From Isoetes taiwanensis (Eukaryota; Streptophyta; Lycopodiopsida; Isoetales; Isoetaceae), in contig JAJEKV010000160.1 of assembly GCA_021234155.1 (NCBI GenBank), positions 124,001 to 188,000 on the forward strand: a DNA stretch of 64,000 bases, given 5' to 3'. Shown piece by piece: positions 1-64,000 of this stretch; the stretch's first letter is position 1; the number at the start of each line of letters is the position of its first letter. Made by a program: the position numbers and the translations under genes. The notes beneath the pieces are model-generated. The model searched no databases. It worked only from the letters and a program-made list of their open reading frames with translations, and was not told where the DNA came from.

Positions 1-512
1 TCGTAATTAGAAGAAGCTGACTTTATGGGTCGGTAGGCCTTTCTCGAAGTCGAAAGACGCCGGGCCCGTAAAAGCTGGATTTTTAAACTTTGGTACGCTT
101 CTCATTCGGCGAGGTCGAGAAAAACCCACATAAACATGTTTACGGCTTTTGAGAACGCGCTTTCTCATTTCCTTGGCGAGAATTAGAAAGACTATCTGAC
201 ACCATAAAACACTGTTTACGGCGTTGGTACCTTTCTCGACTTCGCAAAATTAGAGAAAGAAACCCTGACTATAAAACCTGCGTTTTTAAACTTTGGTACG
301 CCTTTCTCGACTCTTGAGTGAGAAAAGACCATCAGCTAAAACTTGCATTTTTTAAGCTTTGAGAACGCCTTTCGACTGTGAGTGAAAGATACTCTGCTTC
401 GCTAAAACTTGCATTTTTAAACTTTGAGCTGCCTTTCATTCGCGGAGTGAAAGGAAAGCCTTCTGACTAAAACACATGTTTTTTCCTTTGAGTTGTCTTT
501 CTCCTGCACGTA
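1..512. repeat. degenerate minisatellite array, unit about 55-75 bp
   Basis: About eight diverged units repeat a block with the core ttttaaactttg, seen near 81, 138, 209, 282, 349, 411 and 473. It is followed by a pyrimidine-rich ctttctcgact and then its near complement agtgagaaag, so most units could fold into a short hairpin. The array starts at the window edge and probably continues to the left. No coding sense was found. Unit spacing varies between roughly 55 and 75 bases, so the array is old or was assembled imprecisely. Confidence 0.75.
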
Positions 513-3500
513 TTTTTCAAAAATGGCCCTAAGAACTATGTTTTATTTTATTTTTTATTGCATGTAGCATCCTTTCATTCAATTTGATTTTGTCTCTTGC
601 GGTCCTTATCGACCAAATAGTATTTTATGCTTGGGAACAATGACATGAGTTGGACATCACAAACATGTGGCCATAAGGAACTCCTCATACAAATTTCTAT
701 CATCTGTAGAAGTTGCTTTCTGTGACTAGAGGAAGCTCCACTTGGCCCTTTGCACTAAGGTGGTTCATGTGTGAGAGGGTGTAATGATTGTCCTTATCGA
801 CCACTATGGTCTCTTCACCTTGTAATATATATTGTAATGAGCCCATTTATAAATATAAGGTATCTCAAGCTAAAACATTTTTGGGTGATTAAGTAAATGA
901 TTTATAATTTTGTTGGAATTTGCTTGATCTATTGTCTACACCTAAGAAAATAGAGCCAAAATGTTCAACTAAGAATCTTTTCAATTAGAGCGATAGGTCT
1001 AATGCATGTTTTGCGTTGCATTGTTCTTGTTCTCGACAAGCTATCAAAAGCGGAAGAAAAAGTTTGGATGCACACTAATGAACCAAAATTCCAATTATGG
1101 CGGTTTTTGGGTCGAGTGCTTCTTTTGTGTAAATTAACGGGGTTAGAAAAATGGGAATGGAATGAGTCCACTTTAATTAAATAAGACTTTATCCCCAAGC
1201 GAGGCATACCAAAATACAAGCGGAATGTTGGCGAAGATGCAGACCCGAGGGGGTCACATAAGTTGAGATTGAGGCTGGAAGATGGTCAAAACCGATTGAA
1301 GCCAGAGTTGTGTAAGGTATGCAAAGCGAGGGGCAATGAAGATGAACACCATGCTCGCCACACTTTATCCGGAGAATAAACATGGATCTAATTTTGGGTA
1401 TATATGAGTCACGTATTCATTGTTCTCTCTGCCACCATTGACATTAGGACCATATATAAAAGCGGTGGATGCATACGGATTCATTTATTCTGAAGTTGTA
1501 AAGAAAAACCATTGTTCATGTGCTCCATGGTCTCTGCGAGGCCCAAGTGACGTAGATAATTAAAAAAACTAGCATAAAATGCATGGATCACTGCTTGTTG
1601 GCGCAAATGCTTTTGTAGAGGGTTTTCATACCACGTCAAATACAAAGGCACATTCCAAATTGCATGGCAATAGCGGCCCTTCTCGGACACCTGCAATTTA
1701 GTAATCATGGAGCCAAAGCGAGCAATCAAGCAATCAATTGGCTAAGATTGCCAAACGGATCGAAAACATAAACCCCAAAAAACCTAGGCCAAAATCATCT
1801 GGAAAAAAATGTCGTTTTTAGAAGATGCAGGTACTGCTGACATGAAACTTCTAAAACCATGGCTTATAACTTTAAGAAAAAAATCCAAAAATATTTCCCA
1901 CTAGACCTGAAATCCTCAAATTAACAAGGTACATAAGTTTAGTTTAAGTTGTAAGTTGTATATTTTTATAGTGCCAAATCTAGTTGTATAGTTTTACTTG
2001 TATAACTTAAATGTATTAGCTTTGGAATCTAAGCTGCATATTTAATGGAAGCTAGCTAGTCAAAAGAACAGCGAAATTACATGTAAGGATGAATAAGGCG
2101 AGGAAGCACCCTTATCTTATCCTATAGTTGGAAACTTCTAGGAAGGCATACATAGAAGCTAAAAAACATTAATATACCTCATAATTTTTGCAGAATATTT
2201 CCAAAATTGACTGTGTCTTTTGTTGTCTTTAAAATGTGGATCATTATGTGACGCCGAGCTGTATCTGAAGAGGCACAGGGGAGTCACGAACATGGAGATA
2301 TGAGAGATTCATGAGAGGTTACAAGATGTTGTTGAACAATGTTGATAGTGTGATCAAGCAAGGCATTTTGTCCAGTGTAGGAACTTTAGACGTAATTGCT
2401 CTATAAGGTTTGGGGATGATCTTTTTTATTTCTTTTCTTATGTTTTCAATACCTTGGAGCTTCAATTCTCACTACACATAGCAGTACAAATTACCCACCT
2501 CGAACCAAACTCAAAGCTAATACATCTTGCCAAACCACTTAATTTCAAACATTCAACGGCCTTCTCAAACAACAGCCCCATGCATCAGAGCTTAACATGA
2601 TATTAACATCCAGAATTATGCCATCGCTACATTCAAACAACTTGTCCTTTCCCTTCTTGCGTCTACTGGCAGTTTCCCAAAAATAAAAAAATGCATTGAA
2701 GACCATCTCCATTAGTCCGATTCTGCAGTGCTTCATGGCAAACCGAGACCTAAAAATGAGCGTTCTAATTGCCCTGGACGAACTGGGCTTTGCCGACATG
2801 GCACAACCAAATTTCGAATTTTCATATGCTTTGTCTAGCTTACGGCTGTCTTTTCCCTCACGACCACGTCTTTTTCCACAAGAATCGTGGCGATCTATAC
2901 TATCGGAACTAAAGGCAAGCGAGGTGATTTTGCATTGTCTCGGATTTTGATGATATACAAGCTCGCGTATCTCAGAAGCTGGTTGTATTGTCAGAGCACC
3001 CCCCTCTTGTATTATCGGCCTGAATTTTTGTATAGTAATTCAGGCCCCCCCCTTTGGTACTTTTACGGCCCCTTTTGGAAGAATCAGAAGCCCCCCTCTT
3101 TACATGGTCAAAAATACCATTAATCTAAATTAAATCAAAGGAAGCAACACCAATTATAGATTAAATTACAATAAGGTTGTAATGCATAGGTCAAAAATAC
3201 TATTTAAATTAAATTAAGATAAAATTAATAACCTGATAAAAATTACAATAAAGGTAAATTACAATAAGGATTGTAATACGATCGATGCATTCACAGAACT
3301 TGGAATGCATTCCCGAGGAAAACCAACAAATTTTCTCGCCATATGTACTCCTCAAAATAACTATCACTTAATGGTCTTTCGTGTACCATATCTAAGCGTG
3401 CCTTCTTCAAGCTGCGCCCATGTTGACTTTCTATTGTATTGGTGTGCACTCCTATTTCGGGATCAACAAAAGAACCTCGAATAGATTAAGCTGTGTGTAA

Positions 3501-3530
3501 TGATTGGTGGGCTACTCTCAAGCCATTAAG
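513..3530. other. intergenic stretch, no gene recognised
   Basis: AT-rich sequence with scattered short open frames on both strands. The most gene-like is a minus-strand frame over about 2545-2945, open for more than 120 codons and rich in Arg, Lys and Ser before a hydrophobic Phe/Tyr-rich part. I recognise no domain in it. Near 2995-3110 there are C-rich runs (gcccccc) on a T-rich background. No tRNA or complete transposon was seen. Confidence 0.5.
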
Positions 3531-3532
3531 TA

Positions 3533-4200
3533 TCATACCAAACATGTCAGAGACAATATGGATTTGTCGCAGGGCTCAACATCTTGATAGATTATATCGA
3601 TTCGTCTCCTTTCACAGCAGGGCGTAACAAAACATGTCGGCCCCCTCTCTATTCCGCAGAACACCCGTGACCCTCCACTCTTTGCCCTTATTTGTATTTT
3701 TCTTTTCCAAATTGCTCCTCGTCCCCATCTCTGATTTTCGGGGCCTATCTTGCAGTGTGTCTGGAAGTACCGTATTGACGAGATATCACGACAAAAATTC
3801 TCACAATCCTGACGGTTTTGAGATACATCTGAACCATTGCACGACGACAAACTGCGGCTTGATCGACCGGTGATGCACTCCGGCTCAACATCTGTGCCAT
3901 GGAGTTTGCTACCCGACAAATAAGTACACGATCTTTCGGACTTCGTCGATATTTGTGTCCGCAGTAGGTGCACTTCCACTTGAACTTGTCAGATCAGGCT
4001 ATTAGCTCGGCCTCAATTTCATCAGAATTGATCCGCATGACTGCTTTGCTGGTTCCTCACGGCAATAGACCTATCTCAATACAAAATGAAATTGCATCTT
4101 CAATGAGGAAGTACGTTCCGTACAGTATCTCTTAGGCCCGATAGGCTACATAGAGGTCATCATTAAACGAGGCGATAATTTTGTTCGGAGAGGAAGCCAT
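3533..4200 (-). pseudogene. broken BED-type zinc-finger protein (transposase-like)
   Basis: Read on the minus strand from an ATG at 4200, the frame gives MASSPNKIIASF and stops after about 22 codons. A frame with two in-frame TGA codons then leads into SDKFKWKCTYCGHKYRR at about 3960-3925. The W-K-C-x2-C start followed, in a shifted frame, by a loop ending in DVEPEC resembles a BED zinc finger. BED fingers are common at the N-terminus of plant hAT-type transposases and proteins derived from them. The stops and the frame change mean it is not functional as assembled. No DDE or dimerisation domain is visible nearby, so this is an N-terminal fragment. The family call is inference from the finger pattern; a C2H2-type finger is the alternative. 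Confidence 0.45.
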
Positions 4201-4267
4201 GATGGGTATGAGTGATGATGGTAAGGTGGAAGATGGTATGGAGTGAATTTGAGTCCTTGAATGACTC

Positions 4268-4275
4268 TTTTTATA
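4268..4275 (-). promoter_or_regulatory. TATA box upstream of the broken BED-finger frame
   Basis: On the minus strand the sequence reads ccTATAAAAAgag, about 70 bases before the ATG at 4200. That spacing fits a plant TATA box with a short 5' leader. The leader between is C/A-rich, as plant 5' UTRs often are. It supports 4200 as the original start of the frame. Confidence 0.4.
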
Positions 4276-4400
4276 GGGTTCTTACATTTAAAAGATTTTG
4301 GATTAAGGAATTGGACCATTTTTGACAATTTAATGGGTGCATACTCTTAAGTTAGGTTTACTAGTGCATGAGTACTTAGCAAGAAATTAGATGTGGTTGG

Positions 4401-4730
4401 TTATTTCATTAGAATAACATTGGATGGGTAGGTAGATGATTTTTTGGTCAAAGCTGTTTTAATTAAGATGAAATTGGGTGCGTTGGAGTCGATTGGTGAC
4501 GTGGACAAAGCACTTTTGTTTTTGGTGAGGCCGGTCGAATCCCGGTCTTGGCTGACGAGGCCAGAATCGGGGGGCGGTTTCTTCAAAGTGAGGAAACTAC
4601 CAAAGGGGGCGGATACTCTGATCGTCGTCAGTAGGATAATACTGATCGAAGCGGATAATTCAGCCCTCCCTAATCTCCTAATGGGGATGTGCCCTAAGAT
4701 CTTGGAAATCAATGTAGTATTCTAACAAGA
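4401..4730. other. open on both strands, function not recognised
   Basis: A plus-strand frame (4444-4725) and a minus-strand frame (4401-4712) overlap almost completely. Both are about 100 codons long and neither shows a known motif. Base composition rises in G over 4500-4680 compared with its flanks. It could be a fragment of an exon or transposon, but nothing in the sequence decides it. Confidence 0.2.
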
Positions 4731-4739
4731 CACTACCCT

Positions 4740-6886
4740 CCAAATTCGCCCATCTCAACCTAGAACCATGGTGTAGACATGGCACTATTCTCGGTCTCTC
4801 ATCGGGGTGGCCCCATTATCCTGTTCTCCTGCATTTCTAAGTTTGCCATGTCAGCCAAACCTAGACATAAATCATGCAACCATTCCTATTGGCAACCGCA
4901 ATTTGGAAAATTGAAAACCTGCATTGATGACTAAGACAAAGATTAGCAAATTAAAAGACAATCCAGACATAGTTCAAATTTTCAGATTCTTCCTCTGACC
5001 ATTTGAATTTTTTGGAGTTGCTAGTGATATCTAAGATGAAGTCCAGTAGAAGGAAAGTAACAAGAATGCTTTCTCTTGTTCTTGCATTGCCATGTGGCAC
5101 AAAAAACCTTCCTGCTAATGGCCATTAGGGAGTTTGGGGTATTTTCTCCCCATTAAGAGATTTAGGGCGTTCTGCAAAACATAGCACCTCAGTAGCAAAA
5201 CCCAACCATTCCCATTACCTCAATTGCATGCCAATTTCTTTGATACTGGCACAAGCCACCTGAAGCTCAAGCGGGCGTGGGGATCAGCGAGAAGAGGTGG
5301 AACTTAGATCGCATGGGGAAACCTTCCAGCTAGCCGCCGAGAAGCCCCTTCAACTAGCCTCGAGAAGCAGATTTATATGTTTATCTCGAAACGCGGATAA
5401 AATACGGATCAACAAATCTAAACACAATAAAATGGGGATCAACAGATAAAATGGGGATCAACGAAGAGGAATTAGACTTCAACCTTCGGCTAGCCTCAAG
5501 AAGGTTGCTCTGCTTATGCGAGAACATGAGGATAAATCCGGCTATCAAAGATAACTCTGGTACCTCATCTGAATTTCTGAATCCGCACCCAATTCCTTCA
5601 GCGGCTCTAGTACCTCGTCTAAATTTCTGAATTAGGACCTGGGATTGTCTTCTTCTAAAATTTCCTTTGTCCTTTACTAACCGTCGTTTCTTGCGTCTTT
5701 TCCTTCCAGGCAGCTTAATTGTTCAATGGTGGTTTTGGCTTTGCCCGGCGCATGCATTCACCCAAACTCAGGCCACGCCCTAATGGAGATACTCCGAGGC
5801 AACCCAACAACATTTTCAGACTCCATTCAATGAAACAAACTCCATTCCAGACAGAAGACTCGACCAGCCCCCTTCTCCAAATAAAGACCAGATAGGCACA
5901 AAATGTTTCTAAACATTAACATTCATACCAAAACCATCAATCCCCTACATCCGCCGTTGCAAAAGAAACCAATGTTGACAACTTAAGGCAATCAGTCAAG
6001 TAATTCATCCATCCATATTGACACACAGTATTGAGCAGAAAGATATTTTGTGGTAAGGATCAATTTTGCTTTTCTGTAAGAAAAATGTTTTTCTCTATCA
6101 AACTTTTGTTTGCCCTCCATATTGTCATAAATCCCTATCTGCAAGAGCGAAACAAGAAAGAGAAAAATGAGAACCCATCTGACTCAAATAAAAGCAAAAA
6201 GTTCATAACCATGGCCTTAAGCAAGCAAATGAAGCAGCATAACTATGTTAAGAAAAATGAGAAATAGTTCCTGCATTGATGTAAAACAGGATAAAACAGA
6301 AAATGGCATGTTTTGTAAAATGCGCAATTAACCACGCTTTGGGAGTGAATTCTGTGACAGTTCCTACCATGTGCCTTACTGAGCATTGAAGAGATGGAAC
6401 TCTTGTCCATGGATCAGTTCCTATGGATTTGTTAATATCACATCACTTTAGGAAGTCTTAAGATGATGATCAAAGTAAAATCCCTGCTGTAATCTTCCTG
6501 GAGCAATGTAGTATTTTTCTACTGCCTCAATACCATGTTTCAATTAACACTTGCGAAAATGATGCCAACTATCAAGCTCCCAGTTTGCCAAGGGAAATTA
6601 TTTAGCATGTTATTGAAACCTAACAAAATAGTGCGTGCTTTCTTCCTTTCGCATCACATTCTCAACGATTAATCCTAATCAGTGGCATTAGGCAAGAATG
6701 GCAGAAATGCTTCAAAATTAACTTCAATTGTCTGTGAAGATCATTCCCCGTTATCTCTTGATATCAGAACTAACACTTCCATCTTCAGATCTTTGCTTAT
6801 GCCCCTAATAAACCTTGCAGATATTGTTCAGATAAGGCCATACATAGCAATCCAAGCATCTGCAAGTGCACAGTTTATAACAATCC
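4740..6886. other. intergenic, no gene recognised
   Basis: Mixed sequence without recognisable coding or RNA features. Around 5385-5460 the words aaatgggatcaac and ataaaatggggatcaac recur three times within about 60 bases, a small local tandem duplication. The part nearest 6886 is probably 3'-flanking sequence of the minus-strand exon that ends there. Confidence 0.45.
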
Positions 6887-7168
6887 TCAAATATCCTCCA
6901 CCAGATTGCAATCTACTTTTGTCATTGGAAGAGAGTTATTAGATTTCGGATGAATATGCTTAGAGTCCAGTCCAATGACTGATTGGGCTTTCCCAACAGC
7001 AGTTGCATGTATTGCAGTTGAGCCTTCATGTCTCAGCAATGGATCTATTTTTTGTCTCAACATGGCATGGACTTGGCAAACAGCTAGAAGGAAATCTCCA
7101 ACTTTTAAAGTACGTATGACTAAGTTGCTAGGTAAATCACCACAAAAAGTTAATTCAGTTACAAGCCT
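6887..7168 (-). CDS. probable terminal exon of an unrecognised protein
   Basis: On the minus strand a good splice acceptor (accatag) at 7169-7170 opens a frame of 93 codons beginning RLVTELTFCGDLPSN and ending LVEDI before a TGA at 6887-6889. An in-frame TAG lies directly before the acceptor, so the exon must start there. The composition looks like a folded globular protein, with alternating hydrophobic residues and a Gly-x-x-x-Ala rich end (STAIHATAVGKAQSVI). There is a weak, pattern-level resemblance to Alba/SpoVS-type nucleic-acid-binding folds; I do not rely on it. It lies about 1 kb downstream of the FHA-BRCT-RING-PHD gene on the same strand. It could be a separate gene or late exons of that one through the splice donor inside the PHD exon. 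Confidence 0.5.
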   Translation of the reverse strand, partial: RLVTELTFCGDLPSNLVIRTLKVGDFLLAVCQVHAMLRQKIDPLLRHEGSTAIHATAVGKAQSVIGLDSKHIHPKSNNSLPMTKVDCNLVEDI

Positions 7169-7319
7169 CTATGGTCAGTATGTTATTCAACTTCGGGTGA
7201 ATGTTTTGTTACATTATTGGACAGGCGACCAATTCACATTATCATGCATTAAGTCTATTGAACCCAACAAAAGTAATAAAGGTCCTAGTACCTTACATCT
7301 TTATAAAGCATTTCTTATA

Positions 7320-7472
7320 CATCCATGATTCGTCGCCGTGCAACTGGTACACATCAGCACAGCAGTGGAAGTTTCAAAAATCTCGAAGCACATATAGCCC
7401 GCCTTGTATAACTCACATTGCAATTCTCCAAACTTCAATTGCCAGACCATATCAAGACTGGTACATGCTGAG
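7320..7472 (-). CDS. possible upstream exon of the same unrecognised gene
   Basis: After a pyrimidine-rich acceptor (ttctctcag) ending near 7473, one minus-strand frame stays open for about 50 codons. It includes MVWQLKFGELQCELYKAG and the Cys-rich MCTSCTATNHGC; the other two frames stop at once. The exon could end at a GT after the ETSTA codons, which gives phase 0 and would join in frame to the exon at 7168. No family was recognised. Treat it as a candidate exon only. Confidence 0.3.
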
Positions 7473-7479
7473 AGAAATG

Positions 7480-8160
7480 AAATGAAATATTTTATTAATT
7501 CGTCTATGAGACCATCGAGTCTATGAAGTGGGTTCTTGTTGGGGGGAATAAAAGGGCAAGTACATTAAGCCTGCATGCAATGAAGAACTATTGGAATATC
7601 TGGTTTTAAAGAAACAAAAGTTTAACCGCAGAGATTCAGATGTTTTCATTTTCTTGTCTATGTCCTGAGTTGTGTCGGCTCATCAAGATAAATATAGCTA
7701 TACGTAAACTCAGGTGTGGAAACATTGTTGAACATGTGGATGCTGACAGTTTTTGGAAAATGGGGGAACAGAAAGCCCCAATTGCATTTCAGCCCAATTG
7801 CTCTCAATGTTGAACTGAAATTTTTGATTAATGCACCAACTATGAGTAGTTTTATGGCTATTTCTCCCAGAACTCAGCTAATGCAATTATATACAGCAGT
7901 CTTCCTAACGCATGGAGCAACTACTGTAACAGGGTTGAAAGCTGAAGAATGATCTAGTTATCTATGCAGGTCTTTGCAGTCCTTGTCACATTAACCATCT
8001 GTGGCATAAAGCCCTTCATCTCCTGTTGCGCTTTGCATTCAATAAACTAAGGCACAAGCCCAGTTTTACATCCTAAGGTGGTCAGCTCTCTAATACCCTT
8101 TAGACAGCATTATATAAAAACTCCATAACAAAATAATGGTCTCTTAATGCATCATTTGAC
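7480..8160. other. 3'-flanking or intronic sequence
   Basis: Lies between the PHD exon and the candidate exons at 6887-7470. It holds short open frames in both directions. A plus-strand one at 7716-7806 includes VDADSFWKMGEQKAP, and a minus-strand one of about 75 codons overlaps it. Neither is decisive. Part of it is likely the 3' UTR of the gene ending at 8165. Confidence 0.35.
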
Positions 8161-8164
8161 TTTT

Positions 8165-11100
8165 TCACGGCATAGGGGGAGACAGAGTGTATCCGTGGTC
8201 TAGTGCTGCAGCATACCTGATATAAGAGGTGACAAAAGAACGCCTGCTACAAATATTGCACAGCCACGGAGCAGATGATGAGCTGCTCCAAGGAGGATCC
8301 AGACAGAATGTATGGGTAGCTCTACCAGCACATCCACCACATACAAGTAAAAGATCTTCTGTATCCCTGCTTTGGCAGACAAGACAGGACAGATCCTGCT
8401 ATAATTCAAGACAGCTTGTCAAAGGCAGATAATCCAAAGATCCTTTTACATTAAAAAAGAAATTCCATCTCACAAGTCACCATCAGATTCAGGGCCTTTA
8501 ATTTCACAGATTCCATAATCAACCTAGCCTAAATCATCTGTTCAGACTAAATATCTTAGTCAGGTTTCGGGACTATATTCCATTTGCCTTCAAGTGAACA
8601 TTTAGCTTGGCGAAACCTATTCAACGTTCTCTATAATAACTTAAATCTACCAAAAAGTAATCTTGCCATAACACGGCATAACAATAGTCTTTAAAAGGGA
8701 GGAGCAAAATAGACATACTGTTGGGGCTATTAACGTTCTGGATGGTCTTAACGACTGGTTTTTCTGCTGTTTCTCCTCGATCAAGATTATGGACTCCATT
8801 TCTGACTGTAAGGATCCATTTGGCAAATTGGCCTCTTTCTTTGTGATAAAGTCGAACGGTGTCTTGCACAATGGGCATGTAGCTGTTTTCTAAAGTGTGG
8901 GAAAAATAAAAACAAGATAAGGATAATAGACAGCATGGAAAGCATAATGCAACATATATATACCGCTTTACAAGCCCAATGATGGATGCACTTGAAGCAG
9001 AATTTGTGACCACATGCTAGTACACCCTCAGCACCCAGTTGGTTATCCTCATGGCAGATAACACATAGCACTTCTTTAGTAGAAGCTAAAGTTCCAGCAT
9101 CGGCATCAGTATTTGCAGTATTATGAATATCAGTACCATCTTCAACTTCGGTATGTTCGCAAGCATTTATCTTTGTACTATTATGAATATCCATACTATT
9201 ATGTGCTTCAGCTTCAATATCGCCGCAAAAGGCCTGGCCACCAGAAACCGTCTTTGCAGCACCAATAGCAATTGCAGCTAGCTTCTTTTGTCTCAAACGC
9301 TTGGGGAATTTCGTGGACTTGTATCGAGGAATATATGGGCATTCACTTCTCCGCTTCTTTTCAGGATTTATATCTATTTTATGAATGGATCTAGATAGCT
9401 GCAGAACATATCACAGAAATAGAGTTACCAAAAGAAAAGTAATAGTACAAAAAGATAGTAATATTCTCTACTTTAATCCTAACCTGGCTTACTAACTTTC
9501 AAACACAACTTTCAGATTTTGCTTTGCTTGTGTTATTCATTTCTCGTCTAACTAGCAAGTCAAAATTTTAGGACATGCGAACCAAATAAGAAACATATGC
9601 ATCTTTGACTTATCATATGCTATAACTAGTTGCAATTTTAAATAAAGAAATAAATGCTGTCACTATGCACAATGTTGGTACCTGAATACCCATATTGCAG
9701 GCAGCTTCTGCAGATTTAGAACATTCGCCTTGCAGCCGGCCCGATTTCACTGTTTGCTTATCCAATAGCTCGACTTTGTCAACTGCTGACTTGGCCTGAA
9801 CTCCTCCGGTTAGGACTGTCTCAGCAATTGGCACTTGCCATTGAATACATCCAGCAATCTTACCACTAAAAAGTTTCCCAACATTACATACAAATATACA
9901 CAACCACATCAAGTGCTTGCTAAATTCAAACTAACCTGATTAGGCCATAAGATTCCTCTGGGAGTCTAGTCCCTGCTTTTAAACAATCCTCAAACCAACG
10001 GTGATTGATAATTTTTGTTCCTAATCGTTTGGCTAGATCATATTTCCCACCAGAAAATGTCCAACATACCTATATTGTACATGTAAAAGTAACATGTATG
10101 AATTTAGGAGTAAGATAAAGGTACGTTCAGTATTATTGTAGAAATTTATCCCCAGTTATCACTATGAGTTTGTTAATTGTTGAGGATTACAACAATTAAC
10201 AAACTCATAGTGATTTATGGTAAGGTATGACTTTGCTTGCAAAACAGCATCTGCTACTGCAAAAAAGTTCAGATCTCAATCACTTTATTTATAACAGTTC
10301 CATGCAAGATCTAGCTATGAGTGTGAAGGGAAGTAAAGGTAACAAGTCAGTTGGGATAAAGTTGACAAAACTTAAACCCCTAATCTGGAACTATGTGAAA
10401 TTCGTTATAAGCATACCAGATGTGTATTTGCTGGCGACAGACTACCCGTGTAAAGTGCTCCAACTGTATCAATAAGCCTCACAAGTCGCCATCTCTCATT
10501 ATCATTGTAGCCAGTGACGGTGGCAACTACAGACTTCATTCCAGGTATAGGTCCATTTTTGTCCAAGTTTTCTATACCATTCTGATTACCTAAACAAAAT
10601 TTTCAGTGTACCAATCAGGTCATCCAAATGACAACTTGCATGGTTTAAGTTCAACAAGAAATCCACATGTATATTCAACTCAAGAAACTAATGCTAAGAA
10701 CACCTGGTGAAAATATTTACCACTGCCTCTTTTACATGCTTTAGTCAAGAGAATGTCCTTGTCGGCTTCTTCCATGTCAATGACAATAGGGTCCTTGCTT
10801 GTACCTTCTTCTGCAGGCTTAGCTTGAAATAAAGCAGAAATCCCCTTAGAATCATTTGCCTCTTTAATGTGTTCACTCATTGGACCTATTTGATCGCCAT
10901 TTCGATGGTGACATGCTGCAGCTTCTTCAATATCTGTGTCAATTAGAGGATATTTGAACTTCCGTGCAAATCAACAAATGTTTGAAACAAATCAACGGCA
11001 TTTATTACATGCATAAACAATGTGAATAGTAGACATTAATGTTTATACCTACCAGCATTTCTCCCAGATGCTTCAGTCAGTTGAGGGCACTTGCTGGCAT

Positions 11101-12448
11101 TTCCGCCAGCATGTTCAACAGCAATAAGGTCATTGTTAGTTTGTTCTCCTATGCTTTTTGTTTGAAATGATTCTACGCTCTCCTCAAATTCATCTTGCTT
11201 CCCAATTTGCTCAAAGGTTGCACCAAGCTGATTATTCTTTTCGTTGTAATTAACTACTGCTTGTTCGGCGCCTACCTCAGTTTGAAGATTTTGAGACACT
11301 GCATTGCCTATATCGACACCCAAGTAAACAAGTGCGGAATTGTTGGTCAAAATCATTCTCTTCAACATATGCCATTTGCCTTAGAACATGGGAAAGAGCA
11401 AGATTTGATTACCATTACTTTCTGATTCTGCTTTTTCCTTTCCTTTTAAAATAGGCTGCCCCTCACCTTTCTTGAAATGCTTACTATGCTCGTCATCCAA
11501 ATATTGAGGAAACTCTATCATAGGTGTTGCTCGGTTACAGTCTTCTTCAGTTGCAGGACAGATGGCCTTCCCTTTTACAGGTATAACAAGAAAAGTCAGC
11601 AGATTAAAATTGATCAGACCAATTAAAGGAATTGTGCTGACCAGGTTCACGCTTGCAACTTGCAACCAGAAATGTCAGTAAGCAGCCACGATTTGCCAAG
11701 TAAAACCTATCCCCATGCATTAACTGTACTCTATCGCCTTTACATAAATTGCGCTGTGAACCCTGCTTGTCAGACAACACATCAGAGTACATTTTCCTGT
11801 GCCTCAAACTCCATAAGGTTTCAAGCCTCATTATCAGACATGTGGCTATAAAATATAGCACTTAACCTAATTTCAAGGTTTAAGTCTGATTGTTATGAAT
11901 TATACTTTTGGGAAATGAGATATGAAGTGTGCATGCATGATGTGACGATGACGAAATTATCAGCTCAAGTTTGTGCATAGTGTAACTTCAATATTTAACA
12001 ATCGCCTAGAATCTCCCAAAGATCTGCTTATAGTGGGCAATGTAAGACAAATCTAATGCAATAAGATACATATTCTACATTTCACAGACACTACAGAAAC
12101 TGCACGAGCACGTACAGACACACTTACATGATTAACGTTGCCAGCTTGGCATCTAACCAGGTACAATGGATTGGTGCCATGGCATTCTAAGAAAAAAGAA
12201 CTGTTCTCATAAACAATGCGAGCTTGGCGCCTGCTAAATTGCAAATTTTCAGAATTCGGAAAGCTGCCTCTTCCTAGCCAGGTGCTGCATTCTCGTAATC
12301 TCTGACAATGCAAAATCACTGACATAAACCAAATGCGCATTTTCAGGGAAAAAAAATATCGGCTAGTAGCGATTGAAAATCGTACCAGACCAGGGCCTTC
12401 TGTTGGTTTTAGGTAAGCAACGAAAGATAATGGTTGCTCGGAGCTCAT
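8165..12448 (-). CDS. FHA-BRCT-RING-PHD protein, probable nuclear E3 ubiquitin ligase
   Basis: Twelve exons on the minus strand join in frame to about 770 residues: 12448-12386, 12301-12128, 11762-11642, 11571-11413, 11307-11053, 10933-10721, 10589-10417, 10069-9936, 9865-9682, 9398-8964, 8889-8719 and 8395-8165. All introns are GT-AG, 70-365 bases. The FHA domain (residues about 10-115) shows TWLGRGSF and [13 protein letters not shown] (about 340-431) shows VVATVTGYN and [11 protein letters not shown] with its conserved Trp. A basic NLS (about 505-525) precedes [21 protein letters not shown] (604-645). PHD (698-742) shows [17 protein letters not shown] and WLCNIC. FHA and BRCT bind phosphopeptides, RING recruits E2 and PHD often reads histone tails, so a DNA-damage or chromatin ubiquitin ligase is inferred. 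Plants have BRCT-plus-RING proteins; this looks like an extended member. The start is the first in-frame ATG. A donor at the PHD exon end (atcag|gtatgc) leaves the C-terminus uncertain. Confidence 0.85.
10158..10214. repeat. perfect 25-bp inverted repeat with 7-base loop, in an intron
   Basis: The arm atcactatgagtttgttaat and its last five bases (10158-10182) are matched exactly in reverse complement at 10190-10214, leaving a loop of seven bases. It sits within the 347-base intron (10070-10416) that splits the BRCT coding sequence. It could be a tiny foldback element, or an artefact of a chimeric read. Confidence 0.9.
10773..10793 (-). other. SUMO-interaction-like motif in the FHA-BRCT-RING-PHD protein
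   Basis: Exon 6 encodes [11 protein letters not shown] at residues about 304-314: a short hydrophobic core (IVI) followed by acidic residues, in a low-complexity linker between FHA and BRCT. This is the usual form of a SUMO-interacting motif. Together with a RING finger it would make the protein a candidate SUMO-targeted ubiquitin ligase. The motif is short and can occur by chance. Confidence 0.4.
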
Positions 12449-13599
12449 TTTGCGCCCATCGTTGCGTTCCGGCGAACTAGAGAATTGCCTCTCAAAATTC
12501 AAAAAGAGGCCTGCCACTTCCACGGTGGTAGAATTATGTCCTCATCAGCTCGTCAGCATGCCACGTACCTGGCACTGTCACCTATAGCGGATCATACATA
12601 ACTGGATCAAAATTCTTCTAAAACTAGTAGACTAAAAGTTCAGTGTTGGGGGAAACTTTTTAGGTCCATCGGAAAATTGCCCATGGTTATTTTGACCAAT
12701 CGGATATCTTATGTTTAGAGCCAGAAATTTCTATTGTCTTAATAGAAAAACTTTAAAAAAAACTTGTCGGAAAAATTCCTATTTATATAATTAAACTCTA
12801 ACTTAAATCGCTACTTCCTTAAAAACGCTGGTTTATATGTTCCCGCATTTCTGCCTAACACCGACAAGTTTAGAGCCTCTAAATATTTTTGGCGTGAGAA
12901 AAGCATGCATCCTCGTACTTTTATCCCTCCTATATAAAGCAGTTTTCTTTTCTGTTCTCATCTATTTTTTTCCTTACTAATTCTTTCACTGCCAAGAATG
13001 GTTCTTCGAAATTAAAGTACCCATTTATAAGCAAAAATTCTTGCCATAAATCTTCTCCTCGGCTTTTGTTCCTCAATTTTTTCTTCCTTACTATTTTTTT
13101 TAAGAATGTGTTTTACTTCATATTATACACTCAAAAATATTACAAAGTATTTTCCGTATAAGAAAATGTCCCCTAAGCATCAATCACTTTTAGATGATCA
13201 CTCCATATTGGAATTTTAATAATTTATCAAAGCAATTTGAGATCTCAAAGCAATTATACAACTTCTAATAATTTTGAAAATAATTCACCCGAGAAGAAAT
13301 ATGCTTATCATATAAAAGATCTTCTTCGCCTATACACTCCCATATTAGCTAAGACTTTGCCAGTGAATGCAACTTTTTAGAAGTACCCATTTGGATAAAT
13401 ACCCAAATGAAAGTGCCACCATCCAAAGATACTCCAAAAGAGAATGCACCGTGACCTAAGACTACCTACCTCCGCACAACATAAATAAAGGCTCAATGTT
13501 TCCACCGCCTACACATTGGGCAAAGCGCTCTACTCCTCGCTTAAAGCCGGCTGAACCATCTCATTAACTCTCAAAGAGCCGGCGAACTCACCAGCCAAA
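12449..13599. other. 5' flank of the gene, then AT-rich sequence without genes
   Basis: Immediately upstream of the gene start I see no clear TATA box. From 12700 to 13330 the sequence is very AT-rich with poly-T runs. A plus-strand tatataaag word at about 12931 is a possible TATA box but no open frame follows it. No coding or RNA feature is supported. Confidence 0.4.
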
Positions 13600-16260
13600 G
13601 TAGAACATTTACCTTTTGAGGATTATATATTTAGACCAAACAAGGTTCCAGATGGATTGCCATTGAGAAGGCAAAGTCTTGTAGTGCCATTTTCGAAGGC
13701 GTGACAGTACTTGAGGAGGTAAGTAATCAGAAAGTATAAACTTACTAGCTTCTTGCCTCTTTAATACCTTGGAAATGTTCCAGATTCCTTGTTACCCACC
13801 TTCTTAATTAGAGGAAGAGCACTTGCTACATATAAGCCCATATAGTGATATATCTTTATCCAACAACCTATGGCGGTTCCCCTCAAACCATTGCTAAGGA
13901 GCAAATGTCAATACCAAAATACCACCTGCTCAATAGAAATAATACCGCCTCCTCCACCTTCGCTTTGGAATGCACATACATAAATTTACAACCGTGTGAA
14001 GCTAAGTCCATATATACAAGCAAAATGATGAAGGGGAAGATGCCCCGGAGACAAGCTTCCCAATCAAATGTAATCACCGTTGACTACCTTCTAGGCCCGG
14101 CAAGCCTTCAAGATCGAGAGGCATGTGAATAGCCACGGATATAACAATGCCCAAGGGAGCTCAATTCTCACACCTCGCTATGAAAACCATACACTTTTAT
14201 CGAATATTTAAGGCACCCCATACCGTGGTGATGCACAATCATCTTTCAACAACCAACAATAGCTTAGAAGCTTAAGACCTTACCTCAGAAAGAAAGATCC
14301 AAATATACCAAATTCCTCCTTGTTGTTTAAACAAACATACATTTCACGTACCACCTTCATGGCCTCCCTTGATCGTACACCATACAAAATCTTGGCAATC
14401 TTTTTATCTCAGAACTTAGAAGTTGGGGCCAATAGAACTCAAACCAATAAATATATGTGATTGTTCAATAATTTCTAGCTACTTGAATTCCTACCTTACC
14501 AAGGATAACTTTGAACTCCTCTCCACCAAATCAGCTTGCCTTTGTAAATTTGGGAGATAATTTCATCCCATGCTTCATTCATGTCAATATCTAGACCAAA
14601 GGGGACTCCAGAAGCTTTATTCTTTGCATGGTAAAACAACCTTCCGTGCATACCATATAAAAATGAACTCCGCTCTTCCCACCCATAAGCACTCACACTT
14701 AGCCCCAATTAAGAGACAAACGCCGCAATTGAAATATATCCAAAAATCTTTTGATTATCCGCATTATTCTTCACCATCCATCTAGCAAGAAGGTATCGGC
14801 CTCGCGAAACTCCATTATTAACTAAAACCTGCTCACCTTCCACCAATAATAATCCCTTTACCAAAACCATCCTTTTCGCAAAATTTCATGCAATATAAGT
14901 TAAGTAAAAGTCCTTTCCGCCACTATAGTAAACAAAAAAAGGAGCTAAAGGAAGGAAGGAAGGTGAAAATTTTTAACGGCCCACGAATCCAATCGCTATG
15001 GGACTAAGTACATAAGGGACCAAGTCCAAAGAACATGGGCCGGCCCTTAAAACCAAAGTACAACGCGGAGCCAGAACACAACCATCATGACCTCGGATTA
15101 AAAACCACCGGGAAAAACCGCTGCTGATGACTAGTGTAAGTAACCTTGCCTTATTCCACGCTCAATTGGAAAAAAGCACCAATGGTTCTCCATGATACGT
15201 AAAGATTACCCCCTTAGCGTAAATCAACATTTTATGCATCATAGATCGGAAACTCGCATCTATCCTAATTTCAAAAGTACGGCATCCAAGAAAGTCCACT
15301 TCTATACTATCATAAGCTTTAGCAAAATCATAATTTTAAATATAGAAGATTTTGACTAACATTGAGCCCAATGAACTCCTTCTATATGTCGCCACTATAT
15401 TATGAAAAAATTTGGTTTAATCTCGAAGAAAGCCTCGGGATCGAGCCACATCTATTCTCAATCCCAAAACTGCTAAGTCTTTCCGCATAGGCTTTTGCAA
15501 TAATTCTATAGATAGTAGATAGTAGAGTTATTGGGCCAATCATGAATGCTCAAGTGTGTTCTTTCACTTTAGGAATAAATATAAAATCAAACCCAGATTC
15601 AAAATCCCACAAATTGATGTGAAGTACACAAATCTTTGTATGCCTCCATACGCTCACCTATCAGCCCATTCCCACATTATCTTTTAAAAATTTACAGGAT
15701 ACCATCCATACCGGACATTTATCCTAAGCCAACTCAAATGTTGTTGCTCGTAATCTCGTATATGGACAATTCTAACAATTGAGATTCCTCTTGTAGAAAT
15801 AATTGTACGAACCTTAGAAAAGTACAATATCCCCGTGATTACATCTTCATGAGGCAAGTGTTTGAATCTTTAAAAGTTTCAAAGTATTGAGTAAAGTGGA
15901 CCGCGACCTCATTTGGCTCAAGCATTACCTCCCATCCGCGTAGATAAAGAGTGCATAGTAGCGCATACCTCTTTCCTCGCTGAAGCTCTAAAAAATGTAC
16001 CTTTTTATTACAACTATCTCCATCTTCGTACCAGTTAATCCGTGATTTAACTGCATTGAATTTGGGCTACCTACATTCAATGAATAGCATCACACCTCGC
16101 TGTAATCTAAAAGAGTCTCACTCCACTTCTTAAGCTCCTCTAATTCAAAGATATAACCGACTTCCTTACTAATTTGTCCAGCGTGACACGCAGGTCTTCT
16201 AAATTAAAGATCGTGATTATGATGCATTTATGGCTCCTTACTAATCAAAGTGAGCCGGCA
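13600..16260 (-). mobile_element. L1-like LINE relic (reverse transcriptase)
   Basis: Read 16260 to 13600 on the minus strand, fragments in several frames follow the order of an L1-type ORF2. First is INWYEDGDSCNKK (about 16020-16045), in the linker before RT. Next is PITLLSTIYRIIAKAYAERL (15475-15537), the finger region of RT. Then come YDFAKAYDSIEVDFL (about 15300-15330), the A box with catalytic Asp, and SMMHKMLIYAK just after it. Last is GVPFGLDIDMNEAWDEI (within 14640-14500), the LGVP region after the YADD box. Frameshifts and stops are frequent, so it is dead. The endonuclease half is not recognised and the 3' end is unclear near 13600. Confidence 0.7.
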
Positions 16261-16420
16261 TGTGTTTTGGTTTCAATATTCTAAAATCGTGAAGATATAG
16301 ATATTACACAAAACCTAAGCATTGGCATTGATAATGCGGCGTGATCCTGATTGCGATATATGCAAATGGCTATCCACCATTAATTATGTAGCGTACAAAT
16401 CAACATGTGCCAGAATTTAT
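16241..16420. repeat. dispersed repeat, copy 1 (second copy 19260-19450)
   Basis: Shares with 19260-19450 the blocks ttggtttcaatattc, acaaaacctaag and tatccaccattaattatgta in the same order and orientation. Copy 1 has lost or gained short pieces. It overlaps the upstream edge of the LINE relic. No TSD or terminal repeat was identified. Confidence 0.65.
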
Positions 16421-16429
16421 CAGCTTGTC

Positions 16430-16720
16430 AAGCACGGGGTCACCGTGCAACGAGCCGCTGGATAGGCATATTCACCCCTTATTCCCTTAATCTACACCGC
16501 ATACAAAGTCTCGCTTGTGGGGTGGTATGGAAGTATGGAATTTGCTATACCGTATAACAAGATTTGCAAAATACTATAAGATTTGAGGTAATATACTATA
16601 TGGTGTTGATTTTGCACGTAAAAAATATTTATAGGGCTCGCCGCCTACGCTACCCCCTGTGAATATGCACCCAAACCAAAGGGGGTTTGAAGGGGATTTA
16701 ATTTAAGTAAATGTAATGGT
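16430..16720. mobile_element. MITE-like element, copy 1
   Basis: Contains ggcatattcaccccttatt, gcaaaatactataagatttg and ggtaatatactatatggtg, shared with copies at 16974-17205 and 43503-43780. Its right end runs gtgaatatgcaccc, then aaaccaaagggggtttgaag, ending in an AT-rich block. The reverse complement of this end matches the left end of the 43.5-kb copy. Terminal inverted repeats of about 40 bases without coding capacity indicate a MITE. The left end of this copy is eroded. Confidence 0.55.
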
Positions 16721-16973
16721 TTAATGTACGGTTTTGCCATAGGTTAAAAAATTTTACAAAATACTTGCTAGGGTCTAATCTAGCAAATACTATACTTCAA
16801 GAACTAAACTCAGTTAGGAAATTGAGAATTTGTCCTGGGTTCCGGTTTAAACGTGCCTCCACGCCTTCATCCGCACACACATATGGTGAGGTATTACCCC
16901 TAGCAGCATTGAGAGATAGGTTAATCAGCTCTCGGTAAATATCCAGCCCATATCTTAAAACCGCCATCAATGT

Positions 16974-17205
16974 TGATAGGCATATTCACCCCTTATTCCT
17001 TAATCTACACCGCATACAAAGTTCCTCCTCGCTTGTGGGTATGGAAGTATGGAATTTTGCTATGTCGAGCAATGTAAGATTTGCAAAATACTAGTAAGAT
17101 TTGAGGTAATATACTATATGGTGTTGATTTTGTAATGCGTAAAAAATATTTATAGGGCTACGCCTCTACGCCACCCCCGTAGAATAAAAAACAACCCAAA
17201 CCAAA
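16974..17205. mobile_element. MITE-like element, copy 2
   Basis: About 230 bases aligned with copy 1 in the same orientation, 0.51 kb downstream. The inner part is well conserved (ttgaggtaatatactatatg) while the ends differ by many C/G-rich changes. The right terminal repeat is degraded beyond aacccaaaccaaagg. This may be a local duplication of copy 1 rather than an independent insertion. Confidence 0.55.
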
Positions 17206-19259
17206 GGGGTCAGCTAAGAACAAAACAACGGATTTCACACTTGGATGAGTTAATTTCTCTCGCGAAAAGTACAAACCGACAATCGTATATCTGCTTATAT
17301 GTACGAAGCGTACATCAAAACATCCCAAAGGATAAGCCAAGATCAAACATTCTCTCGCAATACATTCCGGCAAGATGTATGGCTACATTATGGAGCAAAG
17401 ATACCGTGATTCGGCCGTAAAGTAAAACATGTGTGATAGTAGTATAGACATTTTGTAATCATTTTATTGAAACGCATTTAAAAACCACTAGGAAATAAAA
17501 CAATGCAAGTGATACAAGGAAAATAAATAAGATTATAATTATGTTAGATATTAGAAGCGTAAAAGGACTCAATCTAGCCCCTAGAGTAATGCATGGTCTT
17601 TACCCCTTTATACATTAATAGCATATTATACTTGCATCTCTTCACAACCTAGCTTATTCACATCTAAATATTGTATAGAGAGCAAATGCAATGTCTCGTA
17701 TATCCTACTCTATCTCTAGAAATACAATCCACTAGTTTTGCATAAGGAATAAAAAGTCAATGCACAACCTGAGATTCTCACTTCCATTGAGGTGAAATAT
17801 ATAGAATTGGTAGCATAATCTCAAGAAACACTTCTAATTTAGTCTCAATTCTCGTGAGATTGCCCCAAGGGTCATAAACTAGAAGTCCTGCAAACTGGCT
17901 AAGCACAAAGCAAAAATAATGGTCAATGTGATCGGGATTTGCATCATATGAGTTTATGATTCAACAAAGCACATTACCTTTCTTTATACATTACTAGAAC
18001 TTTGAGCCGGAGCTTTATCTACATTCCGCAATGTGAAGATAACATCATCACTAGTCCGAGTCCTAAAATGCCTCCCCTCACTTAAATTCTCAAGAAAAAT
18101 CATTTTAGGTCTACAAACTAATTCTCAAGAGATGAAATGCCACTTGAGTCGTATCGCCCTCACCATTGGGTTTTCAAACTTTTAACCTCTTGCTTAATCA
18201 TGACCGCCATGTGTCAAGACACCTTTTGCAAGCACAAGACCCTTTCAGCATCTATATCTAGCCTCTTCTCCTCGCCACGCTTATCTCGCCCTAACCACCT
18301 CCTCTCGCTCTTCACTTAACCCATCTCCCCTTCTTCCCTTTGCCAAGACGCCAAAACAACATAATGCCTAGGATTTAGCCCAAATTTTGTGCATGGACAA
18401 TCATTGTGGCTAATGCCTCGCGGAGAGATGGATTGCTTGAATCCTGTGATTTGGCTCACCAAGCAACCCAGCCTCTCCATTCAACTCATGCCTAATCACC
18501 ACCCAATCTTCCTCGGGATCTATGCTTCCATGAGTCTATCTCATGGCCCAAAAAACGCATAAGGTCTCAACTTGTTGTAGCAGATCCTCAAAGAACAAAT
18601 CCGAGTATAGAAGTAGCGTGTAAAATAAAGAATCGCTCGCCGCTCCACTATCTCGACGCCCCTCCAATCAACCCTAAAATGCTCCGTGTTCTAAAATGTT
18701 GTTTTTCCTCACTTTTTTAGTCTAAAAAATAAACAAGGGTCAGGTAAAAGCACTAACCAGAGCTCGATGTGCTCCACCGTGAATGCAATCTTTGCCGAGC
18801 TCGATCTAATTCGCCAAGCAAGTTTTTTAAGAGAAGGATCGTAATTAAGCAATAAAGTCCGTAATATTGTAACCCTAAAAACAATGAATATCTCTTTTGC
18901 TAATCCCTCGATTTAAAGCCCTCGCTTCGCGGCCCTAGAATGTTATCCACGCAGGCTTGCATGCTCAAATTCTAAATAAAAAAGAGGGCTTCCGCTAGAG
19001 CCCTTGGATGTTGGACTACTTGAAAAACTAAATCAACGACTAAGAAAATGGTGCACTCTAGATGCACGCATTAGTACATCCATTCAATACTTTCATGAAA
19101 TCTTAGGAAAACCTTTGTGAAAAGCGTACAAAAACACAAAGAAAACCCCCTGTTATTATGCTACATATTCATGGGTTTAAAATTTTATTTGGTGTAGATT
19201 ACGATGGATTATTGACATGTGTCTTATTTCATTTATGAGGATGATTTTCAATGATTACT
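17206..19259. other. intergenic, unassigned; possible decayed LINE or gag sequence
   Basis: No intact gene. A minus-strand frame at 17158-17373 is open for about 70 codons without a known motif. The stretch 18120-18720 is CT-rich on the plus strand and, read on the minus strand, Arg/Glu-rich, as in transposon ORF1 or gag proteins, but I cannot place it. The remainder is AT-rich. Confidence 0.3.
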
Positions 19260-19450
19260 TTTTCTCCTTACTAATTAGGCGAGAGCGACACGTGCCTTGG
19301 TTTCAATATTCCAAAATCATGGAAAACCTAAGCGATGTAGACATTAGACAAAACCTAAGATTTGCGATGTGGCAAAGGCCTTGGTTGTATATGCACATGG
19401 CATATCCACCATTAATTATGTAATGTACAAGACATGTGCTTTAATTCATC
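19260..19450. repeat. dispersed repeat, copy 2 (first copy 16241-16420)
   Basis: Carries the same ordered blocks as the copy at 16241-16420. The central part here (gacattagacaaaacctaag) seems more complete. The match ends just after attatgtaatgtacaa on the right. Confidence 0.65.
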
Positions 19451-19617
19451 ATTTGCAAATGTACGAATCATCATGGGATTAAAGTGTTGAATTGACACAT
19501 GGTTTATTAGGTGTTAATATGTGTGTTATTTCATTTATGAGAATTATTATGCTTATTATATTATATTAATGGTATCTGATATTATTTACATGTGGCTTAA
19601 AACATTATATGTGGCGT

Positions 19618-19710
19618 GTATGTTATTGTATTGTATTGTATTTAACGTCATTTGACCCGAGGGCCTATGGCTTAGAATGCAAACTGATGGCATAAAAATA
19701 GCCTTTGATT
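19618..19710 (-). mobile_element. LINE 3' end with (CAATA)n tail
   Basis: The plus strand shows tattgtattgtattgtattt followed by aacgtcatttgacccgaggg and cctatgg. Read on the minus strand this is a 3' UTR ending in a five-base repeat tail. The same arrangement (tail, then a block with gacc..aggtccc or gggcctat) occurs at 45065, 54945 and 57845. Only the last part of the element is recognisable. Confidence 0.5.
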
Positions 19711-20789
19711 TAATGACAAGTGTCCACTATCTAAAGGGACTTCCATTCTATAATTATAAGATATTTTTAGCCTTTTATCACATTGAAAGCAATTAAACTA
19801 TTAATATGGGTGCTTCGCCCTTGCTTCATTCCTTGCATTCAAGGTATATATTTTGCCAACATGTATTGTTGAAGTTTTAAAATTAGCTATGATATTATCC
19901 ATCAATCATTATGTACATGCATGTAGAAACATTGCTCACGTGATTGTACATATATTGATCGATTTCGATGGGGAGTCGGGAAAGAGAAATGTTTGCGGCG
20001 ATTGCTGCGATAAATTTCTTGTACACTTAATTATAACAAAAACTTCCTATCGATTTAATAAATTTTTAAGAGAAAGTTAGCTCCTTCATATTAGATGACT
20101 TTTGTAACTTTTAATTATAACCAACAAAAGCTAGTCCAAGCAACAACTCTACTAGCAGTTCAAGCTACATCAATCAATCCCTCAGTAACCCTATCATTCC
20201 ATACAATAATCGAGCAGGCTAAAGATGGTGCATCATACAATGGCCAAAAAGTTAAATAACTTTAGAATTTTTCCTAAAGTTCTACTATTCATCCTATATG
20301 TTCAACCAAAAGGGCCTTTCTATGGCCTAATTCTATTTTTCTATGCAGGTTCCAGCAAAATTCAATAAGTTCTATAACTTTAGTCACTAACTATCATTTT
20401 CATTATCAAGTTCTACAATTGCATGTAACTTTACACATTTGATCTTAAGCCATGCATTTTCATGTTTGCCCATAAAACTATGTTTGCATAACACATGCAT
20501 CAATAAAGTATCCCCTTTCTGTCCTTTGCTGATCCCTATATTCCTATTCGTATCTTGAAAAAGTTTTCTATTCGGATCATGCAGAGTTTATGATATTTGT
20601 TTAATAACCTTCATATAGTTCCTCGCTGACATTGAATCCTTTATTCAAGTGCATTTTCTAAGCCAAAGCACAGTCTTAGAAATGCTCTATTTATTTTGTC
20701 ACAATATAAACTTGCTCATATTCTTATTCTTACGTGTGACTTACAGGGTTCATACTGTATGCAAATATGCAATTTGAGGCACCAAATCT
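19711..20789. other. intergenic, no gene recognised
   Basis: AT-rich sequence. One plus-strand frame (19853-20080, 75 codons) includes CRNIAHVIVHILIDFDG but has no known motif. No terminal repeats or RNA genes were seen. Confidence 0.4.
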
Positions 20790-22105
20790 CCTGTCCGTGG
20801 TATAATTTAGGACCGTAGGCATGTATCTACACCACGTGAACCCTCTTAACCGTGAGGGTGGTCTATGGTTGTCAAATGCCAAACTGCTATCCATTCCAAA
20901 AGTATAATTTATATATCTTCTGCCTACATATTGTGGATTTGTAGCTCACAATATTTAATACTACTTAAATCCTCGCTGAAAACGCCGCTATGTCTCTGCA
21001 TAAAGTAGTACCTTAATTGCAAGGAAGGAGAATACAATGATAATCTCTAGTTTTTCTTTCCAGCAAAATTTAGTGCTCTATATACACGCCATTTTGGAGC
21101 CAAAATGTACTTGTTTGTGTTGAGCTCGTAACTATACATGGTCTCACTATTTCATGTTTAATAAAGACAATGTTTTGTGTAATTAGAAAAACATTTACTT
21201 CTAATGTTTTAAATATAACTAAAGATACCATGAATGCAACTTCCTCAGAATAATAGCTTGTAAGGCATTTCCATATATGTGGTATTCAATCAACCTGCAA
21301 ATAAGAGTTCATTCCACTCACGCTTTTGTTTGATCCATGCAAATTTTGAGAGCCAGAACATACCATAATAGCAAAAATCGACAATGGGAGAAGAATACCA
21401 CCGACCGCGCGTTCAACCAAAGATCAATTAGCATAAGAATGGCAAGGTTATTGTAAAAGGTACGCTTGGTATTCTTGGCTTTCGCCTCAACACCCATTGT
21501 ACCTTGCCTTTTGATTAGTAAAAGCCTACCAAGAAAATATAGATCAAATCAAAAAGCTTTATCCAAAAAACTTACACCCTTGTTACCATTTAGGATGTAA
21601 ATCTTGACTGTTTTAGAAAGATATATAATCCATAAGACATATGTATTCCTTAAGAAACATTTAATAAATCATATTGCTTGTTTAGAATTCTTATTAGCTG
21701 AACAAGCAAAGCACCTGTAGCTACAATTGTATGATCACAGACCCATTTCTAATATCTGCCATCTATTCTTAAATGTGGATATACAGATCACAAAGGCATA
21801 TCTGGAGTTTATTGTAATTATATCCTTATCAAATTATCTTTGGGACATACTGCTCGGCATTTGCATTTTCATTGTGGCAACTGGCTTGTCTTCTATTGAA
21901 GTCTCCACTAGTTTATGCTATATAGCCTATATTGCGCTTTGCCTGTATCCATTTTTGCAGACAAGTGCTATGCTCAAAGCTATGGCAAAAGATCATTCAA
22001 ATTCAAAAACGATTTTAGCAGGAGGCTTTTCGTTGAAGCCAGACCTGCCATACCTTGCTACTCGCTCTTCTTCTTCTTCCGTATTCATGGTATACCGTAA
22101 TTGTG
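20790..22105. repeat. tandem duplicated unit, copy A
   Basis: About 1.3 kb repeated directly by copy B (22207-27140). Shared landmarks in order are aggcatgtatctacacc, catattgtggattt, ttgcaaggaaggagaataca, cattttggagcc, aaatcaaaaagctttatcc, atccataagacatatgt, cctgtagctaca, gtctccactagtttatgct and gcaggaggcttttcgttgaag. Copy A is the uninterrupted version. The frame at 21727-22116 is open for 129 codons with hydrophobic stretches, but it is broken in copy B and I do not call it a gene. Confidence 0.85.
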
Positions 22106-23060
22106 CCCAATTTTGAAGTATTTCCTTTGAGCATCTAAGCAAGTCCCAGGCCGCACCTAACTCCTATATATGGCTCTGCCAATCATTGCAATTTATGTTC
22201 AAATATTTGGTCTGTGTTAATTTAGGAACAGAGGCATGTATCTACACCGCATAACCCTTAACTATCGGGTGGTCTATGGTTGAAACAACAGCTAAATCAA
22301 GTTATCCATTCCAAATTATAATTTACATGTCTTTTATCTCCACATATTGTGGATTTGCAACTCATAATATTTATTACAGAATCCTGTTGACACACTCGCT
22401 TATGTCTGTACAAAAGTAGTACCGTAATTGCAAGGAAGGAGAATACAACATTAGCTTAGTTTTTCTTTTCTAGTAAAATTTAGTGCCCTACAAGTACACA
22501 CCATTTTGGAGCCAAATATACCTATTTGTGTTGAGCTTCAAAACCATATGGTCTGCCACTATTTCATGCTATTTAACAGCACACTGTTTTGTGTAAATAG
22601 AAAACCATTTACTTCTAATGTTTTAACATAATCAAAGATAGCATGAATGCAACTTGCTGTAATAGTAGCTTGTAAGGCATTTCATATATGTATTCAATCA
22701 GCTTGAATAATAAGCAAATATTCTAATTAATGCTTTTGTTCGTATCCATGCAATCCTTTGAGCTAGAACACACCATAACAGCAAAATCAGCACAATGGGA
22801 GAAGAATACCATGTATTTGCAGCCAACCAATACTGAATTAGCATAAGAATGGTAAGTCAACAAGGGCCAAAAGGTACATTGGGTATTTTGGCTTTTCGCC
22901 CCTCACCCATTGTATCTTTTGCTCTTGATTAGTAAAAGCCTATTAAGAAAACATAAATCAAATCAAAAAGCTTTATCCTGGAAAAACTTACATGTTTGTT
23001 ACCATTTAGGATGTAAATCTTGACTCTTTTAAGAAAATATATAATCCATAAGACATATGT

Positions 23061-23280
23061 CTAGTCGTTTAGTCTAGTGGTAATACACTAGGTCTAGCAA
23101 CTATAGGTCTCGAGTTTGAGACCGCCCAGAATCGCACTTTGAACTGTTGGGTGTCAAAACCCACAGACGCAATGTAAAGTGGCTAAAGCGTGGGCCCAAC
23201 AAAGCAATGTAGTGTGGTCACATGTCCAGTTGGATGCTGCCTAGTGGTGTGACGTTAAAATACTATCTATCTATCTATCT
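23061..23280 (+). mobile_element. tRNA-derived SINE, full-length, with TATC tail
   Basis: An A box (tagtctagtgg, 23070-23080) fits the RNA polymerase III consensus exactly, and a B box (gtttgagac, about 23114-23122) has one mismatch. They are followed by a tRNA-unrelated body and the 3' end gtgtgacgttaaaatac with a tatctatctatc tail. Copy A of the surrounding duplication has no SINE here (tatgtattccttaagaaa), so this is a filled site beside its empty counterpart. No clear target-site duplication is visible. It is a retroposon, not a functional tRNA gene: the acceptor stem cannot pair. Confidence 0.8.
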
Positions 23281-23561
23281 TAAGAAATATTTAATAAATC
23301 ATATTGCTTGCTTAGCATCCTTATTAGCTGAACAAGCAAAGCACCTGTAGCTACAGTTGTATAATCACAGACTTGTGTCTAATATCTGCCATCTGTTCTT
23401 AAATGTGGATATACAGATCACAATGGCATAACTGGAGTTTATTGTAATTATATCCTTATCAAATTGTCTCTGGGACATACTGCTCGGCATTTGCATTTTC
23501 CTTGTGGCAACCGGCTTGTCTTCTATTGAAGTCTCCACTAGTTTATGCTATATCTTATATT

Positions 23562-26500
23562 ATAATGTTATTGTGTAAGTGTTGGACCCAGCTCTAATTT
23601 GGGCGGCCCAGATTTGATGAAATCAATGGAAGAGACGATGCCACGTAAGATTCTTTAAAATAACATGGGTATTTTTTTTTTTTTTGCTAGGGTTAGCTTA
23701 GGGCGCGAAGTAATCTTTCGAGCTAGGGCGTAAGTAAAGAGGCACCTTCGAGTCGCTAGCTCCTCCCTCCAACGCATCTTCCGGAACAATCTCCGGGTTA
23801 CCATTCTTTCGTGGATACCGGACTGCTATGTCTAGTTTGTTGTTCTAGCCTTTATGCTTTGTTTGGTTGCTTTGTCTCCTTTTATAGATGGATGGATAGA
23901 TTATATTAGAAGATTACCTATTCTTTCGTGGATACCGGGAGTTCGCTATGTCTTAAATCCTTTCTAAAATCATTCTGGTTGCTGCAAAAGGAAAACTGCA
24001 AGTCCAAGAAGCGTGCTACATCTATAGATGCAACATTCACGTGATTACGCCATGTCACGTGACATTTACAAGGTAAAATCAAAAGTTTTGTGAATTGCGT
24101 TGAGCTAACGCTGTTCACCAAACTACGCTTCCTCAGAACCGCATGAGGAATGCTCCTTTTAGGGGCCATCTCTATAAAAGCAAAGGCCCTCAGAGGGGTG
24201 GGCTGGGGCCCCTCATTTCTTTATTATGCAAGCCATAGGATCTAAAGTTTTCAATGTTTCTTAGTTGCGTGAATTGGCCGCTATAAAGGTTCTACTTAAG
24301 AGAAACAAATTGTGTTGAGTTGCAAGCATACAAACATTGTGTAGCCATTCCTGAAGTTTTGCTGTAATATGAATAGATATGATTATTGTGGCGCTGAAGA
24401 GGGAATGCCATGGGATATTGAAAGGGAAGTCAGCCAATCTCATTCGCTTAGGGAAGAAAAAAAAAGCAAAGAAAGAAGTGAGAATGCATCCTTTAGGCCA
24501 TGCGCAAATTTGCATTCTCACGTCATAACATTGTTAGAAGCATCTTCGTATACAGTAATAATCTTAGGAAAAGGAAAGGTTTTAGATGCCATGATGATTG
24601 GCAGGATAGGAAGCATGGTTTAAAAGCTTAGTACTTCACAAATATACTTACCTTTCCAAAGGTGCAAGCATTATTTTGCAGAGATAATGGATCTATAGTT
24701 CCTTTTCCTAATTCATTGTAAATGGCACCATTCGCAAGATCCTTAGAAAGTAGCTAAAAGCTAGAAGCTGGCCAGATACAAGGAACTCAATGCACTACTC
24801 TATTTTAGTTTGTTGTAGAAGCTCATGTGATTTGCAACCTCGTATTCTCCTTGGTCTTTTAATTTTATCGCAAGCATCATGCGTGCCTTTTTTGTCGTAA
24901 ATTAATGCATCTCTTTATCCGTTTGCAATTAGTCCATTGATCTAAGTTCACCAAAATCTCAAATGGAGCTCCAAGTTGATGTAATGCTTATTATTTTGGC
25001 TTACATTGTTTGTATTCCAAAGAAAATATTTAAGCATATGTTAAGTTTGAAGGCCATGAAATAGGTCAAGACCACATGTGCCATATAACTGGTGGTTTGA
25101 TGGTTTTAAAATCATAGCTCATTGTAATTGTTAAGCGTACAATGCCGCTTGGAGTTGTAGTATTTCTATAATATCGAGTTCTGATAAATATGTTTTGTTA
25201 CAAATCGGGTGGCCTTTTCTATACACCCCAAATCTCATATCTTCAAATGGGACTAGATAAAACATAGATTTCTAGTATGTTAGAAGGTCAATAGTGGTGC
25301 CTTTAATTATTGCGTAAGTAGGACATAGACTTGAGTAATACTTTTGATAATCAAAAGTCTCCATAAGCAAACACAAGCGTACATTAACAAACAGATTAAA
25401 AGAAATAAGTAGCATGATTGTAGATAAAGTAACGCCATTGTTGTCTATTTTTTTCTTTGATCAAGCCTCTAATCCTAGCTAATAGAAGTTAATGAGCTTA
25501 ATTGTGTATCTGTCATAGAGGCTTTATGAGAAAAAAAATAGACTCAACAAGCAGCAATTAGACATCTTTTTATAATCATCCATCGGTTAGTGTTGAAATG
25601 TGAGAGATTGCTAGATACATGCCGTAATAATGGCCTCCAAAAAATATTGACAATCATAAAATATACCAATTGATCTCTCATATACACACAATCATATTCA
25701 ATCCATGAGATGGTACATAGTTTCAGAGTGCATTCTAAAGGGTGAAGCCTAGAAGAGAGAGGGACGGATTATTTGTTGTATAGAGAACATTAAAGATGCA
25801 GCTTGGAATAAATAAACAAACCCCTCGCGCTCCAATTGAAGAGATTATAAAGACACAATATCCAAGCACATTAATGCTGTAAGAAAAAAAAGGTGAAACA
25901 AAACAAAGAGGGAGCACTAATAATCCATATTTAACCCAACAACTTTGGGCACCTCTTTGCAAATATCATCTCAAGACTTTGTTGATAAAATTGCAAAATT
26001 GCAGCTTGGTGACTTATAATGTACACTTTACATCGATACGATATATAGTTTGGGAATAGTAAAAATTCTTGTATTAGTAGAACACTCTTTTTGCGGCCTT
26101 GATTAACATGGGCCTAACTTAAGTGTAAGCAACGGCGGCATTTCCATTAGAAACCAAAGTCCGAAAGCAAGTAAGTATAAATAAAACCGCGAAAGACCAT
26201 CCTACAAGCAAAACCTTAAAAAGGGCGATGGATAAAGAAAATAAGAAAACACTCTTCTCCTCTAGATACTCCAAATTTTATCGTGATCTTTCATGAGTCA
26301 GATCTCATAAGTCTCAAGGCCTTCAAGCAATGTACCAAAATGCGTAAATATGCCATGATAAGCATATGAGATGAACAACAAATAAAACCGCTAGAGCCGG
26401 GTTAAGGCCGTTGATGCAATATAAACTATGAGTGAAATGGTAGACAATGCTTATTGCATCCTTCATAGAGGATCTCATAAGTCTCAAGGCCTTCAAGCAA

Positions 26501-26978
26501 TGAACCAAATGCCAAAAAATGCCATGACAAGCAAATGAGATGAACACAAAGCAAAGACGCTCGATGCAAAATAAACTATGAGTGAAAATCATAGATAATG
26601 AAAATGGAGTGAAGATGATGACAAAAGTGCAGTGTGAGCAAGCCCTAAAGCCCGAAAAAACCCTAAAACTTGCAAATAATAACAACTCAAAAAATCACGA
26701 GAATAAGATCTTAAAACCTGAAATCTCACCATAAAAAATCTACATAACCTAGCCAACAAGGCCAAAATAAGTCAAAAAGTCATGAGCAAAATCCCGCTCA
26801 CATGTTTCAATGTATGGTTGAGCTGATTTTTAGCTTTACTTGAAATCCACAAAGAGAGTTGCCAACAGCTTAGCTAGGGCACAAGCTTTGCAAGCCGCCT
26901 AGGTCGCCTAAGGCCCGGGCCCACACATACATTGCTCCTTCCATATGCCTTTCCAGCAACTGGGTATTTCCCTAGTAG
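23562..26978. mobile_element. 3.4-kb insertion splitting copy B
   Basis: Bounded by an imperfect 8-base direct repeat, cttatatt (23554-23561) and catatatt (26979-26986), at a site that is single in copy A (ctatattgcg). This suggests a transposition with a target-site duplication of about 8 bases. No terminal inverted repeats or transposase were found, so the class is unknown. Inside are a T13 run (about 23675), the 19-base repeat attctttcgtggataccgg at about 23802 and 23920, and a tandem duplication at 26292-26602. Confidence 0.5.
26292..26602. repeat. local tandem duplication, unit about 150-175 bp
   Basis: Two adjacent copies share tctcataagtctcaaggcct, tcaagcaatg, gagatgaac and aaactatgagtgaaa. 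The first copy (about 26305-26440) carries an extra segment around 26385-26410. It lies inside the 3.4-kb insertion. Confidence 0.75.
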
Positions 26979-27708
26979 CATATATTGCGCTTCTATCTCA
27001 GACTGCTTGCACACAAAAAGTCACTTCAAAGCTATGGCAAAAAATCATTCAAATTAAAGAACGATATTAGCAGGAGGCTTTTCGTTGAAGCTAGACCTGC
27101 CATACCTTGCAACGATTCTTCTTCTTCTGTACCATGGCTACCACTCAGCCCATCGTAGTTATTTTTTAGAGATCCATAGGTCCTAGATCACAGCATCAAC
27201 TCAGATACTATATCATATTCCAAGAACTGTTTTAGGAAGTTCGACCTAAGATAATATTTAGATGCTTTAATTTTTTTAGCATATTTAGTTTTTTTTAAGA
27301 AAACAATATCTTTTTCCATGATATGATATAACCGGCGAAAATCTTCACTCATAAAGAGTGGTTGCATGCCAGCATTTGCTTTCCAAGTAGTTGAATTTCA
27401 GTGCTTGCTTTCCAGGGAGCTAGATTTCCAAAAAGAATCTGAATCCTAAATTATGCATTTATTTTTTCGGGCCTCAATATTTTAATAAGCAACACATTTC
27501 ATGTCTTATAGATCATTTCCCTTAAACATTTATTCACCGTTGGCATATCATGCCTATCTCTCCACATAATGCCATATTTAAATTAACAAACAACTCTTTC
27601 CCAATAAATTGAGTTTTCTTTTTGCATGTTACTCAAGTCATCCGCATGTACGATATCTCTTAGCACATATTGCCATAGGTCTTTCCCAAATATATTGGGT
27701 TTGCCGGC

Positions 27709-27740
27709 GTGACGTTAAAATACTATCTATCTTATGTAGG
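27709..27740 (+). mobile_element. SINE 3'-end fragment
   Basis: The word ggcgtgacgttaaaatacta followed by tctatctta matches the 3' end of the SINE at 23061-23280. The tRNA-like part is not recognisable upstream, so this is a truncated copy. Confidence 0.55.
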
Positions 27741-27824
27741 CATAAGCACAAGGCACAAATTTGTTCTGCATTACTTGTTAACATATGTTAATGTACATAA
27801 AAAAGGAGGGGGTCCAAGAGCAAA

Positions 27825-27990
27825 ATTTAACCATGACAAAAAGCCAACTAGAAGACTCATCTACCAAGGGTCCCCTCTAGTGGCTATCCTGGCCCACACT
27901 AAGATCCCAAAAATCTATGGTGGCACTTGCATCCCAAAAAACATCAAGAATAATATATATCCTAGACTATATAAACTCTCGATTCATCGT
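27825..27990. repeat. dispersed repeat (second copy about 47805-47945)
   Basis: Shares catgacaaaa, agactcatctaccaagggtc, cacactaagatccca, ggcacttg and atatatcctagac with 47805-47945 in the same order. The 48-kb copy is slightly shorter. No coding sense was recognised and neither end shows an obvious terminal repeat. Confidence 0.7.
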
Positions 27991-28015
27991 TAAATTACCA
28001 TTGAAACCATTCATA

Positions 28016-28580
28016 TCAATCCTCGATATGCAAAAAGCCCTCGCCATTTCGCTCCGTAGTGCATGCATTTAGAATGTCGATGAACATGGCCTCATCCTGC
28101 TCTGAAGCCATGCAACTACATCTCACGCTGAAAAAGATAGTGCCTTTGAAAACTATAAATGGGAATACGTTGCAACAATTGTATTCCAGATATGACATCT
28201 TCTCATCCATCCTGGCTAGAAAATCCTGTGATGCATAATTCAGACACGCCTTCCCATGTATATGCACGAGGCATTCCAATCTATAGTTGGCTTTCGACCA
28301 AACCTATACTATATGTAGCATGTAAGGAATTAATTTGCTCTCCGTTAAAAAAAAAAACTAAATGTACAACCGCTTGAGGAGAACTGTAGATAATGGTGTT
28401 TGACTCTCCTTTGCTAATCGTGATTTGCTGATAAATGCCAAATGCCTCTTTTCCATAAATCCATGTTCTATGTGTACGTAATCATGGTTGAACATGATAT
28501 AATATTCCTTTCCCCGCATCGGTTGGAACACTTTGTGCACATCTTCAAAGCAAACTCCTCTAGATGGAATTATATAATCT
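28016..28580 (-). pseudogene. PPR-protein fragment, second part
   Basis: Minus-strand pieces read HKVFQPMRGKEYYIMFN (about 28550-28490) and EQDEAMFIDILNACTTE (about 28110-28050). These resemble the plant PPR repeat sequences A-x-x-VF-x-x-M and PDE-x-TF-x-x-ILNACA. Frames change between the pieces. It may be the downstream part of the broken PPR gene at 30150-31690, separated by about 1.5 kb of unrelated sequence. Confidence 0.4.
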
Positions 28581-30149
28581 AGTTGTTGGCGTTTATTTGG
28601 CCATTCTTAAGCCGATGTCATTGAGGGCAAGAGCCAAGACTATTGCGCACTTATATATTTTGAACTCAAAGCAAGTAGCTAGTTTAAGATGAAATTTTAA
28701 TGTCCTGAGTAGAAAGCAAGTTAATAATCAATATTACCACATTCACTATCAAAACAAATACGCCAGAGAATGTTGTTACTGATCATATCACATCCAATAT
28801 GAGGACAAAATGACATAAGTTCATGGCCATCCAAGATCCAAAGTAAGGACACCTGCCATATGCAACAGTGAAGACACATAATTTTGGGATGAGAAGTGGA
28901 GGAAAAACAGCATCTCTAGTGAAGACACATAGTTCTTTTGGGATGAGGCGGAGGAGAAATGCATTTCCGTGACATACTCAAAATTGTTTGTAAATGCGCC
29001 CCGACCGATCGAGTCTGCTTGCTCATCATACTGATGGTGGTGAAAAATGTGCCATTGTGCCCAAGTACTTACCCAAAAGAGTAATACAAATAAAATTTTC
29101 GTAGGTGTGATGGAGCCTCGCCATATTTTTTCCTTTTACCATAAATCTTAATTTGTTTTTAATGTTCGTTGCTTGCAACTATCACTAATTTCTTAAGTAA
29201 AAGATGTTAACAATCTTCAACAATAATCGTTGCATAAAAGCTCCCGAGCCAAAGTGAGAGGGTAATGCAAATTTGACAATTTTAGAATGTCCTGAACTTC
29301 ATGGTAATATACTGCTATTACAATGATAACTTCCAATTACAAACAAAATATCGGCAATGATGAATATCATTAGATCCTCGTATTAAGCTTTCATAGACAA
29401 TGTTTCAATACCAGCTTAAACATAGGCAACTTGATATCCCGTAAGCAGATATTTACACAATTCCTTCCAAACGATATTCCAAGTTGTTTGACCAAGGGAG
29501 TGATAGAGACTCAATGAATTAACCTTGGCCAACGTCACTTTAAGGGCAAAAATCTTCTTTCATGTGTGCATAGATTCTCATTTATTCGTATACGCCATTT
29601 AAGTGGTGTAGAATTTTACCGGTCTTTCTTGTTTCTAAACGCTATAAATAATTCGGTCCTATGCTTGAGTTGAGTTTGTAGGGTAAAGCAATGTTTTCTA
29701 TCTTCCTCCTAGCTCGACATAAAATTCCAACATCCGTAGGCTAAGGTCTACATTGATGTTCATTCTCACCACCCACTTTGGTGAGTCCATCAGAATTTAT
29801 AAGTGGAATGCAGCAGTTGCTCTCCCATCGGGTCTTATCTCATCCTAATCCTTTACTAACCCATACACATCCTCCCCAGTTATGAAAGTCAAAGATGTCT
29901 TCACAGATGTGTAGAAATAAAAAATGATTGATATAATGTGGACTCCAATGGTATTTTTATAATAAAATGCTAGTATGAAAAGACGTAAATGAGAAAAGTT
30001 AAACCATGAATGGATAAGAATAGAAAAGTCGTGAAATAAACATTGATTCAGATGCAAATGAATGTCTCTGCATACGCTAGTATGAACTAAAATAAAGCCG
30101 CTCCATGATATTGTGACAAAGTTGAAATGATGCATAGCTTAAGGAAGGC
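28581..30149. other. sequence between two PPR fragments, no gene recognised
   Basis: AT-rich; the imperfect repeat gtgaagacacata occurs at about 28871 and 28919. A hydrophobic minus-strand frame (29845-30135) has no known motif. It may be an insertion into the PPR pseudogene, but no terminal repeats support that. Confidence 0.3.
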
Positions 30150-31690
30150 TTCTCGCCTCATCTAACCACTCATTGGCCCTAAAAGATCAACATGTTCTTA
30201 TGTCCATTGCTAAATGGGTTGCTACCATCCTGGGATGGAAACATTTCGTAATGCTATCTTTCCATGCCGCCTGCATCGGGCATATGCTAAAAATTAGTGC
30301 ATCCCATAAAACCGGCCGCGTGTGCATTTCATCAAATAATCTCTACATGCTTCCGGAGACATCTAATTTAAATTGGAATGTGCAACGAAAGTGCATGCAA
30401 CTCTTTGCCCCTAATAAAGCAAGTAAATCCCGCACATACAAGGGCAAGAATAATTATCTCTATCAAGCTTCATCCCTTCCTCGCACTGTTGAAAAAGAAG
30501 GTGAGCCTTCTCTTTGTATTGCCCTGTTGCATGCAATCCGTTATAAAGGTAATATCCTGTGAAAGAATCCCGCTTACATCTCTTCAAAGAGTCGCATAGC
30601 CTCTACCCAACTTCTTGTTGTATAAGCGTAAAATTATGGTTGTCCAAGAGACTTACATTCCTACTTGCATGACTGCTCAAATACTTGACGGGCCTCCCCA
30701 AGTTTCTTCATATGTCGCACTATGTTTCCAATTATAGTACTATAAAATGACATCCTTGCAAGGCATTTGTTTAAAGAGATATATCACTATTGTTGGCGTT
30801 CTAACAAAGGCTTCAGATCATGCATTGTAGGACGCTACATCACGCTGTGGCATTCGCTGAAATAGTATAAGCAAGCCTCATTGCCCTTTATAAAACCTCC
30901 AATTATAATTCCATGTAATGACATTTCTCATGCATATTCTTAAAGTGAGTTTGCTACGCCCCTCAAGTTGCCCATATGTTCCGCATATTCAGTGAAATCA
31001 TAGTGCCTCCAAGGAAATTACATTTTCTCACATTGAGGCATTTGTTCTGGAATCCACTCCATCAACTTCCTTGATATGCCTCTTGTTTAATGAGAGAGCC
31101 ATAATGATGATATCTCCGTGATACCACATTCGCCGAGGCATTTGCTTGAAAAAACCTAATGGCCATATCCTGTTGCCTTGCTGTCCATATGCCAAGCATT
31201 GTAAGGTTCCAAGTTACTATATATCCGCAGACGAGTATTCTGATAAAAAAAAGCACCGCTGTTTCTTCAAGGTGCTTATATTTGGACATAAATCGCAATT
31301 AAGATATTCCAAGAATAAATGTCTGGCCACATCTTGTCAAATATAGCCCTTGCATTCTCGCCAGAATCTTCACACTTGCCATAATAAGCAAAGTAGATAG
31401 GACTACATGTCGATCCAATCCATTTTGCATTATATAGCGTATGAACTGCTGAACTTCCTCGACAGTGCCTTGGTACTAGAACAACGTCACAAGCACAAGG
31501 CAATTTGGGGCACATCAATGAAGCCATTTGTTTTGAAGCCTTTTTTCTTGATACTCTCCCAATTGTTCATTCCCCATACAATGCCGAGGCGTGAAGCTTT
31601 TCCTATCCTCCTCGCTGTCAAATTCTTTTCCCAAGCTTTTGCATTAATGGAAAAAAGTTCGAGAGAAACCTTTATTCGTATGTAAGACAC
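30150..31690 (-). pseudogene. broken PPR (PLS-class) protein gene
   Basis: On the minus strand a series of degenerate pentatricopeptide repeats is visible in changing frames: YYGKC then ARAIFDKMWPDIYSWNILIA (about 31410-31280), IVTWNLTML (about 31215), RNVITWNYNWRFYKG (30930-30890), LFQRMPQRDVASYNA (30870-30825), LFKQMPCKDV (about 30770) and GKELHA (about 30410). Intact PPRs of this class are long intronless-type genes whose products bind organellar RNA for editing or splicing. Here stops and frameshifts occur in nearly every repeat, so it is dead. No E or DYW domain was recognised. The repeats could derive from a retrocopy. Confidence 0.65.
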
Positions 31691-33098
31691 GCTTGAAGTT
31701 TAGCTATAAGCACGCATGTCATGGCCTTACTTTATAGAAATCCTTTGCATCCATCATCGTATAGGATAGAGTTAGTTGTCTAAGAAACTAAAACCATTTT
31801 GATGAAACAATACAGCTTAACATATCACTAGTCGGATCGTATGCGACGGCAACCGGGTTTTTTGTGAGGTTTTTGAGCTTGCTTTACGTGATGAGCTTGC
31901 TTACATCAATCTTGCAAAGACGCATGTAAAACTGTATGGGCTACTTTTGTTGTTCTTGGTGCATTGGTCAGGAGACTTTTCTAATCGGGTGTGAATGCTA
32001 TGTGATACGTAGTTGTGTTAAATTTAAACTATTTTGAGCTCTTCCCCAAGGACAGCTTGATATCCAAAATTACATTCTTTTTACGATCATCTATATAGGG
32101 CCTATGAATATGAACAATCCTAACTGCTCCACCACATGTTGCCAGCATATGCTTTCAAATCCGTACCTAAAACTTAGTTGTTTTCAAGTTTTCACGGTCA
32201 TGAACTCACTAGGAATTGTGCTTCTCCAATATGTACACATATAATTTCCTATCTAGAGGAAAACTCCGCCTTATTGTATACATCTAGAATGGACAGAAGA
32301 TCCTCCTCATGGCCGATGAATGCATTACTTGAGAGTGCAACATGCTTCAAAGGAATGCTATGATTTAATAAGGCCATCAACTACTTGTTCTTTTGGTGTT
32401 TATGAAGGCTCAAATGGACTTGTGCTGTATTTAAATGAAGGTAAAGCCATAAGTGTTGCAATTCTTTTACGAAAAGAAGCTTGTTGATAGAGGGGTTAAA
32501 TCTCATGACATTGGTATTATTGCTCCATATGCGTTTCTGTGTACTAGTCATTAGTTATATGGCTTCAATTCCTAATGTTATGTGATGTCTCTAGGGAGTA
32601 GATATGTTCTTTTGTTCCAAATTTGTTGATTGAGAGCCTCTAACTTTTTTCATGTGTTCAAACAGTTGAAATCTTTTAGAAAATTTATTGGCGGGCTACA
32701 AATCAGCAGAGTAGATGGGTTTCAAGGCCGAGAAAGGCTAAATTATTATTTCTTATGGTTCGCTCCGTTCACTCTACTTGAGAGGTGAGCAACAAATATT
32801 TTCAGGAGTGTGAAGTTTTCTTCAAGTTAGCACCTCGCATCGGTGAAATACAAGTGAACTGCTGGTAAATGAATGTTGCCATAGGTGGGGTTTCTTTGTG
32901 ATCAACGGTAATGAATGCTGTAATCATATGGCAAGGAACACAATGCCGTGATCATTTTGTGGATATCACAAATGTTGTCTCAAGCCAGGCTTCCTAAGTG
33001 GGCCTGGCCATTTTCCTTTTGAGAGAAGAATGGGGAATATCCTCAATGCCATGTATATATAGAGTGCTAGGAAATTCTTAAGCTGCTTATTGATCATT
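31691..33098. other. intergenic, no gene recognised
   Basis: Plain sequence up to the left LTR, with short open frames only. Near 33000-33060 the block gagagaagaatggggaatat, then catgtatata, resembles sequence just right of the other LTR (43138-43180: gagaaaaatgggtaat, catgtatata). Confidence 0.35.
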
Positions 33099-34668
33099 TG
33101 TTGGTCGTCAATCTACCCCAAGCCCTGACAGGTGAAGTTCTTAGGCAATGGATGACAAAATAATAATACTAATGACAAAGAAAAATATAATTCATAATTA
33201 CTTACTACTAACACTACTACAACTAGGCTCATAGCTTCCGCTTATACCCTTTAAGCCTAGCCGCACTGCCTCCTTTTTAATTCTTGCATTTTCAATTATT
33301 ATGTGAGTGCAAACTCGTAATATTTATTATCCTTTTGATTTGCCCTTTAGCATCACATGCATGTCTTAGAGTAATGTTCTCCTTGTTATTTTAATTTTTT
33401 ATCTTTTTCTTTATGTATGGGGAAATCAAAAGGTTTAACTTATTACTTATGAAATTGTTGGAACTTATAAAATTGTTAGGTTTAGTTAAACACTTAGTTA
33501 GGTTTTCACGCGATAATTTTAGTTTAGGCAAAAACTGCTCAGAAGGTACGGGAACAAAGAACTGCAATCGCAATCGGGATCTGACTCTTCCTCCTCGCCG
33601 GTTTTGTTTGTATTTCTTCGTGTTAAGCAATCACCCATGATGCTTTCTCGCACATAGCCCATTCTTGGCTCCAGCAAGCAATCGGATTCCGCTTAGGTAT
33701 GGTAATGTATGGAGCAAAAGGCTTCCCGGATCCATGGCCGGAACAAGAGATACAGGATATGGACGGAAGAGGTTAGAACAAACGCGAAATGTAGTATGCG
33801 TAATCGCGCGAACTGCGCAAAGCAAAGAAACTGATAGCGGCAAGATGATCCGGGGTTTTGCGTGCTCTATCTCTCCAAGCATGGGCAAGGCCAGTATGGC
33901 AAAGGACCAAAGAATTCGCTTCTCAGCTCTTCCCCATTTATAGTTTATAGCGTAACTACAGAGAGGATTAGAACAACAGAGCAAAGAAGACATATGATTT
34001 TCTTTCTCTTTATCTCTGAATTTTATTCATTCCATTTATTCTTATTATAACTTAATACTCTTACAGATTCAAGACAATACAAAAGATGCACAGTATCACA
34101 AAAGGATTTCCTTCGTGGTAAATCCTTGGGAAAAACTTGTCAGCCAATACAATCTAATGCACTTATTTTAACTTAGATTTCTCTCACAACACTCACACAC
34201 ACACAGTACTCTCATCATAAACTAGAAAGGAAGACATCATGCCACGCGAATGCATTTGACCGTAATCATACTCAGACGCCGTAATCAAGCGTATATGCAC
34301 TGGCCAGCACAAAAAGGTAGTTTTTTCATTCACGCTGTTTTCCTCTTTATACAATTCCAATAAAAACTGACCTTTAAAAATACAATCTTTGCCTCCATGT
34401 GAAAAACTTCCTTTAGCTCCAAGATTTTGATACCTCATCAATCCAAAAATATGGTCTCCTCCAATCAAATCGCTTTGTGCTTTCTCCTACCACTAAAATC
34501 GAATTTAATGGTCTTCAATAATATAAGCATCAAAATCTTCAAAATAACCTTGTAACTATGCACTTTTGTCGCATTTTGAGCCCATACGCCTTCTTCATTG
34601 CAGCCTTTCTTTTTCACAATCGCTTCATACCTCAAAAATCAAAATTCTCGCTGTGTTGACCGCCCACA
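33099..34668 (-). repeat. 3' LTR of the Gypsy element
   Basis: About 1.57 kb, direct copy of 41576-43128. Shared landmarks include ggcaatggatgacaaaataa, tatgtatggggaaatcaaaa, tagttaaacacttagttagg, caaaggaccaaagaattcgc and gtgttgaccgcccaca. Many differences between the copies are clustered at C/G-rich words. Short open frames inside it (for example 33631-33993) are not genes. Confidence 0.85.
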
Positions 34669-34682
34669 TTATCCCCCCTTAC
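34669..34682 (-). other. polypurine tract next to the 3' LTR
   Basis: On the minus strand taaggggggataa lies directly before the 3' LTR start TGTGGG. This is the expected position of the plus-strand primer of an LTR retrotransposon, and it fixes the orientation of the element. Confidence 0.7.
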
Positions 34683-35491
34683 TTGTATCTCGAATGCCCT
34701 ATCTAACTTGTTTTCAAAAATCATATGATAAAAGATTGACTGAACTTCTCATTTCCTAGCAGCAGGTAGCAACACCGACATAACCGATTAAAAACCTCAC
34801 TTCTGCGTTCGAGGAAAACCCCGTACAATGATGTCACTATATCAACCCCATCCCATTTCGTGTTTATTGTGAACCTTGCCGAATGGAGACAATGGCCAAA
34901 GAATACGGAAATGGAAAAACAATGGTAAAGAAAATAATGGTCATGGTTGGTGTTTCAACTAAAAACAGATGAACATGAAATGATGGAAAAAATGATGCTC
35001 CCGCAAATGGGTAAATAACGTTAGTAGAACATATGGTCGCTTAATATGGTGAAGCCATTGCAAAGACTTTTATGATTTGAATGATATGGATGAATGAAAG
35101 GCGATGGTCAATTAATTATTTAAGAACAAATCCGTGAACCTGCCATGGAAACAAAAATTAGTAGAAAAACATTGTCACTGGCTGCAAAGCTTACATGGCA
35201 GTAATTTTAAATGGATTGACATGGAGGGATGAGTGTAATGTGAAATGAAATTGACTAAAAATGGAGATGCTGTGTGAACCTATCATGGAAACATAAAAGT
35301 TAGTAAATAAATTGCCGCCTCGGATAAGTTGATTTACAAATTTTATGGATTGAATGAGGTAAGAATGAAAAATGAGATGACTTTTGAGTAATACTGAGAG
35401 CAAGCGTATTTAATAATAAGAAAATCAAATTCTTTAATTTTATTTTTTATTTATTTTTTCACTTTTTTAATAATTTTTCCTTATTATGCTA

Positions 35492-35510
35492 TTATCCCCC
35501 TTACTTGTAT
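35492..35510 (-). other. second polypurine tract, 0.8 kb inside the element
   Basis: The plus-strand word ttatccccc ttacttgtat repeats the tract at the LTR junction (ttatcccccc ttacttgtat) almost exactly, including ten flanking bases. The shared flank shows it is a duplication rather than a chance purine run. Confidence 0.65.
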
Positions 35511-35999
35511 TCATCGCCCCATGAATTACATTGCATCGAAGTTTCTGAGAAAGTCCTTGGTGCATAATATGGGCTTAAGGCGGCAAATTCATTAATTCGC
35601 TTGGGAGCTCATTCTCAGAATCTTGCAATGACACGTAGAACTGCTAGGGAAAAATTTTAAGGACTAAGCATATGGTCCTCACTTCCATCTCATTCTCAAT
35701 CCTCTCTGTGCTTCTTCCAATGTTTTGAATCATATAACAATACCAAATCATTTTCCACAAATTTTATTTTTATTATGAGCATCATACCATGTTTTACGCT
35801 GTCTTTGAGTGCTTCTCTTCTAGCCATGTATGCATGAAGACGCATCATCTAGCTACTTCTCTAATCTTTGCAAGCTGCCTTAAGACTACCATCTTCATCA
35901 CAAGCTTTTCCCTTACAAACACTGTGTGAATGATGGAATTTCTATTTCAATAGGTAAGATGGCCCCTGGGCCATACCAACATGAAGGAGTAGATTCGTG

Positions 36000-36660
36000 G
36001 GTAACTTGTGTTTTCATTCTACAGGCCCATAATGCATCAAGCACACCCTTATCCCAACTGGCCCTATTAGCGCTATAAATCTTCTGGCCATTATATTACA
36101 TAGAGTTTTATTGGTTCTTTCAATCCGCTGTATTAGTTTGGGATGATAGGGTGTACTCTTTCTATGGGCTATGGCGAGCTGCTCACCATGTAGCTTACCT
36201 ACATCATTGATAAAGTGTGAACCTCTATCACTAACCAACTCTATGACAACCAAAACCTAGTAAATGATGTTTTCTATATAAGAAAGTTGCTACACTAGCC
36301 GCATTTGGGGCATTTCTGGTCGCTTTTGCCTCAACCCATTTGCAACATAACCGCGGCACACCAATATATACTCACAACGGGTTTGAGTCGAAGGGAGGAT
36401 TAATGGGACCTACAAAATCTATCCCCATTTTTCAAAAGGTAATATGGGAACTATCGGGTTCGTGAGGCATAGAATCTCGCCTAGTAGGCCACCCAATCTT
36501 TTGGCAAAGGTCACAATGTTTTACCCGGATTGTTACATCATGGTACAAATCCAGGCCACCACACAACCAAAGATTTAACACCTCTTTAGCGCAAGTGATA
36601 TCCTGGGCAGCGCGAAATGACCTCCTCCAGGGAATCACATGGCAAGCTCTAATGACCTTT
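36000..36660 (-). pseudogene. retrotransposon integrase, decayed
   Basis: Minus-strand order fits a Gypsy integrase. A zinc-binding part ends in HCDLCQKIGWPTRRD (within 36638-36432). FEKWGIDFVGPI (about 36432-36404) carries the first catalytic Asp. ELVSDRGSHFIND carries the second, and IERTNKTLCNI (within 36253-36014) carries the catalytic Glu. Frames are broken between 36432 and 36253 and after 36014. The enzyme would insert element cDNA into the genome. No chromodomain is recognised downstream. Confidence 0.75.
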
Positions 36661-38320
36661 GCACTTCATGAGGGAATATGCATCTACGCTAGATATCATC
36701 TTTACCTACCCTATACAAGGTTCCGCCAAAGAAAGTGAAAGGTTTACATTTTTGAATTAATCTTTTCCTTTCTATGGCTCTTTATATATCATCCGGAAAT
36801 TCTACCAAAGGAAAGGAATTCGCCACATCAACATACCATTCGAACTCGCAAATACCATAAAACAAGTTAGCATCGTGCAAGCTATCTTTTACCCCTTTAT
36901 CAAGTAGAATCACTCAATCAAGCGATAAATGGTCACAGGTGCATGATTTTCCTCGGTTTTACAATTATAATGAAATTGAAACTCTTGCAAATATGAGTGT
37001 TCATCTAGTTATTCTTCCCGCTCTGCAAGGTTTTAAAATTAAATATCTCAATGCTTGGTGGTCAACAAAAATACAAATTCTTTTTCCCACAAATAGTGGC
37101 TTAAACTTTATAATTGAATAAATCATGCCCAATCCTTCCCTTTCTTCGGTTGTTGAATAATTCTTTTCTGCATTAGACAACTGGATTTACTCAGTGGCAA
37201 TAAATTGATGATCCCACCCATCTTGTTGTGGTTGTGACAAAAATACTTCCTATTGCATATCCCTCAAGAGTCTACATGGACATGAAATCTCTTCCCAATT
37301 AGGAAAAACTAAGTATGGGTGCAAAGCATAGTGCTTCTTTAAACTTGTAAATGCTTTTTTGACATTCTTGTGTCCACTCCATATTCTTTCCCTTTAAGGA
37401 GTGCGCTAATGGTAAAGCCTATTAGCATAATATCTTATGAATCTTCACATGATACCCTATATGCCCAAGAAATGCTTGTAATTGCTTAATGTTAGTAGGT
37501 GGCTCCCAATTCAAATAACTTTTAGTCTTATCGTGTGGTCAATTGCAAATACTCCCTTGCCCTAAATGATCCTGTACTCCAACAACGCCCCATGGGTAAC
37601 TCCAAACAAACATTTCATAGGGTTTAGAGATATACCATATTCCTCGGCATTTCATAAAGCATAACTGAAGCTTCCATGTTCTTGCCTCGTACTAAAACAC
37701 GTAAATCATCAAGAAACACTTCCATAAAGTTCTTTAGATAATCTTAAATGCACCCGTGAACTACCCTTTGAAAGTGGCAGGGCATTACACAACCCGGTCG
37801 GCATAACCTTATACATGTAGCACCCCCATTCCGGGTGATACAAATGTGGTTTTTCCCTATCTTCCTTGGCAATACTCACCGGGTTGTACCCACTGAACCC
37901 GTCAAGAAAAGAATAGTACCTGCGCTGTGCAACCTAACTGTTAACGCTATCGCTGAAAGGAACAGGAAACCCATCCTTAATGGTGGGCAGATTTAATTTT
38001 CTATAGTCCACACACCCTTAATTTTTAGACTTCTTTGGAACTATAACTATTGTGTAATAACCACTCACTAGTTTCCAATCGGGTTCAATAAACTTAGCTT
38101 AATTAAATTATCCAAACCTCTTCCCCTTACTCACCTTTGAGTAATGAGGGTTCACATCCCGTAGGGTCGCTGCCTTATAAGTAGCTTTTGTGTTAGCTTT
38201 CAAGTACAATTCTAATGCAAGTGATATACCTTCGGGATCCCTACAATACCCATGCAAAGACATCCTTAAACTCCATGAGGAGATCCTTATATTCTTTATG
38301 TTCTTTTACTGTGATTTCAA
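36661..38320 (-). pseudogene. retrotransposon reverse transcriptase and RNase H, decayed
   Basis: CVDYRKLNLPTIKDGFPVPF (38016-37960) is the conserved entry motif of Gypsy RT, followed by FLDGFSGYNPVSIAKED (about 37920-37860). MEVFLDDLRVLVRG (about 37722-37680) is the catalytic box, with FLDD in place of the usual YxDD-type sequence. Further down (about 37400-37200) pieces such as LHPYLVFPNWEE match the start of the RNase H region. Stops and frame changes are frequent. The protease before RT was not recognised. Confidence 0.75.
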
Positions 38321-39989
38321 GTTTTCCTAATCGTATTCATCTTGCCCTCCCCGGCGCACCTTAAATCTAACTCCATCATAAGTGGACGGGTTAGCATTTG
38401 TTGACTTCCTTGGATGCACAATAAATACCGGAGGGGGTTTCTTTTTAGCTTTCCTCTCTCTCAAATTTTGAGAAGTACTCTGTGATATCTCTCCTCTTCT
38501 TTCTTCCTTTTATAGTTTCATTACTTCTGACATTTATGCAGCAAAAAACATTTAAGCACAATTCATCCATTCCTTCTATAGCCAATAAGCTGATGAAGTA
38601 TATCACTCCTCATTGTTAGTTTTTCATAACCCTCTTTGCTCTATATAAACTCTGGTCTACTTCTATTTCATTATTATTTCAAGTATCATCTTTCTACATC
38701 ATCATCATTATTATCAACATGCATATCTTCAATCGAGTAGAACTCAGTATCACGGTCATTGTCATCCTTATTACTGTATTGAATATGAATCTCATCTTGA
38801 TTAAATTTATTCTATCTCCAATTTGCAAATATCTCAGAGGACTAATCATATGAAATATGCTTGCATTAAACTATGGCCTTCCTAAATAACAATGGATAAG
38901 TGCATGCATCTATTTGGTATCTTTAAAATGACATAATCCACAAAAGAAAGTCACACCAAAGAATTAAGGTTTTAATCCCAAAGAACTAATCCCCAAAGGT
39001 GTTACCTTCTCGCTGATCACCATCCTCACTATAAAACCCTCATGTGCGCTAGCCTGCAAATCTAGCCTCCATACCTCGTGCATATACTGTTCACGCCTCG
39101 AGCCTCATCAATAGTGCACTCTCAGATCACCTCACCACTTATTTCCCATACATCCGTAATAAGGTGAACTCCAGAGACTGCAATTATAGTCATAATTGAT
39201 AAACTACTTTATGACTTTTAGAATATGCCAAGACTAATTTTACTACAACTAGAGTTTATTTGCAATAATTGTTTGAATGTTAAGGAAGGACTTTTATTTC
39301 CAAATCCTTCAAAATAATGTCAGGTTGTTCTTCCTTTAAATTCAAACTCTAGTGTACTTTACGCTTAATTTTATCCTCAGATTTTCTTTTATTAGACTAA
39401 ATCATTACTAAAATTTCTTTAACTTCCATGGGATGGGGAGTTGGTCAATATCTTCAAACAACGCCTGGCTCCCAACCTCACTGACTTCAATATCCCTTCA
39501 TTTCATCACATGTGCTTCATTTTCTTCTTCTCCGAAGTCTTCTTGCCCTACCTAGTCTCCACAACATAACTTGGGATATATTAACTTCCTGCTTCCACAT
39601 ACAATAACTCACTATCTACCACCACTTCCTTTCCCTTATATTAAAGATGGGCCCCTTGGCCTTTAATTTGTGAGGGACAATTTTCTTGGCTATGAGGCCT
39701 TGGGTTTAAAGTGCATCCCTACAAGGGCTTGATATCCAACTTGTCTCAGGATTAGGACAATGAGGTGCTATATGACGCCATCTCTCCAATATCACCCAGG
39801 CACATTGGGTGGGAGGGCCTCTTCTATAACTTAGGACGATTTTGCCTTCCACGCTGGTAGCAGGTATAAGCCGCAGGATAAAAGGGCTGTGCTTGGGATA
39901 AGTAGGGGGAGGGGTATTAGGGTTAGCTTCATCTCCAAAATAGAATCTTTCCTCAGAGGGGTGATTAGTTTTACCACACTTTTACAAGG

Positions 39990-40950
39990 AATTGCAGGTT
40001 TTATGTGAGTAGGACACCTGCATGGTAAATGGCCATAACCCTTGCATTTCACACACCACATGTTGTCCTCCCATTGTTTACTTGTGGCTTATTACTCATC
40101 ACACCTCTACCCAATTCAATTGCATCTCGCTCATTTTATTAGTAAGAGTCTCCTACCACCTTTCAACTTTTATCAACCCTTCCTATGGTTGGCTTTGTTA
40201 TTGGGGCAATTCACTCCCCTAATGTGGCTAGCCTACTACACCCATATGGTACCCAAGTCACAGGGCGTGACACCCAACATTCCCAAGTGAGGGGCTTGCT
40301 AAAGGGGTTCTAGGAGGGTTCTTGAGGGCTACCCCACCCAAATACGTGTATGCATAATCAACCCGGGATTATAATGACATGGGCCATAGTTAGCTGTTTG
40401 GCTTGTTCTACTAGAATGAATCTTGATGGTACTTTCTAAATCTGGTCGGGCTTGACCCTTTAGTGAAAAGCCCAAATCCTAGTGGTAACCTATCATTTGT
40501 AAAGTATCTTACTTGATCCTCACAAGAATCAGGGTGGGTTTCTCTTTGGCTACCAACCGCCTAAACTCAAAGACATAGCTCTCAGACTTTCATTAGGCAA
40601 AGAAGCCGTGAAATATGTTAGCTCATCATTTATTCTTTCTTGAAGGCCAATAGGCCTAAAGGCCTTTTAAAAAATGCTTTCTAAGGTCATCCTAAGTCAA
40701 AAAGGGGTAATACTCCTAGAGGTTCTTATACCATTCCATTGCCCCATCCTCTAAGGTTGCTCCCAAACAAATGGGTAAGTCTTTCAAGATACTATCTTCT
40801 TTGATTGGCCTCACTAATAGTCGTAAATGATTGAATGTGAGACCAGCCTCCCCTTTAAAGGTGAAAAGGTTGGGTATTTCATTTTAGAAGTTTTAAGAGC
40901 TGCCATGGGATTAAGAATCAAGTATTAGGAAGGAGCAATAACCGGGTTTC
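39990..40950 (-). pseudogene. retrotransposon gag with CCHC zinc knuckle, decayed
   Basis: A capsid-like piece GATLEDGAMEWYKNL (about 40770-40720) matches the retrotransposon gag pattern. It is followed by CVKCKGYGHLPCRC (about 40055-40010), a C-x2-C-x4-H-x4-C zinc knuckle that binds element RNA. The knuckle frame stays open to 39831. The piece between is broken by stops. Confidence 0.65.
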
Positions 40951-41575
40951 CTCTTCTACTACTTCCTGTGGCTAGAGGGTATGGTGCTACCGCTACTAAA
41001 CCCTTGCTCTACTAATGCCTCTTCTTCTTCTTCCAAGACTTGCTCTCTTTTAATTCTTCTTTTGTTCCCTAAACTCTAGTCTAGCACTAGCCGCTCGCAA
41101 AATTTTTGCTTCCTCTCTATGCCTCTTCTTCTCCTTTCAAAGATTCAAAGTTCCAATTCATGCAAAAACTTTAATTACCGAACAAATAACTTTTTTAATT
41201 ACGAGGTGGATGCCCTCTTGGCTTACAAATTCTTCAAATGAAGATCGGGCTTCTAAGTCTTCTACAAATTCCTTCGGTTCCCAACCATCCAGAATTGGTC
41301 AGTGGTTCCTCCCGCATGGTCCACCGCCTCCCAACTACTATTAGGTTGAATTCTCTTACGAGGATTATTTAAATAAGTACTTTGTGCTTAGTGATGGGTA
41401 AATGTACAATTTTCCATTCCTCAAGCCATTATACATCCAACAAAAATTTAATAAATTTTATTTTATTTTATTTATTCTTTTTTTTTTTTTTTTCAAAATA
41501 TAACAAAAATTCAAAAGTTGTACTCATTATTCACAACACGACACCCTTTAGTTAATTTCTAATGCCCTCACTAAA

Positions 41576-43128
41576 TGTTGGTCGTCAACTCTTACCCCAA
41601 GCCCGGCTGTAGTTCTTAGGCAATGGATGACAAAATAATAATAATTTAATGACAAAGAAAAATATGTAATTCCGTTAATTACTTACGCCAAATACACTAA
41701 TAAATCTAGGCTCATAGCTTCCGTTATACCCCTTAAGCCTAGCCGCACCGCTTTCCCTTTTTACTCCTTGCATTAATTATTATGTGAGTGCAAACTCGTG
41801 AATATTTATTATCCTTGATTTGTCTTAGCATCACATGGTCTTAGAGTAATGTTCTCCTTGTTATTTTAATTTTATCTTTTTTCTTTTTATGTATGGGGAA
41901 ATCAAAAGGTTTAACTTATTACTTATAGGAAATTGTTGGAACTTAAGTAAAATTGTTAGATTTAGTTAAACACTTAGTTAGGTTTCACGTTGACAATTTT
42001 GTTTAGTAAAACTCGCTCGTGAAGGTAGCCACCAAAGAAATCCGCACCGGCAATCGATTCAATTCTCCTCTCGCTTGCTTTGTTTGTATTTTCTTCTCAA
42101 AGTTAAGCAATCACCCGATGATGCTTTCTCGCAGTAATACATAGCCTTCCATTCTTTGCCCAAAAGTAAGCAATCGATCTGGCTTTAGGGTATGGCAATA
42201 CGATGGAGCAAAAGCGGCTCGGATCCATGGCTGGGAACAAGAGATGGATAGGATATGGACGGAAGAGGTTAGAACAAAAAACGCTTAAAATGGTGCATGG
42301 CAGACCGGCAGTTGAACCGCAGCAGCAAAACGATATGGCAACATGATCCGGCTTTGCGTGCTCTATCTTCCAAGCATGGGCGTTGTATGGCAAAGGACCA
42401 AAGAATTCGCTTCCCGCCTTCCCCGATGAGTAGTTTATAGCAGTAACTACAGAGAGGATTAGGAAATGAAAAGAAGACATATGATTTTTCTTTATCTCAA
42501 TTTTATTCATTCCATTTAGATTCTTATTATAACTTAATACTCTTACGCGATTCAAGACAATATAAAAGATGCACAGTATCACAAAGGATTTCCTTCGTGG
42601 TAAATCCTTGGAAAAACTTGCCGCCAATACAAATTCCATTGCACTTATTTAACTTAGATTTCCTTCACAACACTCACACACAGCATCATCATAAACTAGA
42701 AAGGAAGACATCATGCACACGCAATGATGGACTGTGACCATACCAGACGCTGTGCAATCAGAGAGCGACTCCGCACAGTACAAAAAGGTAGTTTTTTTCA
42801 TTCACGCTTGTTTTCTCCTTATACAATTCCATAAAATCTGACCTTTAAAAATACAATCTTTTGCCTCCTCCATGGGAAAACTTCCTTTAGCTCCAAGATC
42901 TTTGACACTCATCAATCCAAAAATATGGTCTCCTCCAATCAAATCATGAAGCCCTTACCACTAAAATTGAATTTCTAATGGTCTTCACAATATAAGCATC
43001 AAAATCTTCAAAATAACCTTGTAACTATGCACTTTGGCCGATTTTGAGCCCATACTGCCTTCATTGCAGCCTTCTTCACATCAAGCTTCACCTAAAAATC
43101 AAAATTCTGCTTGTGTTGACCGCCCACA
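41576..43128 (-). repeat. 5' LTR of the Gypsy element
   Basis: Partner of the LTR at 33099-34668, about 1.55 kb. It begins on the plus strand with tgttggtcgtcaa and ends with accgcccaca, giving TG...CA ends on the minus strand. Numerous small insertions and deletions relative to the partner indicate an old insertion or uneven sequence quality. Confidence 0.85.
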
Positions 43129-43359
43129 ATCAAGCTTGGAGAAAAATGGGTAATACTTGAATGCCATGTATATAAGAATGCATACATGCAATCATCAATT
43201 GAATCCATTTGCCATGGAAATAATTTGTTTGTCTTCATGTTATTGTGCTTTTAGTAATTAATATTTAGGCCCATGTTTTAATGGCGTTTGTTTTAGTTAG
43301 GGCCTCATAGCTGCACTTTTTTTATATAAATAATCAACACACAACTACTCTTCTTGTTG
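43129..43359. other. right flank of the Gypsy element
   Basis: AT-rich, without coding features. The start (gagaaaaatgggtaata..catgtatata) resembles the left flank of the element at about 33020-33060, hinting that the insertion lies within a repeat or that flank sequence was duplicated. Confidence 0.35.
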
Positions 43360-43478
43360 GGTTTAGTGGCTAGTCCATTGTTAGCAATTAAGAGATCTTG
43401 TGTTCAAGTCTCCGGGGTCCGCTATATGTCCTCATGATGCCGCCTAATGTGCATGACGAAAATACTATCTATCTATTA
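43360..43478 (+). mobile_element. tRNA-derived SINE, short copy
   Basis: A region with tttagtggctag (weak A box) and a perfect B box (gttcaagtc, 43402-43410) is followed by a short body and gcatgacgaaaatactatct with a tatctatt tail. The 3' end matches the SINE at 23061-23280. The body is about 100 bases shorter, so it is internally deleted or belongs to a subfamily. Confidence 0.65.
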
Positions 43479-43502
43479 ACATTATTAACATAAACCATTG
43501 CA

Positions 43503-43780
43503 TTTAACACATTTAAATTGTGGACCCCCTTAAACCCCTTTGGGTGCATATTCACATCGGGGGCCATTCTAGCAACGAGGCCGCCGGATGGGCATATTTG
43601 CCCTTTTATTCCAAGATCCTAGACCTGCATAAGGAAGCATCCTCGCTTAGGTATGCATGTACAAGTTTTTGTATAATCGTGACATTAAGGTTTGCAAAAT
43701 ATTATAAGGTTTGAGAGAATGTACTTAATGGTGTTAATTTTGTACATGTATTGTGAATATGTATTGTGAATATGCACCCC
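43503..43780. mobile_element. MITE-like element, copy 3
   Basis: The left end (taaattgtggacccccttaa, then acccctttgg, then gggtgcatattcac) is the inverse of the right end of copy 1. The right end gtgaatatgcacccc (about 43766-43780) is inverted relative to its own left end. The interior gcaaaatattataaggtttg aligns with copies 1 and 2. Two tandem tattgtgaatatg words sit before the right end. There is no coding capacity. Confidence 0.6.
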
Positions 43781-44127
43781 GCAGAATATCCGCGATTGTC
43801 TAAGAGGATCTAGTGCCATTATCTTCTAGGTCATCTTTAACAGAATTTTCAAGCAATACCATGACAAAAATGACAACGGGTTTCTATCGCCAGTATCAAA
43901 ACATGTACCGTGGCACACACAGTAAATAAGTGAATGCAAGATTGAGCCAGCCCGCTCTCTCTTCCGGGCCAAATGGCTCAAGCATCCCCACTCCACAACG
44001 CAGAAAAGAATTTAACTTGCTGTGGAAGAATAGGCTCTGTAAAATACAAAGCATATCCTAGGATATTCTAGCATATACCTAGAATATGCCAAAAACCCAT
44101 ATACAACAGCGGCCTGCCCCCTCTAGG
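43781..44127. other. repeat-derived spacer
   Basis: Without coding features. The part 44048-44127 (agcatatcctaggat, atatgccaaaaac, ctctagggcaacccc) resembles 62010-62095 (aacatatcctatgt, atatgccataaac, cttaggggcaaccc), a further dispersed repeat that directly precedes another repeat in both places. Confidence 0.45.
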
Positions 44128-45064
44128 GCAACCCCAAAACTTCATTTGTAAAATTCATCCATCATCGTAATCCAAAGTGTAAATAAACTTGGCATGTAGA
44201 ATCCTACCGGAAACTCCGCATGCGTGTATGTTTCTCGCTCATTCTTTAGCAAAACTAATTCTATAAGCAAAAAAGAAGAAACACAAAGCAGTTGAGAAGC
44301 CTGCACTCCTGCAGCCAAACAATACCACATTAGCATGAAAATGGTGTAATGTGGAAGGGCCAAAAGGCATAATTGGCTTCTCGGTTCATCACCGTCACCA
44401 TCTCAGTATTTCCTTTGCTCATTAATTAGAAGAAGGCAAAAATGGACTATAAAATGAATTTGCAGACTCAAATGTATATTATCAAATGTATAAATCAAAT
44501 GAATAGAGTAAATCTATTAAACTTCTATTATTGCTAAAGTCTCATAGTATAGCTTAAACTTGCCCATGATAAACCCCATATAGCTCTCTCAATTTTAAGA
44601 GCAAACCTTATTGCATGTCTTCATATATATGTCTGAAGTATAAGAGCACGTCTTACTATGGTCCAAGTTCTCATGTGCCTCATGCAAGCGGGCGCAAGAA
44701 TGCCATCCTGACCTTAAATGAGCATCCATATAAACTTTTATAATCGCCTTTCGCCCGGTGAAAACCGCTTGTGTGTAATAATGTATTATTTAAATCCGCC
44801 TAATACTCCAAGATATGGAAAATTCCTTGAATAGTTCTTTTCGCCTATGTCGAGCATTCATATCCATCCGTTTTGCTATCTTAAACTCTCAATGAATCAC
44901 CTTTACCTTTGAATGTATGAAGGAAATGTTCCATCTCGCAGTCAAGTTCCTAAATCGCAAACTCCCAAAGAAAATCATGTGGTTTTACAGCCTGTAAGCC
45001 AGGAGGCAAACCGCCCGCCCATAGCTCTGACTTCTAGCCTTTTTACTTTTAAAAATGTAATAAG

Positions 45065-46715
45065 AATAGAATAGAATAGAATAGGAATAGGATTTTTTGT
45101 AAGGCCCACGGCTACACCAATTGGCCTATAGGACCCAAACAAAAAGTAGCAGCAGCTAGGTTTATATTGGATGTGGATTAAAAACTCCCCGCCCGGCTGG
45201 GTTTTCGTAGGGAAAACCTTAGCAAGAATAAGTATGGCCGCACTGCATAATTGTATAGGACATTTCAATACCGGCCCTAGGATCTACACAACCAGTCCTG
45301 CATCCATAACTCCCTCGGAGGTATGACCCCAACAAACCCACTCAACGCCGTATTCAATAACTCATGCAACGTGCTGGCCGTGCACTAGTAATCTCCAATA
45401 TACCACTCTTTGACATGGAAGCAACCGGGCACACCGAGGGCATGACATCTATCCTCACGGCGCCTCGGTGGCAACATCGGCAGTTTTGCTTCCTGCGGCT
45501 TCCAAGCCCAACGCCCCTGCCTCACGCGAGATGGCGTGCAACGGCGAATGGAAGCTGCAGTCTCGCGCTTCTTCAGTGGGCAACCGGGTGTACAAGTAAT
45601 CGTGTGGGCCTCTCTCGTGAGTCTAGGATTGACTTTGTTGCCGACAGCGCCTTAACGTGGCGCCGAGCATCCGCATCCTGTAGCCTCACAGGAAGGAAAG
45701 TAGCATCTAGGTACAGCCATGCCTTGTGATCTTTCTTTGCCCTTACATGTACGCAGACCGCTTGCCTCGTGACACCCCTGGGCCGTGAGAACCATCGGCT
45801 TGCTTGCCTTCCGTGTTATGCTTTCGTGCATTGGGGACCCATCACACACAAAGCAAGGCTAAACGGTATCACACATAGCCGCCCACCGAAGTAAATGATA
45901 TGGCTCCAATGCAAATGCCCATGTTGAGGTAGAAAACCCATCTCTCCGAGTAGGATCCGTATGGAACCGCGGGGATCTTTACCCCATGGGCTCATGCCAA
46001 GAAGGCGCTCGACCGCCGAGGTCATTCCGTGTGTTGAGGATATCACCTGACTCCCCGGCACTTCTCGCCCCATACAAAAGGACCAAACAGGTGGATCATG
46101 GCCCCAGTATACAACTCGCTTTGTGGCTGTTGTGCCGCATGCATACAGTGTTTTCCAACCCATGACCCGCAACCCGATGTAAGATCCTAATGGGTGGTGG
46201 TAGAGAACCCGATCCCCAAGTACTTGTGGTACCTGAGCCACCTCTACTTGTCCTTGATAAGGAATGAGGGAAGCCTTGGTCGATGGGATGATGAAACTAG
46301 CAAGACCCTAGTTTTGGCCAAGTTAACCGCATGCTGAATCGGGCGTAAAGTGTCAAGAGCATCCGTGGATTGCATGTCCTCCGAGTATAGGCCGAGGTTG
46401 ACATTGTCATGATATATGAGTTGCTGGATTGTGTGATGCATGAGATGGCGCCTGCACTTCCATGCTCGTAGAGCCAATCTTCCACCGTCACCGATAGGCC
46501 AAAGAGTGAGGAGAGGGGCAACCCCCGACGCACTCCAATACTTGGTCGACATCAACATTCCCGACGATGTGGATACGGCCCGAGCATGCCCTGTATAGCC
46601 TATATAACGATTCAAGAGGGGGGTCCCCTACCGCCGCTAGCCTCATTCCCATAACTCCGCCCCGGCACTATGTCAAAAGCTTTGCAACCACACATTATCC
46701 ACGAAAGTTTGGGTG
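45065..46715 (-). mobile_element. 5'-truncated LINE with (CTATT)n tail
   Basis: Read on the minus strand it starts at 46715 within reverse transcriptase: KAFDIVP (46683-46672) is the A box. GLPLSSLFGLSVTVEDW (about 46525-46480) is the RT motif usually seen as RQGCPLSP. YHDNVNL (46412-46398) stands where YADD is expected, so the catalytic site is lost. The 3' end reaches a tail that on the plus strand reads atagaatagaatagaatag. Copy 2 of repeat R lacks it, showing it is an insertion. The 3' UTR shares the gaaaacctt..gcaagaat word with the LINE end at 57845. Plus-strand frames here are shadows. Confidence 0.75.
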
Positions 46716-46854
46716 AAAAGTCAATATCCTATTTGCAAACTGTGAGCCAAAAATCCCTTTCATTATAGACCATATGAATACAAAGAACGATTCTCTATCT
46801 TGTAAGGTGCCAAATTAAAAGTTACAAATGGCATGCCACAGCGCAAAAGTAAAG

Positions 46855-47066
46855 ATAAATAGTAGTTTTAACGCCACCAGGGCAAGATCCAACCGACATG
46901 TAACCACACACCACACTACATTGCCTTGGCCAGTCTCAACAACCACCTTACATTGGCGTCTCATGGGATTTGACCTCAACAAGACTGTAGTGCGAGCTCA
47001 AGGCCTCAACTCGACCACATCGTTTATGAACCAGTGTGTTACCACTAGACCAAACACCTGCACGCA
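46855..47066 (-). mobile_element. tRNA-derived SINE, full-length, minus strand
   Basis: The reverse complement runs tggtctagtggtaacacac (exact A box), gagttgaggcc (B-box region), then gcaatgtagtgtggt, cttgccctggtggcgttaaa and actactatttatc. It aligns along its whole length with the SINE at 23061-23280. Copy 2 of repeat R (about 49508) shows the empty site gaagataaagaaaacac. It resembles a tRNA only in the promoter boxes, so it is a retroposon. Confidence 0.75.
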
Positions 47067-47264
47067 ACTAAGAAAACACGAAGGTGGGCAAATTATAATA
47101 CGTACATTTTCAACAAATGTCAAACATGCATGCAAAATCTTTCAATTTAATTGGTATGTGTCCATAGACAAAAACCTTTTCTATTTGCAATGATTTATTG
47201 AATATAAGGAACTAGGCCGAGTGGCATTGTAGTTTATCAAACCAAGTGGCATATGAATATTGGT

Positions 47265-47370
47265 GTTATTGCTTTAGAGTCTTTACTGCCAAGGATGGCA
47301 TTTCATAGCCACGGCCAGTTGCTTTAAAGTCTTTGTTGCCAAAGATGGCGTTTCACAGCCAAGGGCTGCT
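47265..47370. repeat. local tandem duplication, unit about 60 bp
   Basis: gctttagagtctttactgcc..ggatggcatttcatagcca is followed by gctttaaagtctttgttgcc..agatggcgtttcacagcca. The two copies start about 60 bases apart and differ at about six positions. Confidence 0.75.
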
Positions 47371-48440
47371 ATATTTATTTCAAATGCATAAAAAGTCACA
47401 TGAATTGATAGCAGCATGTCGCATTTCCACCTCCCCACGAGCATCATTTTTCAGTAAATGCATGATGGCCTACACGCCTCCTCGCTTGCATGATATTTCT
47501 TGTACTAGAATTTAAGGTCATGGTGACCAATTATTTCTTCTTCCAAGTGGTGACCAATTGAAATGTGTATCCCAATGGCAGATAACCTTTTCCATAGGCA
47601 CAAACTCGTATCCGAAATAGTCATGAATGACTTATTGTGAACCAGTATATCATTACATAAAGTTGATTTCAAACTCAGATAAACTCAATGTGCCCGTGAA
47701 AATGGAACATGAATAAGCCAAGAAATTATACTAACACTTGAGCTTAGGTACAGAGTCACCGAGGTATAATGACCGTAAATCCCTAAAAATTCAGCAACAA
47801 GCTAGCCATGACAAAACCAATTAGTAGACTCATCTACCAAGGGTCAATCTCCCAAGAGTATTATCATCCACACTAAGATCCCAAATCTATAGTGGCACTT
47901 GTATCCCAAAATATCAAAGGCCGAATATATATCCTAGACTTGAAAAGAACCGCTCGATCATTTTTAAATAATAAGACTTCTGCCATTAGACTTAAGACAA
48001 TTATACCTCAAGACAATCTTATGTTCATAAGAGTTCAGAAAAGCCTTCGGGTCATATGCATGTGTATGGTCAAAGGCCATTGTTGTTCCAATCATTTTAA
48101 GTAGAGGAACAAATAAGGATAACAAAACTCAATACCACACATAGTAAATGGCATCCATAAAGCATTATGACATTCCTTGTACACAAGCTTTGCTTACACA
48201 AAAGCTTTCTATATTACGCGTGCCCATGTATAAGGACTTTCTATGCCCCAAAGTCGCCACTATATAGTGTAATGTATATACTTTGAAAGAAGAAAGATAA
48301 GCATGACTGAACTAAAGAACAACTCTAATATTAGCGTATCATATATCTCGCTATGTGTCCGGCAATTCCATTATGGTAAATATCGTAGTTTGAAAAGAGA
48401 ATGATATTATTTTACGTGTATCTTTTGATGTAGATAACAT
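47371..48440. other. spacer between R copies, with dispersed repeat
   Basis: No gene recognised. It includes the second copy (about 47805-47945) of the repeat seen at 27825-27990. If the R copies were LTRs this would be the interior of an element of about 1.2 kb, but the R ends are not TG...CA and no primer site or polypurine tract was found. Confidence 0.4.
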
Positions 48441-49642
48441 AAAAAAACTTCATTTGTAAAAATTCATCTATCATCAGAACTAAAGTGTAAATAAACTTGG
48501 CATGTAGAACTTGGCTGGAAACCTATGTATGTTTCTCTATTCATTCTTCAGCAAAACTAATTCCATAAGCAAAAAAACACAAAGTGAAGAGAAGCCTGTA
48601 CTTGCACCAAACAATACTACATTAGCATGAAAATGGTACGTAGCAGGGCTAAAGGTAATTGGCTTTGGCCCATCACCGGTCACCATTTGTATTTCTTTTG
48701 CCCATTAGTTAGAAGAAGCAAGAAAAATGGACTATAAAATGAATTTGCAGACCCAAACAGGATATTATCAAATGTATAAATCAAATGTACATAGTAAAGG
48801 ATATTATCAAATGTACAAATCAAATGAACAGAGTAAATCTATTAAACTTCTATTATTGTTAAAGCCTACTAGCATAGCCAGAAACTTGCCCATGATAAAC
48901 TCATATAGCCTCTGAATTTTAAGAGCAAAACTTATTGCATGTCTTCATATGTGTCTAGCATAAGAGCATCGTCCTTACTATAGTCCAAGCCCTTGCGCCT
49001 CATGCAAAGGGCGTTACAAGAATGTCATATGATCTAAATGAGCATCCATATAAACTTTATACTGCCCTTTGCCCGGGAAAAACCGCTTGTGGGCTGGCTA
49101 TTTGAATACCAATACCCGTGATATGGAAATCTTTGAATAGTTTTTCGCTCTATGTCAGCGCATTCATATCCATCCAAGCTTGCTATCTTAAACTATCAAT
49201 GAATCAAATTTTACCTTTGGAATGTATGAAGGAAATGTCTCCATCTCGCAGTCAAGTTTCCAACTGGCAAACTCCAGCAAAATCATGTGGCTTACAGTTC
49301 TGTAAGCTAGAGGCGGCTGTCCAACTCTTGACTTTCTACTTTTTACTTTTGCAAAATGTAATAAGAGAAAAGACAATATCCTATTTGCAAACTTTCGTAG
49401 CCAAAAATCCCTTTCTTTATAGACCATAAGGAATAAAGCAACGTATCTTCTATCTTGTAAGGTGCCACATTAAAAAGTTACAAATGGCATGCCATAAAGT
49501 GCAAAAGAAAGGAAGATAAAGAAAACACGAAGGTGGGCCTATAACATGCAAGACTTTTTTCAACAAATGTCAAACACTTTCAATTTAATTGGTATGTGTC
49601 CATAGATAAAAACCTTTTCTATTTGCAATGCTTTATTGAATA
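48441..49642. repeat. dispersed repeat R, copy 2, uninterrupted
   Basis: About 1.2 kb, the empty-site partner of copy 1. It ends at the same word (ctttattgaata) as copy 1. Inside, ggatattatcaaatgtataa with its following bases is duplicated once in tandem (48758-48835), which copy 1 lacks. Parts near ttagcatgaaaatgg and cattagttagaag are distantly similar to unit A/B (ttagcataagaatgg, gattagtaaaag), hinting at a shared older family. Confidence 0.75.
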
Positions 49643-49649
49643 ATGCCAT

Positions 49650-52380
49650 GAGGATGTGCACCAAGGAGGCCCAAATTCCCATTTCGTGTTCCACCGCATG
49701 CCATCTAGATTTGTTGCTTCCCATTAGCTAGGCGCTGGTAGCCCTCGATGATATCCCCTAGATGACCAGGCTGCCCCATCCGTGGAGGGACCGTGCCCTC
49801 GAGTGTGTCATCGTAGTCGCTGGTAAGTACCGGCACTCCATTGCTTCGAGGTGATGTTCCTCGTGGGCTGCACAACCTTGCCTACCATGTTGCTGGTGCT
49901 CGGTGAGGTATCCGCTTTTGTTCTTTGGAGGAAGGAGGATATTGTCTGATAGCTTGTGGGCGGAAGGGATCGCTGACTGCCGCAGTTCACGCTTGAGCCC
50001 CATACTCATCGTCGAACCATTTATTGCGGGGGAAGGTGGCGCTACCGAGGTTCCGCAGAGTGGCCCTTCCAAAGCATCTTTCAAAGCAATCACGGGCGTG
50101 AGTCGGGCCTGGAATAGGATTGTCGCTAAAGTGTGGGGAGTTGCAGAGTCCCGCGATCATGCTCAAGCATCCGGTATAGTCCCCGCATCTGCCGCTGTCC
50201 AGCGCAGCTTGGGCACGGGTGTTGAGGTGGATGCATCACCCGGAGCCCGCCAATGGCGTAACGGGCGGGGCCGTGGTCTCGAGTCCACTTCCTCGCCCCG
50301 AGTAAGCGAATCTAATGGAAAATGGGTAACCGTGTGCGCATCCTCGCTCACCAGCGTGTAATCCACCACATCGAGCCGCCTCTTGGTTCTCCCTGCCTGC
50401 TGCGCAAAAGAATTAAGATGTACCATTGTGCCAACTCATTACAAATAACTGTGTCAAGATAATACCCAAGAAGCAACAACCGCCGCCGAGGCGTGAAATA
50501 TGGCTGGCTGTCCTCGATTTCAAGCGCATCACAACTAACTGCGAAGATCGTCAGGGGCTCAAATTTCGACCGCTTCATTTTGTGCGCATTAAAGTCTCCA
50601 AGATAACCTTGCCCAACTGTTTAGGTTGTCGTATGTCACTACATAGATCGACATGGCTCTAATCTATCCACACCTCAATGAGTGTGATAAAAAGGTTTCC
50701 CAAGATGTAGAAAGCAGCATGTCACACGAAGAGGATGTCGCCATCAAGCATACCGCATGCTAATTCCACAACCAGCGATTGTACCTATCCGCTTTTGTGC
50801 AAAGAGACTGACCGGCCCCGTAGTTGCAACGTATAGTAGCAGTAATCCCCCATGCTCTTGCTTGCATGCACTCGCTGAACACCGAAAATGCAAGATAGCT
50901 CGGGAGGTTCTAGATTCTATGCCCTCATGTTCCCATGTTTCATGAGAAAATGAGATCCATATCCGGGCAATAGAGTTGAGACTCTCCTTTCATTAAGGGA
51001 TGCCCGACAGCCCAAGATACTATTCTATGGCACACCCATTGTTGGCATTGATGTAGACGCACAATGATCCGGCTCCAGCCTGGGTGGGGAGCAATGCGAC
51101 GGGAGTAGCGGGGCCAGGGAGCAATGGAGCAAAGGGGAGGCAGGAGGTGCGAGGGGTACCGGTGGCGTGAGTAGAAGTGGCACTGCGGTAGCTCCCGAAG
51201 GTAGCAATGGGGCCTCCGACGTCAGAGTGTACTGATGCATCGACGGACTCCGCCAGCGCCGGCCCAAACGTGCTTGCCCGCCGGGCCCCGCACGCCTCCT
51301 CGAGGCGTATCGCCCCGACTTGAGCCGCTTGTTGCCGACCTCAAGCACGGAGAAGATCTTGGTCGACATACGGTAGTCCTTCAATTGCCTATACTTTAAC
51401 GCAAAATTGCCTCACGACTGCATGTCTCGCAACCATGAAGGTGACAAATCGCGGGCGATCTGCGCTGAACCCCAGCGGTTTGCTCGACAATGTGGACCGT
51501 GGTCCTAAATGTCATGCGAGATAGGATTCGATCTCGATGCGCCAGAGATACTTCCGCCTCCGGAGTCCACATACCACCACATTATGATGTCGCCGGCCCC
51601 GTTTTGCCGCCACCGAGTCGCTGGCACATTGGCCCAACAGGATGCTTGTTGTCCTGAGTGTGTGGGGCTATTCACAAAGAAGGGGCGGCATGGTGTTCGG
51701 GAGATGGGAGCAGTGTGTTGTGGCGTCCGCTCGGGTTGGCGACTTCTGTGGGTCATGGGCATGTGGACTTGTCCTGCCCCATACCGCGTCATGTTCGGAG
51801 TCGAGTCTAGCTCCCATTGAAATTTCTGCTGCTTGGCCAACCTATCTGCAGTAATCGCCGCAATTGTTCATGGGATCTCGGCATGGAGGCCCCCGCTTGT
51901 CAAGCAACGGTTTCTAGCTCCCGAGTCTTCTCGATTCAGGTCTCAGCCACTGTAGGGTTCTAGCTCTTCCCGCTAGCTCGGGCGGCTCGGGTGTTTCGAT
52001 ATGGTGGTAGACCCTCAAATTTCTAATCCTGAGGTGGGAGATGGTTACCATTATCCTCGTCAAAGACACCGCCTGCCCTGTGGCTATGGTCTCTATGGTG
52101 GTGAGGAGGGAGTCCACGCGAGTCGCAGTCAAGACCTCGCTTCCTGCTCTCAAAGCAAGCTGCCTGCCTTCTAACTCACAGATGCGGGTCTCCATCTTCC
52201 CGCAACTGCTGCCTCCGCCGCCAATCAGCTTTTGAGAACGTGTGATTTGAAGATTGGATCTCTCTCGCTAGTCCTCAACCGGCCCGTTGCTCTCACCTGT
52301 TCCTCCATTTGCTCTCCTCATGGTCTTCGCCCGCCTCGTGCTTGCATCATTGGCCTGAGTAGCCTCATCCATCTCTGGCC
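49650..52380 (-). mobile_element. LINE 5' half: ORF1 and endonuclease, decayed
   Basis: Clearly more GC-rich than its flanks. On the minus strand an ATG at 52372 starts MDEATQANDASTRRAK, with one in-frame TAG and then a Leu/Glu-rich stretch METRICELEGRQLALR (52195 onward), which looks like an ORF1 or gag coiled coil. Further on, GDFNAH (50599-50582) is the signature of the apurinic-type endonuclease of LINEs. LDVVDYTLVSEDAHTVTHF (about 50380-50320) matches its C-terminal part, where SDH would follow but a frame change occurs. RT should follow but the sequence ends against repeat R at 49642. The family may be that of the RT fragment at 45065-46715; this is inference. Confidence 0.65.
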
Positions 52381-52689
52381 GAGCTCATAAATTGGGCCTC
52401 GCCCGGCTCTTCCCCATGGAAGATGTTTCTTCCTTGTCCTTGTTATCCGGTCGGGGCTTTTATATGTCCCTCCCCTAGTTCTCCCAGCGGCTGGGGCGAA
52501 TGGGTTAGCTGGGTATGTCCTCCAAGTGGGGGTCCGGGCAAGGCTGTATACGCCATGGGGTTGTATTAAAGAGCTAAAGGGCTATTAAGAATTAAGAAAT
52601 GGCTAGTAACAGCAACGATGCCCGCCTCGCGGGTTGGCAAGGAAAGGGGGGAGGTCTCGATTTCGCTTCCACCGGAATTTTGGGATGGG

Positions 52690-52950
52690 TTCGGCCAGGA
52701 GAGAAAAGTGAACAAGGCCCAAAGAGACACTAATGTAGCTAGATTTGGCTAGAGAGAGAAAGTGGTCAAGGGTCAGAGAGACACTAATTAAGGTAGCTAG
52801 AAAGTGCGGTCGAGGGCTAAAGAGACCATAATGTGGCTAGCAAATTGGTAGGTGGCTAGAGAGAGAAGGTGGAGAAGGAGGTAGAGAGAGAAGGTGGAGA
52901 AGGAGGGGTAGAGAGAAGGTGGGATCAGGCGCTAGAGAGAGAAAGTGGAA
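52690..52950. repeat. purine-rich minisatellite
   Basis: Imperfect units of about 55-60 bases built on agagagacactaatgtagct and tagagagagaaagtgg are followed by a shorter unit gagagaaggtggagaagg repeated three to four times (52855-52925). The whole stretch is rich in G and A. No coding sense. Confidence 0.7.
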
Positions 52951-54635
52951 CTTCAAGCAATGTACCTACTATAAGTTGCACCAAGTAATACAATTACAAA
53001 ATCCACAACCACAAATTCACAAATGCATCAATTTCTATGGTGTCTTATCCCAATGCTCCTGGCATTCTACTCTACAAACATGGCGTTGTTCTAAGTCCCT
53101 CAAGCCATTGGGCATAGCATACCACTTTTTATGACATGGCAATGTCAACATTCACTATATGAAATTGATACAATGGCAGAATACGCAAACCAAAGCCCAG
53201 ATAATCAAAGTTCGCTTTGAGGTTCTTCTTCTTCCTCTTTGAAGGACATATATTAACAACTCAAAAAAGTTACAAAGAAGTATTACATGAGACGGAGATA
53301 AGATCCCCAAATCTCATTTTTATCATCATCAGACAATGTGAACACCATATACTAATGATGATGGGCATATCTTGTTATCATAACACTCCACAGGCAGGTT
53401 CTCTGTGTTGGTGGATTCCTCTAGATAATCATATGCCTCAGCATCAGACATCCATTGACTCAAATGGGCTGGATACGGCTGCATTCTCACGCTTGGTGCT
53501 TGGTATGAGGCAAGATTAATTTGTTGACTTGGGATGCTTTTCACTCAAGTTTATGCTATCTCATGGGACAGAGCTCAGGAAGCCTGCATTCTCGTGACGC
53601 CCTTCACAATCATTGATATGCCTATTTGACTGGTCCCTAATTGTTAATGCACGCCCAGGCATTCATTATACCAAAGTCGGGTTGATGTTGACATTGTCCC
53701 CCTCGACTCGCTAAGGCATCTGTGATCTCCTCCTCGAAGCGAGTGTGGTCCCTGGGTCTGGAATAAATTGCCGTGATCCCAAAGTTTCTAATGCTATGGT
53801 GGCAACTCCTTCACAGACTGGGGTTAATAGCTGTTCATAAGTTTTTATCCCTCAAAGATTTCAACTCGGCCCACTGTGTTTTAAGTTAGAGTATCGAAAG
53901 TAATCAGCTTTTTTCTTTATGTGATCAAGTTCAACCAAATTTTGGTCATGGCTACTATCTCTCTTTCATGTGGTCTTAATTTAGCCACAGGTGCTTCATG
54001 CATTTTATCCTTCCACTTGGAATACCTTGAAGCAACAGCTATCCACTTAGCTTCTCAGTCGGGTTGTTGTGGTCTATTTGGAAAAGAAGGCTAATGTGTA
54101 TCTTCAAAGGCTTATCAATTAGTATTTCCACTCAACTTCTTCACGAGGCTAAGACAGATTGGTGAAGAGCAACATGTTCTACTTTGCTCCCCGAAAACGC
54201 TTTGATTTTTGAGGAATATTTGGGCATTTTATCTTATGCAAAGACAGTGGTCGTGACTCAATGAATTATCTTTATTCACGAGATTTTATTCCTTGCCTTT
54301 GCATCTATGTGTGTATTTCTTCCGAATATTGAATAGCTTGTCGTCCTTCAAAAAAAAAAAAAATCATATGACATTATGGGCAAGTATCAAATTCAACAAA
54401 TGATAAGCATCATGTATGTTCCCACATCTACAATACATAAACATTATATCCAACTAAACATGTTATAACATAAGCAACCATTCTAAGATTGTAAATGGAA
54501 TGCTCTATTCTTGGAGTTTAAAAAGAGAGCATGTTAATGCCATTATCAAACTCACCTTTGGCTACTAAGTTGCACTATGCTTATGCTTACACATATCGGC
54601 TGTTGTAGTGTATTTAACAATGGTAAGGGCAAATG
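52951..54635. other. intergenic, no gene recognised
   Basis: Short open frames only. The plus strand near 53216-53245 has a ttcttcttcctcttt run and an A13 run occurs near 54349. No conserved motif was found in either strand. Confidence 0.35.
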
Positions 54636-54800
54636 CAAAATAGAATAGAATAGAATAGAATAGAGTATAATGTCTTTTATTGTTCACAGAATGCTTATAA
54701 ATTATCAAAAGCCCCTATATTTAAACTATAGTACTTGATATAAAATGCTACTAAATTATCAAAAACCCCAATATTTAAACTATAGTGCCCTATTTAATTT
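54636..54800 (-). mobile_element. LINE 3' end with (CTATT)n tail and tandem 50-mer
   Basis: On the plus strand atagaatagaatagaatag is followed by agtataatgtcttttattg, as in other LINE tails here. At 54711-54790 a block of about 60 bases is repeated (aaattatcaaaagcccc then aaattatcaaaaacccc; tatttaaactatagt in both). Only 3' UTR is recognisable. Confidence 0.5.
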
Positions 54801-54939
54801 CCGAAATAAATGTACAGAAAGCATCTTTTAAGACAACCTTCAGCCATCACATATGATATGAGCAATTATTAGAAAATAAATAAATTTGAGTAAATTAGAA
54901 ACAAGGGTGAGTATGTTTCGATTTGAATTTTTAGTCCAG

Positions 54940-55900
54940 TTCTTTATATTGTATTGTATTGTATTGTATTGTATTGTATTGTATTGTATTGTATTGTATT
55001 GTATATTTTAATGTCAATAACGAATTTAGGTCCCATGGGATTGGAGTATTGCTATGGAGCGCTGATATCAACACTCCAAATTTTACTGCATATTTATAAA
55101 TAAACGGTTTAGTCACATAGTCTGGCAAAAGTGGTGAAAAAAGACCCAAACTTTTAACCTGGGAAACAACCACTTCCCCTTTCCCTATATACCCGCATTG
55201 TGAACTTATGGAGCCGGCTCCGAGCCTTCCCCATCGGCAGTATTTTGCTATCTGGCGTGATGTTGTATCCGTTTCCATAAATTCTTCCACGACCGCTTTT
55301 GTTTCGATGATATATTCCATAGGTTCATATCTCTTGTAGCCTTCCCCACATAGAATTACAAGTTTACTTTCTTCCTTTTTCACCTTATCTCCTCATATGT
55401 CGAGCACCTATTATGTGCATTTCATCTTTGACTTCCCACAATTCACATAGTGCACACAATCCTTCTTCCTTTTACATCACGAAGCATTGCCATCTACCTT
55501 GCTTGATTAGGTTTTCCCCATCGAGGTGCTACTTTCCTATACTTCTATTCCATACAGTAGAGCCGGTGTGACTGTCATATTGCCCAATCTATTATATTTT
55601 GTTGCGGGGATATTGATTGCATTCCATAATAGCATCCAATTGCCACTTGCCATCTTTTCTCCAATCCCTATTTCCATGTAGTGAGGGCATATCGGCTAAC
55701 TCTGTTCACAAATTTTCACTATGTTTTTGTTTCTTTTTTCTTGTTTGATGTTTGTGGTTTCTTATTCTGATGCCTTCAGATCTAAAAGCATCAGTTGTAC
55801 GACGATGTTTGCCACAGACAACACTATCTTTCCTTCTGCCATGCTCTAGCAAAACCTAGAAACCCTAAAGAAAAAAAGGCCCTTCAGTTGCTTCTTCGCT
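54940..55900 (-). mobile_element. LINE 3' part with (CAATA)n tail and CCHC-type end
   Basis: The minus strand gives NMTVTPALLYGIEV (about 55600-55555), typical of the region after the RT domain. EEGLCALCELWEVKDEMHII (about 55475-55420) and, after a one-base shift, CSTYEEIR follow; C-x2-C...H...C is the zinc-like motif at the end of many LINE ORF2 proteins. RQIAKYC then leads to the end. A frame from 55383 runs open into the tail, which on the plus strand is about ten tattg units (54948-55003). The repeat-encoded QYNTI residues are an artefact of the tail. Upstream RT was not found. Confidence 0.65.
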
Positions 55901-57520
55901 ACCCCTCATTCCTAGCATAAAAAACTTTGTTTCTAGCATGCTACAACAAATTCGATCCATGCTCCATGCTTTACAAACTCACGAAACTCCACTCGCCCTC
56001 ATCTTCTGTTGTTCATGCAAGCCTGTTACCGTGGCTCTCAACTTTGAATTTAGGCTCTCATCTCTGGACAGTCCAATCTTAGGGGAAGCACATTACTACC
56101 TCATCTTTGAATGCCATCTGCAAAAACTGCTACCATGCTTCTTCCAAACGGCGAAACCCTAAAATATTTTGCTTTCCTCTGCTTCTGTTGAGCTCGAATC
56201 TACACCCTGTTTGATAATGTCCCCTTTATTTCTACCATACTATAAAAACTCAAACTTGCATAATACTCACACTTGCATTACTAGTTTTTAAAAACACTCA
56301 CAAATTGTTCCGTTTTATATATACAGATAACAATGAGAAGAATAGCATGAAACTGACGAGGCCCAAGCTCATCATCACAGACAGGAGTGGTACAAGTACA
56401 AGGCATCACATATGAGACCAATAACCCTGCACAGGAAAATGCCGCATCAGCTGAAGAAGCCAAAATCGACCATCGTGTCGAGGTATTTTGCAATGCATTA
56501 CATTTAAATAAGTCCATGCCACGTCAAGAGCCAAGACTATCTGCCTATATCAGAGATTGTAGTCCTATTAAAGAATCTAATGTTGTCAGATAGAGAGGAA
56601 AAGGAAAGCAACATGTTGTTGAAGATGATGATATGGATTTAATTAGCATTTATACATCAAGCCCAAGTGACACAGATAATTCTGAAAATAATCAAACAAA
56701 ATGAAAAAGAAGGAAGAATCAAGGGAAGAAGAAGCAGCAATGTTAACCAAATGCGCAATTGGTAGAGATGTATCCATAACAATAGGCAATGGGGGTATAG
56801 ATGTCGATCCAAATTTGATGGATTATGTGCTTGAATTCTTGATTGAACATTGTCATGCAGTGCAACAGAGCATGGATCAAACTAGATCATCTCCACTTCC
56901 AAGCCACAACCAGACTCAAAACAATAGGAGTCTGAGGTGTTGCAGCATTACTCAAAGCAACGATGAGATGGAACACCACAAAGCCAACTGGAACAAAAAT
57001 AATGTGCAGGATGCTAAAGGACACTAGGTTGCATTGCTTTGAAGGTATGCTAGCCTATTGCATGAAGAATTAAATTAGAAAGCCCCACTTCAGTGTGTGT
57101 ATGCACAATATATCATTAGTAGAATGATGAGAGGCAAAGAAAAATATGCGCTTTAGAGAGCAGGTAAAATCAAAGATGAGGTTTGTCTAGATTCCAAAAA
57201 CATACTTTTAAACGTCTGTCATTTTGCCACTTATCGCATGTCCAATCGTTGCAAGCCACAATTGACACACACTCCAAGAAGCTCAAGGTCACATTGCTAA
57301 GTCGTACCATTGTTCTTCACTTGCCCCTCATAAGAGGCGATTGATTTTGGAAGAGTATTTGGATGCGTGCTCTTATGCTTAGGCAAGTTGCTTCACTCAG
57401 GTGATCTCTCCTTATCCGCTGAGATTTTATTCTGTCTTTACACTTATATTTGTATTTCAATCTTTGATTAAATAAATTCTGGCGCCTATGATTTTGAAAT
57501 ATAAAATACGAGTTCGCCTA
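55901..57520 (+). other. unassigned, with decayed coding sequence at 56387-57027
   Basis: Plus-strand frames share a hydrophilic, Asp/Glu/Ser-rich character. One at 56387-56593 continues after one TAG to about 56700 with HVVEDDDMDLISIYTSSPSD. A second (56701-57027) includes VSITIGNGGIDVDPNLMDYV and LEFLIEHCHAVQQ. This looks like a broken gene for an acidic protein or a transposon ORF, but I do not recognise the family. No splice sites joining the frames were found. Confidence 0.3.
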
Positions 57521-57852
57521 AGGGGAAAAAGGACATGAGAAAACGGGAGGGGGTAGGAAATGGTGAGAGAAAAGAAGCAAAAAGCCATGGGGAAAGGAAA
57601 AAGCAAAAGAAAAAGAAAGGGGAAAAGGAAAAAGGAACTGTGTAAAAGCACGGTGAAAAAGGAGGAAGGAGAGGGCGGCACCTAAAAAGGGATAGATGCA
57701 ATAGGCGAAGAAAGGGAAAATGGAAGCTAAGAAAAGCATGAGAAGGGGAAGAGGAAAAGATGAGGAAAAGGGAAAATGGAAGGGAAAAGGGAAACGAAAA
57801 GGTAAAGGAAAAAGAAAATGCCAAGAGAAAATGGAAAGGGAAAAATAGAATA
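57521..57852. repeat. polypurine tract 1, ends in a LINE tail
   Basis: About 330 bases almost entirely A and G on the plus strand (words ggaaaagg, aaagggga). Codon-like frames on the minus strand, rich in Phe, Ser and Pro, are compositional artefacts. It runs directly into atagaatagaatag at 57845. Confidence 0.85.
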
Positions 57853-58100
57853 GAATAGAATAGTTTTTTATTCACTCTGAGACCAATAGGTCATGGGACC
57901 TATACAATGGGCTAGTACAATCATTACTACTAGGGATGAAAACTCGTGTTTTCAAGGGAAAACCTTTGCAAGAATGATGATACTAGACAAACAGAGATAA
58001 TGACTAATGAGGGCTCAAGAATTGCAGACGCTTATCTAGAACCTCAAGTATGTATAATGCCAAGTCATGCAGTAATGCATGGTGCCTCGAAGTTGTGGAA
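57845..58100 (-). mobile_element. LINE 3' end with (CTATT)n tail
   Basis: The plus strand shows tagaatagaatagaatag, ttttttattcactctgagac, caataggtcatgggacctat and gggaaaacctttgcaagaat. The last two words resemble cctataggaccc and gggaaaaccttagcaagaat at the LINE end near 45065-45230. Coding sequence upstream is not recognisable. Confidence 0.6.
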
Positions 58101-58384
58101 GCATGGAATGGAATGCTAAGGTCAAAATGATTCAACTATCTCAAAAGCGTGGCAACTCAAGAGCATGGCTTTCATCTTCAATAACTGTGAATCGCAAATG
58201 TGCACATAGTCTCGCTTCTCGCTGGCACCATGCCTTCCATCTACCTTTCTTAACCAGAGACCGTGGGACCCCGTGCAAATTGGTGCAATAGCTACAAGCT
58301 TGTTCCGACAATGAAGCAAGCAATGTTTGGGGCCCCGTGCCAAGGTGGGATTTATGTGTGCATGATAATGACCGGGCCACTTGG

Positions 58385-58862
58385 GCCACAAAGTAAAAGA
58401 AAAGGAAAAGAAAGGAAAAGGAAAAGGAGGGAGGGTGAAAGGAAAAGGGCAGCAAAGGAGGGAGAGAGGGTGAAAGGTAAAATTGAGGTACCGCACGAGA
58501 AAAGGGGAAGAAGGAAACGGAAAAAGGAAGGGGAAAGGGCAAGGATGAGAAAGGATGGGAAAATGGAAGATGAAAAAGGTGGAGAGAGGGAGGAAAAGGA
58601 AGACCTAAAAGGAAAAGGGGAATGTGAAAAAGGACGGGAAGAAGGGAAGGAAAAAGGGTATGTCAAAAATGAAAAGAAAAGGGAGGGAAAAGGTGAAAGG
58701 GAACTTGGGAAAAAGGGTAATTTATGAAAAGGGAAAAGAGGGAAAGAGGAAAAAGGGGAGAATGGAGTAGGGAAAGGGTGAGGAAATGAGAAAAGGAAAG
58801 CACAAAAAAGAGAAATGGAAAAAAGGGAAAGAGAAAACAGAAGTCACAAGACGGAGGGTTGT
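58385..58862. repeat. polypurine tract 2
   Basis: About 480 bases of A/G on the plus strand, beginning just after cttgggccacaaag and ending before tcacaagacgg. A 154-codon plus-strand frame of Lys, Glu, Arg and Gly only reflects composition. Few interruptions by C or T. Confidence 0.85.
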
Positions 58863-61800
58863 TCTCCGTACGGGGTTGAGGTGGCTAAATAATTTGAAAG
58901 TTATGTTTTTAAACCAATCAAAATTGCTATTTTAGAACATTGTCATTTTGTGAAGATGATGGTAATAAGGAAGAACTCCTCGATATTTTAAAAGCTTATC
59001 CATTTTGGAGGCAGTAATAACCAATCCAGCTTCCATGATATGACTTATCAAGAAATTGTCATTCACAAAAACCTATAATGAGAGAGAGATTTTTTCTTAA
59101 TGAGTAAAGATCATTTAAAATGGAATGCATGAGCCAAACATGTTTTAAAAAGTAGAAGTTGTGGAAATTGAATTTAGATTTAGATGAGTTTGATCTTGTT
59201 GGAAACATTAAGGTAACAAAACACTATAGATTTCAAGGAGTCGTGAAAACCATTATTACCATATTTACCAAAATGCCCAGCCTTTTATTTTATGGCCTTG
59301 TGGAAAAGCCCAAAGTCCTATTGTGGGGAACTTTAACATTCTGCTTTAGGTTTGGTGGATTCAACCCCTTAATATTGCCCTCTCTACTAGGCAACACATA
59401 TTAATAAAACACTTCCAATGACCATTTCCACTTGAAATAAATAAATTTCCATACCTTCATTCTCTCACAAGCATCTACAAGCTAATATTTTAACAGCTTT
59501 CACATTCAATTTTCTTCAACATAAGTACCCTTTCATTTCCAAGCTTCCTTGTGCAAGAGAGTACGGAGCCAATGGCAAGTAGAGGATCTAAGATTAGTAA
59601 AGGAGATACCAACAAGAATCAAAATGGTATTAAAAATGCTGTTTATTATTTCCATTGCCTTGAATTTGACCTAACTCGACATGCGTTTTTCTCAAGGTAA
59701 AGAAAAAAGGAGAATTGCCTCAGTAAGGAATCTTGTCTCCATCAAGATTTCCCACCGACAGCTGCCACCTTTCCGTAACACCCATTCCCATAGGACTGTG
59801 GTTTTGCTTCTTGAATTGCCTCATCGCCCCGATGATTTATCATCCTTCCCGCTATCCCGATCTAAATCGGAGCCAAAACCATAATATGTTGTTCTCTCTC
59901 GAGAACCACCGATAGAACTTCACGAACTTTGTATCATCACTACTCTGGTCACAATCCGTATTATCCAAAACGAGCCGTCTCCCACTCACTCTAGGATAAC
60001 GGGACATGCTAGCGCTCAAGAGGTGTATCGATGCCTTGGTTATAATGTTCTCCGTGATGAGCAAATTGTCTTCTAAATCACCGATTGCCACAAAATATAA
60101 AATAAGGTGCGATGATAAGACTTTAGCATTTGCATTAACTTTAAATCATGAGCGTTTGCTACCTTGGATACATAAACCACCTTTGATCATCGAATGGAAT
60201 ATTCCTTGAGCATTTGTGGATATTTAAAACTGTAAAATAAAATAAAGCCCATACCAAGTTTGACAAAATTGGAACTTGTGTTTTGTGATATATTTCTATG
60301 AATGCATAGCTAGACTAAAGTAGTAACCGCAAAGAACTTTCACCTAAAATTGACTCAAAATGCATATTAAAAATCATGCCAATCTTTCTACAAATAAGAA
60401 AAAAGCTTACTAGAGCCGCAGCTTGCAAACAATGCACGGAATGATTCTTCTGCATTAAAGCATGGCAATGTAAATATGTAGTTCTCAAAAAGACGCCACC
60501 TTTAGGTTCCTTTGACCACAAAAATACAAAGATCATTATGCAAATGTTGGGCCGCGCGTGATCGGCCTTAGGCTCTTTGATCATAAGATAATGTGGGATC
60601 ATTTTGCCAACTCAAGCATTTGAAAAATGATTCAAAGGTCACTTGCAGAGCAAATCAAACATGCCACCAATGCATTTGGACCACATGCATTGAAATAACC
60701 ACATGTAACCACAGAAACAAATAGTTCATCATGTAACAAAATATAACACCGGCAGCTTAAAGTGCATCATTCTCCTAAGCAAATTTGAAGGATGTTTCTT
60801 AGATGCTATTTTGCCACTCTATTTTGATGTATTCTAGTGTACAAAAGGTGCTGGTTTTTACAAACAAACATGCAAATAAAATGAAAAAGGATTTTATCAC
60901 TTAGAAAGCTTACTTAGGGTTGAAAAGATTGTGCAATTTTAAGGTGGAGCAGAGGCCTTCATATGTTTGTAATGGAGCTAAGTACAAAGGCATTGAGCTA
61001 TTATTATTGATTGTCACTCCTAAAGTGACAATGGAGGAAATTGCAAAATAAACTTGCATTTAAGCTCAAGAATTGCACAGGAACTGGTTGGCGTTTTTCC
61101 GCCTTTATATCACTTTAGACATCTAACGCGGTGGATGGAAAAAATGCCATAAAGCATCCTAAAGATTATGCAAGCAAAGTAGATATGCAACCAAAGTGAA
61201 AAGTAAAAATATTATGAGCGTGATGTCAAGACATAGGAATACTATGAGATTTATAAATGAATGGGTTAAATTAGTTCGTAATATTGGATTAGAGGTCATT
61301 TTATCTCAGAAAAACTCTAATTATATAGAAAGGAATCAATGGTGACATACGTGTTTTGGAAAAAAAGATCTCAAAACTAGTGACAAGGCAAGGCACAATA
61401 GTATCTCAATCTTGATTTCAATGGAACATGTAGGTATAGCCACTAGACATCCAATATCCGATATAACACATTCAAGCTTCGATGTCTAAAGTTTTGCCAT
61501 GCGTGCTATTAGCCCGTAACACTCCATAAAATCTGCTTTCAACAGAGGACCAATATCTACACATGCTTGCAGCACTTAAAGCACGTAAAACCAAGGAATA
61601 TGCAAAGCTTAAGATTCTTCAAGAAAAATTGCGTTAATAGGTTTCCTGCATAAGAAACGACAAGAGAATGGGCGCAACTGCAGATTCTCAAACGCTTCAA
61701 ATAGAATCAAAGAACGAAGCACTATAATTGCTGCAACCGGGATCGAACTTATTAAACCGCTCTTGCTTCTACCGCTTTTGTAGCCATTGGTTCTTCCCAT

Positions 61801-61978
61801 GCCACGCTTGGCTGCACCGACATGTCCATCATTCCACCAGAGACAAAAACAGTGAGCCGTGGAGGAAGGTGGATCTAGGACCAAGGCACGGCTGCCAACT
61901 AAGGTGATGTTCCAAGATTTTGGAGCTAAGCAAGTTAATCGGGTTTCCAGAGGGGCTCCCTCTCAAGAATATAAATGA
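58863..61978. other. intergenic, no gene recognised
   Basis: AT-rich with short open frames. A plus-strand frame at 59159-59404 and a minus-strand one at 61609-61884 (VAAIIVLRSLILFEAFENL) have no known motif. Neither splice structure nor terminal repeats support a gene. Confidence 0.35.
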
Positions 61979-62009
61979 CCTTACGCCAACAGTTGGTTTT
62001 TAGCAAGCC

Positions 62010-62095
62010 ATTAACATATCCTATGTATATAATCGGCATATACTCTGAAATATGCCATAAACTCCACAACAAGGGTTTGCCCTTAGGGGCAACCC
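62010..62095. repeat. dispersed repeat shared with 44048-44127
   Basis: acatatcctatgtatat, gcatatactctgaaatatgc and cttaggggcaaccc match the block before repeat R copy 1. Here it is followed directly by the third polypurine tract. Confidence 0.45.
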
Positions 62096-62345
62096 AAAAA
62101 GGAAGAGGAAAAGAGCGAAAAACAAAGAGAAAAAATATGTTGGGTCTGGTGAGGAAAAGTTGAAGGAAAGGGAAAGAGCATCAAACGGGAAGAGTGGAAA
62201 GGACAAAAATAGAACATCAGAAAAAGGAAAGTTAAAAAGGGTGTAAATAAAGGGAAAAAATGGGAAAGAAAAGAAGGAAACGTGCAAGGAAAATGAGAAA
62301 AAGGAAAAAAGAAGAAGAAGGGGACAAGTAGGAAAAACGAGAAAA
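62096..62345. repeat. polypurine tract 3
   Basis: About 250 bases of mostly A and G on the plus strand (gaggaaaag, gggaaaaaatggg). It follows a block ending ggggcaacccaaaa, as tract 2 follows one ending ttgggccacaaag. Minus-strand Phe/Leu/Ser-rich frames are compositional. Confidence 0.8.
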
Positions 62346-64000
62346 CAAAATTGTATGAAAAGCGTAGAGCAATAAGCAAAAGTATAGGAAACTGGTCCAT
62401 ATTTTAACAATGGAGTACTTTTGAGTTATTCATGCTCTCTTCTCTCATTACTACAATGTATCATTTACAAGTTCTCAGCTTATACCAGCAACGCTGGGCA
62501 TCGTTCCTAGTTCAATATAGTCTCTCCATTCTTTTTGTGCAAATATTATTGTAATTTTATGATTCATCCTTCTTTCCATCACATTCGTCAAATAAGACCA
62601 ACCATGCAGGTACACAATTTGTATTTGATTGGTTGAATATGATACAAATGTGCTAGGTCTAATTGAATTCAACATCTTCTACGAGGACACAGCTCTTTAT
62701 TCCAATGATTGTGATCAGTTGTGTCTTTTAGTGCTTTCTTTGTTGGGATTCATTTTGTTAGTCTCAGTACACACTCCACAACATCTGGGTAAATTCAGAA
62801 TATGATCGCTAACATCCACCATATACCCACAATCCTAATCCCACCCCCAAAAATCCACTATCCCAAGCCTGCCGTACTATTACTACCCCGCTCCCCCCAT
62901 TTTTTTGTTTCAATCTTTATAAACGTCAATTCTTTGAACTATTTAAAAGACTTATTTGGAGAAAACTTGTGTCTCCTCTATGAACCAAAACAACATACAT
63001 GAAAGGTCAGGTGGCCTAATTATCTATTCTCATTGTCAAACTTCATGATGTTCACTTGTACATTCCCGCAAACCTTATATTATTTTGCAACCATATGCAC
63101 TCAAACGTAATATCATCACTGTATAGTTCAGACGAAGAATAAGGCAAAATAACTGGACAGTCTTCGTCGATGCTCTGAGTAACCCCCGTGGGTGAATGTT
63201 ATATTAGAAAAATTTCAGCTCTTCTGCCCTCTAATAAAGCCATTCGCATTAATTTTGGGCACTAAGAATGGCATAAATGCATGTAATAATTTTAGTAATA
63301 TGTTTGCATGTTAGAACACTTTTGCATGTAAACCAATTACATGAGATAAGCCTAGAATGGCATGCAACATTATTGTATTTGATTCTTTGAAAAACAAGAG
63401 TTTAAGCACAACATGAGGAGTCAATTTATGCATCTATCATGTAATATTGTGCAGCTTGGCCATCCGCACATCTCTATAGGGCTCTAAAAGGCAACAACGT
63501 ACGGTAATATATATGGAATATGAAAGATTCTATAATGACAGCCTATCACTCCCCGCAACAATAGCTATGCAAATATATGATGATGGATCATGTAAAAGGG
63601 GTGGACGAGAAGAAGGCGATTTTTATTTGGTAAAGCACCGGCTTCTTTTCTCAATTCCGGGCAATTCTTCTATAAAAAAATCTATAAAAAAAAATCTAGT
63701 TAAGTGTTCAAAACATGGCATGGCAAGTGCAACATGATAACCTACATGTTACCCCGACCCAAAGTGCTGGAAATCCCATTAACGCTCTTTTGTAAAACCA
63801 AGGAAATAATTTGTGCCTTTTTGGTGCAAAGAAGTACACCATATGTAGTGCCATCATATGTGCTCGATGTTAGGCTCATGCTCTCTCCTGACATACAATT
63901 TAAACTTCCAGATCAATTAATGCATGGTGTGGCACGGCCAAATGCACTTGCAAAAGACTGCTCCAATATTCGCATGTAAATTGAGTCAGAACATACCCAA
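62346..64000. other. intergenic to window end, no gene recognised
   Basis: Short frames on the plus strand (62802-63002, 63513-63737, 63704-63979) have no recognisable motif. Some end in A-rich runs. Nothing supports an RNA gene. Confidence 0.35.

Follow-up and report, generated by a model that had tools for sequence, protein, structure and literature searches.

An Isoetes taiwanensis gene for a predicted STUbL2-type ubiquitin ligase with a putative N-terminal FHA domain

Introduction

In the available parts of a 2024 study, Arabidopsis STUbL2 (At1g67180) is described as having one N-terminal BRCT domain, followed by a RING and, at the C-terminus, a PHD finger that had not been annotated; its closest human relative is given as RNF8, in which an FHA domain takes the place of BRCT (PMC11014961). 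The At1g67180 protein binds SUMO, and excerpts of a second paper present it as a SUMO-linked ligase that is active in complementation (PMC4890748); according to portions of a third, suppression involving At1g67180 occurs without restored H3K27me1, and its co-expression partners include replication factors (PMC8784105). In the accessible text of these last two papers, its own investigators call the molecular function of STUbL2 unknown (PMC4890748, PMC8784105).

Plants have an H2A.X signal, and excerpts of the 2024 study put forward BCP4 as a proposed counterpart of MDC1, with TQx-hydrophobic motifs that are suggested equivalents of the RNF8-binding motifs of MDC1 (PMC11014961). RNF8 itself is called animal-specific in the available part of another article (PMC9792525). 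Surveys of wheat PHD proteins and tomato RING proteins give, in the sections to hand, classes that are RING-PHD, BRCT-BRCT-PHD or BRCT (PMC9791960, PMC6801689), and the term FHA is absent from the main texts of both. None of the literature titles and abstract openings listed in our search, which mostly lie outside subscription papers, describes an FHA-BRCT-RING-PHD protein; sequence databases may annotate one.

Here, we analyse a gene in a stretch of 64,000 nucleotides from Isoetes taiwanensis (assembly GCA_021234155.1, contig JAJEKV010000160.1, positions 124,001 to 188,000 of the forward strand), hereafter the window. An initial annotation of the window had pointed to the existence of BRCT-RING proteins in plants, a statement that can now be sharpened to the BRCT-RING-PHD layout of Arabidopsis STUbL2, as given in the available parts of its description (PMC11014961). 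We propose, with a probability of roughly 0.7, that the gene encodes an E3 ubiquitin ligase of the STUbL2 type, with BRCT, RING and PHD domains and motifs resembling SUMO-interaction motifs (SIMs), to which an N-terminal FHA domain is added; its function is predicted from this architecture.

Results

The gene lies on the minus strand of the window, from 12448 to 8165. Its twelve exons join in frame, with matching phases and no internal stop codons, and all 11 introns have GT..AG borders and lengths of 70 to 374 bases when exon 3 starts at the acceptor at 11753. This acceptor gives a product of 768 residues, versus 771 with that at 11762 and 772 with that at 11765; the domains follow the order FHA, linker, BRCT, RING, PHD. 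The initial annotation held that twelve in-frame exons are hard to get by chance. At the junction of exons 2 and 3, 138 of the GT/GC-AG pairs tried leave the whole frame open, which makes agreement in phase, taken by itself, a weak argument at this position. Chance is countered more strongly by the split in G+C content between exons and introns, and by the coding bias of exons 4-6. The G+C content of all 12 exons (0.396-0.491) is higher than that of all 11 introns (0.297-0.381). When a codon-position model trained on exons 7-12 only was applied to all six frames, exons 4-6, which encode the linker between FHA and BRCT, reached 79.0 bits in the joined frame versus at most 5.7 bits in any of the others; hence, the linker looks coding. 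The bias is seen in each exon: 17.4 bits versus at most 3.7 for exon 4 (11413..11571), 33.9 versus at most 3.4 for exon 5 (11053..11307), and 27.7 versus at most -1.1 for exon 6 (10721..10933). The gene looks real and is apparently intact; this intactness suggests that it may be under selection, as the initial annotation proposed.

For exons 1-3, the same model does not discriminate between frames, giving 7.0 bits in the joined frame and as much as 10.1 bits elsewhere. Exon 1 (12386..12448; residues 1-21) begins at the first ATG of the open frame, at 12448, and ends with the donor CTG/gtacga. Exon 2 (12128..12301; residues 22-79) encodes the first part of the FHA domain, and exon 3 (11642..11753, with in-frame alternative starts at 11762 and 11765) the last part. 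The donor of exon 3, CTG/gtcagc, is mediocre, matching the consensus at six of nine positions, and 23% of the 243 GT sites in the gene region have a U1 pairing energy as good as or better than its own. It is conceivable that two genes have been read as one. In that case, exons 1-3 would encode a small protein with an FHA domain, perhaps extended in frame a short way into intron 3 to an end near 11604, and a STUbL2 orthologue lacking FHA would start further down. The lack of coding-bias support for exons 1-3 and the mediocre donor of exon 3 would fit such an arrangement, as would the open frame of exon 3, which continues as far as 11604, and the N-terminal BRCT domain of Arabidopsis STUbL2, for which the available parts of the source mention no FHA domain (PMC11014961). 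However, exons 4-6 show a strong coding signal in the joined frame, and the intron ahead of exon 4 and those following each of the three exons are all in phase 1, so upstream sequence should supply their start; moreover, introns 3-6 are just 70-131 bases long, leaving little space for the end of one gene and the promoter of another. We consider it quite unlikely that there are two genes, and we treat the twelve exons as a single gene encoding a STUbL2-type ligase.

The length of 770 residues given by the initial annotation is close to that of the twelve-exon product, for which we prefer 768-772 residues, but it is matched exactly by a junction of exons 2 and 3 with a poor donor. That junction joins the donor ATT/gtacct at 12165 to the acceptor at 11796; other pairs among the 138 likewise yield 770 residues, and which pair lay behind the earlier figure is a guess. 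The donor at 12165 agrees with the consensus at four of nine positions and is equalled or surpassed in predicted U1 pairing by 74% of the 243 GT sites in the gene region, whereas the donor CAT/gtaagt at 12128, 37 bases further on, matches at eight of nine. The splice-site strength of the acceptors at 11762 and 11765 is unremarkable.

The choice of junction affects the match to the Pfam FHA model (PF00498, cut-off 20.7 bits). In segments of 120-124 residues made with the donor at 12128, the FHA score was 26.2 bits with the acceptor at 11753 (E=1.1e-5, a value flattered somewhat by picking among several acceptors), 22.2 bits with that at 11762 and 21.8 bits with that at 11765; a segment of this size from the 770-residue form scored 19.0 bits, under the cut-off. 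We rejected the pair of donor 12165 and acceptor 11796 for its poor donor and this low FHA score, and we also rejected the pairing of the acceptor at 11845 with a donor located four bases past 12128, which scored 19.5 bits. Segments of 173-175 residues gave 21.2 bits for the 11762 form, 20.8 for the 11765 form and 17.9 for the 770-residue form, and segments of 326-329 residues gave 23.8 bits for the 11753 form and 19.7, under the cut-off, for the 11762 form. Exon 2 scored 18.2 bits by itself and 26.2 bits when joined to exon 3 through the near-consensus donor; exon 3 with the start of exon 4, and one reversed segment, had no FHA match in Pfam. For the full-length products of 771 and 768 residues, FHA was absent from the Pfam list even at E<=10, such that scores above the cut-off were obtained only when the N-terminal part was scanned apart, with the near-consensus donor at the junction. 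The FHA stretch also matches two bacterial NCBIfam families, at 20.3 and 12.0 bits, far under their curated cut-offs; one is named for FHA, and the other we take to be FHA-bearing. A sequence search of the FHA segment against the PDB returned no FHA match, the sole match being an eS27 chain (E about 0.6).

The FHA region contains G31-R32, S44-R45 and N65, which we take to be the positions that contact the phosphopeptide in FHA domains, and has Q at the position of the SRxH motif where H is usual. This substitution and the low FHA score would be expected of a plain STUbL2 orthologue that works exactly like Arabidopsis STUbL2 and that keeps its FHA-like N-terminus only as a remnant, decayed or unable to bind. 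We nonetheless regard this as unlikely, given that the sequence has the presumed contacts GR, SR and N and that the better splice junction raises the FHA score. The FHA domain of the proposed ligase is therefore best described as supported but weak as judged from sequence, and it is the least supported of the four domains.

The initial annotation had placed FHA, BRCT, RING and PHD domains in one product, and Pfam matches bear this out, least so for FHA, which is recovered from the N-terminal segment apart. The Pfam check that it proposed for the product succeeded for BRCT and PHD at full length and for the RING as a segment, and failed for FHA at full length. Scanning the full product gave PTCB-BRCT at E=8e-18, BRCT at 1.2e-9, PHD at 1.9e-6 and zf-RING_2 at 8.5e-6. 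The BRCT domain is a single stretch at residues 346-413 of the 768-residue form (PF12738, residues 346-408, 64.6 bits; PF00533, residues 349-413, 38.7 bits), with its first half in exon 7 (10417..10589) and its second half in exon 8 (9936..10069). It contains T351-G352 and K392, presumably BRCT contact residues. Exon 9 (9682..9865) covers the interval between BRCT and RING, with entry phase 2 and exit phase 0, as its neighbours require.

The RING, downstream of the BRCT domain at residues 601-643 of the 768-residue form, is of the C3HC4 type, with all eight ligands present (CVIC...CGHKFCFKC...CPLC). Exon 10 (8964..9398) encodes the basic stretches KKRR and KRLRQKK and the first part of the RING, CVIC...CGHKFCFKC, and exon 11 (8719..8889) encodes the RING end, CPLCK. 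The zf-RING_2 score was 26.4 bits at full length, just under the cut-off of 27.3, and 33.2 bits, above the cut-off, for the RING segment alone; the same segment scored 11 bits with a BARD1-type RING model, for which the cut-off is 35. Among the best 60 of 157 matches, the RNF8 RING (4ayc; E=7.8e-4) ranked under RNF141, PEX10, RNF38 and other RING chains, suggesting that this RING has no specific likeness to that of RNF8. Exon 12 (8165..8398) encodes the C-terminal PHD finger, at residues 696-741 of the 768-residue form, and the stop codon. The finger is of the C4HC3 type with complete ligands (PF00628, 28.2 bits in the full product and 35.1 in the segment; cut-off 24). Its nearest solved relatives by sequence, among the matches listed, are PHD fingers of KDM5 demethylases and BAZ2A. 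PHD fingers of KDM5 and BAZ2A include readers of unmodified H3, and the finger encoded by exon 12 may belong to this class.

A complete RING argues against the possibility that the gene encodes a plant counterpart of MDC1 or NBS1, a scaffold without ligase activity. The presence of FHA and BRCT within one protein would suit a scaffold of that kind, but there is only one BRCT stretch, in the middle of the protein, and the proposed plant MDC1 counterparts BCP3 and BCP4 have no FHA domain in the available account (PMC11014961). We consider a scaffold highly improbable; the domain order and number led us to reject an MDC1-like reading in favour of a STUbL2-type ligase.

The product has two SIM-like motifs. 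PIVIDMEE (residues 303-310 of the 768-residue form; 10767-10790, in exon 6) precedes the BRCT domain, and SIILIEE (8773-8793, in exon 11) follows the RING. A general SIM pattern found four sites, versus a mean of 1.7 in shuffled sequences, with 10% of 500 shuffles reaching four; with three of the four inside the RING or PHD, SIILIEE is the single plausible site. PIVIDMEE falls outside this set of four and was picked up by other patterns, which had no shuffle control.

The initial annotation described the surroundings of the gene as decayed repeats. Of the 32 reading frames that are 110 codons or longer, ten were sampled, and none of these had a Pfam match above the cut-off; four of the 32 overlap the gene and were outside the ten scanned. 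No tRNA was found in the window, nor any Rfam family at its gathering score. Scans for bacterial promoters and terminators from 8000 to 12900 gave hits at chance level, with models that are irrelevant to a plant gene. Comparison of the C-terminal 442 residues with viral contigs and prokaryote genomes gave 5 and 9 pattern matches, respectively, and no relative.

Discussion

We propose that the protein acts where several chromatin marks coincide. The FHA domain would dock on a phosphothreonine motif, and the BRCT domain on a phosphoserine motif, of a chromatin or repair protein; the SIM-like motifs would hold SUMO-modified partners, and the PHD finger would read the histone H3 tail. The RING would then ubiquitinate the assembled target, such that the enzyme would be active only at sites with the combined marks, most likely damaged or stalled-replication chromatin. 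The FHA domain would thereby supply a STUbL2-type enzyme with a phosphothreonine input, as used by RNF8 in animals, and by analogy with animal RNF8 it might tie the ligase to DNA-break signalling. A DNA-damage or chromatin role is predicted, and STUbL2 genetics make a role in genome stability the natural guess (PMC4890748, PMC8784105). It is possible that STUbL2 and DDRM1, a plant ligase with a stabilising effect on SOG1, are one and the same gene. The available parts of PMC10442038 do not state that identity, and no conclusion here depends on it.

An FHA-bearing STUbL2-type ligase is a concrete candidate for the missing reader in plants. A more specific proposal is that the plant counterpart of RNF8, so far missing, is encoded by this gene: its FHA domain would bind the phosphorylated TQx-hydrophobic motifs of BCP4, and ubiquitination of SUMO-modified repair factors or of chromatin would follow at the breaks. 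On this view, Arabidopsis STUbL2 would be a reduced form whose FHA domain has been lost. We put this forward as a speculation that is probably incorrect in its full form. Domain loss is nevertheless a possible account of Arabidopsis STUbL2, and an FHA domain may prove to be common in plant orthologues, undescribed in Arabidopsis-centred papers.

RNF8, CHFR, and yeast Dma1 and Dma2 are FHA-RING ligases. The Isoetes gene is like them in having an N-terminal FHA domain, albeit a weak one, and a RING downstream, and differs from them in its additional BRCT domain, PHD finger and SIM-like motifs; the layout of RNF8, in particular, has neither BRCT nor PHD. MDC1 and NBS1 also combine FHA and BRCT in one chain, but their BRCT domains are in tandem, whereas the Isoetes gene has a single BRCT stretch, plus a RING and a PHD finger. 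BRCA1 and BARD1 have an N-terminal RING and C-terminal tandem BRCT domains. They share with the Isoetes gene the presence of RING and BRCT in one chain, but the order of the two is reversed in the Isoetes gene and its BRCT is single; we rejected a BRCA1-like reading on the basis of domain order and number. With STUbL2, as far as it is described in the available parts of its source, the Isoetes gene has in common a BRCT domain before the RING and a C-terminal PHD finger (PMC11014961). STUbL2 is reported, in excerpts, to be a SUMO-linked ligase (PMC4890748); the Isoetes protein has SIM-like motifs, for which SUMO binding is a prediction. The BRCT domain of STUbL2 is N-terminal, with no FHA domain described in the available text (PMC11014961), whereas in the Isoetes protein FHA and linker sequence, together about 345 residues long, comes before it. 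The gene is thus best read, from a likeness of architecture rather than an alignment, as encoding a STUbL2-type E3 ligase with an RNF8-like N-terminal reader, in which only the FHA domain is extra.

Features within the predicted ubiquitin ligase gene

Translation of the predicted FHA-BRCT-RING-PHD ubiquitin ligase could be tunable by a short upstream reading frame on the same, minus strand (12445-12459), which has four codons (MGAK) and whose stop codon shares bases with the main start codon at 12448 (ATGA). Intron 1 spans 84 bases (12302-12385); since its length is divisible by three and it contains no in-frame stop codons, its retention would keep the reading frame and add 28 residues ahead of the FHA domain.

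Intron 7, which separates the two halves of the BRCT domain, contains a perfect inverted repeat with 25-base arms and a 7-base loop (10158-10214). The predicted fold of a 111-base stretch that includes this repeat has an energy of -39.7 kcal/mol (z -10.4). We searched the window for a second copy, allowing up to three mismatches, and found none. The inverted repeat was probably introduced by the insertion of a small element of the foldback or MITE-like kind.

Other features of the window

At 54947-55004 the pentanucleotide TATTG is perfectly repeated in tandem, with 11.6 copies. G+C content is 0.547 at 50001-52000, and 0.34-0.47 in the remaining 2-kb bins of the window; two reading frames scanned in or at the edge of the G+C-rich bin (49855-50358 and 51028-51411) gave no family matches. 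On the minus strand, a 164-codon frame (2548-3039) has a weak TMEM62-like match (15.3 bits, where the cut-off is 27), and a frame at 31279-31566 resembles, by eye, the remnant of a PPR protein. Two further short minus-strand frames carry a gag-like zinc knuckle (near 40055) and a lone reverse-transcriptase-like YxDD-type motif (near 37716); these may be pieces of decayed retroelements.
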